64,000 nucleotides of DNA. It comes from Brachyspira hampsonii 30446 (GTDB taxonomy: Bacteria; Spirochaetota; Brachyspiria; Brachyspirales; Brachyspiraceae). Positions 1 to 64,000 of this stretch are shown here, one piece after another (the first letter of the stretch is position 1; each line of letters begins with the position of its first letter). The translations under genes were made by a program, and so were the position numbers. The notes under the pieces were generated by a model that was not told the origin of the DNA, made no database searches, and saw only the letters and a program-made list of their open reading frames with translations. Location of the stretch: positions 1,148,299 through 1,212,298 of the forward strand of contig NZ_JH994111.1 of assembly GCF_000316195.1 (NCBI RefSeq). The letters run 5' to 3'.

Positions 1-1
1 T

Positions 2-1807
2 AATTCTATTTATGATAGAAAAAATAATACTATAAATGAAGATAAAGATTCTTATTTAGAAGATGAAGATGATATGTATAGAAGCAAGCTGTTAAGCGAT
101 AGAATAGAAATGAAAAAGCATTCATCTGAAACTATAGATGCAAGCGAAATGGCAGACAGAATAGTTTCTATAACTAAAGCATTAAAAGAAAAGAGTGCAA
201 ATAGAAATAATCATTCTTCTAATAATAATTCCGCTCGTTCTTCTATTCAGGAAAATTCATATACTGCAGAAAATGAAAATATTCCTGAAGAATTATTAAA
301 TGATGATAGCAATAATAATACTTCAAAGGTTGTTGAAGAAAAGGCAGAAGATAATAGTAATAGTATAAGAGAAAAAAATGCTGATAATTTTATTCCATTA
401 CCTAATTTTACTAATAATCAGTATTCTAATTTTCAAGGTTCTACATTTGCTAATATGAGAAATCCTATGCTTTCAGATTATTCTAATAATAATAGTTTTT
501 CTCCTATTAATAATTACAGCAATTTTACTAATAATAATGATAATAGCTTTATGAATAACTTTAATAATAATAATGCTATGAATAATCATGCCAATATATA
601 TAATACTAATAATAGCCAGAATAATATTAATAACTCTGTAGATGATAATGTTAAAAAATTGGTTCAGGAACAGATAAGAGATATCATAAAAGAATATTTA
701 GAAACTAATATTCCTAATATAAATTTAAATAAAAATAATTCTAATAATTCTAATGCTTATGAGGAGTTAAAACATCAAAATAAAACTTCTTATTCTATTT
801 CCTCTGAGGAAGATGAAATAAAAAATGCAATAGAAGAAATAAAAGAAAATAGAAGAGAACTAAGAGGAATAAGAGAACATAAAGAACTTAACAGTAATGA
901 AGAAAATAATTTAAAAGAAAATAAAAATACTGTCAGAGATTATTTTAATGATGATATAAAAGAATCAAATTATGATGATGAAGAAAATGATATTGAAAGT
1001 AACTCTAATACAAGTATCGCTGACGGAATGGAAGAGAGCTTTAATTATTTAAGAGACAGAGAGTTTCCGGAAGAGATATTATTAGAGCTGAGAGAATATT
1101 TACTTACATCAAGTAATGCAAGATTTTTTCAATCTAAAGATGTTATCAGAGAAGAGGTAGAAAAATATTTTGCTGAAAGATTAATACTTGCCAATGGTAT
1201 AGAAGTTGGAGCTAAGAAAAAAATCATAGTCTTTGTAGGACCTACCGGTGTAGGAAAAACTACTACAATACCTAAAATAGCAGCTCAGTATATGAAATCC
1301 GGTAAAAAAGTTTCTTTTGTAACTATAGATAATTATAGAATAGCAGCAGTAGATCAGCTTCAAAGATATGCCAGCATAATGAAAGTACCGTTTACAAGTG
1401 CCAGCACTCCTGAAGCTTTGAGAGCAGAGATAAGAAAGATGGATAGTTCTTCATTATTATTTATAGATACTATGGGAAGATCCCCTAAAGGAGCTGAAGA
1501 TATAGTTGCTATGTCAAAATATTTTACCACTGTTGGAAGATTTGATATGGATATTCAGCTTGTTATGAGTGCAACAGCAAAATATAAAGATGCTTTAAAG
1601 ATTTTGAACGGATTTAAACCTACAAATTATAAGGGTGTAATACTTACAAAAGTTGATGAAACAGATTATTTAGCTTCTTCAATTTGTGCTATTACTAAAA
1701 AGAAATTACCTATTACTTATATAACTCATGGACAGGGTGTTCCTAAGGACATATCTACAGCTAAAAAATATGGTTATAAAATAATAGAAGGTCTATTTGG
1801 ACATTAA
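2..1807 (+). CDS. flhF: Flagellar biosynthesis GTPase FlhF, 5' end outside window
   Basis: SRP-family GTPase that, in known bacteria, sets flagellar position and number with FlhG at the inner membrane. The frame is open from base 2, so the true start lies upstream and the first in-frame ATG (74) is probably internal. The C-terminal NG domain is complete. It has P-loop GPTGVGKT at about 1238, DNYRIAAVDQLQRYA after it, DTMGRS (G3) and TKVDETD (G4). Between the N-terminus and the GTPase lies an insert of roughly 250 residues very rich in Asn and Ser, unusually long for FlhF. The downstream flhG follows after 34 bases. The family assignment is secure; the function of the Asn-rich insert is unknown. 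Confidence 0.95.
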   Translation, partial: NSIYDRKNNTINEDKDSYLEDEDDMYRSKLLSDRIEMKKHSSETIDASEMADRIVSITKALKEKSANRNNHSSNNNSARSSIQENSYTAENENIPEELLNDDSNNNTSKVVEEKAEDNSNSIREKNADNFIPLPNFTNNQYSNFQGSTFANMRNPMLSDYSNNNSFSPINNYSNFTNNNDNSFMNNFNNNNAMNNHANIYNTNNSQNNINNSVDDNVKKLVQEQIRDIIKEYLETNIPNINLNKNNSNNSNAYEELKHQNKTSYSISSEEDEIKNAIEEIKENRRELRGIREHKELNSNEENNLKENKNTVRDYFNDDIKESNYDDEENDIESNSNTSIADGMEESFNYLRDREFPEEILLELREYLLTSSNARFFQSKDVIREEVEKYFAERLILANGIEVGAKKKIIVFVGPTGVGKTTTIPKIAAQYMKSGKKVSFVTIDNYRIAAVDQLQRYASIMKVPFTSASTPEALRAEIRKMDSSSLLFIDTMGRSPKGAEDIVAMSKYFTTVGRFDMDIQLVMSATAKYKDALKILNGFKPTNYKGVILTKVDETDYLASSICAITKKKLPITYITHGQGVPKDISTAKKYGYKIIEGLFGH

Positions 1808-1841
1808 AAATAAAAAATAATTAGGAAATTTATAATATATT

Positions 1842-2705
1842 ATGAAAGATCAAGCCGATGAATTAAGAAAAATGATGAGCGTAAAAGATAAACGCCCCCA
1901 GCGTATAATAAGTATAGCCAGCGGTAAGGGCGGTGTAGGTAAAACTAATATAGCAATTAATTTATCCATAGCATTGCAGCAGCTTGGGCAGAATGTGCTT
2001 TTAATTGATGCAGATCTTGGATTGGGTAATGTTAATGTTATACTTGGAAATATGCCGGAATATAATTTGTATCATGTTATTAAGGGTGTGAAAAAAATAC
2101 ATGAGGTTATACTTGAAACAGATTATGGTATAAGATATATAGCAGGAGCTTCTGGATTTTCCTCTTTGGCTAATCTTTCAGGAAGAGCTTTGACTAAATT
2201 AGTTAATAGCATGGATTCTTTAAATGATGCTGATATAATAATAGTTGATACAGGCGCTGGAATTTCTGATAATGTTTTGTATTTTTTGCTTTCTTCAGAT
2301 GAAAGTATAGTAGTTACAACTCCTGAACTTACAGCCATATTAGATGCGTATGGTGTAATAAAATCTATGGCGCCTGAAAATGCAAATGCTGATATAAAAA
2401 TATTGGTTAATAGAGTTACAAAGGCTTCTGAAGGAAAGGAAGTTGGAGATAAAATTATTATGGTAAGTAAAAAATATTTGGATATGGATGTGAAATATTT
2501 AGGACATGTTATGGAAGATAAAACTATTCCTTATGCAGTTTCTCAGCAGCTTCCATTCTATAAGTATGATAATAAATGTCAGGCTTCTATGTCCATATAT
2601 AATATAGCAAAAAGAATAATTGACATGGAATACGATGAAAACAGAGAAGTAAAAGGATTCGGAGGGTTTATGGAATCTTTATTATCTTTTGTAAGTAAAA
2701 AATGA
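1842..2705 (+). CDS. flhG: MinD-like ATPase FlhG (FleN/YlxH)
   Basis: ParA/MinD-type ATPase that partners FlhF in controlling flagellar number and placement at the membrane. The deviant Walker A motif SGKGGVGKTN lies near residue 27, followed by IDADLGLGNVNV, DTGAGIS (Walker B region) and a late NRV segment. The length of 287 residues is normal. It lies directly after flhF and 22 bases before the next gene, as in other spirochaetes, so an operon is likely. Function comes from family and context. Confidence 0.95.
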   Translation: MKDQADELRKMMSVKDKRPQRIISIASGKGGVGKTNIAINLSIALQQLGQNVLLIDADLGLGNVNVILGNMPEYNLYHVIKGVKKIHEVILETDYGIRYIAGASGFSSLANLSGRALTKLVNSMDSLNDADIIIVDTGAGISDNVLYFLLSSDESIVVTTPELTAILDAYGVIKSMAPENANADIKILVNRVTKASEGKEVGDKIIMVSKKYLDMDVKYLGHVMEDKTIPYAVSQQLPFYKYDNKCQASMSIYNIAKRIIDMEYDENREVKGFGGFMESLLSFVSKK

Positions 2706-2727
2706 TAAATGTTAGCAGAGGTAATTT

Positions 2728-3342
2728 ATGAATAATATAGCAGAAAGAGTAAAACAGTATTTTTCATCTAATTTTGGGAAATTAGATGGCATAATATCTA
2801 TTTTAGCATTTATTGTAACATTTATATTATCTGTTATGTATAAGAATAGAATAGATATATCTTTACTTAAAGGACTGCTGTCAGGTCTTATAACTTTAGG
2901 TATATTGTTTTTAATAGGAACGCTTTTAAAAAGATATTTGGGAGATGTTATAGAAAGCAGTAATAGCAGCACTAATATGGATATAGATTATAATCCAATA
3001 GATGATAATTCCATTACAAATAATAATTCTGCTGGTAATGCAGATAAGGCAAGCGATGAATTCAATCCTGATAATATTAGTATATCTGCAGATTCAATAA
3101 ATCTTGATAAAAAGCCTAATACAGATTATCATAGTTCCGGAGCTGATATAGGAGATATAATATCAGGTAAACCTTCTGCTAGCAGCAGTACAAATTACAG
3201 CACTACAAGCAGTACAAGCAGTATGTTTCCTGATAAAAAAGTTTCTGATAATGAAATGAGAAAAGAAGTTCAAGAGGATCCTGAAAAAGTTGCTAAGGCT
3301 GTTAGAACTATGATGGCTAAAGATGAAGAAGATAATAAATAA
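2728..3342 (+). CDS. Small membrane protein in flagellar operon
   Basis: A 204-residue protein not recognised as a named family. Two hydrophobic segments (about residues 18-38 and 47-67) are followed by a long polar, Ser/Asn/Asp-rich low-complexity stretch and a short charged tail containing KVAKAVRTMMAKDEEDNK. The start has an AGAGG site. By topology the tail is probably cytoplasmic. Other spirochaetes have an unassigned membrane protein between flhG and the sigma factor, so a flagellar role is plausible from position alone. The sequence gives no catalytic motif. Confidence 0.8.
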   Translation: MNNIAERVKQYFSSNFGKLDGIISILAFIVTFILSVMYKNRIDISLLKGLLSGLITLGILFLIGTLLKRYLGDVIESSNSSTNMDIDYNPIDDNSITNNNSAGNADKASDEFNPDNISISADSINLDKKPNTDYHSSGADIGDIISGKPSASSSTNYSTTSSTSSMFPDKKVSDNEMRKEVQEDPEKVAKAVRTMMAKDEEDNK

Positions 3343-3383
3343 GATATATTAAAATAAAAAATTTAATAGTTAGGGTAAATATT

Positions 3384-3641
3384 ATGAGAGATGAAGATAA
3401 AATAGCAAATATTACTAATGATAATGAACCTACATCAGGAGATATAAGTGATTCTTGGTATGTTAATGATAATTCTGATGAAATGACCGTAATAGATAGA
3501 TTAAAACCTAATGATAAAATTAATTATGAATATTTTATCAATATGGAATACACAAAGAATAAAATAGTAGATTTATTGAAAAATATGCCTAAAAAGGTTA
3601 CTAAGTCTGCGATAATAATGATACAAGATAAAAATAGATAA
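3384..3641 (+). CDS. Miniature sigma-28 paralogue (internally deleted duplicate)
   Basis: An 85-residue protein visibly derived from the following sigma factor. Its first residues (DKIANITNDNE) match the sigma N-terminus (DKIPNITNENE). From W25 on (SWYVNDNSDEMTVIDRLKPN) it matches the sigma linker around residue 172 (VWYVGDDSNEISVIDTLKSN) up to KNMPKK/KKLPEK. The DNA just upstream, including TAGGGTAAATATTATG, also resembles the fliA leader. Sigma regions 2, 3 and the region 4 helix-turn-helix are missing, so it cannot be a working sigma factor. It has a good ribosome site and an intact frame. It may be a decaying relic or a small regulator; the sequence does not decide. Confidence 0.7.
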   Translation: MRDEDKIANITNDNEPTSGDISDSWYVNDNSDEMTVIDRLKPNDKINYEYFINMEYTKNKIVDLLKNMPKKVTKSAIIMIQDKNR

Positions 3642-3705
3642 TTTTAAACTAAGAAATTATCTATAATAATTATATAGCAAAAAATTAATAACTAGAGTGA
3701 ATATT

Positions 3706-4518
3706 ATGAAGATGAATAAAAAAGATAAAATACCAAATATTACTAATGAGAATGAGCAGGAATATTGGTTGGAGTTTAAAAAGACTCTTTCCCCTCATAT
3801 AAGAGAGGCTCTAATTATTAAATATTCTCCTTTAGTAAAATATGTTGCAAATAAGATCTCTTTTAATATGGGATCTCATAAGCATATTGAATTTCAGGAT
3901 TTAGTGGGCTTTGGATCTTTTGGGCTTATGGATGCTATTGATAAGTATAATCCAAACAGAGATATTAAGTTCAAAACCTATGCAGTTACTAGAATTAGAG
4001 GTGCAATATATGATGAACTTAGAAAATTAGATTATCTTCCTAGATCTATTCGTAAAGATGTTAAAGAAATAGAAAAGGCAAGGGAAATATTAGAAGCTAG
4101 ATTAAGCAGAAATATTAAGCCTCAGGAAATAGCAGATATGCTTGGAATACCAATAAGCAAATATAATGAAACTATGAAAAGGTATATAGAGGCTTCTCCT
4201 ACTTCTTTAAGCGATGTTTGGTATGTAGGTGATGATTCCAATGAAATATCAGTAATAGATACATTGAAATCTAATGACAAAACTAATCCGGAATATTTAG
4301 CAGAAAGAGAAGATGTTAAAAATAAAATAATAGCAGCATTAAAAAAACTTCCGGAAAAAGAACAGCAAGTTCTAATACTATATTATTATGATGATCTTAC
4401 TTTAAAAGAGATAGGCAAAGTATTGGATGTTTCAGAAAGCAGAATATCACAGATTCATACAAAAGCTATACAGCAGTTAAAATATAGTCTTTCTGAGATA
4501 AAAAAACAATTATTATAA
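3706..4518 (+). CDS. fliA: Flagellar sigma factor sigma-28 (FliA/WhiG)
   Basis: RNA polymerase sigma factor for late flagellar and motility genes. Region 2 includes QDLVGFGSFGLMDAIDKYNP and FKTYAVTRIRGAIYDELRK. Region 3 is at KDVKEIEKAREILEARL. Region 4 has LPEKEQQVLILYYYDDLTLKEIG and a SESRISQIHTKA recognition helix. I chose ATG 3706 (270 residues). A GTG nine bases upstream is also in frame, but the AGAGTG site and the parallel start of the miniature copy favour 3706. It sits in the flhF-flhG cluster as in other spirochaetes. Confidence 0.92.
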   Translation: MKMNKKDKIPNITNENEQEYWLEFKKTLSPHIREALIIKYSPLVKYVANKISFNMGSHKHIEFQDLVGFGSFGLMDAIDKYNPNRDIKFKTYAVTRIRGAIYDELRKLDYLPRSIRKDVKEIEKAREILEARLSRNIKPQEIADMLGIPISKYNETMKRYIEASPTSLSDVWYVGDDSNEISVIDTLKSNDKTNPEYLAEREDVKNKIIAALKKLPEKEQQVLILYYYDDLTLKEIGKVLDVSESRISQIHTKAIQQLKYSLSEIKKQLL

Positions 4519-4533
4519 AAATAGGTGATTTTT

Positions 4534-6510
4534 ATGAATGAATTAAAAAGAAAAATATTGCAAAGTGATTTTTATAAAGATATTTACAATAATAAAAATA
4601 CTCGTTCAGTAGAATTATCGGTTGCTTCTTTAGAGCGAGGTATGCAGGAAGCGGCTGCTATATTTCAATGTCCTATTTATGAATTAAGCTACAAAGTTCT
4701 TGAAGACGGCAGCAAGGGCTTTTTCAATATAGGAGCTAAGCCTTTTTTGGTAAGATATACCCATATTACCTATGATAAATCTGAAATGGGAGTGGGTAAA
4801 GCTGATAATTATGAAGAGGTATATGAAGGAAATTCAGAAAAAGAAGTAGTAGTAAATAAAGATACAGAAATAATAGTAAGAGTTAAGAGAGACGGTGTAT
4901 TTTTAAAAGTTAATCCTCCTGTAGGAGAGGGCAAAAAAATAGAAGATATTACAGCATTGGAAGAAAAATTAATAGATGCAGGTATAAAAGAATATGATTC
5001 TCATTTAGCTAAACAAATGCTTCATGAACAGACAGGAGAATATAAAAAAATAGCTGAATGGGATATATCTAAATCTGTTAATAATGCCAAAATCAGCTAT
5101 ACAATAACAGAAGATAAAATGCGTGCCTATGTTACAGTTACTAAGCCTTCTAAAGGCGGAAGAGAAATGGATTTACAAGATGTTAAAGAACTTCTTGAAA
5201 ACAGCGGTGTAACTTTTGGCTTTCAAGAAGAAAATGTACAAAAATGTTTAGAGGAAGGTACTTTCAATATACCTATACTTGCTGCAGAAGGCCGTCCTCC
5301 TGTGAATGGACAGAATGCCAAAATAGAATATCTAGTAAATGTAAATAAAAAAGTAATTCCTAAATTTATAGGTGAAGATCAAAGCATAGATTATAAAGAT
5401 TTAACTATAGTTGAGAATGTAGAGCAAGGTCAGAAATTAGCTAGAAAAACTCCTGCTACAGATGGGGAAGCTGGAAGAACCGTATTAGGAGTAAAGATAG
5501 AAACAAAAAGCGGAAAAGATATTGAAATCAAAGAAATAGTTGGTGATAATGTTGAGCTTTCAGAAGACGGTGACTATATTATAGCTTCTATAAGCGGACA
5601 GGTTGTACTTAAAGGAAAACTTTTAAGTGTAGAACCGATATTTGAAGTAGCTGGAGATGTAGGACCTGAGACAGGAAACATTAATTTTATAGGAAGCGTT
5701 GTTGTTAAAGGAAGTGTGAGCGATAATTATTCTATTAAGGCAGAAGGTAATATTGATGTACATGGAACTGTTGGTAAATGTGATCTTGAATCTAAGGGAG
5801 ACATTATGGTCAAACTTGGTATTCAAGGAAATGAAAATAGTCATGTAATAGCAGGAGGAGATGTTATAGCTAAATTTATACAATTCTCTAATGTTCAAGC
5901 TGGAAATAATGTTGTAGTTACTGAGGCGATACTTAATTCCAATATTGATGCTGATAATAGAATAATACTTATAGGTAAAAGAGCTTCAGCAAGCGGCGGA
6001 AGATTAAGAGCATTAAGAGAGGTTAATGGTAAAGTATTAGGTTCTCAAGCAGGTGCTAAAACATATATAGAAACAGGAATAAGCCCAGCAAAAAGACGAG
6101 CAGTAGATGATTTAGATAATGAAAAAGCAGAATTAGATATTTCTATAGAAGAAACCGAAAGAAATATAAAATCTCTTGAACAGGCTGGAAAACTTAAAAA
6201 ACTTGATGATGAAAAAAAAGAGCAGCTTCAAAGTTATAAAGAACAGTTAGAACAGGCTAATACTAGAAGAGAAGAAATAGTATTAAATAGAGAAGCTTTA
6301 ATTCAGGAAATGGAAATAGAAAAAGTTGAATCTACAGTAAGTGCCGGTAAAGAAATGCTTCCGGGTGTAGAACTGCTTATAGGAAATGCTGAGTTTTCTA
6401 TAAGACAAAGTTATAAAGCTATTACATTCTTTGAGCAAGATGGTATGATTCAGACTGAAAAATATAGAGGCGAACCTAAAAATGAAAGAAAAGAAGATAA
6501 TGAAGAGTAG
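4534..6510 (+). CDS. DUF342/FapA-type protein with Jag-N domain
   Basis: A 658-residue cytoplasmic protein. Near the N-terminus, SLERGMQEAAAIFQCPIYEL and GFFNIGAKPF are typical of a Jag-N domain. The middle is a DUF342 (FapA) repetitive beta region rich in G-D-V turns (VAGDVGPETGNINFIGSVVV, ISGQVVLKG). The end is coiled coil (about residues 520-620) with many E, K and Q. The ATG at 4534 follows ATAGGTG; the in-frame GTG at 4525 is less likely. DUF342 proteins follow the flagellar sigma gene in other spirochaetes, but their biochemical role is not established. Confidence 0.85.
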   Translation: MNELKRKILQSDFYKDIYNNKNTRSVELSVASLERGMQEAAAIFQCPIYELSYKVLEDGSKGFFNIGAKPFLVRYTHITYDKSEMGVGKADNYEEVYEGNSEKEVVVNKDTEIIVRVKRDGVFLKVNPPVGEGKKIEDITALEEKLIDAGIKEYDSHLAKQMLHEQTGEYKKIAEWDISKSVNNAKISYTITEDKMRAYVTVTKPSKGGREMDLQDVKELLENSGVTFGFQEENVQKCLEEGTFNIPILAAEGRPPVNGQNAKIEYLVNVNKKVIPKFIGEDQSIDYKDLTIVENVEQGQKLARKTPATDGEAGRTVLGVKIETKSGKDIEIKEIVGDNVELSEDGDYIIASISGQVVLKGKLLSVEPIFEVAGDVGPETGNINFIGSVVVKGSVSDNYSIKAEGNIDVHGTVGKCDLESKGDIMVKLGIQGNENSHVIAGGDVIAKFIQFSNVQAGNNVVVTEAILNSNIDADNRIILIGKRASASGGRLRALREVNGKVLGSQAGAKTYIETGISPAKRRAVDDLDNEKAELDISIEETERNIKSLEQAGKLKKLDDEKKEQLQSYKEQLEQANTRREEIVLNREALIQEMEIEKVESTVSAGKEMLPGVELLIGNAEFSIRQSYKAITFFEQDGMIQTEKYRGEPKNERKEDNEE

Positions 6511-6525
6511 TGATTAGGAGATAAT

Positions 6526-7490
6526 ATGTCTTTAAAAATAAATGATTTTTACAGAGCAGCTATAGATTGTGCCATTGATGCTGATCCTAGAGGAAGGGAA
6601 ACTGTAGAAAAAGAGCTTAACAATATAAAAAAAAATTATGATAAATTAGATGAGAAAAATAGAGAATATTTTGATAAAGACACTCTTTTTAATCCTTATT
6701 CAGATACTAGAATATTAAATATTGCTGAAGATAAAGATATAAAAAAAATTCTATGCGGTATAGATATGCAGACATCTGAATTACTTTTGGCTGATAGATT
6801 AAATGAAAAGAATTATAATATCGATTTAGTTATAACACATCATCCAAATGGATATGGATTTGTTAATTTTTATGATGTTATAACTATGCAGGCTGAAAAA
6901 ATGCTTTGCATGATGTTGCTGTAAATGTTTCCGAAGGATTAACTAATAAAAGACTTAATGAAGTAAGCCGTTCTGTTTTTTCTTCTAACCATTATAGAGA
7001 TGTGGATGCTGCAAGACTTCTTAAATTAAATTATATGTGTATGCATACTGTTGCTGATAATTTTGTAGAATCTTTTTTAACTGAAAAGATTAAAAAAGAA
7101 AATGCATATACATTATCAGATATTATTGATATTTTATATACTATAGACGAATATAAAATATCTGCTAAAAGATTTAATCCTCCTAAAATATTTAATGGTT
7201 CTAATAAATCTAAAGTAGGAAAATTTATAGTGGATATGACAGGAGGGGCGTCTTTTGATATAGGAATGATTGAGGCTCTATCAAAGGCTGGTGTAAGTAC
7301 CATTGTAATGATGAATATATCGGACAGACTTCTAGATGAGTGCAGAAAATATTATATTAATATTGTATGTGCCGGACATATATCAAGCGATAGTTTGGGA
7401 ATAAATTTATTATTTAAAGCTATAAAAGATAAAACTAAAGAAGATTTCGAGATTATACCTGCTTCAGGATATATTTTTGTAGAGAAATAA
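6526..7490 (+). pseudogene. NIF3/DUF34-like protein, split by a frameshift at an A6 run
   Basis: Two adjacent frames together encode one NIF3 (DUF34) metal-binding protein of about 321 residues. The first frame (6526-6924) holds CGIDMQTSE and the metal-site motif VITHHPNGYG, ends in DVITMQAEK and then runs into a stop. The second frame (to 7490) continues with HDVAVNVSEGLTNKRLNEV and has the C-terminal metal motif CAGHISSDSLGINL. The break falls at six As (6896-6901). One extra A would restore a single frame reading EKNALHDVAVNV. It may be a sequencing error, a phase-variable or recently broken gene, or one rescued by slippage on the A run. NIF3 proteins bind two metals; their cellular role is unsettled. 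Confidence 0.8.
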
Positions 7491-7517
7491 AGTGCATATA
7501 AAAAGAGAGATTTATTT

Positions 7518-8183
7518 ATGCCTAAATATGTTAATATATTATTTGATCTTGACGGGACAATTACTGATTCAGCACCGGGTATAATGAATGGTATTTTATA
7601 TGGAATAAAAAAAATAAATGAGCTATATAATTTAAATATCAATATTCCTGATAATGATACTTTAAGAAAATTTATCGGTCCTCCTCTTGATGCTAGTTTT
7701 AAAAAATATTGTTTAGATGATGAAAAATTATCACTTGATTTTATAAAGTTTTACAGAGAAGATTATAACGGCAATGATGGTTTATTTAACTGCACACTTT
7801 ATGATGGTATATATGATTTGATTAAAACATTGTATGAAAATAATTATAGAGTATTTTTGGCTACTGCTAAACCTAAAGAATCAGCTCTAAGAATAATTGA
7901 ACATTTTTCTATGACAATTTTTTTTACTAATTTTTATGCTCCTATACTAGGAGGAAAAATTAAAAGTAAATTAGATGTATTGAAAGAAGCATTAGAAAAA
8001 GAAAATTTTGAAAAAGACAAAACTATAATGATAGGAGATAGAATAGATGATATAGATGCTGCTAAGAATGTTGGTATTGATTCTATTGCTGTTAAATATG
8101 GTTTTGGAAATGACGAAGAGTTTAAAAATGCTTCATATATAGTAAATAATACAAAAGAAATATTTGATATATTAAGTAAGTAA
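7518..8183 (+). CDS. HAD-family phosphatase, phosphoglycolate phosphatase-like
   Basis: A 221-residue cytoplasmic hydrolase of the haloacid dehalogenase superfamily. Motif I is FDLDGTITDSAPG (nucleophile Asp), motif II is the Thr in ATAKPKES, motif III is Lys in GGKIKSK, and motif IV is IGDRIDDIDAAKN. The helical cap between motifs I and II fits the Gph/PpaX-like subgroup. The substrate is not determined by sequence, and phosphoglycolate or pyrophosphate are both possible. It ends inside the 3' end of the convergent recO gene (12-base overlap). Confidence 0.88.
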   Translation: MPKYVNILFDLDGTITDSAPGIMNGILYGIKKINELYNLNINIPDNDTLRKFIGPPLDASFKKYCLDDEKLSLDFIKFYREDYNGNDGLFNCTLYDGIYDLIKTLYENNYRVFLATAKPKESALRIIEHFSMTIFFTNFYAPILGGKIKSKLDVLKEALEKENFEKDKTIMIGDRIDDIDAAKNVGIDSIAVKYGFGNDEEFKNASYIVNNTKEIFDILSK

Positions 8184-8957
8184 AATTTCTTCTAATACTT
8201 TCTTGCTTTTTATTATTCTATTTATATGATTGAATATTGATTTATTCATTATATCTTTTAGATTGTCTATAGAATCATTATATATTTTTTTTAAATCTTC
8301 ATTGTATATTATTTCTATTAGAGATGTATGCTTTATTATTTTCATAAAGACTATGTCATATTCTGTTATACTTATAGAATCTTTAATTAGATTTCGGCAT
8401 TTTCGGCATATTAATCCGCCTTCCAATATAGAATAATATAATAAATCATTATTTTTTCCGCATATTGTACATTTATCTAAATGAGGTGATATTCCTGCTA
8501 TATGCAAAGTTTTCATTTCAAATGCACGCATTAAAATATCTATATAGATTTTTTTTATTTTATCATCATTGCTGTAATTTTCTTCCAAACTTTCCAAAGC
8601 ATTTAATGTTTTTTCCATTAAAATGAAATATCTATTATCAAAGTCTTTAGCACAGTATAGTAGCACTTCTCTGATATAGAATACGGCTAAAGATGAATAT
8701 ATAGATTTTTCTAACAATTTATAATTTTTTATAATAGAAGATTCTTTTAATATAGACAGCTGATTATATTTTTTTTCATATATATTTATATTTAATTTTG
8801 ATATGCTTTCCAAATCGGATCCGAAAGCTTTTGAGTTATTTTTTGCTTTATGACATATTGCCTGCATTATGGAATTATCTGTAAGAAAAGATGCTATTAT
8901 AGATGATGTTTTGTATATGTTGTATGAGAGTATAAATGCTTCAGTATTTTTTATCAA
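8172..8957 (-). CDS. recO: DNA repair protein RecO
   Basis: RecO loads RecA on gapped DNA with RecR in the RecFOR pathway. The N-terminal OB-fold start is typical (EAFILSYNIYKTSSIIASFL), and the C-terminal half has a four-cysteine zinc site (CTICGK, then CRKC). Its length of 261 residues is normal. Translation appears to start at TTG 8957, with AGGG eight bases upstream; no ATG fits better. It converges on the HAD phosphatase gene and overlaps its end. Confidence 0.88.
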   Translation of the reverse strand: MIKNTEAFILSYNIYKTSSIIASFLTDNSIMQAICHKAKNNSKAFGSDLESISKLNINIYEKKYNQLSILKESSIIKNYKLLEKSIYSSLAVFYIREVLLYCAKDFDNRYFILMEKTLNALESLEENYSNDDKIKKIYIDILMRAFEMKTLHIAGISPHLDKCTICGKNNDLLYYSILEGGLICRKCRNLIKDSISITEYDIVFMKIIKHTSLIEIIYNEDLKKIYNDSIDNLKDIMNKSIFNHINRIIKSKKVLEEILLT

Positions 8958-8980
8958 TATTATTCCCTAAACTAGTATAT

Positions 8981-9018
8981 AAAAATAGGGCAGGTCTAAT
9001 ATTATTAAAACCCACCCC
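8981..9018 (-). terminator. Rho-independent terminator after the ferredoxin gene
   Basis: On the minus strand GGGTGGGT (9017-9010) pairs with ACCTGCCC (8995-8988), including G-U pairs, followed by TATTTTTATA. It lies 21 bases past the ferredoxin stop and just ahead of recO. Confidence 0.65.
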
Positions 9019-9038
9019 AGATATGCCTTCAGCAGCAA

Positions 9039-9206
9039 TTAAGCTGGATGTATAGCATTGCTTGGACAAACAGCTTCACAAGCAGCACAATCAGTGCATT
9101 TGTCAGGATCTATCACATAGATACTTCCTTCACTAATAGCATCGAATGCACATTCAGGAATACATGATCCGCAAGCTACACAATCGTTATTTATAACACG
9201 TGGCAT
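9039..9206 (-). CDS. 2[4Fe-4S] ferredoxin, 55 residues
   Basis: A bacterial-type small electron carrier of the cytoplasm. Two cluster motifs are present: CVACGSCIPEC near residue 9 and CTDCAACEAVCP near residue 37, i.e. two C-x2-C-x2-C-x3-C sets. It starts MPRVINNDCV and ends SNAIHPA. The ATG follows a strong GGAGGTC site. A consensus promoter lies about 35 bases upstream and a terminator follows, so it is a single-gene unit. Likely partners are pyruvate:ferredoxin oxidoreductase or hydrogenase, by family knowledge only. Confidence 0.95.
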   Translation of the reverse strand: MPRVINNDCVACGSCIPECAFDAISEGSIYVIDPDKCTDCAACEAVCPSNAIHPA

Positions 9207-9239
9207 AATTGACCTCCATAAAAATTAAACTGTTCGGTT

Positions 9240-9268
9240 ATTATAACATAGTTTAATAATGAAATCAA
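9240..9268 (-). promoter_or_regulatory. Sigma-70-type promoter of the ferredoxin gene
   Basis: Reading the minus strand, TTGATT (9268-9263), a 17-base spacer and TATAAT (9245-9240) sit upstream of the ferredoxin start. A near-exact 12-base direct repeat lies just upstream of the -35 box (9275-9308). Confidence 0.75.
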
Positions 9269-9321
9269 TATCTGTTTCTATGCAATTTTTCTGCAATTTC
9301 TATGCGATGATTATTTTTAAC

Positions 9322-9349
9322 TTTACAAATAATATATTTTTAATATAAT
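9322..9349 (+). promoter_or_regulatory. Candidate promoter for the TPR gene at 9454
   Basis: TTTACA, a 16-base spacer and TATAAT. It lies about 100 bases before the start codon in an otherwise AT-rich gap, so the -10 match alone is weak evidence. Confidence 0.45.
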
Positions 9350-9453
9350 ACTTTACATAATTTTTTTGTTAAAGTTTTAGTTAAAATATATTGAGATTTT
9401 TACATTATAAATATACAATATATGAACAATCAAATATATATTAGGGAGTATAT

Positions 9454-10143
9454 ATGAGTATAGGCTCTAGCAGAAGTAAATTAGAAGACGGGATAAAGTT
9501 TTTTAGAAATGAAAATTATAAAGAGGCAATAGACTCTTTAGAAAAAATATTTTCCGAAAAAAATGATGTTGAATCTGGATACCATTTAGCATTGGCCTAT
9601 GCACAAATTCAGGATTATGATAATACTCTTCAGGTATTTGATAAAATTATGAGAAGACTTGATAATCCTCTTAGACTCATGCAGGCTCATATAATAGTAG
9701 GATATATATATGCTGTTAAAGAGATGTATGATTTAGCAGAATTTGAACTTATAGATGCATTATCTTCCGGTGTTGAAAATACTCAGATACATGCTGCTTT
9801 AGGGTATGTTTATTATAAAAAAGGAAATATAAGAAAAGCTATAGAGCATTTGAAAAAAGCTGTGAATCTTGATCCTAACAGTGCAAATGCAAGAAACTCT
9901 TTGGGATTTATTTTAGCAGATACTGAAACAAATATAGAAGAAGGAATAGAAGAAATTAGAAGGGCATTGTCAATAGATCCGAATAATCCTGCATATTTGG
10001 ATTCATTAGGCTGGGCTTTCCTCAAAAAAAATGATTATGAAAGAGCTAAGGAATTTTTAACAAAGGCTTTCGAGCTTGCCCCTACAAATAGAGATATAAA
10101 AGAACATTTATTAAAATTAGATAAGTCTTCATATAAAAAATAA
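9454..10143 (+). CDS. TPR-repeat protein
   Basis: A 229-residue soluble protein made almost wholly of tetratricopeptide repeats. Clear units include AALGYVYYKKGNIRKAIEHL, a following NLDPNSANARNSLGFILADT and DSLGWAFLKKNDYERAKEFL. No signal peptide or membrane segment is seen. Start ATG 9454 follows TTAGGGAG. TPRs mediate protein binding; the partner is unknown. The next gene, a cell-wall peptidase, starts 41 bases later on the same strand and may be co-transcribed. Confidence 0.85.
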   Translation: MSIGSSRSKLEDGIKFFRNENYKEAIDSLEKIFSEKNDVESGYHLALAYAQIQDYDNTLQVFDKIMRRLDNPLRLMQAHIIVGYIYAVKEMYDLAEFELIDALSSGVENTQIHAALGYVYYKKGNIRKAIEHLKKAVNLDPNSANARNSLGFILADTETNIEEGIEEIRRALSIDPNNPAYLDSLGWAFLKKNDYERAKEFLTKAFELAPTNRDIKEHLLKLDKSSYKK

Positions 10144-10184
10144 TTATATAAAATAAATAATAGAATAATAATTTCGGAGGTTTT

Positions 10185-11366
10185 ATGAAATATATTATCA
10201 GCATCATATTTTTAATTTCATTATCTTTATATTCTCAAAATACTATTCAATATTTGGGAAATACTTCTCTAAGCAGAGGAGGAAACAATATTGATATAAA
10301 AACTTCTAATGAAATATTATTAAATGATATTATAGAAACTGAAAAAAATGCTTTTGCTGAAATAAAAATAGGAAATAAATATTATTATATTGCGCCAAAT
10401 ACAAAAATTAAAGTAAGCAATAATAATGCTGTTCTAATAAACGGTGCTATGTATACTAGAAATAATGCTTTTAATTCTTTAGAAGATTTCAAAAAATATG
10501 ATAATGATATAAAAATATATGCAGATCCTTTTCCATTCTATGCCGGCAAAGTATCTACTATATTTATAGCTTCCAAAGATGAAATAAAAATAGAAAATTC
10601 AAAACTTATGGGAAGTGCAAGACCTATAGTGAAGTTTTTTGAAGTAAAAGACGCTGACAGAAACATGAAAGTTTATAAAAGTATATTCGGTATATATGTA
10701 GGAGCTCAGGATAAAAAGTATCAGTTTATATCTGATATTAAATTAAAAGATAATACTGTATTGAATGTTGCTATAGATATACAATTAGATTTTACTCCTC
10801 CGCCTCCAAAACCAAAGCAAATACCTGGTGTAACTTCTACTATGAAAAATATTATAAGCAATCCGCAAAAATCCAGAGAAGAGAAAGAATTGCTAAATGG
10901 AAAAGTTTATATTAGTTATACGCCTACTAATTATGCAGATAAAGTTTATATAATGCCTTCTCAAGGCAGATATTCATCAGGTTTCGGAGCTTTCAGAGGA
11001 TACACTAAAGACTATGCAAGATATCATCAGGGCTTTGATATAGCAAATACAAACGGAACTCCTATAATAGCTGCTAATAATGGAGTTGTAAGAGTATCAA
11101 GAGAATTATTTGTTAGGGGCAACTGTGTAGTTATAGATCATGGAGAAGGAGTATACAGTTCATATTTTCATATGTCAAAATTGATAGCAAAAGAAGGACA
11201 GTATGTTAAAAAAGGTGAGATAATAGGATTAATTGGTTCTACAGGAATGTCTACAGGTCCTCATTGTCATTGGGAAATGAGAGCCGGAAATATGACATTT
11301 GATCCTTTAAGTATTTTAGAAAAGCCTGTTTCATTTAATACTAAAACTCTTACTCAAATAAAATAA
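10185..11366 (+). CDS. Secreted M23 (LytM-type) peptidase
   Basis: A periplasmic zinc endopeptidase candidate acting on peptidoglycan cross-links. A signal peptide (MKYIISIIFLISLSLYSQ) is followed by about 230 residues of beta-rich N-terminal region and a C-terminal M23 domain. Zinc ligands are visible: YHQGFDIAN (H-x3-D), later SSYFHMSKL and the H-x-H of GPHCHWEMRAG. The C-terminal GEIIGLIGSTGMSTGPHC is diagnostic of the family. All key residues are present, so it should be active. It is first of a tight set with a membrane protein and a second M23 gene. Confidence 0.88.
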   Translation: MKYIISIIFLISLSLYSQNTIQYLGNTSLSRGGNNIDIKTSNEILLNDIIETEKNAFAEIKIGNKYYYIAPNTKIKVSNNNAVLINGAMYTRNNAFNSLEDFKKYDNDIKIYADPFPFYAGKVSTIFIASKDEIKIENSKLMGSARPIVKFFEVKDADRNMKVYKSIFGIYVGAQDKKYQFISDIKLKDNTVLNVAIDIQLDFTPPPPKPKQIPGVTSTMKNIISNPQKSREEKELLNGKVYISYTPTNYADKVYIMPSQGRYSSGFGAFRGYTKDYARYHQGFDIANTNGTPIIAANNGVVRVSRELFVRGNCVVIDHGEGVYSSYFHMSKLIAKEGQYVKKGEIIGLIGSTGMSTGPHCHWEMRAGNMTFDPLSILEKPVSFNTKTLTQIK

Positions 11367-11403
11367 AAATATTAGGTTATAATTTATACAGCTTCGGAGA
11401 TAA

Positions 11404-12579
11404 ATGAAAGTAAAAGAAAAATCAATAATAGAATTTGAAAATATACATAAGATAGAACCTTTATTTATTAGGTATTTAACAATAATAAGTGCTTTAGCTT
11501 TTATAGTTTTATTTATATTTTTCTTTGGTACTCACAGACTTAATGATGAATACAATATGGTAAATGTTTGGAGTAAGAAAAGCGATTCATCAGATTTACC
11601 ATCACATGATGAAAATTTTTATATAGACGGTATATTCAAACATAATTTTTTTACAAAGCCTGAAGGTATAATTCATTATTTTGATTTTAATGGAGATACA
11701 ATATACAGCACTAATTTATCAAGAGGAGAACTAGCAACTTTAAATAATCAGAATTTTATCATATATAAAAGATATGGAAATTATATAGACGCATACAATA
11801 ATATGGGCGGAATTATATGGCGTACCAATACTTCAATTTATCCTGAAATAGCTCCTTATGCTGAAAGGATAATATATCATTCAAGCGACAATTCAAAGAT
11901 ACAAATGTTTGATTTTAATAATAATCCGCTTAGCAGACATATACAATATGGCGAGATAATAACTGATGGTGCTTTTGCTTTGTATACAGGAGATTATATA
12001 GCAGGTTTTTCAAGCGGAGATATAGCATATATAAATAGAAACGGAGAATTATCTTTTGCAATATCTAGTATTCTTAGTGAAATAAATATAGTAAAGTCTG
12101 TAGCAATAAGCGAATATGGAAGTTTTGCTTTAGCGGTAAGCGGAATAAGACCTGAATATATAACTCTTTATGATGCTTTGGGTAATACTATATGGTATTT
12201 AGATACCGGACTTAACAGAAGAAGACATGTATCTAGTTATATAAGTGAAAAATCGATGACTGCTTTTATGCTTGCTGATAGGGATATTGTATTGTATTCT
12301 TTAAATAAAGGTAATGAAATAAAAAGAATTAATTTAGAAAAATATAATATGCAGAATGCAATTAATATGAAATTAAATGCTGAAACTAATTCTACTATTA
12401 TGAGTATATCTAAAGAAGCAAAAAGTGTAGTTTTAATATATGATAATCATACTAAAGAGATTGTATTTGAAAAATATTTAGACGGCTGGGTATACAATCT
12501 CGATATATCAAATTTAGAAAATGAATATATGATTGTAACAGACAGAATGATTTATACATACAAGAGGGTTAAGCTATGA
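11404..12579 (+). CDS. Membrane-anchored beta-propeller-like protein
   Basis: A 391-residue protein with one membrane segment near residues 22-43 after a charged N-terminus, leaving a large extracytoplasmic domain. That domain has repeated beta-strand/turn units of the propeller style (FDFNGDTIYSTNLS, AYNNMGGIIWRTNTS, YDALGNTIWYLDTG), like WD40/PQQ-type propellers, but no catalytic motif. GGAG precedes ATG 11404. The stop overlaps the start of the next M23 peptidase (ATGA), so the two are probably translationally coupled. It may be a scaffold or sensor for the flanking peptidases; this is inferred from neighbourhood only. Confidence 0.75.
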   Translation: MKVKEKSIIEFENIHKIEPLFIRYLTIISALAFIVLFIFFFGTHRLNDEYNMVNVWSKKSDSSDLPSHDENFYIDGIFKHNFFTKPEGIIHYFDFNGDTIYSTNLSRGELATLNNQNFIIYKRYGNYIDAYNNMGGIIWRTNTSIYPEIAPYAERIIYHSSDNSKIQMFDFNNNPLSRHIQYGEIITDGAFALYTGDYIAGFSSGDIAYINRNGELSFAISSILSEINIVKSVAISEYGSFALAVSGIRPEYITLYDALGNTIWYLDTGLNRRRHVSSYISEKSMTAFMLADRDIVLYSLNKGNEIKRINLEKYNMQNAINMKLNAETNSTIMSISKEAKSVVLIYDNHTKEIVFEKYLDGWVYNLDISNLENEYMIVTDRMIYTYKRVKL

Positions 12580-13430
12580 AAAAATATATATTATTATTAT
12601 TTATAATATCTTCATTTTTATTTGCGAGGGTGCCTATTGACCCCAACAGAATAAGAATAACAAGTACATTCGGAGAGTTTAGAACGGATCATTTCCATAA
12701 CGGAGTTGACTTTGGCGGACATAAAATGGAAATATATCCTGTAAAAGACGGAGAGATAGTTTATTATATTGATGAAGATGAAGATCCCACAAGACCTCTT
12801 TATGGAGTTGGAAATGTACTTATGATAGAACACCCTGATAATTTAAGAAGTTATTATTATCATATAGAACCAGGTAGTATAGAAAAATCCTATGCTAAAG
12901 TAACAGAAAAAGATGTTGTAGCTCTCACAGGCAACAGCGGAAGATCCGGAGGAGCACATTTACATTTAACTATAGAAAACATGAAAGAGGGATTAGTAGT
13001 AGATCCATTAGAATATTTAAGTATAGATAAAGGCTCAACTCAAGCACCGCTAATTCATGGTATATATTTAAGAACTGAAAACAGACTTATACAGATAAAA
13101 GATAAAATGCCTATGAGTTATAATGGAGAAATAAAATTATTTGTTAAAGCTTATGATTTATTAGGCGGAATACCTATGGGGCTTAAAAGAGTAAAAATAT
13201 TTATGAATGATGAACTTGTAAGAGATTATGATTTTACATATTTCATAAAAAGAGATAATGTATATTATATATCTCCGAATTATACTTTTGAAGAAGTGTA
13301 TGGAGTAGATTCGCATTTTTATAGGGGCGGTATTTTTGTTCCTAAAAGAGGAAAATATACATTTAAGGCTGAAGTTACTGACTTTGATAATAAAACTGTA
13401 GTATTAACTAGAACTGTTAATTTTTATTAA
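12576..13430 (+). CDS. Second secreted M23 (LytM-type) peptidase
   Basis: A 284-residue periplasmic peptidase candidate. It has a signal peptide (MKKYILLLFIISSFLFA) and then the M23 domain early, at about residues 25-150: FHNGVDFGG (H-x3-D), a VLMIEHPDN strand and GAHLHLTIE (H-x-H). About 120 residues of beta-rich C-terminal domain follow. Zinc ligands are intact. Its ATG lies inside the stop of the propeller-like gene. Domain order is the reverse of the first M23 protein (catalytic domain N-terminal rather than C-terminal), so the two are not simple duplicates. Confidence 0.87.
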   Translation: MKKYILLLFIISSFLFARVPIDPNRIRITSTFGEFRTDHFHNGVDFGGHKMEIYPVKDGEIVYYIDEDEDPTRPLYGVGNVLMIEHPDNLRSYYYHIEPGSIEKSYAKVTEKDVVALTGNSGRSGGAHLHLTIENMKEGLVVDPLEYLSIDKGSTQAPLIHGIYLRTENRLIQIKDKMPMSYNGEIKLFVKAYDLLGGIPMGLKRVKIFMNDELVRDYDFTYFIKRDNVYYISPNYTFEEVYGVDSHFYRGGIFVPKRGKYTFKAEVTDFDNKTVVLTRTVNFY

Positions 13431-13439
13431 TAATTAAAA

Positions 13440-15491
13440 ATGAATTTTAAATTAGAATCAAATTTCAAACCTTCAGGAGATCAAATAACTGCAATAGATT
13501 CTCTAGTTAAAGGGCTTGAAAATAAAAATAAATATCAAACTCTGCTTGGAGTTACAGCTAGCGGAAAAACTTTTACAATAGCAAATGTAATAGAAAAAGC
13601 TAATAGACCAACTTTAGTAATGTCTCATAATAAAACTTTGGCAGCTCAGCTTTATAGGGAGCTTAAAGATTTTTTTCCTAATAATGCCGTAGAATACTTT
13701 GTTTCTTACTATGATTATTATCAGCCTGAAGCCTATGTACCTGCTAAAGATTTGTATATTGACAAAGATGCTTCTGTTAATGATGAAATTGACAGATTGA
13801 GACTTAAAGCAACCACATCGCTTCTTGAGAGGCGAGATGTTATAATTGTTGCTTCTGTTTCATGTATATACGGATTGGGTTCTCCTGAAGATTATAGAAA
13901 ACTTTATATAGCAATAGAAAAAGACGGAGAATATGACAGAGATGAGATAATCGAAAAATTAGTATCTATTCAATATGAAAGAGTTAAAGATGTGCTTGAG
14001 AGAGCAAGATTTAAAGTTATAGGCGATACTATAGAAATAATGAGTGCTTATTCTGATGAAGTTATAAGGATAGAGTTTTTTGGTGATACTGTTGAGCGTA
14101 TAATAAAAATCAATCCCATAACAAGACAAAAATTAGCAGAACAGGATAGGGTAGTAATATATCCAGCAAAACACTTTGTTACAGGAGGCGAGAAGTTAGC
14201 AGCAGGTATAAAATTAATAGAGGAAGAACTTGAAGAGCAGTATAATAAATTTAAATCCGAAGGAAAATTAGTAGAGGCAGAGCGTATATATGGAAGAACT
14301 AAATATGATTTGGAAATGCTTAGAGAGGTTGGATACTGTGCCGGTATAGAAAATTATTCGCGTCCTTTATCCGGAAGAAAAGAAGGGGACAGACCTGCTT
14401 GTTTAATAGACTATTTCCCTGAAGACTTTTTAACTATTATAGATGAATCGCATGTGAGTGTTCCTCAGATTAGAGGAATGTTTTTCGGAGACAGAAGCAG
14501 AAAAGAGACTTTAGTAAAGTACGGTTTCAGACTTCCTTCGGCTCTTGATAACAGACCTTTATTTTTTGAAGAGTTTGAAAAACTTACTAATGATACAATA
14601 TATATCAGTGCCACTCCTGCAGAATATGAATTAAAGAAAAGCAGTCAGGTTGTAGAGCAGATAATTCGTCCTACAGGTTTGCTTGATCCTATAATAGAAG
14701 TGTATCCTATTGACGGACAGATAGACAGAATACTTGAAGAAATAAAAAAGACTGTATCAAACAATGAAAGAATATTTATAACAACACTTACAAAAAAAAT
14801 GGCTGAAGACCTTACAAAATATTTAAATGAAAACGGAGTAAGAACTCGTTATCTTCATTCTGATATTCAGACAGTTGAACGCGTTGAAATTATAAGAGAT
14901 TTAAGGCTTGGGGCATTTGATGTACTTGTAGGCATTAACCTTTTGAGAGAGGGGCTTGATGTACCTGAAGTTTCTTTGATATTAATACTTGATGCTGACA
15001 AAACAGGTTTTTTAAGAAATACAACTACCTTAATACAGACTATAGGACGCGCCGCAAGAAATGCAAACGGCAGAGTTATAATGTTTGCGGATACTATAAG
15101 CGATGCTATGAAAGTTGCGATTGATGAAACAGAGAGAAGAAGAAAAATACAGATGGAGTACAACAAAGAGCATAATATTACTCCTAAAACAATCATCAAA
15201 AAAATACAGGATATAATAGAAAGAGAAGAGAAAGTTGAAACATCTTATGAGCTTCATTTCGATTTCAGACGATTTAATGAAAGAGTAAAAATTGACCCTC
15301 AACAGAAAAGCGATGATTATATAAAAGAGCTTGAAAAAGAGATGAAAAAAGCATCAGACAGCTTAGAATTTGAAAAAGCTATTGAGATAAGAGAAAAAAT
15401 TAATCAATTAAAACAATTAAAGCCTCAAAAGAAAAATGTACATAAAAATATAACTTCTAAAAATCCGAATGGAAAAAGAAAAAATAATTAA
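13440..15491 (+). CDS. uvrB: Excinuclease ABC subunit UvrB
   Basis: Damage-verification helicase of nucleotide excision repair. It shows Walker A (GVTASGKTFTIANV), the beta-hairpin region YYDYYQPEAYVP, DESH box TIIDESHVSVPQIRGMF, helicase motif V/VI (GINLLREGLDVPEV, IQTIGRAARN) and a C-terminal UVR motif (SLEFEKAIEIREKINQLK) that binds UvrC. At 683 residues it is full length, with a basic tail rich in K and N. The start has no clear Shine-Dalgarno; it lies nine bases after the M23 stop, suggesting read-through translation. Confidence 0.97.
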   Translation: MNFKLESNFKPSGDQITAIDSLVKGLENKNKYQTLLGVTASGKTFTIANVIEKANRPTLVMSHNKTLAAQLYRELKDFFPNNAVEYFVSYYDYYQPEAYVPAKDLYIDKDASVNDEIDRLRLKATTSLLERRDVIIVASVSCIYGLGSPEDYRKLYIAIEKDGEYDRDEIIEKLVSIQYERVKDVLERARFKVIGDTIEIMSAYSDEVIRIEFFGDTVERIIKINPITRQKLAEQDRVVIYPAKHFVTGGEKLAAGIKLIEEELEEQYNKFKSEGKLVEAERIYGRTKYDLEMLREVGYCAGIENYSRPLSGRKEGDRPACLIDYFPEDFLTIIDESHVSVPQIRGMFFGDRSRKETLVKYGFRLPSALDNRPLFFEEFEKLTNDTIYISATPAEYELKKSSQVVEQIIRPTGLLDPIIEVYPIDGQIDRILEEIKKTVSNNERIFITTLTKKMAEDLTKYLNENGVRTRYLHSDIQTVERVEIIRDLRLGAFDVLVGINLLREGLDVPEVSLILILDADKTGFLRNTTTLIQTIGRAARNANGRVIMFADTISDAMKVAIDETERRRKIQMEYNKEHNITPKTIIKKIQDIIEREEKVETSYELHFDFRRFNERVKIDPQQKSDDYIKELEKEMKKASDSLEFEKAIEIREKINQLKQLKPQKKNVHKNITSKNPNGKRKNN

Positions 15492-15530
15492 TATAAGTAA
15501 ACTCAATACTTAAAAATATATTTAGACTAA

Positions 15531-15560
15531 TTTTATATTTATATTTTTATAAATATAAAA
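15531..15560. terminator. AT-only inverted repeat between uvrB and the convergent TPR gene
   Basis: A perfect 13-base inverted repeat with a four-T loop (15531-15543 and 15548-15560), in the gap between two convergent genes. It could end transcription from either side, but the stem has no G or C, so termination is uncertain. Confidence 0.4.
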
Positions 15561-15601
15561 ACAATTATAAAATTTTACACTATGGTATTTTTATATAAAA
15601 A

Positions 15602-17206
15602 TCAAATATAAAATTCTGAGCTTTCATCTGATGAATATATTAAAGTAAAATTTTCTCCATTATCTATATATGGAACATAAGCCATCTTTATATGTTCGCA
15701 ATTTATATCGTCTTTAATTTCTTCTATAACCTCATTTAATATAAGCCTAAAAGCAATATCAACATCTACAACTACAGAAAAGAAATTAATAAACTGTTTT
15801 CCTCTTATATTTTCAGTTTCACCAGCATTCCAAGAATTTAAATAACCAACACCATTCCAAGTCAAAACTGAATTTAAAACATTTCCTATTTTATTTAAAG
15901 CATCAGCATATTCTTCATGAAGTTCATTCTCAAAATCTTCTGCTTCAAATTGTAAAATCAAATAATAGCAATCCTCATTATCAATTTTTTTATAATCATT
16001 ATACTCTTTATAAAAATCATCTAAAAAAATTTTATATTCTCTTGGATTCCCGCATTCATATTCTTTAACCTCTCCGCTGCTTCCAACTATTCCGGTATGC
16101 TTTACTATAGTTCCTTCATCTATCCAGCATTCAGCATAATACATAAATCCGTATTCTTCTTTATACAAAGTAACAATATTAGGAAGCTCCTCTAAATATG
16201 GACTTAAAGGCATTCCGTAAGAATCAAAAATTTCATCTGCAACTTTTTTATATTCAGAATCTTTATTAAACATTTTTCTAATTGAAAAAGTTTTATTGGT
16301 CTGTTCATTTTTAAATTCAGCTTCTATAGTATAATCGATACTGAATCTTACAGATGTTAATTTTGACTTTTCTTCAACTTTTAACTTTTCTTTTACATCT
16401 TTTAATTCTTCTAAAGATTGCTTTATTAATTCTTTATCTAACTTTGATATAGCAGCTTCATTCATTAAAAATATACCGCCTATCAAATCATCTTCAAAAT
16501 AAAATTTAAAACTACAATAAGGATTATCCGCTTCCCAATCTATAGGATTAATAATATTTTTAATAGCCTGTAATTTTTCTTTATCGCATAATATATAAGC
16601 TATAGTATTTAATTTTTCCTCTCCGTAATCGAGACCTTTAAGTAAATTTTTATCGCTTTCCTCATTAATATAATGATATTCTAATGCTTCTATAGAATAA
16701 TAATTTTCTATCTCTTCAGCCTGCCTTAAAAACTCATAATCACCTGGTACAAGTTCTAATCCCTTATTATTAGCTTCCACAGCACCTTCTTTATTTCCAA
16801 AATGAAGTCTTAATTTAGCAAGTTCAAGCCAGCCCCAAGGATAATCAGGCTTTTCAATAACACCCTGTTCAGCATATTTTAAAGCCTCATCTAATTTACC
16901 GCAATATATAAGAGCAACAGTATATCTATAATACCAAGTTCCGCATCCTTTTGCATTTTTCTCAGAGTGTTTCATAAACTCTTTAGCCATATAATAATGT
17001 TCATAATCGCCTATATTATTGCAGGCATAAGAATACCATAATGCTATGTCTAAATCCTCTTTAGCCTCTTCTAATGTAAACTTATTTTCTTTTACACCGT
17101 TTTCAATAAACTCTTGCAAATAATTAAGCATTTTATAAAAATATCCGCCACCATCTGTATTAAATGATTCCAATGTTTTTATGTCTTCATTATTAAGTAA
17201 GCCCAT
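15602..17206 (-). CDS. TPR-containing protein of unknown function
   Basis: A 534-residue soluble acidic protein. The first 200 residues contain TPR-like helical repeats (TWYYRYTVALIYCGKLDEAL, GWLELAKLRLHFGNKEGAVE). The remaining 330 residues form a mixed alpha/beta region with strings such as YYLILQFEAEDFENELH and VVVDVDIAFRLILNEVIEEI, which I do not recognise. There is no signal peptide. It is on the minus strand, with csaA starting upstream in the same direction, so the two may share a transcript. Confidence 0.75.
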   Translation of the reverse strand: MGLLNNEDIKTLESFNTDGGGYFYKMLNYLQEFIENGVKENKFTLEEAKEDLDIALWYSYACNNIGDYEHYYMAKEFMKHSEKNAKGCGTWYYRYTVALIYCGKLDEALKYAEQGVIEKPDYPWGWLELAKLRLHFGNKEGAVEANNKGLELVPGDYEFLRQAEEIENYYSIEALEYHYINEESDKNLLKGLDYGEEKLNTIAYILCDKEKLQAIKNIINPIDWEADNPYCSFKFYFEDDLIGGIFLMNEAAISKLDKELIKQSLEELKDVKEKLKVEEKSKLTSVRFSIDYTIEAEFKNEQTNKTFSIRKMFNKDSEYKKVADEIFDSYGMPLSPYLEELPNIVTLYKEEYGFMYYAECWIDEGTIVKHTGIVGSSGEVKEYECGNPREYKIFLDDFYKEYNDYKKIDNEDCYYLILQFEAEDFENELHEEYADALNKIGNVLNSVLTWNGVGYLNSWNAGETENIRGKQFINFFSVVVDVDIAFRLILNEVIEEIKDDINCEHIKMAYVPYIDNGENFTLIYSSDESSEFYI

Positions 17207-17251
17207 CTTATTCTCCGTATTATTTCTATATTATGATTTATATAGCAAATA

Positions 17252-17608
17252 TTATCCTATAACTGTACCGTTTTCACATTCCTCTTTTGTAGTTAATAAT
17301 ACAACTTCACCATTATCTTTGACAGCACCTAAAACCAAGCATTCTGAGAAAAAATTGGCTATCTGTTTTTTTGGAAAATTAACTACGGCAATTATTCGTC
17401 TTCCTATCAAATCTTCTTTTTTATATAATTTTGTTATTTGTGCTGATGATACTTTTATACCTAATTTACCGAAATCAATTTTTAATTTATAAGCAGGTCT
17501 TTTAGCTTTTGGAAAATCTTCTGCTTCTATTATAGTGCCTGTTCTGATATCCAATGCCAAAAAATTATCAAAATTAGATTCTGCCTTTATTTCATCTTTA
17601 ATATCCAT
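17252..17608 (-). CDS. csaA: tRNA-binding domain protein CsaA
   Basis: A 118-residue OB-fold protein of the tRNA-binding (EMAP-II/MetRS C-terminal) family; in Bacillus CsaA acts as an export-related chaperone. Typical features are FLALDIRTGTIIEAEDFPKA, then DFGKLGIKVSSAQITKLY, GRRIIAVVNFPKKQIA and SECLVLGA. I chose ATG 17608 because GGAG stands upstream and the family begins with this DIRTG domain. Longer in-frame starts would add an AT-rich, unconserved leader. Confidence 0.88.
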   Translation of the reverse strand: MDIKDEIKAESNFDNFLALDIRTGTIIEAEDFPKAKRPAYKLKIDFGKLGIKVSSAQITKLYKKEDLIGRRIIAVVNFPKKQIANFFSECLVLGAVKDNGEVVLLTTKEECENGTVIG

Positions 17609-17736
17609 TTTTAATCTCCAAAACATTTTTATATATTTTATGATATTAATAAAAATTTTAAAGTGCATTTTTTATATATACATATAATATTATAATATTT
17701 TTATTGTAATATACCAATACCATGTATACTAAAAAA

Positions 17737-17765
17737 TTGACATAAACTAAGAATTAATATATTAT
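17737..17765 (+). promoter_or_regulatory. Consensus promoter of the tRNA-Sec/selA unit
   Basis: TTGACA at 17737-17742, a 17-base spacer and TATTAT at 17760-17765. The expected start of transcription falls about six bases before the tRNA, so this likely drives tRNA-Sec and then selA. Confidence 0.8.
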
Positions 17766-17777
17766 ATTAAAATATAT

Positions 17778-17866
17778 GGAGGCTGATGAGTCCCGGTGGG
17801 CTCCGCGCTCTTCAAAAGCGTTGGACGCTATAGCAGCGTTGGCAGGTTCAACTCCTGCCTCTTCCG
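17778..17866 (+). tRNA. selC: Selenocysteine tRNA (anticodon UCA)
   Basis: An 89-base tRNA with the hallmarks of bacterial tRNA-Sec. It has a six-pair D stem (GAGTCC/GGGCTC), an anticodon stem CGCT/AGCG enclosing CTTCAAA with UCA anticodon, a long variable arm (ACGCT/AGCGT) and a T arm GCAGG-TTCAACT-CCTGC. A G follows CTCTTCC as expected discriminator; CCA is not encoded. selA begins 39 bases later. The acceptor stem pairs imperfectly: GGAGGCTG against CTCTTCC leaves at least two internal mismatches. Confidence 0.9.
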
Positions 17867-17905
17867 ATAAGAATATCATTTCATTTTTTATTACGGACAT
17901 TAATT

Positions 17906-19276
17906 ATGAATAATAAATTTAATCTAATACAAACTAATGCAGTATTAGAAGATGAAGCTATAAAACCATATCATAAAATTATTTCTCGTCCTATTGCAGC
18001 AGATATTATAAGAGATACTTTAGAAAAATTAAGAACTCAATTAAAAAATAATCCTGAATTAAAATATGATAAAAAAGATATAATTAAATTATGTGAAATT
18101 GAAATAAAAAAGAAAGCAAATCTTCCAATAAAAAAAGTTATAAATGCAACAGGAACTATAATGCATACCAATTTAGGCAGATCTCCAATAGATGCAGAAG
18201 TTTGGGATAATGTAAGAGAATTAAATATAAACAGTAATAATCTTGAATATAATATTAATAATGAGGCAAGAGGAATAAGAGGAGATTTTGTTCATTCTCT
18301 TTTAAATAAATTAACAGGAGCAGAAGCCTCTTTAGTAGTTAATAATAATGCAGCTGCAGTATTTTTGATATTAAAGGCATTGGCTTCAGATAAAGAAGTC
18401 ATAGTTTCTAGAGGAGAGCAAGTACAAATTGGCGGAGGATTCAGAATACCTGATATATTAAAAGAGGCATCAGCTAAACTTGTAGAAATCGGCACTACTA
18501 ATATATCGGATATTAGAGATTATGAAGATGCTATAACAGAAAATACAGCTATGATACTTAAAGTGCATACTTCTAATTTTAAAATAAGAGGGTTTGTGAA
18601 ATCTCCTTCATTAAAAAAATTAAGAGAAACTATACCTGATAATATACCAATAGTTTATGATGAGGGAGCCGGTATATTTGATGAAAGTATGAGCGAAGAA
18701 GAACATATAAAATCTGCTTTGAAAAGCGGTGCTGATTTAGTATGCTTTTCTGGGGATAAAATGTTTTCAAGTGTGCAGGCTGGTATTATAGTAGGAAAGA
18801 AAAAATATATAGAAAAAATATCGAAACACCCTCTTATGAGAACTTTCAGATGCGGAAAAACTGTATTATCAATATTAGAAAAAAGCCTTATAAAAAGATT
18901 AAATACTGAAGGTAATTTCAAAGGATACTGTGAAACTTTATTGAGTATAGATAAGGAAATAATAAAACAAAAGGCTTTGAAAATTACAGAAAACATTGAC
19001 GGATTTGAAGTCATTGAAGAGGATATAGAAACAGGAGGCGGTGCTATGCCTGATACTTTTTATCCGTCTTATGCAATAAGTTTTAAGCCTAAAGATATAA
19101 AGGCTGTAATAAAGTTTATGCATAATTTAGATGTGCCTATTATACCAAAAGTAAAGAAAGATTCAGTGCTTATATATGTAATAACTATAAATGATGAAGA
19201 TATAAATTATATAAAAGAAGTTTTAATAAAAATAAAAGATAATTATTTTTTAAGTGAGTTAGCTAGTAATAAATAA
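17906..19276 (+). CDS. selA: L-seryl-tRNA(Sec) selenium transferase SelA
   Basis: PLP enzyme that converts Ser-tRNA(Sec) to Sec-tRNA(Sec) using selenophosphate, in the cytoplasm. The family signatures are INATGTIMHTNLGRSP near residue 80, SLVVNNNAAAVFLIL, and the PLP-lysine segment CFSGDKMFSSVQAGIIVGKK. At 456 residues it is full length. It lies directly downstream of tRNA-Sec and shares its promoter. It works with SelB (20838) and, through selenophosphate, with MnmH (48249). Confidence 0.96.
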   Translation: MNNKFNLIQTNAVLEDEAIKPYHKIISRPIAADIIRDTLEKLRTQLKNNPELKYDKKDIIKLCEIEIKKKANLPIKKVINATGTIMHTNLGRSPIDAEVWDNVRELNINSNNLEYNINNEARGIRGDFVHSLLNKLTGAEASLVVNNNAAAVFLILKALASDKEVIVSRGEQVQIGGGFRIPDILKEASAKLVEIGTTNISDIRDYEDAITENTAMILKVHTSNFKIRGFVKSPSLKKLRETIPDNIPIVYDEGAGIFDESMSEEEHIKSALKSGADLVCFSGDKMFSSVQAGIIVGKKKYIEKISKHPLMRTFRCGKTVLSILEKSLIKRLNTEGNFKGYCETLLSIDKEIIKQKALKITENIDGFEVIEEDIETGGGAMPDTFYPSYAISFKPKDIKAVIKFMHNLDVPIIPKVKKDSVLIYVITINDEDINYIKEVLIKIKDNYFLSELASNK

Positions 19277-19350
19277 AAAACTAATATAATTCTTGGTATA
19301 AAGTATTATGTGTTTGCTGATTATTTACAATAAGGAGATAAAAGAGATAT

Positions 19351-20508
19351 ATGAAAAAGAGCTTTATTTTAATAACTTTGATATTTATTAATATCATTAG
19401 CTGTAATGACAGTAAAAATAAAAAAGATGTGTATAGTTCAGAAATTAATAATTCAGTAACTAACAATATGGAAACCAATTATATCATTGATAATACTTAT
19501 AATGATAATAAAAATATTTTAGAAACTAATAATTTATATACAGATGATATTTATGACGGATATGCATCTAATGAAGATGACATATATGAATTACTTACAA
19601 AATTAAATGAATATGAATTAATTGCTATTGAAGAACTTGAATCTGTAAAAGATACAGCTTCTTTAGATGCTTGGCAGTCAGTATATGCTGATGAATCGCC
19701 ATTAATATTTGCATGTAATTATTTTCCTACAGAAGAAAAGGCCATTGAATTGATTTCTTACGGAGCAGATATAGATAAACGTGCTGATTATGGATATACT
19801 CCATTAATGGAGGCTTCTTATAGGGGATATTTAAAACTTGTAAAAGAATTAATAAAAAATGGTGCTGATGTTAATATAATGCGTTATGAACAAGACGATG
19901 CTTTATCATGTGCGGTATATTCTACTAATAAAAACAGTACAAAAATAGTTGAGGAATTGCTAAATGCTGGTGCTGCTGCTTACAGAGATTATCCTCTTCC
20001 AGATAGCGAAGATGAAACAATAACTATAATAGATAAGTTCTTTAATAATAGTTGTGATGCAGAAAAGTTTAAACTTCTTGCAGAGGCTGGTGCTGATATT
20101 GAAAACTCTTATTATGGTATACCAGTAATAGCTAGGGCTGTTGAAAATGATTGTATTGATATAGTAAAGTATTTAGTATCTAAAGGTATTGATCCTGCTA
20201 TGAATTATACGGATTATAGAAATATAGAATTTTCATTGCTTAATAAAACATTTAATAATAAAACTACTGATATAGCTGAATATTTAATAAAGAATGGAGC
20301 GGATGTAAATTCTAAAAGTACAATGGATAATTACAGCGAAGAAACTCAAAACTTAATATTTACGGCTATTGAAAAAGATAATATAGAATTGGTAAAATTA
20401 CTTATAGAATATGGTGCAGATACTTCAGCAGTAAACAAAGAAGGTAAAACTATTTTTGATATAGCTAAAGAAAAATGTTATAATGAAATAGAGCAGCTTA
20501 AAAAATAG
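19351..20508 (+). CDS. Ankyrin-repeat lipoprotein
   Basis: A 385-residue predicted lipoprotein: the signal ends in a lipobox (FINIISC, Cys19). A short acidic, Asn-rich linker follows, then five to six ankyrin repeats (GYTPLMEASYRGYLKLVKEL, IKNGADVN; DIVKYLVSKGIDPAMNY; NIELVKLLIEYGADTSAVNK). It is probably surface or periplasmic and binds another protein; the partner is unknown. It separates selA from selB on the same strand but shares no evident function with them, so it looks like an insertion into the selenium locus. Confidence 0.85.
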   Translation: MKKSFILITLIFINIISCNDSKNKKDVYSSEINNSVTNNMETNYIIDNTYNDNKNILETNNLYTDDIYDGYASNEDDIYELLTKLNEYELIAIEELESVKDTASLDAWQSVYADESPLIFACNYFPTEEKAIELISYGADIDKRADYGYTPLMEASYRGYLKLVKELIKNGADVNIMRYEQDDALSCAVYSTNKNSTKIVEELLNAGAAAYRDYPLPDSEDETITIIDKFFNNSCDAEKFKLLAEAGADIENSYYGIPVIARAVENDCIDIVKYLVSKGIDPAMNYTDYRNIEFSLLNKTFNNKTTDIAEYLIKNGADVNSKSTMDNYSEETQNLIFTAIEKDNIELVKLLIEYGADTSAVNKEGKTIFDIAKEKCYNEIEQLKK

Positions 20509-20659
20509 TAAAAATAAGAATTGCTTTTTAAGTTATAAATTATTAGCTTATAACTGATGAAATAAGTTTTTAGTTATTTATATGCGAGTTTATCACTAGT
20601 AATAATAAAATATATGATAATAAAAAAAGTGATCTAGCCATACAATGGCAAGATATGTG

Positions 20660-20824
20660 AATAAATTTATTTATTTGCCATTTATAGGTGTAGGTACCAA
20701 GTAGGCACCATTATGGGGGACATAGCAATAAACAAGTGAGCCGAAGCCAGCAAATAAATTTATTTATTTGTTATTTATAGGCGTAGGCGACCAAGTAGGC
20801 ACCATTACATGTGACATAGTAATA
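20660..20824 (+). repeat. Tandem direct repeat, period 93 bp, upstream of selB
   Basis: A block of about 71 bases beginning AATAAATTTATTTATTTG at 20660 recurs at 20753. Both copies contain GTAGG, CCAAGTAGGCACCATTA and GACATAG. The copies differ at about ten positions and are separated by a non-repeated stretch of about 20 bases. The second copy holds ATTAC/GTAAT, which can form a short hairpin, and ends 13 bases before the selB start. The rest of the 20509-20837 gap holds an ATCAC/GTGAT inverted repeat (about 20592-20635). No gene is seen. Confidence 0.8.
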
Positions 20825-20837
20825 GTAGGAGCTTCAT

Positions 20838-22646
20838 ATGAATAGAATTATAGGGACAGCAGGCCATGTTGACCATGGTAAATCAGAATTAATTAAATCA
20901 CTTACAGGTATCGCTATGATGCGTTTACCAGAGGAAAAGAAAAGAGAGATGACCATAGATTTAGGTTTTGGATTTTTTAAGCCTAATGATGATATTACAA
21001 TAGGTGTAATAGATGTACCAGGACATGAGAGATTTATAAGAAATATGGTTGCTGGTATGTGGAGTTTGGATTTAGTTATGCTTGTAGTTTGTGCCAATGA
21101 AGGTTGGATGAATATGACTGAAGAGCATGCTAAAGTGGCTTTATCTCTTGGCATAAGAAATATAATATGCGTAATTAATAAAATTGATTTAGTTGATGAT
21201 AATAAATTAAAAGAAAATGAAGAAGATATTAAAAAAAATCTTTATAGAATATTCAATAAAGATATAGAAATAGTAAAAGTATCAGCCTTAAATGGTACTA
21301 ATATAGACTATTTAAAAGAGAGAATAACTAATATATTATCAAATGAAAAATATGAAGATGATATAAAGACTCATGTTTATGTAGACAGAGTATTTTCTAT
21401 AAAAGGAGCAGGACTTACTGTTACAGGAAGTCTTAGAGGCGGTAATATAAAAATAGATGATACTTTAATACATTATCCAAGCAGAAAAGAAATTTTAATA
21501 AGAAATATTCAATCCTATCATGAAAATAAAGAAATTGTTTATCCTTCTTCAAGAATATCTTTAAATATAAAAAATATAAAAAAAGAAGAAATAAGAAGAG
21601 GTCATTTATTATGCTGTAAAGAAGAAAAAATATTTTCAACAGATGAAATAATATTAGAACTTATAAATACAAACGATGCACAATATCTTAAAAAAATAAA
21701 GAATGCGGAATTTGCTGTAGGTACGGAATGCTTGATTGCACAAATAATACCTATTTATAAAACATATTCAAATGATAATGCTGACAAATATAATAAAAAT
21801 AATAAAGAAATAGACAGCAGATTTATAAGATTAAAATTTAATGAGCTTATATCGGTATTTTGGAAAGAAAGAGGAATATTAATAAGCCAAGGTGGAAGCA
21901 GTATAATAGCAGCAGGCAATATATTTTGGGGAGAAAAAACTACTCCTTTTATTAGAAAAAGAATTATTGATAATGCTAGTGAGTTTTTGGGAGAAGTAAA
22001 AAGAGAAAAATATAATGATTTATTTATGTCGGTTAATGGTTATTGTGAAGCTAAGGGAGAGATGCCTGATTATGCTATTAAAGCTGCAAATTTCTTTGTT
22101 AAAAAGGATTATTTAAATAGTTCATTAGAAAAGTTAAAAAATCTAATAGAAAATAAAAAAGAGGGTATAAGTTTTGAAGATATAAGAAATTATTTAAATA
22201 TTAATAATTCATTTACAAAAGTATTCATAGCTTATTCAGTTGAAAATAAAATAATAATGCCTTTTAATAACATATATAAAAAATATAGTGAAAACATTGA
22301 TTTGAATAATTCTCAGAAATTATTATTAGAAAAATTGAAAAAAGAAGATTTAAACGGATTAGATGAAAAAATTATAAAAACATTTACTAATGGAATGAAA
22401 GATATAAAAGTATTATCATTATCAAAAAAAGCTGTGTATCTTGATGATGGTATATATTACCATATAGATGTTTATAATAGAATAAAAAAAATTATTATGC
22501 AAAATACAAAAACTAATGATATAATAACTATATCATCTGTACGAGATAAGACAGGACTTTCAAGAAAATATGTGCTTCCTATATTAAATGCATTAGAAAG
22601 AGAAAAATTAGTAAGAAGAGAGGGGAGTGAAAGAATTGTACTTTAA
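20838..22646 (+). CDS. selB: Selenocysteine-specific elongation factor SelB
   Basis: GTPase that delivers Sec-tRNA(Sec) to UGA codons by binding both the tRNA and the mRNA SECIS hairpin. The N-terminus has GTAGHVDHGKSELI (G1), DVPGHERFIRNM (G3) and INKIDLVDD (G4). Elongation-factor domains follow, and the C-terminal half is a chain of winged-helix domains ending with VRDKTGLSRKYVLPILNALE, which should bind the hairpin. Length of 602 residues is normal. AGGAG precedes ATG 20838. Confidence 0.96.
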   Translation: MNRIIGTAGHVDHGKSELIKSLTGIAMMRLPEEKKREMTIDLGFGFFKPNDDITIGVIDVPGHERFIRNMVAGMWSLDLVMLVVCANEGWMNMTEEHAKVALSLGIRNIICVINKIDLVDDNKLKENEEDIKKNLYRIFNKDIEIVKVSALNGTNIDYLKERITNILSNEKYEDDIKTHVYVDRVFSIKGAGLTVTGSLRGGNIKIDDTLIHYPSRKEILIRNIQSYHENKEIVYPSSRISLNIKNIKKEEIRRGHLLCCKEEKIFSTDEIILELINTNDAQYLKKIKNAEFAVGTECLIAQIIPIYKTYSNDNADKYNKNNKEIDSRFIRLKFNELISVFWKERGILISQGGSSIIAAGNIFWGEKTTPFIRKRIIDNASEFLGEVKREKYNDLFMSVNGYCEAKGEMPDYAIKAANFFVKKDYLNSSLEKLKNLIENKKEGISFEDIRNYLNINNSFTKVFIAYSVENKIIMPFNNIYKKYSENIDLNNSQKLLLEKLKKEDLNGLDEKIIKTFTNGMKDIKVLSLSKKAVYLDDGIYYHIDVYNRIKKIIMQNTKTNDIITISSVRDKTGLSRKYVLPILNALEREKLVRREGSERIVL

Positions 22647-22950
22647 TACTTATTGATTTATTTTATAATCCCACCCTATAGGCTTTCTGCTTTTTATAGA
22701 ATTATAATATTATTTTTCTTTTAAATTATAAACTCATATTTTAGCTGCCCGCCCAATTTTTTTTAAATTTATGATATATACTCCCGCACGGTGAATAAAA
22801 TTATGAATATAGCTTAATTAATAATTGCAATTTAAATTATAAACTAAGATTTTATTTAACGTGCGTTAAATAAAATATATAGTAAAAAAATTATGTGTTA
22901 ATAAATTAAAAAATATATTCATTATTAATATAAAGTACGGATTTAAAATA
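22647..22950. other. Non-coding gap between selB and hom with short repeats
   Basis: No open frame of note. An imperfect direct repeat of about 23 bases occurs at 22721 and 22831, each with TTAAATTATAAACT. A GC-richer patch (GCTGCCCGCCC near 22744) and a small inverted repeat TTTAAC-GTGC-GTTAAA near 22855-22870 follow. Their role is unclear. Confidence 0.5.
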
Positions 22951-23001
22951 AAAAACAAATAATGCATATATAATTATCTTTATATAACATTATTTGTTTT
23001 T
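22951..23001. terminator. Bidirectional terminator between selB and hom
   Basis: A perfect stem, AAAAACAAATAATG at 22951-22964 against CATTATTTGTTTTT at 22988-23001, with T-runs on both exits. It lies 12 bases past the hom stop and most likely ends hom. Confidence 0.75.
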
Positions 23002-23013
23002 ATATATTTTAAC

Positions 23014-24267
23014 TTATTTTATTTTCGCTATAAATATATCCTCTATTTTTTCAACACTTTCTATTGCTTTAATTATAGAATTAATGTTAACATCTTTAAG
23101 AACAAACATTAAATTTCCATTTCTTTCTACGCTTTTTTCAATATTAATATCATAAAAAGCCTCATTGAATGCAAGCAGATTATTATTATTTGATTTAAAT
23201 CTTACATAAAAAGTTTCATTTTTTTCTTTGAAATCTTTTACTTTAAGCTCTTTATTTTCTTCTACAAAACCAAGTATTGGTATTCTAAGTTCATCAGTAA
23301 TTAAACTATTTCTAGCCAAAGTAACAGCATCAGAAACTATAGCACTGCTTGTAGGTCTTCCTCCTGCTCCTGAACCATAGAATACAGTATCTCCAGAGCG
23401 GTCTCCAACTACAGTTATAGCATTAAAAGCATAATCAACATTTGAAAGCATATTATCAGCATTAAGTAATGTAGGTATGACATATATATAAGCATTATCA
23501 TTATTATCTAATGCAGCTTCTGCTATTAATTTAATAGTAAGCCCAAGCTCTGAAGCAAAAACAATATCATCTAATATAATATTTCTTATACCTCTTATAA
23601 ATATCTTATCGAAACTTATAACACTGCAGAAAGCTATAGATGAAAGTATGCATAATTTATGAGCGGTATCTATTCCATCAATATCAAATGTTGGATCAGC
23701 TTCAGCATATCCTTTATCTTGAGCATCTTTAAGAACATCCTTAAAATCTAAATTATTTTTTGTCATATTAGTTAAAATGTAATTGCAAGTTCCATTTAAT
23801 ATGCCATAAACATTTTCCATTCTGTCAGAAACTAAACTCTCTTTCATAGCCTTTATTATAGGTATAGCACCTGCAACAGAAGCCTCAAAAGCTATATCTG
23901 TTTTTCTATTTTTTATAAGTTCACCAAAACAATTAGCAAGAAGTGCTTTATTAGCTGTAACTACAGGTTTATTTGTCTTCATAAGAAGTTCTTTTGCTGT
24001 ATCCATTCCGCCAAGTACTTCTATAACTATATCAATATCATTATCATTTAAAATATCATTTAAATCTTTTGTTTTTATTTCAATTTTATCTAAAAATTTA
24101 TCATCTTTTACTTTATCAATATTTCTGCTAAAAATGGTTTTAATGGTTAATTTTATTCCGGTTCTTTTTTCCATTATAGAATTATTTTCTATAATAGTTT
24201 TTACTGTGTCTTTTCCAACATGTCCGTATCCTGCAACTGCAACTTTAAATTCTTTTTTCTTTTCCAT
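23014..24267 (-). CDS. hom: Homoserine dehydrogenase
   Basis: Reduces aspartate semialdehyde to homoserine for threonine and methionine synthesis. The NAD(P) fold begins VAVAGYGHVGKDTVKTI. The middle has TANKALLANCFGEL, FEASVAGAIPIIKAM, GILNGTCNYILTNM and the catalytic region AEADPTFDIDGIDTAHKL. A C-terminal ACT domain (about residues 340-417) suggests feedback regulation by an amino acid. AAGGAG precedes the ATG. It stands alone on its strand. Confidence 0.95.
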   Translation of the reverse strand: MEKKKEFKVAVAGYGHVGKDTVKTIIENNSIMEKRTGIKLTIKTIFSRNIDKVKDDKFLDKIEIKTKDLNDILNDNDIDIVIEVLGGMDTAKELLMKTNKPVVTANKALLANCFGELIKNRKTDIAFEASVAGAIPIIKAMKESLVSDRMENVYGILNGTCNYILTNMTKNNLDFKDVLKDAQDKGYAEADPTFDIDGIDTAHKLCILSSIAFCSVISFDKIFIRGIRNIILDDIVFASELGLTIKLIAEAALDNNDNAYIYVIPTLLNADNMLSNVDYAFNAITVVGDRSGDTVFYGSGAGGRPTSSAIVSDAVTLARNSLITDELRIPILGFVEENKELKVKDFKEKNETFYVRFKSNNNNLLAFNEAFYDINIEKSVERNGNLMFVLKDVNINSIIKAIESVEKIEDIFIAKIK

Positions 24268-24495
24268 TTTTAACTCCTTAAAATTTAATTTAAATTTGTT
24301 TTAATAAAATTAACCTTAAAATTATTACAAAAGTTAGTAATATTATATTTTTATGATTTCTAAAAATGATATTACTGTATTAAGTTATATTATAACATCT
24401 ATTAAAAAAATTTACAATATATATTATGACTTTTAATTATTTAATACAAATGTATATTTTATTAAATTTAATAAATGTAAATAATATCTATGTCA

Positions 24496-24524
24496 TTGAC
24501 TGAAATTTTATGCTGTGATAGAAT
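24496..24524 (+). promoter_or_regulatory. Promoter of the oligopeptide-binding lipoprotein gene
   Basis: TTGACT, a 17-base spacer and TAGAAT, ending 30 bases before the start codon at 24555. Confidence 0.7.
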
Positions 24525-24554
24525 ATATAAACTATTTTTTTGGAGATCTATTTT

Positions 24555-26177
24555 ATGGTTAAATTATTAAAATATGCAATTTTTTCTATAGTTATATTTA
24601 TATTCTCTATTTCTTGCGGAGGCGGAAATTCTAAATATGAAGAAGGAGTATTGAGACTCAATGTTGGGCCAGAGCCTCAAACAATAGATCCGACATTGAA
24701 TTCAGCAATAGACGGAAGTATGTATATAATACATGCTTTTGAAGGGCTTGCTAATAAGGATAAAGACGGCAGGATAGTAGGAGGAGTTGCTGAAAGCTGG
24801 GATATTAGCGATAACGGAACTAAATATGTATTTCATATTAGAAGTAATGCTAAATGGTCAGATGGAAAGCCTGTAACAGCAAATGATTTTGTTTATAGTT
24901 GGAGAAGAGCAGCAGATCCAAAAACAGCTGCTAATTATAGTTATCAGATGGAGCCTTTAAAAAATGCTAAAAAGATTACAGCAGGAGAAATGCCTGTTGA
25001 TTCATTGGGAGTTGCAGCTTTAGATGATAATACTTTAGAGGTAATATTGGAAGCTCCTACTCCATATTTCGATCAGCTTATGGCTTATCCTGTTTATTTT
25101 CCTTTAAGAGAGGATATTATAGAAGCTAATCCTGATACTTGGACTATGAATCCTGAAACTTATATAGGAAATGGTCCTTTCAAAATGACTGAAAGATCTA
25201 TTGATGACAGAATAGTTATGGAAGTCAATACTAATTATTGGAATGTTTCAACTATAGTTCCTAAAAAGTTAGTATTTATTCTAATGGATAATGGAACTTC
25301 AGTAGTAGCCGGCATTAAAGAAGGTTCTATATATTTTTCTGACAGAGTTCCTACTCAGGATATGGATTCTTTAAAAGAGGAAGGATATTTGCAAATAAAA
25401 CCATATTTAGCTCTTTATTATTATAGTTTGAATAATACTAATGATGTTTTAAAAGATGTAAGAGTTCGTAAAGCATTATCTTTGGCTATAGATAGAAATT
25501 ATATAGTAGAGCAGGTTACAAGAGGCGGACAGATACCAGCAGCAGCACTTGTACCGGGATTGATATCAGATGTTAATGGTAGTTTTAGAACTAATGGCGG
25601 TGATTATTATAGTGTAAAACGAGAAGATTATACAAAAAATGTAGAAGAAGCTAAAAAATTATTGTCGGAAGCAGGATATCCTGATGGTCAAGGGTTTCCT
25701 GTATTAGATTTTAAAACTAATCCAGGAGAACATACTTCTATATTTGAAGCTGTTCAGCAGATGTGGAAAAATAATTTAGGAATAGACAGTACAATATCAA
25801 GTGAAGAATGGGCAGTATTTCAGCAAACTCGTTTAGATAAGTCTTATCTAATTGCTAGAAATGCTTGGGTTGGAGATTATGATGATCCTATGACATTTTT
25901 AGGTATGTTCTTAAGTCATAGTGCTCAAAATGTAGAAGGTTATAATAATACAGAGTTCGATGCTTTGCTTAACGAGGCATCTTCTACAGGGGATAATAAT
26001 GTAAGAATGCCTATACTTCATAAGGCAGAAGATTTGTTTATGTCGGAAATGCCTATTATACCTCTATATTTCTATACTTTGCCTGTACTTGTTAATCCTA
26101 ATTTGAAAGATGTGCAGTATGATGTTTTGGGCAAACATAAATTTTTCTATGCTTATTTAGAAAATGATAAAAATTAA
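24555..26177 (+). CDS. Oligopeptide ABC transporter substrate-binding lipoprotein (OppA-like)
   Basis: Extracytoplasmic peptide receptor of the SBP_bac_5 family. A lipobox ends FIFSISC. LRLNVGPEPQTIDPTLNSAI is the typical start of the mature protein, followed by ESWDISDNGTKYVFHIR, KWSDGKPVTANDFVYSWRRA and RVRKALSLAIDRNYIVEQ. At 540 residues it is full length. ATG 24555 has GGAG upstream; an in-frame TTG 15 bases earlier precedes that site and is rejected. No permease genes are adjacent, so it probably serves a transporter encoded elsewhere. Confidence 0.93.
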   Translation: MVKLLKYAIFSIVIFIFSISCGGGNSKYEEGVLRLNVGPEPQTIDPTLNSAIDGSMYIIHAFEGLANKDKDGRIVGGVAESWDISDNGTKYVFHIRSNAKWSDGKPVTANDFVYSWRRAADPKTAANYSYQMEPLKNAKKITAGEMPVDSLGVAALDDNTLEVILEAPTPYFDQLMAYPVYFPLREDIIEANPDTWTMNPETYIGNGPFKMTERSIDDRIVMEVNTNYWNVSTIVPKKLVFILMDNGTSVVAGIKEGSIYFSDRVPTQDMDSLKEEGYLQIKPYLALYYYSLNNTNDVLKDVRVRKALSLAIDRNYIVEQVTRGGQIPAAALVPGLISDVNGSFRTNGGDYYSVKREDYTKNVEEAKKLLSEAGYPDGQGFPVLDFKTNPGEHTSIFEAVQQMWKNNLGIDSTISSEEWAVFQQTRLDKSYLIARNAWVGDYDDPMTFLGMFLSHSAQNVEGYNNTEFDALLNEASSTGDNNVRMPILHKAEDLFMSEMPIIPLYFYTLPVLVNPNLKDVQYDVLGKHKFFYAYLENDKN

Positions 26178-26202
26178 AAGTTGATTATATTTTATTATTT
26201 AT

Positions 26203-26236
26203 AAAACAAGGGAGAAAAAATCCCTTGTTTTTTATT
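26203..26236 (+). terminator. Terminator after the OppA-like gene
   Basis: AAAACAAGGGA (26203-26213) pairs with TCCCTTGTTTT (26221-26231), followed by a T-run. It is 26 bases past the stop. Confidence 0.85.
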
Positions 26237-26298
26237 GTATATAAATATAGATTAATAACTGAATTTTGTTATTATAGTAGTTTTTGGAGGAAGTTTAT

Positions 26299-27738
26299 AT
26301 GTTTTTAAATAATTTTGATAATCTTGATTCTAAAGAAGTTTTCAGATGGTTTGCTGAAATAAGTAAAATACCTAGAAGATCTAAACATGAAAAGCAGATA
26401 AGTGATTTTTTAGTGCAATTTGCTAAAGATAGAAATTTAGAAGTATATCAGAATAAAGAAAATAATGTAATAATTAAGAAAGAAGCATCAAAAGGATATG
26501 AAAATATAGCACCTGTTATTATACAGGGACATATGGACATGGTTTGCGAAAAAACTAATGAGTCTAAACATGATTTTGATAAAGATCCTTTAGAATTAAT
26601 AGTAGAAGGAGATGTTTTAAGGGCAAATGATACTACTTTGGGGGCAGATGACGGAATCGCTGTTGCTTATGGTCTTGCATTGCTTGATTCTAAAGATATA
26701 CCTCATCCTGCTTTAGAAGTTCTAATTACATCCGATGAAGAAGATGGTATGTCTGGGGCATTTTCTGTTACAGATGAGCATTTAAATGGTAAAACACTTA
26801 TTAATTTAGATTCTGAAGCTGAAGGTATTCTTTGGGTAAGCAGTGCAGGCGGTATTAATGCTATATCTGAATTTAATATAGAGAGAGAGGCAAATAATTA
26901 TCCTGCATTAAAGATAGAGGTTACAGGACTTAAAGGCGGACATTCTGGTATGGAGATTAATAAACAAAGAGCCAATGCTATAAAAATATTAGGAAGAGTT
27001 TTGTATTCTGTGAAAGATTATATAAATATTGCATATATAGATGGCGGTTCTGTTCATAATGCTATAGCTAAAAATGCTTATGCTATTGTTACGGCAGAAG
27101 ATACAAATAAAGTAAAAAATATTATAGAAGAGCTTTCTAAAAATATAAAATTTGAATATAGAATTGCGGACCCTAATATGCAGATATTTGTTTCAAATAC
27201 TGAAAATGTAGAAGAATGCTATAAAAAAGAATTAACTAATAATGTTATAAATTTTATGATGCTATCTCCTGACGGAGTTTTTTATATGAGTAAAGATATA
27301 GAAGGCTTAGTACAGACAAGTGCTAATAATGGTGTTCTTAAAGAAAAAAATAATAAATTGACATTTAATATCTTTATTAGAAGTTCAGTAGAAAGTTCAT
27401 CAGATGAAATAGTATTAAGAGTTAAGGCTTTATCTTCGATGACAAATTCTAATTTTATATATCAAGATGGATATCCCGCTTGGGAGTATGACCCTAATTC
27501 AAAAGTAAGAGATATAGCTGTAAAAGCATATAAAACAGTTACAGGTAAAGATGTTTCTGTATCTTCTGTACATGTTGGTTTGGAATGCGGTATATTAAAG
27601 AAAGCGTTAAAAGATGTTGATGTTATTAGTATGGGACCTAATATTTATAATGTTCATACACCTAAAGAATATTTAAGTATATCTTCGGTTGATACAATAT
27701 GGAAAGTTTTGAAAGAAATTATTAAAAATATTAAATGA
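26299..27738 (+). CDS. pepD: Cytosolic dipeptidase PepD (aminoacyl-histidine dipeptidase, M20)
   Basis: Zinc peptidase that hydrolyses dipeptides in the cytoplasm. Metal-site motifs of the M20 family are present: IQGHMDMVCEK, TLGADDGIAVAYGLA, and TSDEEDGMSGA, then INLDSEAEG. The dimerisation region has GGHSGMEINKQRANA, and the C-terminus ends with a further His region (IYNVHTPKEYLSI). Length of 479 residues is usual. ATG 26299 has GGAGG upstream. It sits right after the oligopeptide receptor, consistent with peptide uptake and use. Confidence 0.93.
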   Translation: MFLNNFDNLDSKEVFRWFAEISKIPRRSKHEKQISDFLVQFAKDRNLEVYQNKENNVIIKKEASKGYENIAPVIIQGHMDMVCEKTNESKHDFDKDPLELIVEGDVLRANDTTLGADDGIAVAYGLALLDSKDIPHPALEVLITSDEEDGMSGAFSVTDEHLNGKTLINLDSEAEGILWVSSAGGINAISEFNIEREANNYPALKIEVTGLKGGHSGMEINKQRANAIKILGRVLYSVKDYINIAYIDGGSVHNAIAKNAYAIVTAEDTNKVKNIIEELSKNIKFEYRIADPNMQIFVSNTENVEECYKKELTNNVINFMMLSPDGVFYMSKDIEGLVQTSANNGVLKEKNNKLTFNIFIRSSVESSSDEIVLRVKALSSMTNSNFIYQDGYPAWEYDPNSKVRDIAVKAYKTVTGKDVSVSSVHVGLECGILKKALKDVDVISMGPNIYNVHTPKEYLSISSVDTIWKVLKEIIKNIK

Positions 27739-27766
27739 TTAATTTGATGTTATAGTGTATTGTTTT

Positions 27767-27803
27767 TATTAGTACATTGATATATACTAATAGGCATTAT
27801 AAT
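27767..27803 (+). promoter_or_regulatory. Palindrome and promoter upstream of cysK
   Basis: TATTAGTA (27767-27774) and TACTAATA (27785-27792) form a perfect 8-base inverted repeat with a 10-base loop. TATAAT lies at 27798-27803 and TTGATA at 27777-27782 (15-base spacing). The palindrome covers the -35 region, so it is a plausible operator for sulfur regulation. Confidence 0.5.
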
Positions 27804-27822
27804 ATTATTAAGGAGCATTAAT

Positions 27823-28737
27823 ATGATTTATAATAATATACTTGATATGATAGGAAATACTCCAATAGTAAGGTTGAAAAATATTGAAACAAAATTCAAT
27901 TTAGACAGTAATATAGAATTGTATGGAAAAGTAGAGAAGGTTAATCCGGCAGGATCAGTAAAAGATAGAGCAGTAAAACAAATATTAACAGACCTAATTA
28001 AAGAAGGTAAGCTAAAAGAAGGTTCTACTATAATAGAGCCTACTTCAGGAAATACTGGTATTGCTATGGCTGCTATTGGAAGATATTTAAAACTTAATGT
28101 TATAATAGTTATGCCTTCATCGATGTCTGAAGAGAGAAGAAAATTAATAAGAGATTATGGGGCAAAATTAGAATTGGTTGATGGAGGAATGAATGTTGCA
28201 GTTGAAAGAGCTAATCAATTAAAAGAAGAAATTCCTGATTCTATTATACCGGGTCAATTTACTAATAAATCTAATGTTATGGCTCATTATCTTACAACAG
28301 CCTCTGAAATATTTAAAGATATTGATGATGTAAATTATATATTTTCTGGAATTGGAACAGGCGGTACGGCTACAGGAATAGGAAAATATATAAAAGATAA
28401 TAATAAGAATGCAAAAGTTATTGGAGTAGAGCCAGAATCTTCGCCTCTTTTAACTAAAGGCCATGCTGCTCCTCATAAAATACAGGGAATAGGTGCTAAT
28501 TTTGTGCCGGAAATTTTGGATTTAAGTGTAATAGAAAAAATAATAGATGTTTCTAATGATAATGCTATAAATACAGCAAGAGAATTATGTGAAAATGAAG
28601 GTTTATTTGTAGGAATATCCTCAGGAGCTAGTGTTTATGCTGCCATAGATTTTTCTAAGCAAATTACCGGTAATGATAAAAAAATAAAAATGCTTTGTAT
28701 ATTGCCTGATACGGGTGAAAGATATTCTTGGAATTAA
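27823..28737 (+). CDS. cysK: Cysteine synthase (O-acetylserine sulfhydrylase)
   Basis: PLP enzyme that makes cysteine from O-acetylserine and sulfide. The N-terminus has IGNTPIVRLKNIE, the PLP lysine lies in NPAGSVKDRAVKQI, and the substrate loop is EPTSGNTGIAMAAIG. FSGIGTGGTATGIGKYIK is the phosphate-binding glycine loop. At 304 residues it is full length. Its stop is 12 bases before cysE, so the pathway's two last enzymes share an operon. Confidence 0.95.
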   Translation: MIYNNILDMIGNTPIVRLKNIETKFNLDSNIELYGKVEKVNPAGSVKDRAVKQILTDLIKEGKLKEGSTIIEPTSGNTGIAMAAIGRYLKLNVIIVMPSSMSEERRKLIRDYGAKLELVDGGMNVAVERANQLKEEIPDSIIPGQFTNKSNVMAHYLTTASEIFKDIDDVNYIFSGIGTGGTATGIGKYIKDNNKNAKVIGVEPESSPLLTKGHAAPHKIQGIGANFVPEILDLSVIEKIIDVSNDNAINTARELCENEGLFVGISSGASVYAAIDFSKQITGNDKKIKMLCILPDTGERYSWN

Positions 28738-28749
28738 TGGTGTACTTTT

Positions 28750-29478
28750 ATGAAATTAAAGACTTTTAATGAACTTCCTAATCAAAAGGATATTAGGGAT
28801 ATAGTTAAACTTATAAGAGATTATGCGTTTCCTAATTTTTTTAGAGAAAGTCCTAATAGGGATATTATCAAAAAAAATATAGCCAAACTTTATATGAAAA
28901 TAGTTACTAATGATTCTTCTTTACTAGATTTTATAGAGCAGCTTGATGATATTGTTGTAAGTTTAGAACATGATTTAGAGTTTTTTTATCAGTCAGATCC
29001 TGCTTCAAAATCTTATGATGAGATAATATTTACATATCCTGGATTCAGAGCGATATTTCATTATAGAATAGCACATATATTTTATAAACAAAATGAATAT
29101 TTAATAGCTAGAACTATATCCGAATTTGCTCATTCAAAAACAGGTATAGATATTCATCCTGGAGCTAAAATAGGCGATTATTTCTTTATAGATCATGGAA
29201 CAGGCATTGTTATAGGTGAAACTACTATTATTGGCAATCATGTAAAAATATATCAGGGTGTTACATTGGGAGCATTATCATTGACTAATGGCAGATCTTT
29301 GGAAGGTCAGAAAAGACATCCTACAGTATGTGATTATGTTACAATATATGCTAATGCTTCAATATTTGGCGGAAATACCACTATAGGTGCTAATACTATT
29401 ATAGGAGCTAACTGTATAGTTTTAGAGTCTGTTGAAGAAAATAAAAGGATAACATTCAATAATAATATGTCAGTATAA
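28750..29478 (+). CDS. cysE: Serine O-acetyltransferase
   Basis: Makes O-acetylserine from serine and acetyl-CoA, feeding CysK. The C-terminal half is a left-handed beta helix with hexapeptide repeats: GIDIHPGAKIGDYFFIDHG, GIVIGETTIIGNHVKIYQGV, LGALSL, and FGGNTTIGANTIIGANCIV. The N-terminal helical part is long (about 130 residues), as in the EpsC-type group. The start codon ATG 28750 lies 12 bases after cysK and lacks a strong ribosome site, suggesting coupled translation. Confidence 0.92.
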   Translation: MKLKTFNELPNQKDIRDIVKLIRDYAFPNFFRESPNRDIIKKNIAKLYMKIVTNDSSLLDFIEQLDDIVVSLEHDLEFFYQSDPASKSYDEIIFTYPGFRAIFHYRIAHIFYKQNEYLIARTISEFAHSKTGIDIHPGAKIGDYFFIDHGTGIVIGETTIIGNHVKIYQGVTLGALSLTNGRSLEGQKRHPTVCDYVTIYANASIFGGNTTIGANTIIGANCIVLESVEENKRITFNNNMSV

Positions 29479-29499
29479 TTAATATATTTTGTATAAAAT

Positions 29500-29534
29500 A
29501 AAGCCTGTATTCAGTTAGGATTCAGGCTTTTTTA
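29500..29534 (+). terminator. Terminator after cysE
   Basis: AAAGCCTG (29500-29507) pairs with CAGGCTTT (29523-29530) and is followed by T6. Confidence 0.85.
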
Positions 29535-29541
29535 TTTATTA

Positions 29542-30213
29542 TTAGAATTTAGGTCCGTATCTATATCCAAATTGTATTCCAATATCCACATTGCCGAATG
29601 TTTCATTTTCTACAACATTTAAGTATCTGCTTGTTTGAGACCAATAATTTCCAAAGTCGTATCCTATATAAAAACCTAAATTAACTGCTGAATCTATACC
29701 TACAAAGAATGAATAATCAAATACAGCTCTTATATAAAGTCTTGCATATATATCATGTTTTATTTCTATATTGCCTATTTCAGGCGTGTAATATGAAGAA
29801 TTTGGAGTTAATGTAATTTTGTATCCTACATTTAATCCTATTGAACAAGAATAAAAATTAAATTTAGGCATTATTCCAAAATACAAATCATTATCTATAA
29901 ATTTGTACCTTACTGTATCATTATATTTAGAATATTTAGTTTCGGTATAGCTGTATCCCATCACTCCTAATAAACTAAATCCCATTTTTTCTTTTATTTG
30001 AAACATATACCCAAGATTTGCCTCTATACCTCCTTGAAAATTGACTTTACCCTTAGGATTACCTTGAACTTCTACATTTTTATGAATAATAGTTATACCC
30101 ATACCTAATGGAACATTAAATATTGCTTCAAAACCCCCTTTTACTTGTGTAAATGTTGTCTTACATATAATTATTAATAATACAATTAATGTAAATATTC
30201 TTTTTTTTAACAT
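29542..30213 (-). CDS. Predicted outer-membrane beta-barrel protein
   Basis: A 223-residue protein: the signal peptide (MLKKRIFTLIVLLIIICKTTFTQ, cut for use here) is followed by alternating polar/hydrophobic strands with aromatic belts (GGIEANLGYMFQIKEKMGF, GLNVGYKITLTP, FFVGIDSAVNLGFYIGYDFG). It ends in a strand with a terminal Phe (FGYRYGPKF), the usual barrel-assembly signal. I chose ATG 30213 because GGAG lies upstream; a start at 30276 would add 21 residues with no site. Resembles the small 8-strand OmpW/opacity type. Function unknown. Confidence 0.75.
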   Translation of the reverse strand: MLKKRIFTLIVLLIIICKTTFTQVKGGFEAIFNVPLGMGITIIHKNVEVQGNPKGKVNFQGGIEANLGYMFQIKEKMGFSLLGVMGYSYTETKYSKYNDTVRYKFIDNDLYFGIMPKFNFYSCSIGLNVGYKITLTPNSSYYTPEIGNIEIKHDIYARLYIRAVFDYSFFVGIDSAVNLGFYIGYDFGNYWSQTSRYLNVVENETFGNVDIGIQFGYRYGPKF

Positions 30214-30357
30214 GTGAACTCCAATAAAATTACTCATATCACTATATAATGTTAATAATTTTTTTGTTATAGTCAATAAAAAAAATATTTTGAAAAAAAA
30301 TCTTTACTTTTTATTATATTTTGTTATGTTTTAGTTACTTATTTGTGAAAAATATAT

Positions 30358-30595
30358 TAGACTTGTTTCAAAACTACTTGACAAAATTATATATAAAATT
30401 TTTATAATTTATCAATTGAAGAATAATGTTTTATATGTTGTATAAATTATTATTTTAGTATATAAATATGCAGTCCTTTTGCTTCTTTGGGCCACCAAAA
30501 GAAGTGGGGTTTGGGGCAAAGCCCCAACTATAATTAAAAAAATATTAAATTAAAAAACTATAAGTATTAAGAAATTGAGTTTTGAAACAAGTCTA
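30358..30595. mobile_element. MITE-like element, copy A (238 bp, perfect 18-bp TIRs)
   Basis: Bounded by TAGACTTGTTTCAAAACT (30358-30375) and its exact reverse complement (30578-30595). The ends begin and finish with TA, as expected for insertion at a TA dinucleotide. It encodes no protein. The centre has a GC-rich hairpin TTGGGGC-AAA-GCCCCAA (about 30515-30531) beside AAAAGAAGTGGGGT. The same element lies inverted at 42079. Its right end is 30 bp before the sialidase start. Confidence 0.85.
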
Positions 30596-30625
30596 TTATC
30601 TATTATTGGAAAGGTATGTAAAAAA

Positions 30626-32020
30626 ATGAAAATCAATCTTTTTATTTTGTTATTTTGTATACTGATTGCATTTTTAATGTTCGGTATAATTTCATGTTCT
30701 AAAAGGTTAAATCCTTTTTATCCGGATGATAAAGTCATCAGTGCAAATACAGAGGAAGAGGTAGCAATAACTCCTATAGAATATCCTGATATTGGAGAAG
30801 ATGAACCTGAATGGTTTTTAGAGCCTGAAGAACAAATTGAACCTTTCATGGAGCAGACTATAATTTTTACAAGTGAGGTAAATAATAATAGTGAAAATAG
30901 TCCTAAACATATATATAGAATACCTGGAATAACAGTTTCAGAAAAAAATACAATAATAGCAGTTGCGGATTATAGAAAAGACAGTTATTCTGATGTTGGT
31001 GTTATTAATTCAAAGCCTATAGATATTGTTGTAAGAAGAAGTACAGACGGCGGTAAAAGCTGGGGATCTGAGATAATTATTCCTCCAATTGCTAATAATA
31101 ATTTAGAATCTCATGGGGATTCACTATTTTTTTCATGTGCTAATGGTGATTTAGTAGTTTTATGTGTTGCAGGCGGAGGATATGCTCAAAATATAGGCGG
31201 TAAATCTAAAATTATGATATCAAGGAGTACAGATGATGGAATTACTTGGAGTGATTGGAAACTTGCTGAAGGAAATGTTAATGGTTTTGGACAGGGTCTA
31301 TTGTCTGGTTATGACAGAGGATTTGCAGCTTCGGGTACTGGAGCAAGACTTGCTAATGGCACTTTGATGGGGGCTATGCTTATAAGAAAAGGAGTGAATA
31401 ATAATACAAGAGCAGCTGCTGTTATAGTTTCTACTGATAATGGCAATACTTGGACGGTTAGAAGTATAGTTAAAAGAAAATCAGGTGCACAAGATGAACC
31501 TAAAGTTATTACTCAATTAAATGACAGAAGAATTTTATTATCTGTACGCTCAGGACAAAGAGGCAATAGAAGGGTATGGTTTAGATCTAAAGCTGATTTG
31601 GGAGCTGATTGGGAAGAATTTACACCTACTGGAAATTTTTATGATGCTAATTGTAATGCAGAAGGTATTTTATTTACTTCTACATTAGAGGGATATGATA
31701 AGAATAGGCTTATACATTTAGCATTGGATTCTAATACAGATAGAAGAAACCTAACTGCTTTTATAAGTTATGATGAAGGTGCTTCTTGGGAAAAACAAAG
31801 AGTTTTAAATTCTGGAAGAGCTGGATATGCTGCATTGGCAAGATTAAATGACGGTACAATAGTTACTCTTAGTGAGGAACAGGGTGGACAATCAAACTTG
31901 CCTCAAAATTCAGGTAATGATCTTTATAATATTGTATTTAGAAGATTTAATCTAAGATGGCTTACTAATCAAAAAGATTTTTATACTCCGCCTGATAAAA
32001 CTGCTATAAGAATATTTTAA
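30626..32020 (+). CDS. Exo-alpha-sialidase lipoprotein (GH33)
   Basis: Removes terminal sialic acid from host glycans at the cell surface. A lipobox ends FGIISC. The mature protein has an acidic spacer, then YRIPGI (catalytic Arg of the RIP motif), VADYRKDSYSDVG with the acid Asp, and four Asp-boxes: RRSTDGGKSWG, SRSTDDGITWS, VSTDNGNTWT and ISYDEGASWE. ATG 30626 is the first Met before the signal peptide. The frame is open into the inverted repeat upstream, but there GTG/TTG starts would add unconserved residues. A mucin-foraging role fits Brachyspira. Confidence 0.92.
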   Translation: MKINLFILLFCILIAFLMFGIISCSKRLNPFYPDDKVISANTEEEVAITPIEYPDIGEDEPEWFLEPEEQIEPFMEQTIIFTSEVNNNSENSPKHIYRIPGITVSEKNTIIAVADYRKDSYSDVGVINSKPIDIVVRRSTDGGKSWGSEIIIPPIANNNLESHGDSLFFSCANGDLVVLCVAGGGYAQNIGGKSKIMISRSTDDGITWSDWKLAEGNVNGFGQGLLSGYDRGFAASGTGARLANGTLMGAMLIRKGVNNNTRAAAVIVSTDNGNTWTVRSIVKRKSGAQDEPKVITQLNDRRILLSVRSGQRGNRRVWFRSKADLGADWEEFTPTGNFYDANCNAEGILFTSTLEGYDKNRLIHLALDSNTDRRNLTAFISYDEGASWEKQRVLNSGRAGYAALARLNDGTIVTLSEEQGGQSNLPQNSGNDLYNIVFRRFNLRWLTNQKDFYTPPDKTAIRIF

Positions 32021-32042
32021 TTTAATATTATATAAGAGCATT

Positions 32043-32080
32043 AAAAAAGAGAGGAATTCTTATTTCCTTTCTTTTTTATT
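32043..32080 (+). terminator. Terminator after the sialidase gene
   Basis: AAAAAAGAGAGGAA (32043-32056) pairs, with a G-U and a mismatch, with TTCCTTTCTTTTTT (about 32064-32077), followed by more Ts. Confidence 0.7.
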
Positions 32081-32171
32081 TATAGAATTTTATTGAAATA
32101 ATTATAAATATAATGTACTATTATGTTAATTGAATTATGTTAATTATGTGATAAAAGCAAAGGATTTTTAT

Positions 32172-33194
32172 ATGGCTTCAGTAATTACTTTTGGGGAAAT
32201 AATGTTAAGGCTTTCTCCTCCTTCAAATTTAAGGTTTGTACAGGCTAATTCTTATGATGTAAGATTCGGAGGAGGCGAGGCTAATGTTGCTTTTGCTTTG
32301 TCTAATTTTGGAGTTGATGCTTCATTTGTTACTAAACTTCCTAATAATGATATAGGTCAAGCCTGTATTAATGAGTTAAGAAGATATGGTGTTGATGTAT
32401 CGAATATAGTTTTTGGCGGAGAAAGAATAGGGATATACTTTCTTGAAAAAGGAGCAAGTCAAAGAGGTTCTAAAGTTATATATGATAGGGCTAATTCCTC
32501 AATATCTAAGTGTACTAAAGAAGATTTTGATTGGGATAAAATTTTTGATGAAGCTAAGTGGTTTCACCTTACGGGAATAACTCCGGCACTTGGTAAAAAT
32601 GTTTCTGAAGTCTGTATTGAGGCTTGCAAAAAAGCTAAAGAAAAAAATATTACAATTAGTTTAGATTTGAATTACAGAAAAAAATTATGGACATCAAAAG
32701 AAGCTAATGAAACTATGAGCAGATTAATGCCTTATGTTGATATATGTATTGCCAATGAAGAAGATGCTGAAAAAGTATTTGGTATTAAAGCAAAGGACAG
32801 CAATATTATAGAGGGTAAATTATCTCATGAAGGATATAAAGATGTAGCTAAAGAAATAGTAAATAGATTTAAAGTAAAAAAAGTTGGAATTGCTTTAAGA
32901 GGCTCAATTTCTGCAAGTGAAAATCTATGGTCTTGTATGCTTTATAATGGAGAAGAGTATTTCTTTTCAAAAGAGTATTTAATAAAAATAGTGGATAGGG
33001 TAGGGGGCGGAGATAGTTTTGCTGCCGGACTTATATATTCACTTTTAAATGGAAAAGATGACAGAGAAGCATTAGAGTTTGCTGCGGCTGCAAGCTGTTT
33101 GAAACATTCTATTGATGGTGATTTTAATATTGTAACTGTTGATGAGGTTATGACTGTTTATAACGGAGATGCTTCAGGACGAATACAGAGATAG
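32172..33194 (+). CDS. PfkB-family sugar kinase, 2-keto-3-deoxygluconate kinase-like
   Basis: Ribokinase-type kinase of 340 residues: an N-terminal glycine-rich RFGGGEANVAFALSNFG, the lid strands, and a C-terminal DRVGGGDSFAAGLIYSLL with the catalytic Asp. The opening ITFGEIMLRLSPP is typical of KdgK enzymes of the Entner-Doudoroff and uronate pathways, but the exact sugar cannot be told from sequence. ATG 32172 follows AAAGG; an in-frame start further up has no site. It is on the same strand as the sialidase and the ROK kinase. Confidence 0.85.
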   Translation: MASVITFGEIMLRLSPPSNLRFVQANSYDVRFGGGEANVAFALSNFGVDASFVTKLPNNDIGQACINELRRYGVDVSNIVFGGERIGIYFLEKGASQRGSKVIYDRANSSISKCTKEDFDWDKIFDEAKWFHLTGITPALGKNVSEVCIEACKKAKEKNITISLDLNYRKKLWTSKEANETMSRLMPYVDICIANEEDAEKVFGIKAKDSNIIEGKLSHEGYKDVAKEIVNRFKVKKVGIALRGSISASENLWSCMLYNGEEYFFSKEYLIKIVDRVGGGDSFAAGLIYSLLNGKDDREALEFAAAASCLKHSIDGDFNIVTVDEVMTVYNGDASGRIQR

Positions 33195-33214
33195 TTAGAA
33201 TTTATTTTTTATCC

Positions 33215-33243
33215 TTGACAATTTATATTCTTAATACTACAAT
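33215..33243 (+). promoter_or_regulatory. Promoter of the ROK kinase gene
   Basis: TTGACA, a 17-base spacer and TACAAT, ending 42 bases before the start at 33286. Confidence 0.75.
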
Positions 33244-33285
33244 TATTATATATATGAAAAATAAATAAACTAGGAGTTTTAAATT

Positions 33286-34242
33286 ATGAAAGAAGCAGTT
33301 ATAGCTATAGATATTGGCGGAACATCTATGAAAGGAGCTGTTATAGAGGAAAACGGCAATATTTTATATAAAGATAATTTTGATGTAAATCCTAGTCATA
33401 CAACAGAGGAACATAAAAATGTTATTACAGAATTTGTTGAAAAATTAAAAAGCAATATGCCTAATGATTATAAAGCAGTGGGTTTAGGAATAGACTGTCC
33501 TGGTGTTATGAATAGAGAAACACTTCATATGGGAGGAGCTGAAAATATACCGGGACTTAAAGGATTAAAATTTTCAGATATTGGAGATAAATTTAATTTG
33601 CCTACAAGAACAGCTAACGATGCTAGTATGGCTGCTTTGGGAGAGGCAAAATATGGAAGCGGTAAAGAAAAGGCTTATCAGTCTGTAATGTTTATTACTC
33701 TTGGAACAGGAGTTGGAGGAGGATTTGTACTTAACGGGCAATTATTTACAGGTTCTTTGGGCGGAGCTGGTGAGATCGGTCATGTATTTGTAGTTCCTGA
33801 CGGTGATAAATGTAATTGCGGTTCAAGCGGCTGTATAGAAAGATATGCATCTGCTACAGGATTTATTGCTATGGCTAAGCAGAAAATTCATAAAGGTGTT
33901 ATTCCTACAACTTTAACTTATGAAGAATTAGATAAAGGTAAGGCTAAAGCTTTATTTGATGCTGCAAAAAAAGGCGATGAACTTGCTAAAGAAACTATTG
34001 ATGAATGTTCTTATTATTTGGGCATGTCTATAGCACAGGCTTTGAATATGCTTGATTTGGATTTGGTTCTTATAGGCGGCGGACTTTGTAAAGATTTTGA
34101 TATGATGATAGAGCATATTAATAAAGGTGTTAGAAATTATGGGCTTAGAATGATGGTTAACAATGTTGAAATAAAACCTGCTTCTTTAGGAAATGATGCC
34201 GGAGTTTTGGGATGTGCAGCTTTATTTTTTAGAAATAATTGA
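33286..34242 (+). CDS. ROK-family sugar kinase, glucokinase-like
   Basis: A 318-residue sugar kinase. ATP-binding IDIGGTSMKGAVIEENG is at the N-terminus; TRTANDASMAALGEAKYGSG, ITLGTGVGGGFVLNGQLF, and the zinc site of ROK proteins (CNCGSSGCIERYAS) follow. The overall layout fits Glk of the ROK type. N-acetylmannosamine kinase (NanK) belongs to the same family, so with a sialidase nearby this alternative is real. It has its own promoter. Confidence 0.9.
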   Translation: MKEAVIAIDIGGTSMKGAVIEENGNILYKDNFDVNPSHTTEEHKNVITEFVEKLKSNMPNDYKAVGLGIDCPGVMNRETLHMGGAENIPGLKGLKFSDIGDKFNLPTRTANDASMAALGEAKYGSGKEKAYQSVMFITLGTGVGGGFVLNGQLFTGSLGGAGEIGHVFVVPDGDKCNCGSSGCIERYASATGFIAMAKQKIHKGVIPTTLTYEELDKGKAKALFDAAKKGDELAKETIDECSYYLGMSIAQALNMLDLDLVLIGGGLCKDFDMMIEHINKGVRNYGLRMMVNNVEIKPASLGNDAGVLGCAALFFRNN

Positions 34243-34251
34243 TATTTATAA

Positions 34252-34279
34252 TTGACTTTTTTTTATATTATGGTAATAT
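34252..34279 (+). promoter_or_regulatory. Promoter of rpsB-tsf
   Basis: TTGACT, a 16-base spacer and TAATAT. This leaves a leader of about 205 bases before rpsB. Confidence 0.6.
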
Positions 34280-34446
34280 ATGGTAAGCCGATTATATTGG
34301 TAAACTTTTCCATAATAGCAAAATGTTCTTAAATTATTTTATAATTTCTAAAAATATAGAATATAAAAAAGACATTGTTACTTAATTTAGTAATCAAAGC
34401 ATTATGATTTTTATACTGCTAATGTTTATATATGAAATTTATGGAT

Positions 34447-34478
34447 AGGGTGCCTTAATCGGTACTCTATTTTTATTT
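34447..34478 (+). promoter_or_regulatory. Leader hairpin with T-rich tail ahead of rpsB
   Basis: AGGGTGCC (34447-34454) pairs with GGTACTCT (34461-34468), with two G-U pairs and a six-base loop. ATTTTTATTTT follows, just before the ribosome site AAAGG. The shape is that of a terminator sited inside the leader, so it could be an attenuator or S2 feedback site. Confidence 0.55.
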
Positions 34479-34491
34479 TAAAGGATATGTT

Positions 34492-35307
34492 ATGTCATTA
34501 CCAGTTATGAAAGACCTTTTAGAGGCAGGCGTACATTTCGGACACCCAACTAGAAAATGGGATCCTAGAATGAAACCTTTTATTTTCCAAGAGAGAAATG
34601 ATATTTATATCATTGACCTTATGAAAACTTTAACTTATGTTAAAAAAGCTCATGAAGCAGTAAAAGAAATGGCTAGAAACGGCGGAAATGTTCTTTTCGT
34701 TGGTACTAAAAAACAAGCCTCTCAAAGCATAAAAGAAGCTGCTGAAAAATGTGATATGTATTATGTTAATAACCGCTGGTTAGGAGGTATGCTTACAAAC
34801 TTTGCTACTATCAAAAAAAGTATTGCCAGACTTAAAAAAATAGAAAAAGAAGAAGTTGACGGTACTTTTGATAAACTTCCTAAAAAAGAGGTTATTTTGC
34901 TTCTTAAAGAAAAAGAAAGATTAGAAAAAAACTTTGCTGGTATTAAAGATATGGAAAACTTACCAGATATGCTTTTTGTAATAGATCCAATGCAGGAAGC
35001 TATTGCTGTAAGCGAAGCTAGAAAATTAGGAATACCTGTTGTTGCTGTTGTTGATACTAACTGTAACCCTGAAGTTATAGACTATCCTATACCTGGAAAT
35101 GATGATGCTATAAGAGCTATAAGTTTATTTGCAGGTGTTGTTGCTTCTGCTGTTATAGAAGGTCAGAATGAAGCAGGAAAAGAAACATTAGCTAAGCATG
35201 ACAGTTCTTCTGAAGAGCCTGCTGAAGAAGTTTATGATAATAGTGCTACAGAAGCTGCTGAGGCTGTTGCTGAAAAATATGGTGTTTCTCAGGAAGATGA
35301 TGAATAA
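34492..35307 (+). CDS. rpsB: 30S ribosomal protein S2
   Basis: Late-assembling protein of the small subunit. [35 protein letters not shown], and [19 protein letters not shown] are classic S2 signatures. At 271 residues it is longer than the usual 230-250, with an acidic, Ala/Glu-rich C-terminal tail. AAAGGATATGTT precedes the ATG. It is paired with tsf (47 bases between stop and start), the usual arrangement. Confidence 0.98.
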
Positions 35308-35357
35308 TTAATATAATTTGTTAATAATAAAATATTTAATATAAAAGGAAAAAATTG

Positions 35358-36212
35358 ATGGCAAATATTAGTATGGATACTATTAAAGAGCTTAGAGAGC
35401 GTACCGGTGTAGGTATAATGGACTGTAAAAAAGCTCTTCAGGAAACTGACGGCGATATGGATAAAGCTATTCGCCTTCTTAAAGAAAAAGGTGCGGCTGT
35501 TGCTGCTAAAAAAAATGAACGTACTGTTAAAGAGGGTTCTATAGGTTTTTGCATTAATGATGATAGAACTAAAGCTGCTTGTATAGAACTTCAATGTGAA
35601 ACTGACTTTGTTGCTAAAAATGAATTATTCATCAATTTAGCTAAAGAAATTGCTAACACTGCTATGGGTTTAGATGATGTATCTGTAGAAACAGTTCTAA
35701 ATGCCAAAGCTTCTAATGGCGACACTATTCAAGGTATGATAAATGAAGGCATACAAAAATGGGGTGAAAAAACTGTACTTGCTGAAGCTAAAGTTATGAA
35801 AACAGATGGATTCTTCGGTACTTATGCTCACTTCAATAATAAACTTGTTGCTATAGTAGAATTTGATGTTAAACCTAAAGGCAAATGTCAGGAAATAGCA
35901 GATCAAATAGCTATGCATGTTGCTAGTGAAAAACCTCTAGCTTTGAATAGGGAAGGAATAGATCCTAATGCTGTTAAAGAACAGAAAGAAATCTTTGAAA
36001 AACAAGTAAGAGATGCTGGTAAGCCTGAAAACATGATAGAAAAAATTGTTGATGGTAAAATGAATTCTTGGTATTCTGAAAGCGTTCTTATAGATCAAAA
36101 ATTATTTACTGACAACAAAATCACTATTAAAAGCTTGATAGATGAAATCTCTAAAGAAGCAGGTTCTCAAGCAACTATCAAAAACTTTGTAATTGTTTCA
36201 TTAGGTTTATAA
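35358..36212 (+). CDS. tsf: Elongation factor Ts
   Basis: Nucleotide-exchange factor for EF-Tu. The N-terminal UBA-like part contains LRERTGVGIMDCKKALQET and AIRLLKEKGAA, then KAACIELQCETDFVAKNELF, and the C-terminal coiled region has AMHVASEKPLALNRE and KEQKEIFEKQ. ATG 35358 is chosen with AAGGA upstream; the in-frame TTG one codon earlier is less likely. 284 residues is normal. Confidence 0.97.
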   Translation: MANISMDTIKELRERTGVGIMDCKKALQETDGDMDKAIRLLKEKGAAVAAKKNERTVKEGSIGFCINDDRTKAACIELQCETDFVAKNELFINLAKEIANTAMGLDDVSVETVLNAKASNGDTIQGMINEGIQKWGEKTVLAEAKVMKTDGFFGTYAHFNNKLVAIVEFDVKPKGKCQEIADQIAMHVASEKPLALNREGIDPNAVKEQKEIFEKQVRDAGKPENMIEKIVDGKMNSWYSESVLIDQKLFTDNKITIKSLIDEISKEAGSQATIKNFVIVSLGL

Positions 36213-36242
36213 TTAAATAATACCTTAAAATAAAAAATTAAG

Positions 36243-36280
36243 CGGATTATTATTTTTTAATAGTAATCCGTTTTATTTTT
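36243..36280 (+). terminator. Terminator after tsf
   Basis: CGGATTA (36243-36249) pairs with TAATCCG (36264-36270), followed by TTTTATTTTT. Confidence 0.85.
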
Positions 36281-36288
36281 ATAAAAAC

Positions 36289-36322
36289 AAAAAAGGTTAT
36301 GAATTATATCATAACCTTTTTT
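36289..36322. terminator. Bidirectional terminator between tsf and the TPR gene
   Basis: An A-run plus AGGTTATGA (to about 36302) pairs with TCATAACCT and a T-run (36309-36321). It serves the minus-strand operon and backs up the tsf terminator. Confidence 0.85.
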
Positions 36323-36356
36323 CTTTAATGAGTATAATAAATGAGTTATTAATTTC

Positions 36357-37718
36357 TTAATCGCTGAATGATATAACACCTTCAATGATAGCTTCAAATC
36401 TTTCAGGTTCAATAATCATTACAGTATCATCTACTTTCAAGTTAGGTGCGAAATCTCCTATACTTATCAAGAAAGAGTGAGCACTTTTGTATTGTCTTGC
36501 ATATTCCATAAACTGATCCACTGTATCCTGACGCATAGGATATCCAGAAGTGTCTAATGCAAATGTACTCTTATATGACTGTCCTTCAGAACCAAATTTC
36601 TTAATAGTTACAAAGAATACTAATGTGTCAGATTTTTTAGTATGATCTGTAACTACATATCCGTTTAATGTTAATATTCTATAGAAGTATTTTTCAAGAT
36701 ATTCTATAATATCCATTTCTAATGCAGTTCTGAATGCATTATTAGCAATAATAGAACTGTAAGTTTTTAATTTTTGATCTACATCCAAGTATATATTTCT
36801 TACAGATTTAATTATTTCCCATTGTTTAACAGCCGCTTCAAACTGCTTATTTTTTACCAAAGTTTCAGCATATCTATATCTTTCATCTACAACTTTTTCA
36901 TTTGGTATATTTTCTTTAGTTAAAACTTGTCCGTAATATTCTCTTGCTTTACTGAAATTTCCAATTTCATAATAAGAATTAGCAAGATTCAAAGATATAG
37001 TATCCTTATCAGATACTTCATTACTTTCATAAGCTATTTCTAATTCTTTTATTGCATTTTGGAAGTCTCTGCTTGAAGATAATATTTCACCTAAAAGCAA
37101 ATGGTATTGAGGGTTTGTATTATCTAAAGAAATAGCCTTTTCTATATTTTGCTGAGCAGCATGATATGAACGAATTTTATAAAAACAAAATGCCAACATA
37201 TATAATAACTGAGGATTGCTGTCATTTTGTGCCGCAGCTAATGATAAATATTTTTGTGCCTGAACCCATTCTTCATAGTTATAGCATACAAGTCCTGCTT
37301 TATATAATGAATCATAATCCTGATCCCTAATTTTAGTAATCATATCATATTCATCTATAGCTTTTTTACTGTTTCCTGTTTGTTCATATATTTTTGCTAA
37401 AAACTCTCTTACATTCAATTCTGTTAATTCTTTTGTAAAATAAGCTCCGTCTATCATATTTTGAAGGGCTGCCATAGCCAATATATATTGCTGTTGTTTA
37501 TAGTACATATTAGCAGTCATCCATAATATATTAGCATCTTTTTTATATTTAGGGTCTAAAGTATTAATCTCCCGCATGGCTACATCATAGTTTTGTTCAT
37601 TATAAGCCTGAACAATTTTTTTCAGTTTAATAGGGTATGAGCCGCTCTTTATAACATATTGAGTGGCAAAACCTAATAAAACAATTAATACTAATATTAC
37701 AATTAATGAAGCTTCCAC
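36357..37718 (-). CDS. Membrane-anchored TPR protein with Mrr-like C-terminus
   Basis: A 453-residue protein: one N-terminal membrane segment (ASLIVILVLIVLLGFATQYV), then about 300 residues of TPR repeats (LLYMLAFCFYKIRSYHAAQQ, LGEILSSSRDFQNAIKELE, LANSYYEIGNFSKAREYYGQ). The last 110 residues (EYLEKYFYRILTLNGYVV, FFVTIKKFG, FLISIGDFAP, VMIIEPERFEAII) look like the fold of Mrr-type restriction endonucleases without its usual catalytic residues. The start is GTG 37718 with AAGGG upstream. It is the last gene of a three-gene operon. Function unknown. Confidence 0.8.
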   Translation of the reverse strand: MEASLIVILVLIVLLGFATQYVIKSGSYPIKLKKIVQAYNEQNYDVAMREINTLDPKYKKDANILWMTANMYYKQQQYILAMAALQNMIDGAYFTKELTELNVREFLAKIYEQTGNSKKAIDEYDMITKIRDQDYDSLYKAGLVCYNYEEWVQAQKYLSLAAAQNDSNPQLLYMLAFCFYKIRSYHAAQQNIEKAISLDNTNPQYHLLLGEILSSSRDFQNAIKELEIAYESNEVSDKDTISLNLANSYYEIGNFSKAREYYGQVLTKENIPNEKVVDERYRYAETLVKNKQFEAAVKQWEIIKSVRNIYLDVDQKLKTYSSIIANNAFRTALEMDIIEYLEKYFYRILTLNGYVVTDHTKKSDTLVFFVTIKKFGSEGQSYKSTFALDTSGYPMRQDTVDQFMEYARQYKSAHSFLISIGDFAPNLKVDDTVMIIEPERFEAIIEGVISFSD

Positions 37719-37732
37719 GGTTCTTATCCCTT

Positions 37733-38758
37733 TTATTCATAATATATAACTGGACTTCCAGTTTCTTCTGATTCATTTAAAGCATCTTTGATTTTTTTCA
37801 TCATATTGTCTTTAATAACAAATACAGAAATCTTATTTGACATATTATGAGAAAAATCAAATCCGCTTACAGCTATAGATACATTAATATCTATAGATTC
37901 ATCATTGTATTCAAAATTATAATTTTTCAATGCCTTAAAATATCTTTTTGTAGCTTTCCAAGCCTCTTCTTCATTTGCAAAAATTACAGAATATATAATA
38001 CCTTCATAAAGCATGCATTGATTTTCACCTATTCTTGCATTTTTCTTTATCGCTTTTATAAGTTCATCTTCTAATTTTTTATAAGCAGTATTTCCATATT
38101 CTTCTCTTATATAGCTTTCATTTGATATTTTAAAACCTATAATACCTATAGCATGTTTATATCTTTGTGAAAATGCGATTATATTTTTGATAGTGCTTGA
38201 AAATATTTCATATTCTGATTTATCCATTTTAACAACTTCATAATCGCTATTTTCATCATCTTGTATTATATCATCTTCTATACTGTAGCCTAAATTATAT
38301 AATATAGTTTTATACATAAATATAATAAGTTTTTTCAAATTATATGATAACTGTATAGATATAAAAAACAACCCTATAGCTAATATACTGCTGTAAAAAG
38401 TATAATCTCTTTTATACAATAATTTTTGTATTTCCGGAACATAACTAATAGATAATATCAGTATGACGGAAGTAACAAGAAAAAAAAGTAAATTTTCTAT
38501 TGTTTTAGAAATACCCGTATAACTTTTAGTAGGCTGCATTAATACTATAATGAAAGCATATAATATTGATATTCCAATCCATATCCATACCCAAACATCA
38601 AGAGTATACAATAAGTAAACAAAAAAATTCTGAATATTAGGTGATATCAATAATATGTATATAGGTATAATTACAGCACTATATATCAAAGTGCATATCA
38701 TAGCGGCAAAAAAGCCGTATATATATGATTTAGATAAGTTTATTTGTTTATCTTCCAT
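37733..38758 (-). CDS. Membrane protein with degenerate GGDEF-like domain
   Basis: A 341-residue protein with four predicted membrane helices in residues 10-150 (IYGFFAAMICTLIYSAVIIP, VWIWIGISILYAFIIVLMQ, LFFLVTSVILILSISYVP, ILAIGLFFISIQLSYNLKK). The cytoplasmic C-terminus from about 180 (AIGIIGFKISNESYIREEYG, AYKKLEDELIKAI, YSVIFANEEEAWKATKR) has the strand-helix order of nucleotide cyclases, but the GGDEF signature is absent, so it should not make cyclic-di-GMP. It starts nine bases after the upstream gene stops, with AGGAA across that junction, so translation is probably coupled. Confidence 0.7.
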   Translation of the reverse strand: MEDKQINLSKSYIYGFFAAMICTLIYSAVIIPIYILLISPNIQNFFVYLLYTLDVWVWIWIGISILYAFIIVLMQPTKSYTGISKTIENLLFFLVTSVILILSISYVPEIQKLLYKRDYTFYSSILAIGLFFISIQLSYNLKKLIIFMYKTILYNLGYSIEDDIIQDDENSDYEVVKMDKSEYEIFSSTIKNIIAFSQRYKHAIGIIGFKISNESYIREEYGNTAYKKLEDELIKAIKKNARIGENQCMLYEGIIYSVIFANEEEAWKATKRYFKALKNYNFEYNDESIDINVSIAVSGFDFSHNMSNKISVFVIKDNMMKKIKDALNESEETGSPVIYYE

Positions 38759-38767
38759 AAATAGTTC

Positions 38768-40939
38768 CTAATTTTTTCGCCATATTGCATTATTAAATTT
38801 AAGTTTAGGCTGAGCAAATACTTTCATCATTTTTTCTAATTCTATCTTATTAGAATAGATAGCATATTCAAGTCCTTTTCTGCCTTTACTTATAGCCGAA
38901 ATAAAACTTTCTTCTGTTATAGCAACTGCATTAGCTCCTAACATAAAATATTTAAATACATCAGCCCCATATCTAGGAGATTCAGTAAGCCATAATAACT
39001 GCATTTTATGACTATTATGCAAATTACATGCTACTCTATTAATAGTATCGGCAACTTTTTCCATACCTTTTAATGCATACCTATTATTATTTGAAAAATA
39101 TACAGCATTTGCATGTGCTGAATTAATATGATGTATATCATTTTCATTAGATATCCCTTTAATTATTACAGGTATATCTATTTCTTTTATCAATTTTGAC
39201 AATTCTTTTTCGCTTCTTATATGTATCTTATTATTGGAGTTAATATTATAACAATATGAGAAATCTATTCCAACAGCACAAGCACCATTTTTTTCAGATT
39301 CTCTTAATCTTTGAAGTAAAACATCTTGGGTATTATTACCATCAATCATAATAATACCTCTTTTTTTATCTTTTACAGTTTTTACAGATAATTCAAATAA
39401 TTCTTCATTATTAAAATCATTTAATATAGCCAATACTTCGCAATTAGACGCACTATCCATTACAGTTTCATAATATTCTCTTATATCCATTATGCCGTCT
39501 ATTACTTCAGTTAAATTATGTATTGTATCTATAATTACAGGCTGAGAAACATGAGTATTAAATAATGTAGTTTCTAATTTAACTTCTTTTTCTTCATGTA
39601 TAATACTTGGATTAAATGAATAATTTGAAAGTCCTGTTTTTTCATCTATATTATCTTCAAATAAGTAATCTGCATTATGTTTTGATGCTAATTTTTCCTG
39701 AGCTATTCTTTTTATTTCTTCTACTGTTATACTTTTTTCATCTGTAAGTTTGAAATGAACAGCATTTATAGCTTTATTTGCTATTGCTACAGCCTCATCT
39801 CTTGTTTTTCCTACAGTTATAACATTACCTGCTTTTTCCAAGTTATTTGTAGGTGTTACTAATATATCTCCTGTTTTTGTTTTTATAAATACTTCTTTAA
39901 CACCTTCTATTTTTTTAGCATTTTCAACCCCTTCAATAGATTCTATTATTCCTGTACCAGGAAGAAATGCTTTTTCAACGGAAACTTTATCCCATTTAGG
40001 TTTTAAATCGCTTGGGGGATTTCCTAATGCTATTTCTATTGCATTTTTTATTAGATTAACACCTGTAGAAAGAGGGTAGGTATAGGCACTCATAAATCCG
40101 CCGGATAATCTTGCCGCAATTTCTCCAACCATAGCACCATTTTTTGTTACTTTAATATCACCTTTAGCGGCTCCAATTTTCAAATTTAATGCTTTTATAC
40201 CAGCTTTCATTACATTTATAGCATCATCTATCTTTTCTTTTTCTAATGCTGAAGGCATAATATGACCGGTTTCTATGAAAAATGGAGGAAACTCTATTAT
40301 TCTATCAGCAACTCCTGTAACATATATCTCATCATTATATATAAGCATATCAATAGATAGTTCCGGACCGTCCATAAACTCTTCTACTATTACTTCCCCC
40401 GAAGGCGAAGCACTTTTAGCTCTGTTAAATGCCGCTAATATATCGCTTTCACTTGATACTTTCATTACACCGCGGGCCCCCATATTATCAGCAGGCTTAA
40501 CAACAACAGGAGTATTTAAATGCTTATATGCCTCCATAGCTTCTTCATAATTCCATACAGGAAAGAAATTCGGCTGAGGTACATTGTTCTTTTTGAATCT
40601 TTCACGCATTCTTATTTTATTTGACGCAGCATAAGCATCTTCAAATCTATTTCCAGGAAGTCCTAAAGCATTGGCAACTGCAGCAACAGTAGAAGAAGCA
40701 TCAGTACCTACAGTTATAACTCCATGTATTTCCATTTTCTGACTTAAATCTCTAGCCGCTCTTACACTTCCATCAACATCTCTAGTAGAAACTACCATAG
40801 GATAATCAGCTATTTTCATTCCATGTGCATCTTTATTATAATCAAAAACTATTGTGTAAAGTCCCATTTCCTGAGCTATTTGTATTGCAGGTACTTGCAA
40901 TAAACCAGCACCTATTATTATTATACGCTTGCCTTTCAT
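38768..40939 (-). CDS. ATP-grasp ligase fused to an FMN-dehydrogenase-like barrel
   Basis: A 723-residue two-part protein. Residues 1-400 form a carboxylate-amine ligase of the ATP-grasp type: IIIIGAGLLQVPAIQIAQEM, PVVVKPADNMGARGVMKVS, IVEEFMDGPELSID and GEIAARLSGGFMSAY. After a linker (about 400-480) the C-terminus resembles the TIM barrel of FMN-dependent alpha-hydroxyacid dehydrogenases: IPVIIKGISNENDIHHINSA, ANAVYFSNNN, and ADVFKYFMLGANAVAIT. The usual SNHGGR active-site motif reads SNNNRY, so the barrel is probably not a normal oxidase. It heads the operon. Substrate unknown. Confidence 0.75.
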   Translation of the reverse strand: MKGKRIIIIGAGLLQVPAIQIAQEMGLYTIVFDYNKDAHGMKIADYPMVVSTRDVDGSVRAARDLSQKMEIHGVITVGTDASSTVAAVANALGLPGNRFEDAYAASNKIRMRERFKKNNVPQPNFFPVWNYEEAMEAYKHLNTPVVVKPADNMGARGVMKVSSESDILAAFNRAKSASPSGEVIVEEFMDGPELSIDMLIYNDEIYVTGVADRIIEFPPFFIETGHIMPSALEKEKIDDAINVMKAGIKALNLKIGAAKGDIKVTKNGAMVGEIAARLSGGFMSAYTYPLSTGVNLIKNAIEIALGNPPSDLKPKWDKVSVEKAFLPGTGIIESIEGVENAKKIEGVKEVFIKTKTGDILVTPTNNLEKAGNVITVGKTRDEAVAIANKAINAVHFKLTDEKSITVEEIKRIAQEKLASKHNADYLFEDNIDEKTGLSNYSFNPSIIHEEKEVKLETTLFNTHVSQPVIIDTIHNLTEVIDGIMDIREYYETVMDSASNCEVLAILNDFNNEELFELSVKTVKDKKRGIIMIDGNNTQDVLLQRLRESEKNGACAVGIDFSYCYNINSNNKIHIRSEKELSKLIKEIDIPVIIKGISNENDIHHINSAHANAVYFSNNNRYALKGMEKVADTINRVACNLHNSHKMQLLWLTESPRYGADVFKYFMLGANAVAITEESFISAISKGRKGLEYAIYSNKIELEKMMKVFAQPKLKFNNAIWRKN

Positions 40940-41073
40940 ATAAATATTGCCTTTTATAATTAATTTAAAATATTCCTATATAGTGTTATTAATATCGAAA
41001 TTTTAATACCAAACTAGAGAATTTTTACTTACTTGTATTAATATTATTGAATTTTAGTAAATATATATTATAA

Positions 41074-41459
41074 TGCTTAGCAAATATATTTTCATTAAAA
41101 AATTATTATTTAACAGATACTAGTAAAGGATTGCCTTTGGCACCTGGAGGATTTATTATTTATGACGCCGATGAATATGATTTGAATAATCAGCAAGTTA
41201 AAACATAAGTTTTGGATTTTCAAAATAATATTTATTTGGCATGGAATGGAAATTTTAATTCTGTTAGTAGTTCAGGGGAAGTTAATACTAATGATATTAT
41301 AATGATGTTATATGGATTAATGCAAGAAATCTTTCTTCTTCTGCATCATCATTATCAAAAAGCAAAATGTTTGACTTTGATTATTTTGAATATAATAAAA
41401 TTTATATAGATAAAGTATTAACATCTGAAGAAGTTATGAAAGCTAAATCTAAAAAATAA
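41074..41459 (+). pseudogene. Pseudogene remnant, unknown family
   Basis: An interrupted coding trace. The first frame reads NYYLTDTSKGLPLAPGGF, then DADEYDLNNQQVKT, TAA stop, and then VLDFQNNIYLAWNGNFNS. At about 41310 the frame shifts and continues INARNLSSSASSLSKS and FDFDYFEYNKIYIDKV, ending with a stop at 41457-41459. No start codon is evident. One stop plus one frameshift in about 125 codons marks a decayed gene; I cannot name the family. Confidence 0.6.
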
Positions 41460-41582
41460 ATATTAATAATATTTCATAAAATTAGGCTGCTGTTTAATAA
41501 ATAGCGGTCTAATTTTTATAATAATTTTTGTATTGTACGCGAAGTGGGTAGGGGAATACTTTCCTAAATTATAAATAAAATT

Positions 41583-41600
41583 AATTTTGAAATAAGTATA
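41583..41600. repeat. Solo right end of the MITE-like element
   Basis: AATTTTGAAATAAGTATA matches the 18-bp terminal repeat AGTTTTGAAACAAGTCTA at 15 positions. No partner end is seen upstream. Confidence 0.45.
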
Positions 41601-41628
41601 TTAATATAGTATTATTTCAAGATAAGAA

Positions 41629-41978
41629 TAGGCATGTTTCAAAACTATTTTAATATTATTTATGATAATTATAGTATTGAAAATTTATAATGCGGCTTTG
41701 CTTATAACAATTCATCCGAGTCCAAGTTGTTTTATACGGTGAGCATGCCTTACTTTGCGTTATTATGCTAGGCAAAGGACTGAGGATTTATATACAATAA
41801 TTAATATTATCGATTTAATATAAAATAATAAATTTTAAGAAAGTCTAATATTCAAAACCAAATTATAGCTACTGCAATTTTGTAAATTCATACAGTTAGT
41901 AACGGTTAATATTAGAAATATAGAATATAATTTTATTTACAGTAATTTTATCTAAATATGCGTTTTGAGACAAGTATA
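41629..41978. mobile_element. MITE-like element, copy C (degenerate)
   Basis: Left end TAGGCATGTTTCAAAACT (two mismatches to the intact repeat) and right end CGTTTTGAGACAAGTATA (three mismatches). The interior is a different sequence with a GC-richer stretch (41693-41780) and no open frame. Confidence 0.6.
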
Positions 41979-42078
41979 ATATATTATTGGTAAAATAGAA
42001 AATATAAGCTATAAAATAAAGCTGCAAATAATATATAGTAATATGGTAATTATTAAGTCTTTATAATGATTTATATAA

Positions 42079-42394
42079 TAGACTTGTTTCAAAACTCAAA
42101 TTTTTAATATTTATAGTTTTTTAATTTAATATTTTTTTGATTATAGTTGGGGCTTTGCTGCGAAGCACACAGTCGTGCCAAACCCCACTTCTTTTGTGAC
42201 GCCTGTCCGCCTTCGGTGTGGCACATACGAAGTACGCCTTCGGCGAGAAGCATATGAAGTACGCCTGCGGCGAAAGACTGCATATTTATATACTAAAACA
42301 ATAATTTATAAAACATATCAAACATTATTTTATAAATTATAAAATTACGAAATTTTCATATGTAATCTTGTCAAGTAGTTTTGAAACAAGTCTA
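42079..42394. mobile_element. MITE-like element, copy B (316 bp, perfect 18-bp TIRs)
   Basis: TAGACTTGTTTCAAAACT at 42079-42096 and its exact complement at 42377-42394. Read in reverse it aligns end to end with copy A, including AAAAGAAGTGGGGTTTGG and CAAAGCCCCAACTATA. It carries about 78 extra bases in the centre, with a 27-bp tandem repeat (42224-42250, 42251-42277; CATA[C/T]GAAGTACGCCT). No coding capacity. Confidence 0.85.
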
Positions 42395-42911
42395 ATAAAA
42401 ATAAGCTGTTATAATTATTAAATAATTAATAAAAGTCTTGTGTATGTGTGATAATTTAGTCATTACTATAAACAATGACTCTAAGTAAGAAGAAAGGAAA
42501 AAATAAATCTATGCTAAATGAATAGTTATTAATAATAAATAAAGGCAGTAGTAGAATTGAGAAATATTTAAAGTATAGCTGATGATTATTATATTTATTA
42601 TTATATGGTATAAAGTTTTGGATATTCAATATCAATGATAAAAGCTGTAAGTTGTAAAAAGAATAAATTTATATTCCGATAATGTATATTATGTTAACTT
42701 AAGCATGTTATTTTTTATAGACTTTATTATGATATTGATAATAAAGCTATCATTATGGCAATAGATATAGATTATGTTTTTATAAATAAAAAAATTAAAA
42801 AGTCAATACATAATATTTATACAAGCAATTTTCATTAACAATTGAACTTTTTTATATATTATAGTATAATCTATCATTAATAAAGAAAAATAAAATTACG
42901 GATATGCACTA
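42395..42911. other. AT-rich gap before the lipoprotein gene
   Basis: No open frame of note and no clear RNA gene. Short coding-like traces are not continuous; it may be old pseudogene material. Confidence 0.4.
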
Positions 42912-43439
42912 ATGAAAAAAATAACACTTTTTTTAATATTAAGTTTAATAATTATATCATGCAAAAATGACGGCGGATCTATATACGCTATGGAAAAAAG
43001 ATATAATAATTTCCTCAATATACTTCCAACTGATATAAGGAATGATTATACTTTAGAATCTGATAAATACGGTAATATGTATAAAGAATGGATTAATGAG
43101 TTCAATACTTGGACTGAAAATATACTAAATACAGAATCTCAAAGAGAACAAGAAATATCAGCAAGGATCACACCAGACAAGATAGAATATGCTCTAGAAA
43201 CTTTAACAAGTAAAGACTATGAAAGAAATCTTCCCGTAGAACTTATGTCTAAGGTAAAGGCACATACAGATGAATTATCCTTAAAAATAGAAGAATTAGA
43301 AAAAGATGAGGCTTTCTCTAATAATATGATAAAACTAAAAAAAGATGAAGCTGTAGAAAACTTTACTACAAAAGATACTATATTTTACTATGTTTGGAAT
43401 TATTTAATAACAATAGACAGACCAAGACGTTTTCAGTGA
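42912..43439 (+). CDS. Small predicted lipoprotein
   Basis: A 175-residue protein. The signal ends in lipobox LSLIIISC (Cys17). The mature part is charged and helical, with an E/K-rich stretch near residues 110-145 (KVKAHTDELSLKIEELEKDE), and ends with aromatic and basic residues. No family recognised. It is the only intact gene in a decayed, repeat-rich zone between 40.9 and 43.8 kb. Confidence 0.7.
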   Translation: MKKITLFLILSLIIISCKNDGGSIYAMEKRYNNFLNILPTDIRNDYTLESDKYGNMYKEWINEFNTWTENILNTESQREQEISARITPDKIEYALETLTSKDYERNLPVELMSKVKAHTDELSLKIEELEKDEAFSNNMIKLKKDEAVENFTTKDTIFYYVWNYLITIDRPRRFQ

Positions 43440-43569
43440 TATTGATTTTTATTATTCAAACGTAATATTTTCCTCATTATTATTTTATAGTAATTTTAGT
43501 ATAATTATATTATGTCATTATAGATAGTATAAATATTTATAGTGTGTGTTGTTAAAAATGGAATAGATT

Positions 43570-43638
43570 TTAAAACATTATTTTTATAATTGATAAATTA
43601 TGAAAATTTCGTGTTAAAGTACTTTTGAAACAAGACTA
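43570..43638. repeat. Solo right end of the MITE-like element (copy E)
   Basis: ACTTTTGAAACAAGACTA (43621-43638) has two mismatches to the intact 18-bp end. The 50 bases before it match the end of copy A (AAAACATTA, then TAATTGATAAATTAT), so half an element is present without its left end. The rest of the 43440-43827 gap holds no feature I can support. Confidence 0.65.
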
Positions 43639-43827
43639 ATATATAATAATGCATATACCATTATTTATTTCAGGCATATATTTTTTATGTGTATTATGTT
43701 AATATAGTTTGTTTTGCTTATGATACTTGTAATAATGCTTAGTAAAATTTTATTATTAAAATATTTTAGTATTATCCCATAGCCTAACTTAATGACATCA
43801 TTTTTGATTTTTTTATTTTAAAAAACT

Positions 43828-44523
43828 TTAGGAATTGCCTAAAAAGCTGCTGCCTATTCTAACCATATTTGAACCATGCTTTATGGCTAACTCATAGTCC
43901 GATGACATACCCATTGAAAGAATCGATAAAGTATTATCATATTTTTTATTTATTTCTTTATATATTATGTTAAGTTTTTCAAATTCTTCTTCTATAATAT
44001 TAGTATCTTCAGTATCTTTTCCTATTGCCATTAATCCTTTTACTGATACATTACTCATTTTTATAATATTCTCATATACCCCTATATATTCATCTGCTGT
44101 AAATCCGCCCTTCTGGCTTTCATCGCTTATATTAAACTGAAGCAGTATATTTTGTATTTTATTATTTTTTAATGCTTCTTTATTTATACATTCTGCTATC
44201 TCTATAGAATCTACACTCTGTATTAAATCCGCATATTTTACTATGTATTTTACTTTATTGCTTTGTATACGTCCTATAAAGTGCCATTTTACATTGTTTT
44301 TTATTTTACCTACCTCACCTACCCTATCCCTCAAACTCTGTGCCTTACTCTCTCCTAATGGCAAGTCTATATTTAATGATAAGAACTCTTTTATTGTTTC
44401 AATAGAAGAATATTTACTTACTGCTACTAAAGTTACATCATAATTTATATTATACTTTTCTTTTGCTCTGTTAATATTATCTTCTATCAAATTATATCTT
44501 TTTAAAATTTCATCTTTGTTCAT
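43828..44523 (-). CDS. yggS: PLP-homeostasis protein (YggS/PLPBP family)
   Basis: Binds pyridoxal phosphate and balances its supply; it has the alanine-racemase N-terminal barrel. Motifs: VTLVAVSKYSSIETIKEF with the PLP Lys, GESKAQSLRDRV, KWHFIGRIQSNKVKYIV, LLQFNISDESQKGGF, LSMGMSSDYELAIKHGSNMV and RIGSSFLG. 231 residues is typical. It stands alone on the minus strand. Confidence 0.95.
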   Translation of the reverse strand: MNKDEILKRYNLIEDNINRAKEKYNINYDVTLVAVSKYSSIETIKEFLSLNIDLPLGESKAQSLRDRVGEVGKIKNNVKWHFIGRIQSNKVKYIVKYADLIQSVDSIEIAECINKEALKNNKIQNILLQFNISDESQKGGFTADEYIGVYENIIKMSNVSVKGLMAIGKDTEDTNIIEEEFEKLNIIYKEINKKYDNTLSILSMGMSSDYELAIKHGSNMVRIGSSFLGNS

Positions 44524-44746
44524 AATAAAATGTCCGCAAATAAATAACTTGCCTTATTATAAATCTTTTTCTTTTTTTTTCAATAAAGTAGAATTTTATT
44601 AAAATACTATATAGTAATACATATATTAATGATAAATAAAATAGTAAAGCAAAATTATAAAAATACGATTTATTATATATTGAAATTTTATCTGATTCAT
44701 GTTAAGTTAACATAATATATTAGAAATAAATTATGGAGAAAAATAA

Positions 44747-45214
44747 ATGAGAGTTCAAGACAGAAGAAACAGAGAGATGAATTTAAACAGTATACTTATG
44801 ACTTCACAAGATGCTTCAATGGCTTCCTCTATGAAAGTAGCGGTATCATCATCTCCATTTGCAACAATGCTTGAAGAAGAAAAAGAAATAAAAAGATACT
44901 CTTATGAATTAGATGAATTAAAAAGACAAATATACGATGCTGGAAACATGCTAGAAAAAAGTGCCAATATAAAAGATTTTCAAAAATTTAGAGATTTGAT
45001 AAGATCATTAACAGACAAATTAGTAAAAGATGCATACAGAATAAGAATAGTATCATCATATATGAGAAGAGGACGTGAATATCAGGTTGTTTCAAAAATT
45101 AATGAAGAACTTGATTCATTATATAAATTAATTATGACAGAGCAGAAAAACCATATAGCCATAGCCAATAAGGTTATGAGACTTAAAGGTTTAGTATTAG
45201 ATTTAATGTCATGA
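44747..45214 (+). CDS. YaaR-like (DUF327) protein
   Basis: A 155-residue soluble helical protein. The first 45 residues are Ser/Met-rich; from there LEEEKEIKRYSYELDELKRQ, FQKFRDLIRSLTDKLVKDAY and IVSSYMRRGREYQVVSKI match the DUF327/YaaR layout, ending with the LKGLVLDLMS helix. GGAG precedes ATG 44747. Its stop overlaps the tsaB start (ATGA), so the two are coupled. Role not established. Confidence 0.75.
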   Translation: MRVQDRRNREMNLNSILMTSQDASMASSMKVAVSSSPFATMLEEEKEIKRYSYELDELKRQIYDAGNMLEKSANIKDFQKFRDLIRSLTDKLVKDAYRIRIVSSYMRRGREYQVVSKINEELDSLYKLIMTEQKNHIAIANKVMRLKGLVLDLMS

Positions 45215-45903
45215 ATATACTAGCATTCGATACAGTATCTACTAGCTTTTCTATAGCTATTCAAAAAGAAGATGGTTCAATAATAGAATACAATAAAGAA
45301 GATGTTAGAAATCATAATGAGGAAATACTGCCTGTTTTAGATAACTTTCTAAAAGTAAATAATTTCCCATTGGATAAAATAGATTGTATTGTACTTGGTA
45401 TTGGTCCTGGATCTTTTACTGCATTGAGAATAGCATTTGCAACAGTAAAAACAATTTGCTATACTAGAAATATTCCTATAGTTGGAATTTCAAGTTTAGA
45501 AACTTTATATAAAAATATTTCTGAAAAAGAAGGTATAAAAGCTGCTATGATAGATGCTAGAAAAGGCAGTATCTATGCTAATATATACAATAATGATGAA
45601 AAAATAGCAGAAAATACCGACCTCACCTATCAGCAATTTATAGATATAATTAATTCTATTAAAAGTTCAGGTAAAAATATTACTTTATGCGGAGATGGAT
45701 TTTATAAAAATCAAGATTATTTTAAAGAAAATTTAAAAGACTATAAAATAAATAACTTGGATAAATCTTTCAATATAATAAGAGCTTCTAATAGTATAAA
45801 ATTATCAATGCCAAGAATAAAGTCCAATAACTTTGATAATATTTTCAATTTACTCCCTCTTTATTTAAGAAATAGCGAAGCTGAAAATAAAAAAAATCAA
45901 TAA
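45211..45903 (+). CDS. tsaB: tRNA threonylcarbamoyladenosine biosynthesis protein TsaB
   Basis: Partner of TsaD and TsaE in making t6A37 of ANN-decoding tRNAs. ILAFDTVSTSFSIAIQKED opens the actin-like fold; VLGIGPGSFTALRIAFATVK and IPIVGISSLETL are family signatures. 230 residues is normal. The start codon lies in the stop of the YaaR-like gene. Confidence 0.93.
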   Translation: MNILAFDTVSTSFSIAIQKEDGSIIEYNKEDVRNHNEEILPVLDNFLKVNNFPLDKIDCIVLGIGPGSFTALRIAFATVKTICYTRNIPIVGISSLETLYKNISEKEGIKAAMIDARKGSIYANIYNNDEKIAENTDLTYQQFIDIINSIKSSGKNITLCGDGFYKNQDYFKENLKDYKINNLDKSFNIIRASNSIKLSMPRIKSNNFDNIFNLLPLYLRNSEAENKKNQ

Positions 45904-45982
45904 AAAATTGCATAATTCCTATTGATTGATAAAAATATATAAAAAATATACGATAATTATTACGATATATGAAAAATATATC

Positions 45983-46010
45983 TTGACTTCAGAAAAAATA
46001 TTGTTATTAT
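45983..46010 (+). promoter_or_regulatory. Promoter of the chemotaxis receptor gene
   Basis: TTGACT, a 16-base spacer and TATTAT, ending 46 bases before the start at 46057. Confidence 0.6.
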
Positions 46011-46056
46011 ATATATGTATTATAATATATTCGTAAAATAATGTTGGAGTTTGAAA

Positions 46057-48186
46057 GTGAGAAAATTGCAATCCTTGAAAGTAAAAATACCATTTTTTGT
46101 AATGTTGCTTGTTACTGTAATGACAATTATATTGGTTACACTTCTTATTAGAATAGGTTCTCAAGGTATTAGAAGTTCTGCCATATTTGGTTTTGAATCT
46201 ACTACCAAGGTATATTCTAGAATGATAAATGTATGGCTAGAACAGTCAATATATACATCTGAAGCCATAAGTAGAGGGTATCCTCAATTAATAACATTCC
46301 TTCAAGATAGAACTCCGGAAAATAGGACTCTTCTTGAAGCAAGTCTTAAAAATGTTGTGGCAAATAATAGTAATATACAAGGTATTGTTGTATTAGATGC
46401 CAATGGAAATGTTGTATCTGATAGTTTAGATGGTAAGGTTGTTAATTCTTCAACTACAAGAAATTTTGCCGGAACAGGAGTATGGCAAAAGGTTATGTCA
46501 GGTCAGTCTGCTGTTCTTTCTTCAGTAGATCTTTCACCTGCTGATAATACTAAATATGTAGTAAAGATTTTCTCACCTGTAAAAAATGCATCAGGAAATG
46601 TAGTTGGTGCAATATCAACAATGATAGATTGGCTGGCATTTATAGATAAAGAATTGAATCTTGTTAAATTTGGAAATACAGGACACCCATTTATTGTAGA
46701 TCCTGAAAGATGGGTTATAGCTGACCCAGTACCTTCGCATGTTAGAAGTGAAGTTTTAAGAAATGCTGATTATATAAAATATGCTGTTGAAAATGAATCT
46801 GGATATTATGAGTTTAAATCTCCTTTTAATGGTAAAGACTCTATAGCTACTTTTTATAGAGAACCTGTATCAGGCTGGTCTGTTGTTATGAGTATAGAAT
46901 CTGATGAGTTGTTTGCTCATATAAATGCTATGAAAAGATATGCTGTTATAGGTACAATAGTAATACTTATTATAGCTTCTATAGTTATAGTATTCTATAT
47001 AAGCAGAATAACTAACATATTACACCTTCTTGCTGCCGACTTAACTATACTTTCAAAAGGGGATCTTAGTTGGTCTACTCCTCCGGGATTTGAAAATAGA
47101 AAAGATGAGTTTGGCGAAATTGCTGTTGCTTTAATAAATATTTTGGATCAATTAAATGAAAAAGTAAAAATAGTATATGACAGTGCCTATACTGTAAAAG
47201 CATCTGCTAATGAAGTGGCACAAGGTAATATAGATTTATCAAATAGAACTGAAAATCAGGCTTCAGGACTTGAAGAAACAGCTTCTTCTATGGAAGAAAT
47301 AGCTTCTACAATAAAATCTTCTGCTGAACATACTTTAGAAGGTAATAATATGATGATTAGTTCTAAAAAAGCTATTGAAGAGGCTGGCAGAATTATAGAA
47401 GAAAGTACTCAGAATATTGAAGCAGTATATGAATCAAGTTCTAAAATTAGTGCTATTACTAAAATAATTGAAGATATAGCATTCCAAACTAATATACTTG
47501 CACTTAACGCTGCAGTAGAAGCGGCAAGAGCTGGAGAACAAGGAAGAGGTTTTGCGGTTGTTGCTTCTGAGGTTAGAAACTTAGCACAAACTACTCAAAC
47601 TTCTGTTAAAGATATTACTACTTTAGTTGCAGATTCTGAGGAAAAAATTGCTGCTGCTACAGAGACTGCAAGAGAATCTAAAGAAATATTCCAAAATTTG
47701 AGAACTCAAATAGAAGAAACTGCAAAAATTATGCAGGATTTAAGTTCTACTGCTATGGAACAGCAGGCTGGTGTTGATCAAGTTAATATAGCTATTACTC
47801 AAATGGATATGACTACTCAGCAAAATGCTGCTTTAGTAGAGGAATCTACTGCTGCTTCTGAAGCTTTATTCTCACAAGCTGAAGAATTGGTAACTGCTAT
47901 GGAATTCTTCAAATTAAGAGGCGCTAATACTAAGAGGAATATAACAAAAGTAGAAAGAAAAAAATCTTCTCCAACTACAGATGCAAAAGCAGTTCAAGAA
48001 AATAAACCTGCATCATCAAAATCAAGTTCTGCTTTTAAACCTTCAAAACCAGAGTTAAAAAGCCCTATTAAAAAACATCATGAAGAAAAAATGCCTCAAA
48101 TGCCTGCTAAAACAGTAAAAGACAATGAATTTGGAAATACATTTGATACTTCTAAAGATACTTCTGATGGATTTGAATCATTTTAA
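46057..48186 (+). CDS. Methyl-accepting chemotaxis protein
   Basis: Transmembrane receptor that controls CheA and so the flagellar motor. Membrane helix 1 (VKIPFFVMLLVTVMTIILVT) is followed by a double-Cache-like sensor domain, membrane helix 2 near residues 295-315 (YAVIGTIVILIIASIVIVF), a HAMP region and the signalling tip IAFQTNILALNAAVEAARAG with FAVVASEVRNLAQ. The last 90 residues are a low-complexity K/S/P tail. GTG 46057 is preferred over TTG 46051, since GGAG is eight bases from it. The ligand is unknown. Confidence 0.95.
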   Translation: MRKLQSLKVKIPFFVMLLVTVMTIILVTLLIRIGSQGIRSSAIFGFESTTKVYSRMINVWLEQSIYTSEAISRGYPQLITFLQDRTPENRTLLEASLKNVVANNSNIQGIVVLDANGNVVSDSLDGKVVNSSTTRNFAGTGVWQKVMSGQSAVLSSVDLSPADNTKYVVKIFSPVKNASGNVVGAISTMIDWLAFIDKELNLVKFGNTGHPFIVDPERWVIADPVPSHVRSEVLRNADYIKYAVENESGYYEFKSPFNGKDSIATFYREPVSGWSVVMSIESDELFAHINAMKRYAVIGTIVILIIASIVIVFYISRITNILHLLAADLTILSKGDLSWSTPPGFENRKDEFGEIAVALINILDQLNEKVKIVYDSAYTVKASANEVAQGNIDLSNRTENQASGLEETASSMEEIASTIKSSAEHTLEGNNMMISSKKAIEEAGRIIEESTQNIEAVYESSSKISAITKIIEDIAFQTNILALNAAVEAARAGEQGRGFAVVASEVRNLAQTTQTSVKDITTLVADSEEKIAAATETARESKEIFQNLRTQIEETAKIMQDLSSTAMEQQAGVDQVNIAITQMDMTTQQNAALVEESTAASEALFSQAEELVTAMEFFKLRGANTKRNITKVERKKSSPTTDAKAVQENKPASSKSSSAFKPSKPELKSPIKKHHEEKMPQMPAKTVKDNEFGNTFDTSKDTSDGFESF

Positions 48187-48204
48187 TCTTTATTAAATAA
48201 TAAT

Positions 48205-48240
48205 AAAAAAGCGATAGTAATTTTCTATCGCTTTTTTATT
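48205..48240. terminator. Bidirectional terminator between the MCP gene and mnmH
   Basis: AAAAAAGCGATAG (48205-48217) pairs with CTATCGCTTTTTT (48225-48237). It ends the MCP gene and, in reverse, mnmH. Confidence 0.9.
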
Positions 48241-48248
48241 TTAACATT

Positions 48249-49277
48249 TTAAATTTCTTTAAATATTTCTTGTATTATATTATCAAAATTATTATCTTCA
48301 CATTTTATGGATACTACTTTATTTTCATCTATACTAAGTCTGTATGCCCTATCATAATAATAAAGCATATTAAGTACGCATTCATATATCTTTCCATTAT
48401 TAAGCAGCTCTAAAGATTCTTTTAATCTTTCTCCTCCTAATCGCTTTCTTATCTTTATAATAGATTCTTTAAGATCTTCAATATCATATTTTCCGTATGT
48501 ATTAACTATATATTCAGCTCGGTATTCCTTTGGTATATCTAAATATATGATTTTTTTAGCTTCTCTCATCTTATTAAATAAAGATTTAGGTATTGCCCTT
48601 CTGCCTATAAGCAGGCTTTCATCTTCAAACCAAATTGTAGAATCAATGTCATACTTTAATAGTTCATAAGATAAGTTATTTTCAAATTGTTCCTGAGATG
48701 GCTGTTCTCCCTCATTTATCCAGCCAAATGCTGAACCTTTATGTTTTGCTATTTTTTCTAAATCTATTACATTATAGCCCATATCTTTTAATTTATTTAA
48801 TATCAATGTTTTTCCGCTTCCTGTTCTTCCTGTAAGCAAATATATTTTATAATCTCTTTCAAATGAAGCCAGCACATAGTTTCTATATCTTTTATATCCG
48901 CCTTTAAGAATATAAACATCATATCCATAATTTGAACAAAGCCAAGCAGTAGATTCGCTTCTCATTCCTCCTCTAAAACAGTGCATAAGTATTTTATTGC
49001 TAGAATTATATTTTTTTGCTATTTCATCTATAGATTTTAATATATCAGTCATTCTAACAGATACATACTCTAATCCTTTTAATATGGCTTCTTTTCTTCC
49101 TATTTGTTTATATATAGTTCCTACATCTTTTCTTTCTTTATCATTAAATAAGTATACATTATAGGCATTTGGAATATGGGCATGATTATATTCTATCGGA
49201 GAGCGTACATCTATGATAGGTAATTCATCATAATTTGCCAATTTTAAAAATTCTTCTATATCAATAACTTTAACCAT
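48249..49277 (-). CDS. mnmH: tRNA 2-selenouridine synthase MnmH (SelU/YbbB)
   Basis: Uses selenophosphate to replace sulfur with selenium in the wobble uridine of some tRNAs. The N-terminal rhodanese domain has LPIIDVRSPIEYNHAHIPNA and the active Cys in LMHCFRGGMRS. The C-terminal P-loop domain has LLTGRTGSGKTLILNKL and DLEKIAKHKGSAFGW. 342 residues is full length. It is the second use of selenium in this window, besides the selA/selB/tRNA-Sec locus. AGAGG precedes the ATG. Confidence 0.95.
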   Translation of the reverse strand: MVKVIDIEEFLKLANYDELPIIDVRSPIEYNHAHIPNAYNVYLFNDKERKDVGTIYKQIGRKEAILKGLEYVSVRMTDILKSIDEIAKKYNSSNKILMHCFRGGMRSESTAWLCSNYGYDVYILKGGYKRYRNYVLASFERDYKIYLLTGRTGSGKTLILNKLKDMGYNVIDLEKIAKHKGSAFGWINEGEQPSQEQFENNLSYELLKYDIDSTIWFEDESLLIGRRAIPKSLFNKMREAKKIIYLDIPKEYRAEYIVNTYGKYDIEDLKESIIKIRKRLGGERLKESLELLNNGKIYECVLNMLYYYDRAYRLSIDENKVVSIKCEDNNFDNIIQEIFKEI

Positions 49278-49337
49278 AATAACCTCTTATATTATTATGA
49301 TAAATATAATATAGAAAAACTTAAAAAAGTAAAGACA

Positions 49338-50012
49338 TTAATTTATAACATAACTATATAAAAACCAATAATGAGAAAAAGATCCCATTAATACAAATAT
49401 ATGGAAAATATCATGAGTAAATTGCTTAGTTTTATCATTGCATTTTTTACCCAAAGCATATAGAAAAGCTCCTATAGTATAGAATATTCCTCCCCATATA
49501 AGCCAATTTAAATGCATAATATAAAATCTGTTCATTAAAGGTTTGAAAGCAAATATAATTATCCAACCCATCAATATATATAAAATAAGCCTCAAAACTA
49601 TATTTTTATATTTTATTACCGTATTAGATAATATTCCTATTGAAGCACAAGACCATATAACTGATAATATTGGTATGCCTATATTTTTTGGCAGTGAAAA
49701 TATACAAACAGGAGTATAAGTGGAAGCAATAAACACATATATTCCTATATGATCGAATTTTCTGAATATCTGTTTGACATTGCCGTCAGGAAAGAAATGA
49801 TATAAAGAACTGAATGTATACAAAAATATTATTCCAACTCCATAAATAATTATTGGTATAGGATTCATTTTTATTTTGATAAGCATGAGAACAAGTCCAG
49901 CAATTCCAAGCAAAGCACCTATTCCATGAGATATTGCAGAGTATAGCTCCCCTATTTTTTTTGATTTGTGATATTTATTTTGTATATCAACATAAACAGC
50001 ACTTTTCTCCAT
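49338..50012 (-). CDS. Hemolysin III / YqfA family membrane protein
   Basis: Seven-helix membrane protein of the hemolysin III (PAQR-like) family. Family motifs: SAISHGIGALLGIAGLVLM, YTFSSLYHFFPDG, KFDHIGIYVFIASTYTPV and the C-terminal HDIFHIFVLMGSFSHYW with its conserved His residues. Start taken at ATG 50012, eight bases from AGGAG; a Met two codons upstream sits too close to that site. 224 residues is normal. Despite the name, haemolytic activity is not assured. Confidence 0.92.
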   Translation of the reverse strand: MEKSAVYVDIQNKYHKSKKIGELYSAISHGIGALLGIAGLVLMLIKIKMNPIPIIIYGVGIIFLYTFSSLYHFFPDGNVKQIFRKFDHIGIYVFIASTYTPVCIFSLPKNIGIPILSVIWSCASIGILSNTVIKYKNIVLRLILYILMGWIIIFAFKPLMNRFYIMHLNWLIWGGIFYTIGAFLYALGKKCNDKTKQFTHDIFHIFVLMGSFSHYWFLYSYVIN

Positions 50013-50149
50013 ATACATTCTCCTAATTTATATATATAATTTTAATGAATAAATAAAAAATATAAATGGAAAAAAATAACTATATTATTATATTATTACT
50101 AGCATATTATAACTATATAATAAAACTAATAATACATTTAATACTTATA

Positions 50150-50758
50150 TTAGAATAATCTGCCTATAATTTCTAAATTATTCCAATCAATTTCATGCTC
50201 CATAGGTATAGGATATGAATTCCAATCTACATTTATAGCCGGTATCCATTCTTTACCCATTCCGTAACCATTTTTTCTAAGCCAATGAGATAATCTGTCT
50301 TTATAATCTTCTCCATAAGTTTTTGCTATATATAAATTACCTGATTTGAATGCTAAACCTATAGGCAAATAAATACTTCTGTCAGAAAATGTACTATTAA
50401 AATAATAATTCATATATAGTGTAGAATAATCATTTTTTTTTAAAGCATCTTCATATAAATTGAGTGATGGCAGACTTTCTATAATATAACTTTTTAATGT
50501 AGAGTTTTTATAATAAAATGCTTCATCTGGATCTTTCATCAGAAATAATTTATATTTTATTTTTGATTTATAACCATATACAATATAATCCAAGTTGGCA
50601 TTTTTATCAAATTTATAAATATTTTGATAAATATCTGATGATGATTTATTAGCTACATATTCTTTCCAATATGAAGCATTATTGTTTAAATAAATTTCCG
50701 GTGCAGTTAAACATGATATCATAAAAAAAAATAATGGAAATAATAAAAATAATTTCAT
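50150..50758 (-). CDS. Predicted lipoprotein
   Basis: About 202 residues. The signal ends in lipobox FFFMISC. The mature part is mixed, with Tyr/Asn/Lys-rich helices and a C-terminal YPIPMEHEIDWNNLEIIGRL. No family recognised. I placed the start at ATG 50758, right before the signal peptide; the ATG at 50770 is an alternative. No Shine-Dalgarno is visible at either, but TATAAT lies just upstream on the minus strand. Confidence 0.7.
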   Translation of the reverse strand: MKLFLLFPLFFFMISCLTAPEIYLNNNASYWKEYVANKSSSDIYQNIYKFDKNANLDYIVYGYKSKIKYKLFLMKDPDEAFYYKNSTLKSYIIESLPSLNLYEDALKKNDYSTLYMNYYFNSTFSDRSIYLPIGLAFKSGNLYIAKTYGEDYKDRLSHWLRKNGYGMGKEWIPAINVDWNSYPIPMEHEIDWNNLEIIGRLF

Positions 50759-50952
50759 AATGAACTGCATATATATTATTAAGATTATATCATATACTAT
50801 ATGAAATATTTAGCAACTAATTTTAGAGTCTAATAATTGATATTTTTTACATTATTATTAAAAATAATACTTGCAATAATATCAACTTAAAAATAAAATA
50901 TAGTAACTTTAAATATTATAATTTATTGTAATTAAGCGGAGATATTATATAA

Positions 50953-51933
50953 ATGGTAAAAAATATAGCTTATATAAAGTTCAGAGGCTCCAATATAGGG
51001 AAATTTGAACATTTGCATATAGAAAATATAAAAGTAAAAGATGCCTGTGTTATAGAAACAGATGAAGGAATAGAAATAGGACATGTACTAAATTTTGAGG
51101 ATATAGATTCAGACTTATTGGAAGAGGATAATAATACAAATTCTGATAATTCATCAGAAAATAATGAAGATATACAAGAAGAAAATGAAACTGAAGAGGA
51201 GATATCTGAAGAATTAAAAGATATTGCTGCTAAGGAAGAAAATAATAACATAAAAACTAAAAATAATAAAAATAAAATATTTAATATTTTAAGAATAGCA
51301 GATGAAAAAGATTTAGAACAATATAAAATTAATATGGAAGATGCAGCTGAAGCTTTTAAGATATGCAAAGAGAAAGTAAGTAATCATAATTTAGATTTAA
51401 AATTAATAAGCTCTTATTATTTTTTGGACAGAGCTAAACTTTTATTTGAATTTATAGCTGAGGAGAGAATAGATTTTAGAGAATTAGTTAAGGATCTTGC
51501 AGCACATTTCAAAACTAGAATAGAATTAAGACAAATAGGCGTAAGAGATGAGGCTAGGTCTATAGGCGGATGCGGAATATGCGGAAGAGAATTATGCTGT
51601 AAAGTAATAAAAGGAAAATTTGAAACTATAACTATAAAAATGGCAAAAGAACAGGGTATGCTTTTAAATACAATGAAAATATCAGGACAATGCGGAAGAC
51701 TTATGTGCTGTCTTGCTCATGAATATAAAGCTTATTGTTCTCTTAAAAAAGATTTGCCTAAAGTAGGAACCAAATTAGTATTTAATAATGTACCTGCTTT
51801 TATAAAGGAATTAAATCCTTTAAATAAAAAATTATTAATAGAAACAGAAGATAAAAGGCTCATATATATTAATGTGAGTGATTTGAAAGCAAATGAGGAA
51901 GGTTTCTTAATAGCTAGTATTAAAGCGGAATAA
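50953..51933 (+). CDS. PSP1-domain protein (RicT/YaaT-like)
   Basis: A 326-residue cytoplasmic protein. In Bacillus, YaaT (RicT) is part of an RNA-maturation and sporulation complex with a Fe-S cluster. The core has cysteine-rich SIGGCGICGRELCCKVI and ISGQCGRLMCCLAHEYKAYC, diagnostic of the family. A 60-residue acidic N/E/D-rich insert (about 50-110) interrupts the N-terminal part and appears to be a local addition. GGAG stands upstream of ATG 50953. Confidence 0.9.
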   Translation: MVKNIAYIKFRGSNIGKFEHLHIENIKVKDACVIETDEGIEIGHVLNFEDIDSDLLEEDNNTNSDNSSENNEDIQEENETEEEISEELKDIAAKEENNNIKTKNNKNKIFNILRIADEKDLEQYKINMEDAAEAFKICKEKVSNHNLDLKLISSYYFLDRAKLLFEFIAEERIDFRELVKDLAAHFKTRIELRQIGVRDEARSIGGCGICGRELCCKVIKGKFETITIKMAKEQGMLLNTMKISGQCGRLMCCLAHEYKAYCSLKKDLPKVGTKLVFNNVPAFIKELNPLNKKLLIETEDKRLIYINVSDLKANEEGFLIASIKAE

Positions 51934-51996
51934 AAATATTCTATAATATTAGAATTTTTATTAAAAATAATAAAAAATTAGTTTGAGCTGATACAG

Positions 51997-52035
51997 GCAG
52001 GTGATTTAATTTATTTAAGTAAGGCACTTACCTGC
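51997..52035 (+). promoter_or_regulatory. Leader hairpin candidate ahead of trpS
   Basis: GCAGGT (51997-52002) pairs with ACCTGC (52030-52035) around a 27-base AT-rich loop, 35 bases before the trpS start. No T-run follows, so this is not a terminator. It could affect translation, but no T-box motif is present. Confidence 0.35.
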
Positions 52036-52069
52036 TAGAAATAATAAAAAATTAAATGGAGATTAAAAT

Positions 52070-53068
52070 ATGTCAAAAAAAGTTATGTTAAGCGGGATAC
52101 AGCCGACAGGTTCTCTTCATATTGGTAATTATCTTGGGGCTTTAAAGAATTGGGTTGATATACTTAATGATTATTATGGATTTTTTTGTATTGTTGATTA
52201 TCATGCTATAACTATTGAATATGATGTTTCTCAAATGCAAAAAAGAATAATAGAAGCTGCTATTGAATATTTAGCATGCGGTCTTGATCCCAATAAATGT
52301 TCTATATTCGTACAATCTGATGTGAGGGCACATACAGAACTTGCTTGGATATTTAATTCTATTATACCTGTAGCAGAACTTGAAAGAATGACTCAGTATA
52401 AGGATAAATCAAGAAAGAATGCTGAAAACATTAATGCAGCATTATTAACCTACCCTTCTTTAATGGCTGCTGATATTTTACTTTATCACCCAGATATAGT
52501 GCCTGTTGGAGAAGATCAGCAACAGCATGTAGAGCTTACTAGAATGATAGTGAGAAAGTTTAATAATAGATACGGTGAATATTTTAAAGAGCCTAATACT
52601 TATCATGGAAAAGTATTAAGAATATTGGGTTTAGACGGACAAAATAAAATGAGTAAGTCTTTGAATAATCATATAGCATTATCTTTAACTGCTGAAGAAA
52701 CAGAAAAATTGATAATGCAGAAAGCTATGACAGATACAAATAGAAAGCTTAAAACTGATGCCGGTAATCCTGATATATGTAATGTTTACAGTTATCATAA
52801 AATATTTTCAAGCGAAGAAGAGCAAAAAGAAATATGTGAAGGCTGTAAAAATGCCTCTATAGGATGTGTACAATGTAAAAGAATGCTTGCCAAAAACATT
52901 AATAATGAATTGATGCCTATAAGAGAAAATATCAATAAATATTCTAATGATAAAGATTATGTTTATGATGTACTTAAACAAGGAGCAAAAAATGCTTCTG
53001 AAGTGGCTGAAAAAACATTGTATGAAGTAAGAAATTTAATGGGTTTAGTTGACGATAAAAGAAAATAA
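52070..53068 (+). CDS. trpS: Tryptophanyl-tRNA synthetase
   Basis: Class I aminoacyl-tRNA synthetase that charges tRNA-Trp. The HIGH-type motif is in GSLHIGNYLGALKNWV, KMSKS in GQNKMSKSLNNH, and GEDQQQHVELTR is typical. At 332 residues it is full length. The cysteine cluster near residue 255 (CEGCKNASIGCVQCKRML) is unusual and could bind a metal. GGAG precedes the ATG. Confidence 0.97.
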   Translation: MSKKVMLSGIQPTGSLHIGNYLGALKNWVDILNDYYGFFCIVDYHAITIEYDVSQMQKRIIEAAIEYLACGLDPNKCSIFVQSDVRAHTELAWIFNSIIPVAELERMTQYKDKSRKNAENINAALLTYPSLMAADILLYHPDIVPVGEDQQQHVELTRMIVRKFNNRYGEYFKEPNTYHGKVLRILGLDGQNKMSKSLNNHIALSLTAEETEKLIMQKAMTDTNRKLKTDAGNPDICNVYSYHKIFSSEEEQKEICEGCKNASIGCVQCKRMLAKNINNELMPIRENINKYSNDKDYVYDVLKQGAKNASEVAEKTLYEVRNLMGLVDDKRK

Positions 53069-53074
53069 TTGAAA

Positions 53075-53105
53075 AAAAGGGGCTTATATATAAGTCCCTT
53101 TTAAA
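53075..53105. terminator. Bidirectional terminator between trpS and mltG
   Basis: AAAAGGGGCTTA pairs with TAAGTCCCTTTT (one mismatch) across a four-base loop in 53075-53102, with T-rich exits both ways. Confidence 0.85.
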
Positions 53106-53117
53106 AAAATTAATAAC

Positions 53118-54125
53118 TTATCTTTTAAAAATATATCTATTAATATTTTCTACATGTTCTTCATAAGTAACTGAAAAAGCATGCTTTCCTGTTCCATCAG
53201 CAACAAAGAAAATATAATCGGTATCAGCCGGATCTAATGCAGCCTCTATAGCCTTAGCACCAGATGAACATATAGGACCCGGAGGAAGACCTGTGTTTTT
53301 ATATGTGTTATAAGGATGCTCCATGCGAAGGTCAGCATATTTAAGATTTGGTTTTTCTATATAATCACCTTTTACTAATGTCATAGCATATATTGTTGTA
53401 GGGTCGGCCTCTAGTCTTTTATCAATATTTAATCTGTTATAGTACACCGAAGATATAAGTTTAGGGTCATCTAAAGGTCCCATCTCTTTTTCTACTATTG
53501 ATGCCATAGTAAGCACTTCATGTACATTCCTGCCAATTTTTTTTGCTCTTTCCTCTAAGTCAGGAAATTGTTTGAAAAGCGAATCTATCATATAAGTAAC
53601 TAATACTTTAGTAGGATTTCCTTTAACTATATAATATGTAGATGGAAATATATAGCCTTCAACACTGTCAGAAGGAATATTGTATTTTTGTAATATTTCT
53701 TTGTCATGGCAAACTTCTAAAAATTCTTTTTTGGTAGTAAAGCCTTGAGCTTCAAGATAAGTACCTATCTCATAAATATTTTTTCCCTCGGCAATAGTAA
53801 GTCTTACCATAGCTTGTTTTCCGCTATTAAGATGCTTCATAATGTCTATCATACTCATATTTCTATTAACTTCATAATATCCGCTTAAAAGTTTTCTGTC
53901 ATATTTTAGATATTTTGCAAATGCTATGAATATTTTAGAATTTCTAATAAGACCCTGAAGCTCTAATTTTTTAGCTATTGTAGAAGCACCCTCACCTTGT
54001 TTTATTTCAAAGTATACTTTTTCATCATCTCCGCCTACAGGGCTAATCATATACTGAATAAATGCTACGGATGAAGCAGATACCACAGCAGCAAGAATAA
54101 TTAATATAATAAATAGCTTTTTCAT
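53118..54125 (-). CDS. mltG: Endolytic murein transglycosylase MltG
   Basis: Membrane-anchored lytic enzyme that cuts nascent glycan strands. N-terminal membrane helix (LFIILIILAAVVSASSVAF), a LysM-like stretch (IKQGEGASTIAKKLELQGLI), and the YceG core: MASIVEKEMGPLDD with catalytic Glu, SVYYNRLNIDKRLEADPTTI and NTGLPPGPICSSGAKAIEAA. Length of 335 residues is normal. It lies downstream of hisS (25 bases), likely in the same operon. Confidence 0.95.
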   Translation of the reverse strand: MKKLFIILIILAAVVSASSVAFIQYMISPVGGDDEKVYFEIKQGEGASTIAKKLELQGLIRNSKIFIAFAKYLKYDRKLLSGYYEVNRNMSMIDIMKHLNSGKQAMVRLTIAEGKNIYEIGTYLEAQGFTTKKEFLEVCHDKEILQKYNIPSDSVEGYIFPSTYYIVKGNPTKVLVTYMIDSLFKQFPDLEERAKKIGRNVHEVLTMASIVEKEMGPLDDPKLISSVYYNRLNIDKRLEADPTTIYAMTLVKGDYIEKPNLKYADLRMEHPYNTYKNTGLPPGPICSSGAKAIEAALDPADTDYIFFVADGTGKHAFSVTYEEHVENINRYIFKR

Positions 54126-54150
54126 AATTTTCTCATTTTATGTTATATAA

Positions 54151-55401
54151 TTATTTTTCTATATTTGTATGTATATCATTTATAGATATTTCTTTTTCTT
54201 CTCCGCTATCCATATTTTTTAATTTGCACATTCCTCTTTTAAATTCATCTTCTCCAAGAACAACAGCATATTTAGCATTTCTTTTGTTAGCAGATTTGAA
54301 TTGACTTTTAATGGATTTAACAGCAAAATCATAATCACAGCTTATATTATTAGCCCTTAAAGACTGCATTACTTTTAAAACTTCATTTTCAGTTTCTTTG
54401 AATGCCACAATAAAAGCGTCAAGTCTATCAGTTATAATATTATTCTGATTTTCTAGTACAAGTAAAAGCCTTTCAATACCCATAGCACTTCCTACAGCAG
54501 GAACATCTTTTCCATTATTAAATATTCCTATGAGATTATCATATCTTCCGCCGCCAAGTATAGCACTTTGAGCGCCTAAAGCATTTGTTTGAACTTCAAA
54601 AGCAGTTTTTGTGTAATAATCAAGTCCTCTTACAAGCATACTATCAACAGTAAATTGCTGTCCTATTCTTGTAAGTTCTTCACATAATTTATCAAAATGC
54701 TCTTTACACTCATCACATACATAATCATAGAATTTTGGTATATCTTTTATTGTTTCTTTACACTTTTCATTTTTGCAGTCCAATATTCTTAATATATTAC
54801 CTTCATATCTTTTTTGACATGTTTCGCAAAGCTCATCTTTTCTGCTTCCAATAGCCTCTTTTAATGCATTATTATAAGATGGCTTACACTTAGAACAGCC
54901 TACAGTATTTATTAAAAGGTTCACATTATTAATACCAAATTCTTTTAATACATTTATATTAAGAAGTATAATCTCAGCATCTATCAAAGGAGATGAATTC
55001 CCTATGCACTCAACTCCAAACTGATTAAATTCTCTATATCTTCCCTTTTGAGGACGCTCTGCTCTATACATAGTTCCCAAATAAAATAATTTATTTATAG
55101 CAAACTCATTTTGCATAGAGTTTTCAACATAAGCACGAGCCACAGAAGCAGTGCCCTCCGGTCTCAATGTAAGGGATCTTCCTCCTCTATCTTCAAATGT
55201 AAACATCTCTTTTCCTACAATATCAGTACCCTCGCCTATACCTCTTGTAAAAAGATCTGTATACTCAAATAAAGGCGTTCTTATTCTGCCGTATCCGTAA
55301 AGTTTTACTATATTTTTTATTTTATTTTCTATATATTCAAGCCTTTTAGAAGAATCATAGAAAAAATCATTTGTACCTCTAGGTTTTTTTATCTCCAACA
55401 T
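54151..55401 (-). CDS. hisS: Histidyl-tRNA synthetase
   Basis: Class II synthetase. MLEIKKPRGTNDFFYD opens the protein, followed by motif 2 (MYRAERPQKGRYREFNQFGV), and the histidine-specific block DSMLVRGLDYYTKTAFEVQ, then GGGRYDNLIG, AVGSAMGIERLLL (motif 3). About 416 residues. ATG 55401 is chosen; a GTG two codons upstream is possible. A four-Cys insertion (CSKCKPSYNN, CETCQKRY, CKNEKCKET, CDEC) resembles a zinc insert found in some HisS proteins. Confidence 0.96.
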   Translation of the reverse strand: MLEIKKPRGTNDFFYDSSKRLEYIENKIKNIVKLYGYGRIRTPLFEYTDLFTRGIGEGTDIVGKEMFTFEDRGGRSLTLRPEGTASVARAYVENSMQNEFAINKLFYLGTMYRAERPQKGRYREFNQFGVECIGNSSPLIDAEIILLNINVLKEFGINNVNLLINTVGCSKCKPSYNNALKEAIGSRKDELCETCQKRYEGNILRILDCKNEKCKETIKDIPKFYDYVCDECKEHFDKLCEELTRIGQQFTVDSMLVRGLDYYTKTAFEVQTNALGAQSAILGGGRYDNLIGIFNNGKDVPAVGSAMGIERLLLVLENQNNIITDRLDAFIVAFKETENEVLKVMQSLRANNISCDYDFAVKSIKSQFKSANKRNAKYAVVLGEDEFKRGMCKLKNMDSGEEKEISINDIHTNIEK

Positions 55402-55428
55402 ATTCACTAATCCTAATTATTTTATTTT

Positions 55429-57462
55429 TTAATTTAAAACTTCCTGAGTTTTGCTGCTTCCTGCTTTATATACATTATTTGGCGGATCATATATAGGTTT
55501 TGAATTCCTAACTGCTCTAATTCCTGTTATTCTTTCTTCATAAGAAGGCATAGCTGACAAATCTTTAAACATTGTAGATGAATAGTCCAATATTTGAGTA
55601 TTTGCAGGTTTTGATGAAAGTATTTTTGAAAATTCAGCTAATTTAGCATCATCTGCCGTACCTATTCTGCTTCTCCAATAAATAACAGTAGGATAATATC
55701 TATGATCTTCAGTTAAAGAAGAACCTACTTCGGCAAACAATTTATCAGCTTCATATAAATTATTATAAGCAAATAGATTAACAGCAGCTAAATAAAGTCT
55801 TGTTCTCATTAAGAGATTAGAATTGTCTTTTTTATTGTAAGCAAATGTTAAATCTGATTTAGCCTGAGCAGCAAATTCAGATGATATTCTTCCTTCATTT
55901 AAAAATCTTGAATAATATGCAACTCCTCTATAGTATGTATATTCTTCTACTGAGATACCCATATATTCATTATAAGGATTTGTATTAAACCATTCTGTTG
56001 CCACTTTAGCGGGTCTTGATAATACTTCTCTTATTATGTTTCTTGTATTTTCAGCGTTTCCATCATATTTGTTAGCAGGAGTATTTTCTTTGCCTACAGT
56101 TAAAGAAACATCTTCTTTTTTATTTTCTTCTTTAATTAATTCTTCTTTTATCTCCTCTTTTAGCTCGTTTATATCATTTTCTGTATTATGATCTTCTATT
56201 ATTATAGAAAATAGATTATATTTATCCTTTTCAACTTTTACTGTATTAGTATATAATTTATCAGCAAAAGATATGTAAGCTTCATACATTCCTTCAGAAA
56301 CCTCTATAACAAAATTAGTAGAAACTTCAGTATTAAACGAATAATCTTCTATATCAATATTTATAGGACCATTATTAGGATTTTTATCTATCAATATAGT
56401 TAATGGATATAAAGTTTCATTTATAGTTTCTATATTTGTAGGCTCTGGAATATCTTTTTGCTCCTTTGTTCCTCTTAGTATATTAGTTTTATATTCAACA
56501 GTTTCAGGATCATCTATAACTATTTCATCTACTATTTCTTTTTCTATTGAATTTATTTTTCTATTTGAAGGATATTCAGGAGTTATTTCGCTTTTAGCTA
56601 TATCCTGAAGCTCGTCGAGTTCCTCTTTTTCTTCCGGTTCTATTTCAGTTTGTACTAAATCCATTTCAGCATCTTCATTTTTTTCTATTTCTTTTTCTAT
56701 TTCATCAATATTTTTAGAAGGAGAATATCTTTCAAAAGTATCGAATTCCTGTGCAGTAAATACAGAAAGTCCTTCTTCTTCCGGAAGTATAGGAATAGAG
56801 TTTTTGATTAATGTGTAAACATCCATATTGGAAGTAGTCCATTCATAAACTTTCTGAGTCATATTTTCAGGAGATTGTAATTTTTTCATCATTTCATTTA
56901 TAGTTTTATTTTCACCTGAAAAATAGTCATATATTTTATTATTTGGATTTTTTGACAGTATATTCAAAGTTTCATAATAGCTTTCATAAACCATTGGGGT
57001 AATATAGCTTAAATACATACTCCAATATATTGCAGTAGGATAGTGCGGATTTGAAGTTGTACAATTATCAGCATAGTATTTAAATATTCTTGATGGAAGT
57101 TCTTTGTCTCCCGGTAATATAGTAAGTATTCCGCCTAAATATAGGAAAGCTCTATCATTATAAGAATATACAGGGTCATTAGGAAGTTCTAAAGCCTTTC
57201 TAAAATCACTTGCTGCTCTATTAACTTCTGTTCTGGCACTTCCAAATTTTACAAATGATAAATATCTGCTTACTCCCCTATAAAAATCAAATACATATTC
57301 ATTTACACCATATTCATCAGAATAAGAATTTTTCTTAAACCACTCTATAGATTTTTTAGGAGATTTATTTTGCAAATCTTCTATATAATCTGGGAATGTT
57401 ATGCTATTTTGAGAAAATAGAGGGAAATATAGCATCAATAAAAATGCAATAACTTTTTTCAT
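55429..57462 (-). CDS. Large periplasmic protein with duplicated TPR-like halves
   Basis: A 677-residue exported protein (signal MKKVIAFLLMLYFPLFSQ). The first ~190 residues and the last ~180 residues are related: SIEWFKKNSYSDEYGVNEYV versus ATEWFNTNPYNEYMGISVEE, and NPHYPTAIYWSMYLSYI versus DHRYYPTVIYWRSRIG. Between them lie an acidic low-complexity stretch (E/D/K, about 250-350) and a beta domain (about 355-430; PLTILIDKNPNNGPINI) that looks like PEGA-type repeats. No enzyme motif. GGAG precedes the ATG. Possibly binds cell wall or other envelope proteins. Confidence 0.75.
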   Translation of the reverse strand: MKKVIAFLLMLYFPLFSQNSITFPDYIEDLQNKSPKKSIEWFKKNSYSDEYGVNEYVFDFYRGVSRYLSFVKFGSARTEVNRAASDFRKALELPNDPVYSYNDRAFLYLGGILTILPGDKELPSRIFKYYADNCTTSNPHYPTAIYWSMYLSYITPMVYESYYETLNILSKNPNNKIYDYFSGENKTINEMMKKLQSPENMTQKVYEWTTSNMDVYTLIKNSIPILPEEEGLSVFTAQEFDTFERYSPSKNIDEIEKEIEKNEDAEMDLVQTEIEPEEKEELDELQDIAKSEITPEYPSNRKINSIEKEIVDEIVIDDPETVEYKTNILRGTKEQKDIPEPTNIETINETLYPLTILIDKNPNNGPINIDIEDYSFNTEVSTNFVIEVSEGMYEAYISFADKLYTNTVKVEKDKYNLFSIIIEDHNTENDINELKEEIKEELIKEENKKEDVSLTVGKENTPANKYDGNAENTRNIIREVLSRPAKVATEWFNTNPYNEYMGISVEEYTYYRGVAYYSRFLNEGRISSEFAAQAKSDLTFAYNKKDNSNLLMRTRLYLAAVNLFAYNNLYEADKLFAEVGSSLTEDHRYYPTVIYWRSRIGTADDAKLAEFSKILSSKPANTQILDYSSTMFKDLSAMPSYEERITGIRAVRNSKPIYDPPNNVYKAGSSKTQEVLN

Positions 57463-57758
57463 TGTTATCTCCGAATATTTTTAAACTATTCTTTAAAATA
57501 TCGACATCTGTTAAAAAACTTAAGATATTTTACTATAAAAAAATATAATATCAAGTATAATAAAATATTTTTCTATATTGTTAAACTAAATATTAATTCG
57601 TATAGTGAAATGATAAGTATAAATAATTTACATAAAATATCATTTATATACAAAGTGTAAATTTGCAGTTTACATAAAAAAATATTATGATAATATAGAA
57701 AAAATTAGAATTTTAGGCGAATTTTAGCATCTTGATAAATTAAAACATTTAAATACTA
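57463..57758. other. Divergent intergenic gap, AT-rich
   Basis: About 300 bases between the divergently transcribed 677-residue protein gene and the giant coiled-coil gene. No open frame or RNA gene is seen; it should hold the promoters of both. Confidence 0.6.
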
Positions 57759-57787
57759 TTGACATATACATTAACATAATATAGAAT
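57759..57787 (+). promoter_or_regulatory. Promoter of the giant coiled-coil gene
   Basis: TTGACA (57759-57764), a 17-base spacer and TAGAAT (57782-57787), 33 bases before ATG 57821. Confidence 0.8.
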
Positions 57788-57820
57788 TATGTTAATATAC
57801 TATATTTACGGAGTTTTTTT

Positions 57821-60800
57821 ATGACCCCTGTTCTTCAATTAATACTAACATTTGTTGTTCCTCTATTACTTATCGGTATATATAGCGTAGTCAATAGAAA
57901 AAAAAATTACGGCAATAATAATTTTAATGAAATGTTTGCTGAAGAAAAAGCTGTTTTGGAAGGTATTGTAGAAGAGAAAATTTCTGAGGTGAGAGATAAT
58001 GCTATAGACTTAGAGATAGCAGTTAAAAAAGCTGGCTTTATAAGCAAATCTATGGAAGAAGACCTTGCCAAATTAAATAAAAGAATTGAGTCATACAAAG
58101 ATTATAAAGCCGCAGTATCTCAGTATCAGGAGCAGGTTGATTCGCTTGAAGAGGCTTATTTAGAAATATTAAACAAAGTAGATACTGTATTAAAAGAAAG
58201 AAATACTATAGAAAAAACTTATAAAAGAATATCCGATGTTAAAGCAAAGATGACAGAATTAGAAAAGAATGTCGGATCCATACAAGATAAATTAATTGAA
58301 TCTTATAATTCTAAATTAAATGAATTTGAAAGCGAACTTTATAAGAGATTTGATGCTCTTACTACTAATCTTTTAGCCCGCGATGCCCATTACAGCACTA
58401 TGGCAGAACAGGAAAAAGAGAAAATATCAGCTCTTACAGAAGAATTTAAGCTTCATGTTGCTAAAAAAGAGGAATTATTTACTAATCAGCTTACTCAGCT
58501 TGCTGAAAGAACAGCCCGTCATAATATAGAACAATTAGCTGAATTATTTGAAAAAGGCAGAGATGAGCTTATAAACAAGTATTCATCATTTGCTGATGAG
58601 ATAGATACTAAATCTAAAGATATAGAAAATCGTTATGAAACTTTAAGTCAGTCTAAAGATGGACTTGAGACAGAATTAAATAATTTGAGAGATACTATAC
58701 ATGACAGACTTAATTCTATAACAGAGTCAAGTGTATTAGAATTCAAAGATGAGATGGAAAAAACTAAAGAGATGCTCTACTCTACTCTTAAAGAAGGACT
58801 TGAGAAAATAAGTCAGGATAAAGAGGAGTTTTTGGATTCTATAGAACAGAAAGCTCATTCTTTGGAAAAATCTATAGATGATATAAAAGATAAAGCAGAT
58901 TATATAAGTAAAGATTATGCAGAAAAAGCTCATCAATTAGAAAGTGAGTTCTCTGTATTAAAAGATGATATAAATAATAGATTCATAGCTGAAGTAGAAA
59001 ATTTCTCCAATCATATAAAAAATGTACTTGAAAATGAAGATGATGGGGTAATAACTCTTTACAGAAATAAAACTAAAGAACTTAATGATTTAATCATATC
59101 TATAGATGGTATGAGTGAAGAAACTATGCTTAAAGCTGAAAGCAGATTTGAGGATATAGTTAACGATATAGATAAATTGAAAGATGATATATTAACTAGA
59201 GCTCAAGATGATATGGAGTATTCTATAGATAAAGCAAGAAGTTCTTTAATAGCTGAAATCAATGAGCTTAGAAATGATGTTGAAACTGAAACTAATCTTT
59301 TAAAAGATAAAATAGATGAAACTCATTATCAAACTTCTGAGATAATATCTATTCTTAATAATAAGCAGGAAGAAATACTTGATTCATTAAACTTACAAAA
59401 AGAATATTTATATAAAGATTTAGAAGCACAGGCTAATGATAGAGTTAATGAAATAGAAAGATTATTTTCTTCTGTAAAAAGCGAATTAGAGCAGAATATT
59501 GATTCATATATCAAAAATACTTCTTCTGATTTGAGTGCTATTGATGAGAAATTATCAAGTTTGAAAGAACAATATGATAAAGCCTATTCTGATATAGATA
59601 CTTTAAGCAAAGATACAGAGTATAATATAAAAGAAAATTTAGAAAAGCGTTTAGAGATATTAGAAAAATCTTCCTCTGAAATCAATGATTTAATAGGCAT
59701 AGCTAATGAAAAATTAGACACAGGAATAAAAGATACTGAAGAAAAAATAGATGGTATAAAAAAAGAAATATCAGATTACAGCGATGCATATATAGAAAGT
59801 TTGAAATCTCATTTAAAAAATGTTTTAGATGATTATGAACAAACAAAAATGAAAGCTATAACTGACAGTATTGATTCTGTTATAAATCAGGTTGATGAAA
59901 GCGAAAAAAGGCATGATGAATTAATAAGCAATATAGAAAACTCTATTGATGAGTTTAAGAACAAAATGGATTTAGCTATAAATGAAAATGTTAAATTCAA
60001 TGAGGAAAGTAAAAAAGAAGTTGTTGACATGCTTCATAATGAACTTCGTCAGGCTACAGATGCATTTGATACTCTTTTGAATGAAAAAAGAGACAGCATG
60101 AACAAAATAAAAGATGAAATTGAAGATATAATGCATAGAGTAGAAAACGGAAGAGATACTTTTGAAAAAACTATAAATAAAGTATATGAAAATGCTGAGG
60201 ATAAAGAAAAAGCATTAATGTCTGATATAGAAGATAAATATAATTCTTTAGATAAGAAAATAGATGGAGTACTAGATGAAAGAAGAGCTGATTTGAATGC
60301 TATAAGTGCAGAATATAATGCTATGCTTGAAAAGTATTCTAATAATTTAAAAGATGATTATGAAGAATTAAAACATCATGCTTCTTTAATGAGTGATGAA
60401 TATAAAATTCGCATAGAGAATTTAGGCGAAAGAATTAATGAAATAATTGATAATGCTAATAATATGCAGTCTATTATTGATTCTAAAGCATCAGAAATAG
60501 ATTCTTATATAGTTTCCAAAAAAGAGGAAATAGATAGAAAGAGTGGTGATATATTTGCTGGTGTAGAGGAAAATGCATCTAAAAAGTTAGATGAGCTTAG
60601 AGAATTAATAGACAATGCTATAAATAAATATCAAGATGAGATAAAAGAGATAGAAACATACAGATTTGAAGAAAGTCAGAATATAATTCATGATATAGAA
60701 AATATTGGTGCCGGTATAAGAAGAGATTATGAGCAGTATACTAATATGCTTGAAGATTTCTATAATAAAGAAAAAGATTCTTTAAATGATTATGCTAATA

Positions 60801-63800
60801 GTCTAAAAGATGAAATAGAAAAAGCAAGAGAGGAATCTGAGGCTAAACATCTTTCTAATGAAGCTAATTATATAGATGAGTATTTGAATAAAGCATCTTT
60901 TAAAATAGATGAAGAAGTTAATCGCTTGAATGAAGAATTAAACAGTTCATTCAATACTTTGTACAGCGGATTCTCTAAAATATTGGCTAAAATAAGAAAA
61001 GCTAATAATAAAAAAGCATTACAGTATATTGCTAAAATTAAAAAGCATGCTAATAAAGTTATATCTAATACAGCAGCAGAAGTTAGAGATAGTATAGGTT
61101 TAACATTAGAGGATCTAAGAAATGAGTTTATATCATTGAAAGATAATGTTGATGATAAATTAAGAGAGGAAGCTGATAAATTAATTTCTAATAATGAAAA
61201 TGTACTTGCTATATTAGATGATCATAATAATAGATTAGAGCAGATTAATGATTTAAGCAATACTATAGAAAATATTAAAGAAACTCTATTGGAGCAGATT
61301 AATGATTTAAATTCTCATATATCTGATACTAATGAAAACTTTAATAGTATTATAGATAATATAAAATCTTCTATAATAGACAGAGATGAATTGATTGAAC
61401 TTCAAAACAGTGAAAAAGAGTTTTTGAAAAATCAGATAGAGGATATAAAAGAAGAATTTGAGCTTTTTAAAGATCAAATGTTAAGAACTAATGAGGTAGA
61501 AATACCTGCATTATTCGATGAAGAAAAAGAAAGAATAGAAAATATGTTTGATGAGTTTAGTAAAAATTTACTTATGAGACTCACAGATAATGAAAGCGAT
61601 ATAAATTATATTAAAGATGTTTTATCTGAGGAGAGAAGTCATTTAATATCACAGATAGAGATTTTAAGAAAAGATGTTGATGATATAAAAGATGATAATA
61701 CGGTTACAGTTTTATCTGAAGAAAAAGCTGTGCTTGAAAATTCAGTAACTGCTTTAAGAGATGATTTTGATAAGATAATTGATTTAGAAAAAGATTTTAT
61801 CATTCTTAAAAATAGAATGGAAGGAATAGACAGCGGATTAAAAGATGATGTTAAAGATTTATCAGATAAATTAAGAGATTTCAAAAATAATTTGGAAGAA
61901 AAAATAGAAAAAGATTCCAGCGTATTATATAGAGATTTAGAATCACTTAATAATAATTTTGAAGCTGTAAGAAAGAATATGTCTTCTTTTTTAGATAAAG
62001 ATGAAATAGAAGAATTGCTTAATAAAGAAAAAAATAGATTGGATTCTATATTTGAAAGTTTGACTTCTAATAATGAAAGTTTCAGAGATAGATTAGAAAA
62101 GCGTATGTCTTATTTTGAAGATGTATGGTCTGATAATACTAAAATCAAAAGTATATATGCTGCTGATATAAGAGAAGAAGTTGAAAATATAAGAAAAGAA
62201 GCAGATATTAAATATGACAATCATATTTCTGAATTGAAAGAAAAAATGAAGTTAATAGAGCAGGATATATATGATTGGAAAAATGGTAATTTAAATACTT
62301 TGCTTTCTCAGTTAGATGAAGCTAGAAAAGGAATAGAAGAATTTATTAATACTTCAGAAGGTAAAAAGAACCAATTTTTCATTGATATGATTAATGATAT
62401 AGAAAAGAAAGAAAATGAAATATATTCTCGTATAGATGAAAAAATTTCAGAAGCTGAAAATAAACTTTCTTCTGTAGATGAAAAATTAAATAATGCAATA
62501 GGAAATAGTTTAGAAGAAATACATAATAGAATAAATGAGTCTGTTGCAAAATATGATGAAGAAATAAAAAGAATAGAACATCATAGAGAAGCTGAAACAG
62601 AAAATATAATATCTGACTTGGAAGATTTAGGCAATAGCATAAGAGAAGATTATGAAGAATATTCTATTATGATAGATAAAATATATGAAGATGCTGTGTC
62701 TGAATTAGAAATTCATCTTGGAAATATTAAAAAAGAGATAGAGAGAGCCAGAACTGAAGCTGAGGAAAAACATTTAAGCAATGAGAAAAATTATATAGAT
62801 GACTATTTATTAAATTATTCAGAAAAGATTGAAGCTCATGTTAATGATAAGTTAAGTATTTTAACAGAAAGCAAAACTCAATTAGATGATATGATAAAAG
62901 AGTCTTTCAATACTCTTAATACGAATTTAAATGATGCTATGAACAGATTTAATGAGGAAGCTAATACTCAAATACATTCTGTTGTTAATAGATTAGAAAA
63001 AGAAGCATCAGAAAGATTGAATAATGATAATAAATATATATCTGAATTAGAAGAACAGTTGAGAGCTATAAGTGTTAAAGTAGATAATGAGCTATATAAT
63101 ATTTCTTCAAAATTAGATAATGAAATATCTGATGTAAAAACAAAATATAAAGATTTGAGTTCTGATTTTGATGAGGCATTAGATATGATAAAGTCTTCTA
63201 TACTTGATAGAGATGAACTTATAGAATTACATAATTCTGAAAAAGATATGTTATCTGAGCAGATAGAAACTTTGAAAACAGAATTTGATTCTTTCAAAGA
63301 TGAGCTTTTAAAAGCAAATGAGGAAGATATACCTACTCTATTTGAAGAAGAAAAGCAAAAAATAGAAAAAGCATTTGAAGATTTTACTTCTAGCCTTTTG
63401 GATAGAATGAATAATTCTGAAAATGATATAAACTATGTTAAAGATGTTATATCTGAAAATAGAAATGTATTTTTAGAAAAGATTGATAACATAAAAAGAG
63501 ATATAGAATCTATAAAAGAAGATAATACTATAGCACAGTTAGATTTAGATAAACAGTCATTGGAGGATTCTTTCAATGTTATTAAAGATGACTTTGCTAA
63601 ATTATCTGATTTAGAGACTGCTTTATATCAATTAAGAGATAATATTGAAGATATAGATTTAAATTTCAAAGATGATATAAAAACATTATCTGATAGATTT
63701 GAAGAATTTGAGCATAAGACAGTAACTGATGAGAGATTTAATAACTTATCTTACAATATAGATGAAATTAGAGATAATTTAAAAAACTCTATAGATAAAT

Positions 63801-64000
63801 CTTCTGAATTGGAGAATAAGTTTTCATCTATAAAAGAAAATCTTTTAAAAGCATTGAGCAAAAATGAGAATATAGAAAATTTATTTGCTGACGAAGTAAA
63901 AAAATTAGATTCTTTATTTAATAATATCAAAGTAGATAATGCTGAATTTAGAGATAGATTAGAAAAGCGTATAGATTATTTTGAAGATACTTGGTCTGAT
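57821..64000 (+). CDS. Giant membrane-anchored coiled-coil protein (SpiroCoCo type), 3' end outside window
   Basis: The frame stays open from ATG 57821 to the last base: 2,060 codons and no stop. GGAG lies seven bases upstream. An N-terminal hydrophobic segment (LQLILTFVVPLLLIGIYSVV) anchors it; the rest is E/K/D/L-rich coiled coil with few Pro and no Cys, as in the long spirochaete-specific SpiroCoCo family. No enzyme motif is present. From about residue 950 on, blocks recur some 609-641 residues apart. The role is probably structural, along the cell cylinder or flagellar apparatus; this is inferred. The cytoplasmic or periplasmic side of the rod is not settled by sequence. Confidence 0.9.
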   Translation, partial: MTPVLQLILTFVVPLLLIGIYSVVNRKKNYGNNNFNEMFAEEKAVLEGIVEEKISEVRDNAIDLEIAVKKAGFISKSMEEDLAKLNKRIESYKDYKAAVSQYQEQVDSLEEAYLEILNKVDTVLKERNTIEKTYKRISDVKAKMTELEKNVGSIQDKLIESYNSKLNEFESELYKRFDALTTNLLARDAHYSTMAEQEKEKISALTEEFKLHVAKKEELFTNQLTQLAERTARHNIEQLAELFEKGRDELINKYSSFADEIDTKSKDIENRYETLSQSKDGLETELNNLRDTIHDRLNSITESSVLEFKDEMEKTKEMLYSTLKEGLEKISQDKEEFLDSIEQKAHSLEKSIDDIKDKADYISKDYAEKAHQLESEFSVLKDDINNRFIAEVENFSNHIKNVLENEDDGVITLYRNKTKELNDLIISIDGMSEETMLKAESRFEDIVNDIDKLKDDILTRAQDDMEYSIDKARSSLIAEINELRNDVETETNLLKDKIDETHYQTSEIISILNNKQEEILDSLNLQKEYLYKDLEAQANDRVNEIERLFSSVKSELEQNIDSYIKNTSSDLSAIDEKLSSLKEQYDKAYSDIDTLSKDTEYNIKENLEKRLEILEKSSSEINDLIGIANEKLDTGIKDTEEKIDGIKKEISDYSDAYIESLKSHLKNVLDDYEQTKMKAITDSIDSVINQVDESEKRHDELISNIENSIDEFKNKMDLAINENVKFNEESKKEVVDMLHNELRQATDAFDTLLNEKRDSMNKIKDEIEDIMHRVENGRDTFEKTINKVYENAEDKEKALMSDIEDKYNSLDKKIDGVLDERRADLNAISAEYNAMLEKYSNNLKDDYEELKHHASLMSDEYKIRIENLGERINEIIDNANNMQSIIDSKASEIDSYIVSKKEEIDRKSGDIFAGVEENASKKLDELRELIDNAINKYQDEIKEIETYRFEESQNIIHDIENIGAGIRRDYEQYTNMLEDFYNKEKDSLNDYANSLKDEIEKAREESEAKHLSNEANYIDEYLNKASFKIDEEVNRLNEELNSSFNTLYSGFSKILAKIRKANNKKALQYIAKIKKHANKVISNTAAEVRDSIGLTLEDLRNEFISLKDNVDDKLREEADKLISNNENVLAILDDHNNRLEQINDLSNTIENIKETLLEQINDLNSHISDTNENFNSIIDNIKSSIIDRDELIELQNSEKEFLKNQIEDIKEEFELFKDQMLRTNEVEIPALFDEEKERIENMFDEFSKNLLMRLTDNESDINYIKDVLSEERSHLISQIEILRKDVDDIKDDNTVTVLSEEKAVLENSVTALRDDFDKIIDLEKDFIILKNRMEGIDSGLKDDVKDLSDKLRDFKNNLEEKIEKDSSVLYRDLESLNNNFEAVRKNMSSFLDKDEIEELLNKEKNRLDSIFESLTSNNESFRDRLEKRMSYFEDVWSDNTKIKSIYAADIREEVENIRKEADIKYDNHISELKEKMKLIEQDIYDWKNGNLNTLLSQLDEARKGIEEFINTSEGKKNQFFIDMINDIEKKENEIYSRIDEKISEAENKLSSVDEKLNNAIGNSLEEIHNRINESVAKYDEEIKRIEHHREAETENIISDLEDLGNSIREDYEEYSIMIDKIYEDAVSELEIHLGNIKKEIERARTEAEEKHLSNEKNYIDDYLLNYSEKIEAHVNDKLSILTESKTQLDDMIKESFNTLNTNLNDAMNRFNEEANTQIHSVVNRLEKEASERLNNDNKYISELEEQLRAISVKVDNELYNISSKLDNEISDVKTKYKDLSSDFDEALDMIKSSILDRDELIELHNSEKDMLSEQIETLKTEFDSFKDELLKANEEDIPTLFEEEKQKIEKAFEDFTSSLLDRMNNSENDINYVKDVISENRNVFLEKIDNIKRDIESIKEDNTIAQLDLDKQSLEDSFNVIKDDFAKLSDLETALYQLRDNIEDIDLNFKDDIKTLSDRFEEFEHKTVTDERFNNLSYNIDEIRDNLKNSIDKSSELENKFSSIKENLLKALSKNENIENLFADEVKKLDSLFNNIKVDNAEFRDRLEKRIDYFEDTWSD
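60685..64000 (+). repeat. Internal duplication within the giant coiled-coil gene
   Basis: Paired blocks in the encoded protein: AEEKHLSNEKNYIDDYL (about 62757) with SEAKHLSNEANYIDEYL (about 60837); LIELQNSEKEFLKNQIE (61391) with LIELHNSEKDMLSEQIE (63218); LEKRMSYFEDVWSD (ending 62134) with LEKRIDYFEDTWSD (ending 64000). Spacing differs between pairs, so insertions or deletions followed the duplication. Confidence 0.8.

Follow-up and report, generated by a model that had tools for sequence, protein, structure and literature searches.

A sialidase-upstream inverted-repeat element of Brachyspira hampsonii is one copy of a high-copy MITE family, probably moved by an IS5-type transposase

A short inverted-repeat element lies immediately ahead of a sialidase-like gene in Brachyspira hampsonii 30446, and the locus raises the question of what kind of element this is, what moved it and whether it affects expression of the gene. 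The window, by which we mean the whole 64,000 nucleotide stretch of DNA that was analyzed, carries the element at 30358-30595 on the forward strand (238 bp), and the sialidase ATG at 30626 is 30 nt beyond its end. The 18-bp arms at 30358-30375 (forward strand) and 30578-30595 (reverse strand) are perfect reverse complements, and when the adjoining bases are counted the inverted repeat reaches 27 nt, at 89%. The left repeat is followed by the subterminal sequence ACTTGACAAA, which is common to the left end of the partner IS described below. A GC-rich palindromic core at 30476-30527 (forward strand; 54% GC vs 16% in the left arm) forms two stem-loops, and the central GC hairpin is TTTGGGGCAAAGCCCCA. 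The predicted fold of the element was much stronger than that of shuffled sequences (z -6.6), no open reading frame of 100 or more amino acids was found inside 30358-30595 and no Rfam family matched the element. Coordinates, open reading frames and fold thus agreed with the description given by the sequence-only reading, that of a non-coding element with perfect 18-bp ends and a central GC hairpin 30 bp before the sialidase.

When the genome was searched for the 18-bp ends, as that reading had proposed, 255 matches (up to two mismatches) were obtained across its 3.04 Mb, divided 131 to 124 between the two strands, while a reversed control sequence gave 1. Within the window there were 8 matches with up to three mismatches compared with 0.15 expected in shuffled sequence. 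The whole element gave 59 matches in its own genome, from which 50 distinct elements of 193-358 bp were extracted, with the ends paired inward in every one, and we estimate that roughly a hundred or more copies are present. A sequence containing TTGACA was conserved just past one terminal repeat in 45 of the 50 copies, and the opposite end was of two or three types. The middle of most copies was a nest of GC-rich palindromes (GC up to about 63%, against 13%–25% in the arms), and it is variation in the length of this GC-rich middle that accounts for the range of element sizes. Two further copies are found in the window, a good one at 42079-42394 (316 bp) and a degenerate one at 41629-41978 (350 bp); both are part of a cluster of copies and degenerate ends spanning 41583-43638. 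A search of 41 genomes with up to one mismatch found the end confined to Brachyspira, where 23 genomes contained a match. The host genome of the window had 202 such ends, a second Brachyspira genome (G017) had 90, five others had 30 to 58 and the rest had few. No similar DNA was found in plasmid and phage collections. The sialidase-upstream element belongs to a non-autonomous MITE family that is present at high copy number in Brachyspira and has the ends AGACTTGTTTCAAAACT. Its members are short, lack coding capacity, have inverted ends, are present in many copies and duplicate their target, and the earlier interpretation as a MITE held up on copy number, on the inward pairing of the ends, on target duplications and on empty sites in relatives.

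The target duplication was apparent from the flanks of the 50 elements, in which position -2 was A in 50/50 and position +2 was T in 47/50, and the base preceding TA was the same as the base following TA in 48 of 50 (25.6 expected). This pattern fits a unit AGACTT...AAGTCT flanked by a duplicated 3-bp AWT. At the sialidase the two copies of the duplication are ATT at 30356-30358, directly before AGACTT, and ATT at 30595-30597, directly after AAGTCT (both forward strand), and a single ATT is present in the empty site (L086/L087). On this evidence the outer T and A of the element probably belong to the duplicated target and the mobile unit is probably 30359-30594 (AGACTTG...CAAGTCT). A 5-bp TAWTA duplication was considered and rejected, as the outer positions are mere preferences (T 42/50, A 32/50) and A/W/T are nearly fixed; it is also disfavoured by one IS copy with TAT after its end, and 3 bp fits better.

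Precise empty sites were found in Brachyspira relatives at seven loci, the sialidase and six others, and their length corresponded to the 3-bp duplication in every clean case; tests at three further loci (L014, L033 and L041) were unclean and were excluded from the count. At the sialidase, two relatives (G019, whose protein is 93% identical, and G023) have AAAATAAATTATCTATTG where the window has AAAATATATT, the element and ATTATCTATTA. The comparison of loci with and without the element, also proposed by the sequence-only reading, was made between Brachyspira genomes, and the element was present at 0 of 9 orthologous sialidase loci. By this comparison the element is newly inserted at the sialidase, after its own lineage parted from the closest sampled relatives.

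Among the transposases of the genus, those of the IS5 family (DDE_Tnp_4/DDE_Tnp_1) were the only ones found flanked by these ends. DDE_Tnp_4, which is IS5-type, had three matches across Brachyspira; each was bounded by MITE ends, and the best of them also hit DDE_Tnp_1. A full-length but decayed IS (L064, 756 bp) begins TAGACCTGTTTCAAAATTACTTGACAAA. In a B. pilosicoli-like genome (G041) the left end of the IS (AGACTTGTTTCAAAAGTACTTGACAAA / AGACTTGTTTCAAAAGTACTTGACAAATC) was present about 15 times in near-identical form. IS right ends adjoining the transposase C-terminus were similarly numerous there, and the flanks were mostly AAT/ATT. Both the ends and the 3-bp AWT duplication of the MITE are therefore common to an autonomous IS5-family element. 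No complete intact copy of this IS could be read, as the contigs of G041 break at the multi-copy IS and a different IS interrupts the sole internal copy. Part of the transposase query (residues 1-46) comes from another IS that had inserted into the gene, and the many G041 matches to that part were discounted. In G041 the IS5-type transposase gene at L062 (G041:C74) was seen to be interrupted by a multi-copy IS3-like IS, rve-type by eye. Within IS5, members of the ISL2 subgroup typically duplicate 3 bp (ANT), and the length of the duplication observed here fits that subgroup. No intact DDE_Tnp_4/DDE_Tnp_1 transposase or relative was detected in the host genome of the MITE, searches there for a DDE_3 or DDE_Tnp_1 partner gave no usable match, and viral contigs contained no relatives of the transposase. 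We infer that the family was mobilised by an IS5-type transposase whose role in this genome would be a historical one; because no such transposase is detectable there, the family looks orphaned.

We are confident, though short of certain, that the element is an IS5-type MITE which was moved in trans and now lies in the 5' leader of the sialidase behind the native promoter, an explanation that draws on the observed family, its copy number, the duplication, the empty sites and the relationship to the IS. Acting in trans, an IS5-family (DDE_Tnp_4/DDE_Tnp_1) transposase would have recognised the ends of the MITE and placed it at T-AWT-A sites, duplicating 3 bp. The left end of the MITE, including the subterminal ACTTGACAAA, is that of the partner IS, and with the transposase no longer detectable in this genome the family is probably immobile now. 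The element would have entered the leader region once this lineage had diverged from the nearest relatives sampled. Most likely the sialidase is still transcribed from its native promoter, and the transcript would then gain 239 nt, predicted to fold into one closed stem with the ribosome-binding site outside.

The sialidase-like gene itself (30626-32020, forward strand) encodes a lipoprotein-type signal and a BNR_2 domain. Of the mucin-attacking enzyme named by the sequence-only reading, the analysis covered the BNR/sialidase-like domain. In the nearest relatives the sequence ahead of the gene is conserved as far as the insertion point. A candidate native promoter, TTTACT-16 nt-TATGTT at 30303-30330 (forward strand), was picked out by eye from the alignment of orthologous upstream regions; it is recognisable at most orthologous loci and was left intact by the insertion. 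The RBS-like GGAAAGG at 30608-30614 (forward strand), which is conserved in the closest orthologues, lies 3' of the element. Next on that strand come a pfkB-type sugar kinase and a ROK-family kinase (32130-34242), an arrangement that may reflect a sugar-use cluster. The suggestion that the promoter of the sialidase is inside the element or was disrupted by it gained no support here: the element sits downstream of the candidate native promoter and ahead of the ribosome-binding site, and copies of the family are not biased in orientation towards genes.

The likely effect of the insertion, as modelled from the predicted fold, is a longer, folded 5' leader on the sialidase transcript. By analogy with the Correia/NEMIS elements of Neisseria, the 239-nt leader could also be cut by RNase III or could slow expression of the sialidase, a post-transcriptional attenuation that we regard as possible but tentative. 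In the predicted leader the whole element folds into one closed stem (z -5.2) with the ribosome-binding site left outside, and RNase III binds Correia elements and is able to cut them (PMC2649163); however, no terminator-like site was found in the element. Attenuation of this kind is compatible with the main explanation and does not exclude it.

It is unlikely that the element acts as a portable promoter, with TTGACA near its left end, or else its right end, driving the sialidase in the manner of Correia elements or MITEAba12. The TTGACA just within one end of 45 of the 50 copies is here directed at the sialidase, and promoters within MITEs have been documented in Neisseria and Acinetobacter (PMC10969869, PMC6382973), but no good -10 box is present 16-18 nt 3' of this TTGACA, and the motif belongs to the left end of the partner IS, from which it would have been inherited by descent, hence its conservation. 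Within the element, the match closest to consensus (11/12) is directed away from the sialidase, and promoter-like matches in the element were no more numerous than in shuffled sequences. Among the 50 copies, 24 were in co-directional, 13 in convergent and 11 in divergent contexts (with genes taken from simple ORF calls), and of those within 150 bp of a gene start 14 pointed towards the gene and 14 away. These contexts are what undirected intergenic insertion would give. TTGACA was accordingly judged unlikely to act as a promoter, for want of a suitable -10 box and of orientation bias, and, with the candidate native promoter intact, the proposal that sialidase expression is tied to a mobile repeat found no backing. 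A regulatory link to the sialidase is possible; the family lends it no support.

The GC-rich core can be followed beyond this family. A core of the kind found at 30476-30527 recurs in many other copies of this MITE, as well as in a second family whose ends are AGACCTGTTGCAATTTT...AAAATTGCAACAGGTCT, of which there are 36 ends (approximately 18 elements) in the same genome and 0 for the reversed control; members there include L206:285-592, L207, L211 and L217-L236. Identical 3-bp AWT flanks were found in 12 of 12 second-family elements examined, all 12 of which carried the core motifs, and two MITE families with different ends thus have one GC-rich palindromic core in common. The core at 30476-30527 and those of the 50 copies were seen to consist of nested GC-rich palindromes, in a genome of 28% GC, and copies apparently differ by extra modules of ~20-30 nt, also palindromic, in the hairpin loops (for example, a 238-bp vs a 276-bp copy). 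Core modules such as GGCACCTACTCGGT were also seen outside recognisable MITEs on a small contig, C2 (G000:C2:3499-3512, 3796-3809 and 11637-11650; L001, L002 and L213), some apparently within open reading frames. The shared core may go back to common descent, the ends having diverged since, to recombination or to insertion of the core itself. That the core is a cassette in its own right, passed between at least two MITE families and kept because it works as a structured element at the RNA or DNA level, and that its insertion upstream of genes including the sialidase would thereby impose a shared post-transcriptional control, we consider improbable.

An IS630/Tc1-mariner-type MITE with a TA target duplication, as proposed by the sequence-only reading, is very improbable: the TA it relied on is indeed visible at both ends of the inverted repeats but is not the duplication, which is a 3-bp AWT, and a TA duplication would make the empty sites 3 bp longer than was observed at the seven loci; one G041 IS right flank has TAT directly after AAGTCT, which places the outer A outside the element, and the sole IS630-type DDE_3 match among 26 Brachyspira genomes is a single decayed fragment without these ends, which instead bound the DDE_Tnp_4 transposases.

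The analysis corrects the class of the element and points to an IS5-type transposase as its mover. The family is new and its kind, the IS5-type MITE, is already known; in the literature searched we found neither the MITE end sequence in print nor a description of Brachyspira MITEs. A 3-Mb spirochaete genome here holds more than 250 recognisable ends of a family whose transposase is no longer detected in it, and the unusual part is that two MITE families with different ends have one GC-rich core in common. As the insertion varies among close Brachyspira relatives, it could be used to mark lineages and as a natural experiment on how the leader affects the sialidase.

Among known systems, Tc1/mariner-IS630-type MITEs resemble the Brachyspira MITE in the TA visible at both ends and differ from it in that the Brachyspira family has an AWT duplication and an IS5-type partner transposase. 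The Correia repeat enclosed elements (NEMIS) of Neisseria are likewise high-copy intergenic MITEs that are folded when transcribed and often lie beside genes, but their ends and target are unlike those described here, and promoters and RNase III processing are documented for the Correia elements, in contrast to the Brachyspira MITE. MITEAba12 of Acinetobacter, also short and non-coding, has the ends of ISAba12, an IS with a DDE transposase, and is moved in trans; an effect on neighbouring genes has been suggested for it (PMC6382973). It has 9-bp duplications, a length of 111-114 bp and 90 copies over some 30 genomes (PMC6382973), whereas the Brachyspira MITE has a 3-bp AWT duplication, a length of 193-358 bp, 255 ends in one genome and a variable GC core. 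IS5-family ISs with AGAYYTC ends occur on plasmids of Acinetobacter and cyanobacteria, for example in NZ_CP125671.1 (annotated 'IS5 family transposase') and AP025632.1. Their transposases are about 42%–43% identical to the Brachyspira one and, in four relatives (L143-L146), the ends begin with AGA and the duplications are 3-bp AAT/ATT; in contrast to the MITE they are autonomous elements of about 915-950 bp, with an inner inverted repeat unlike that of Brachyspira.
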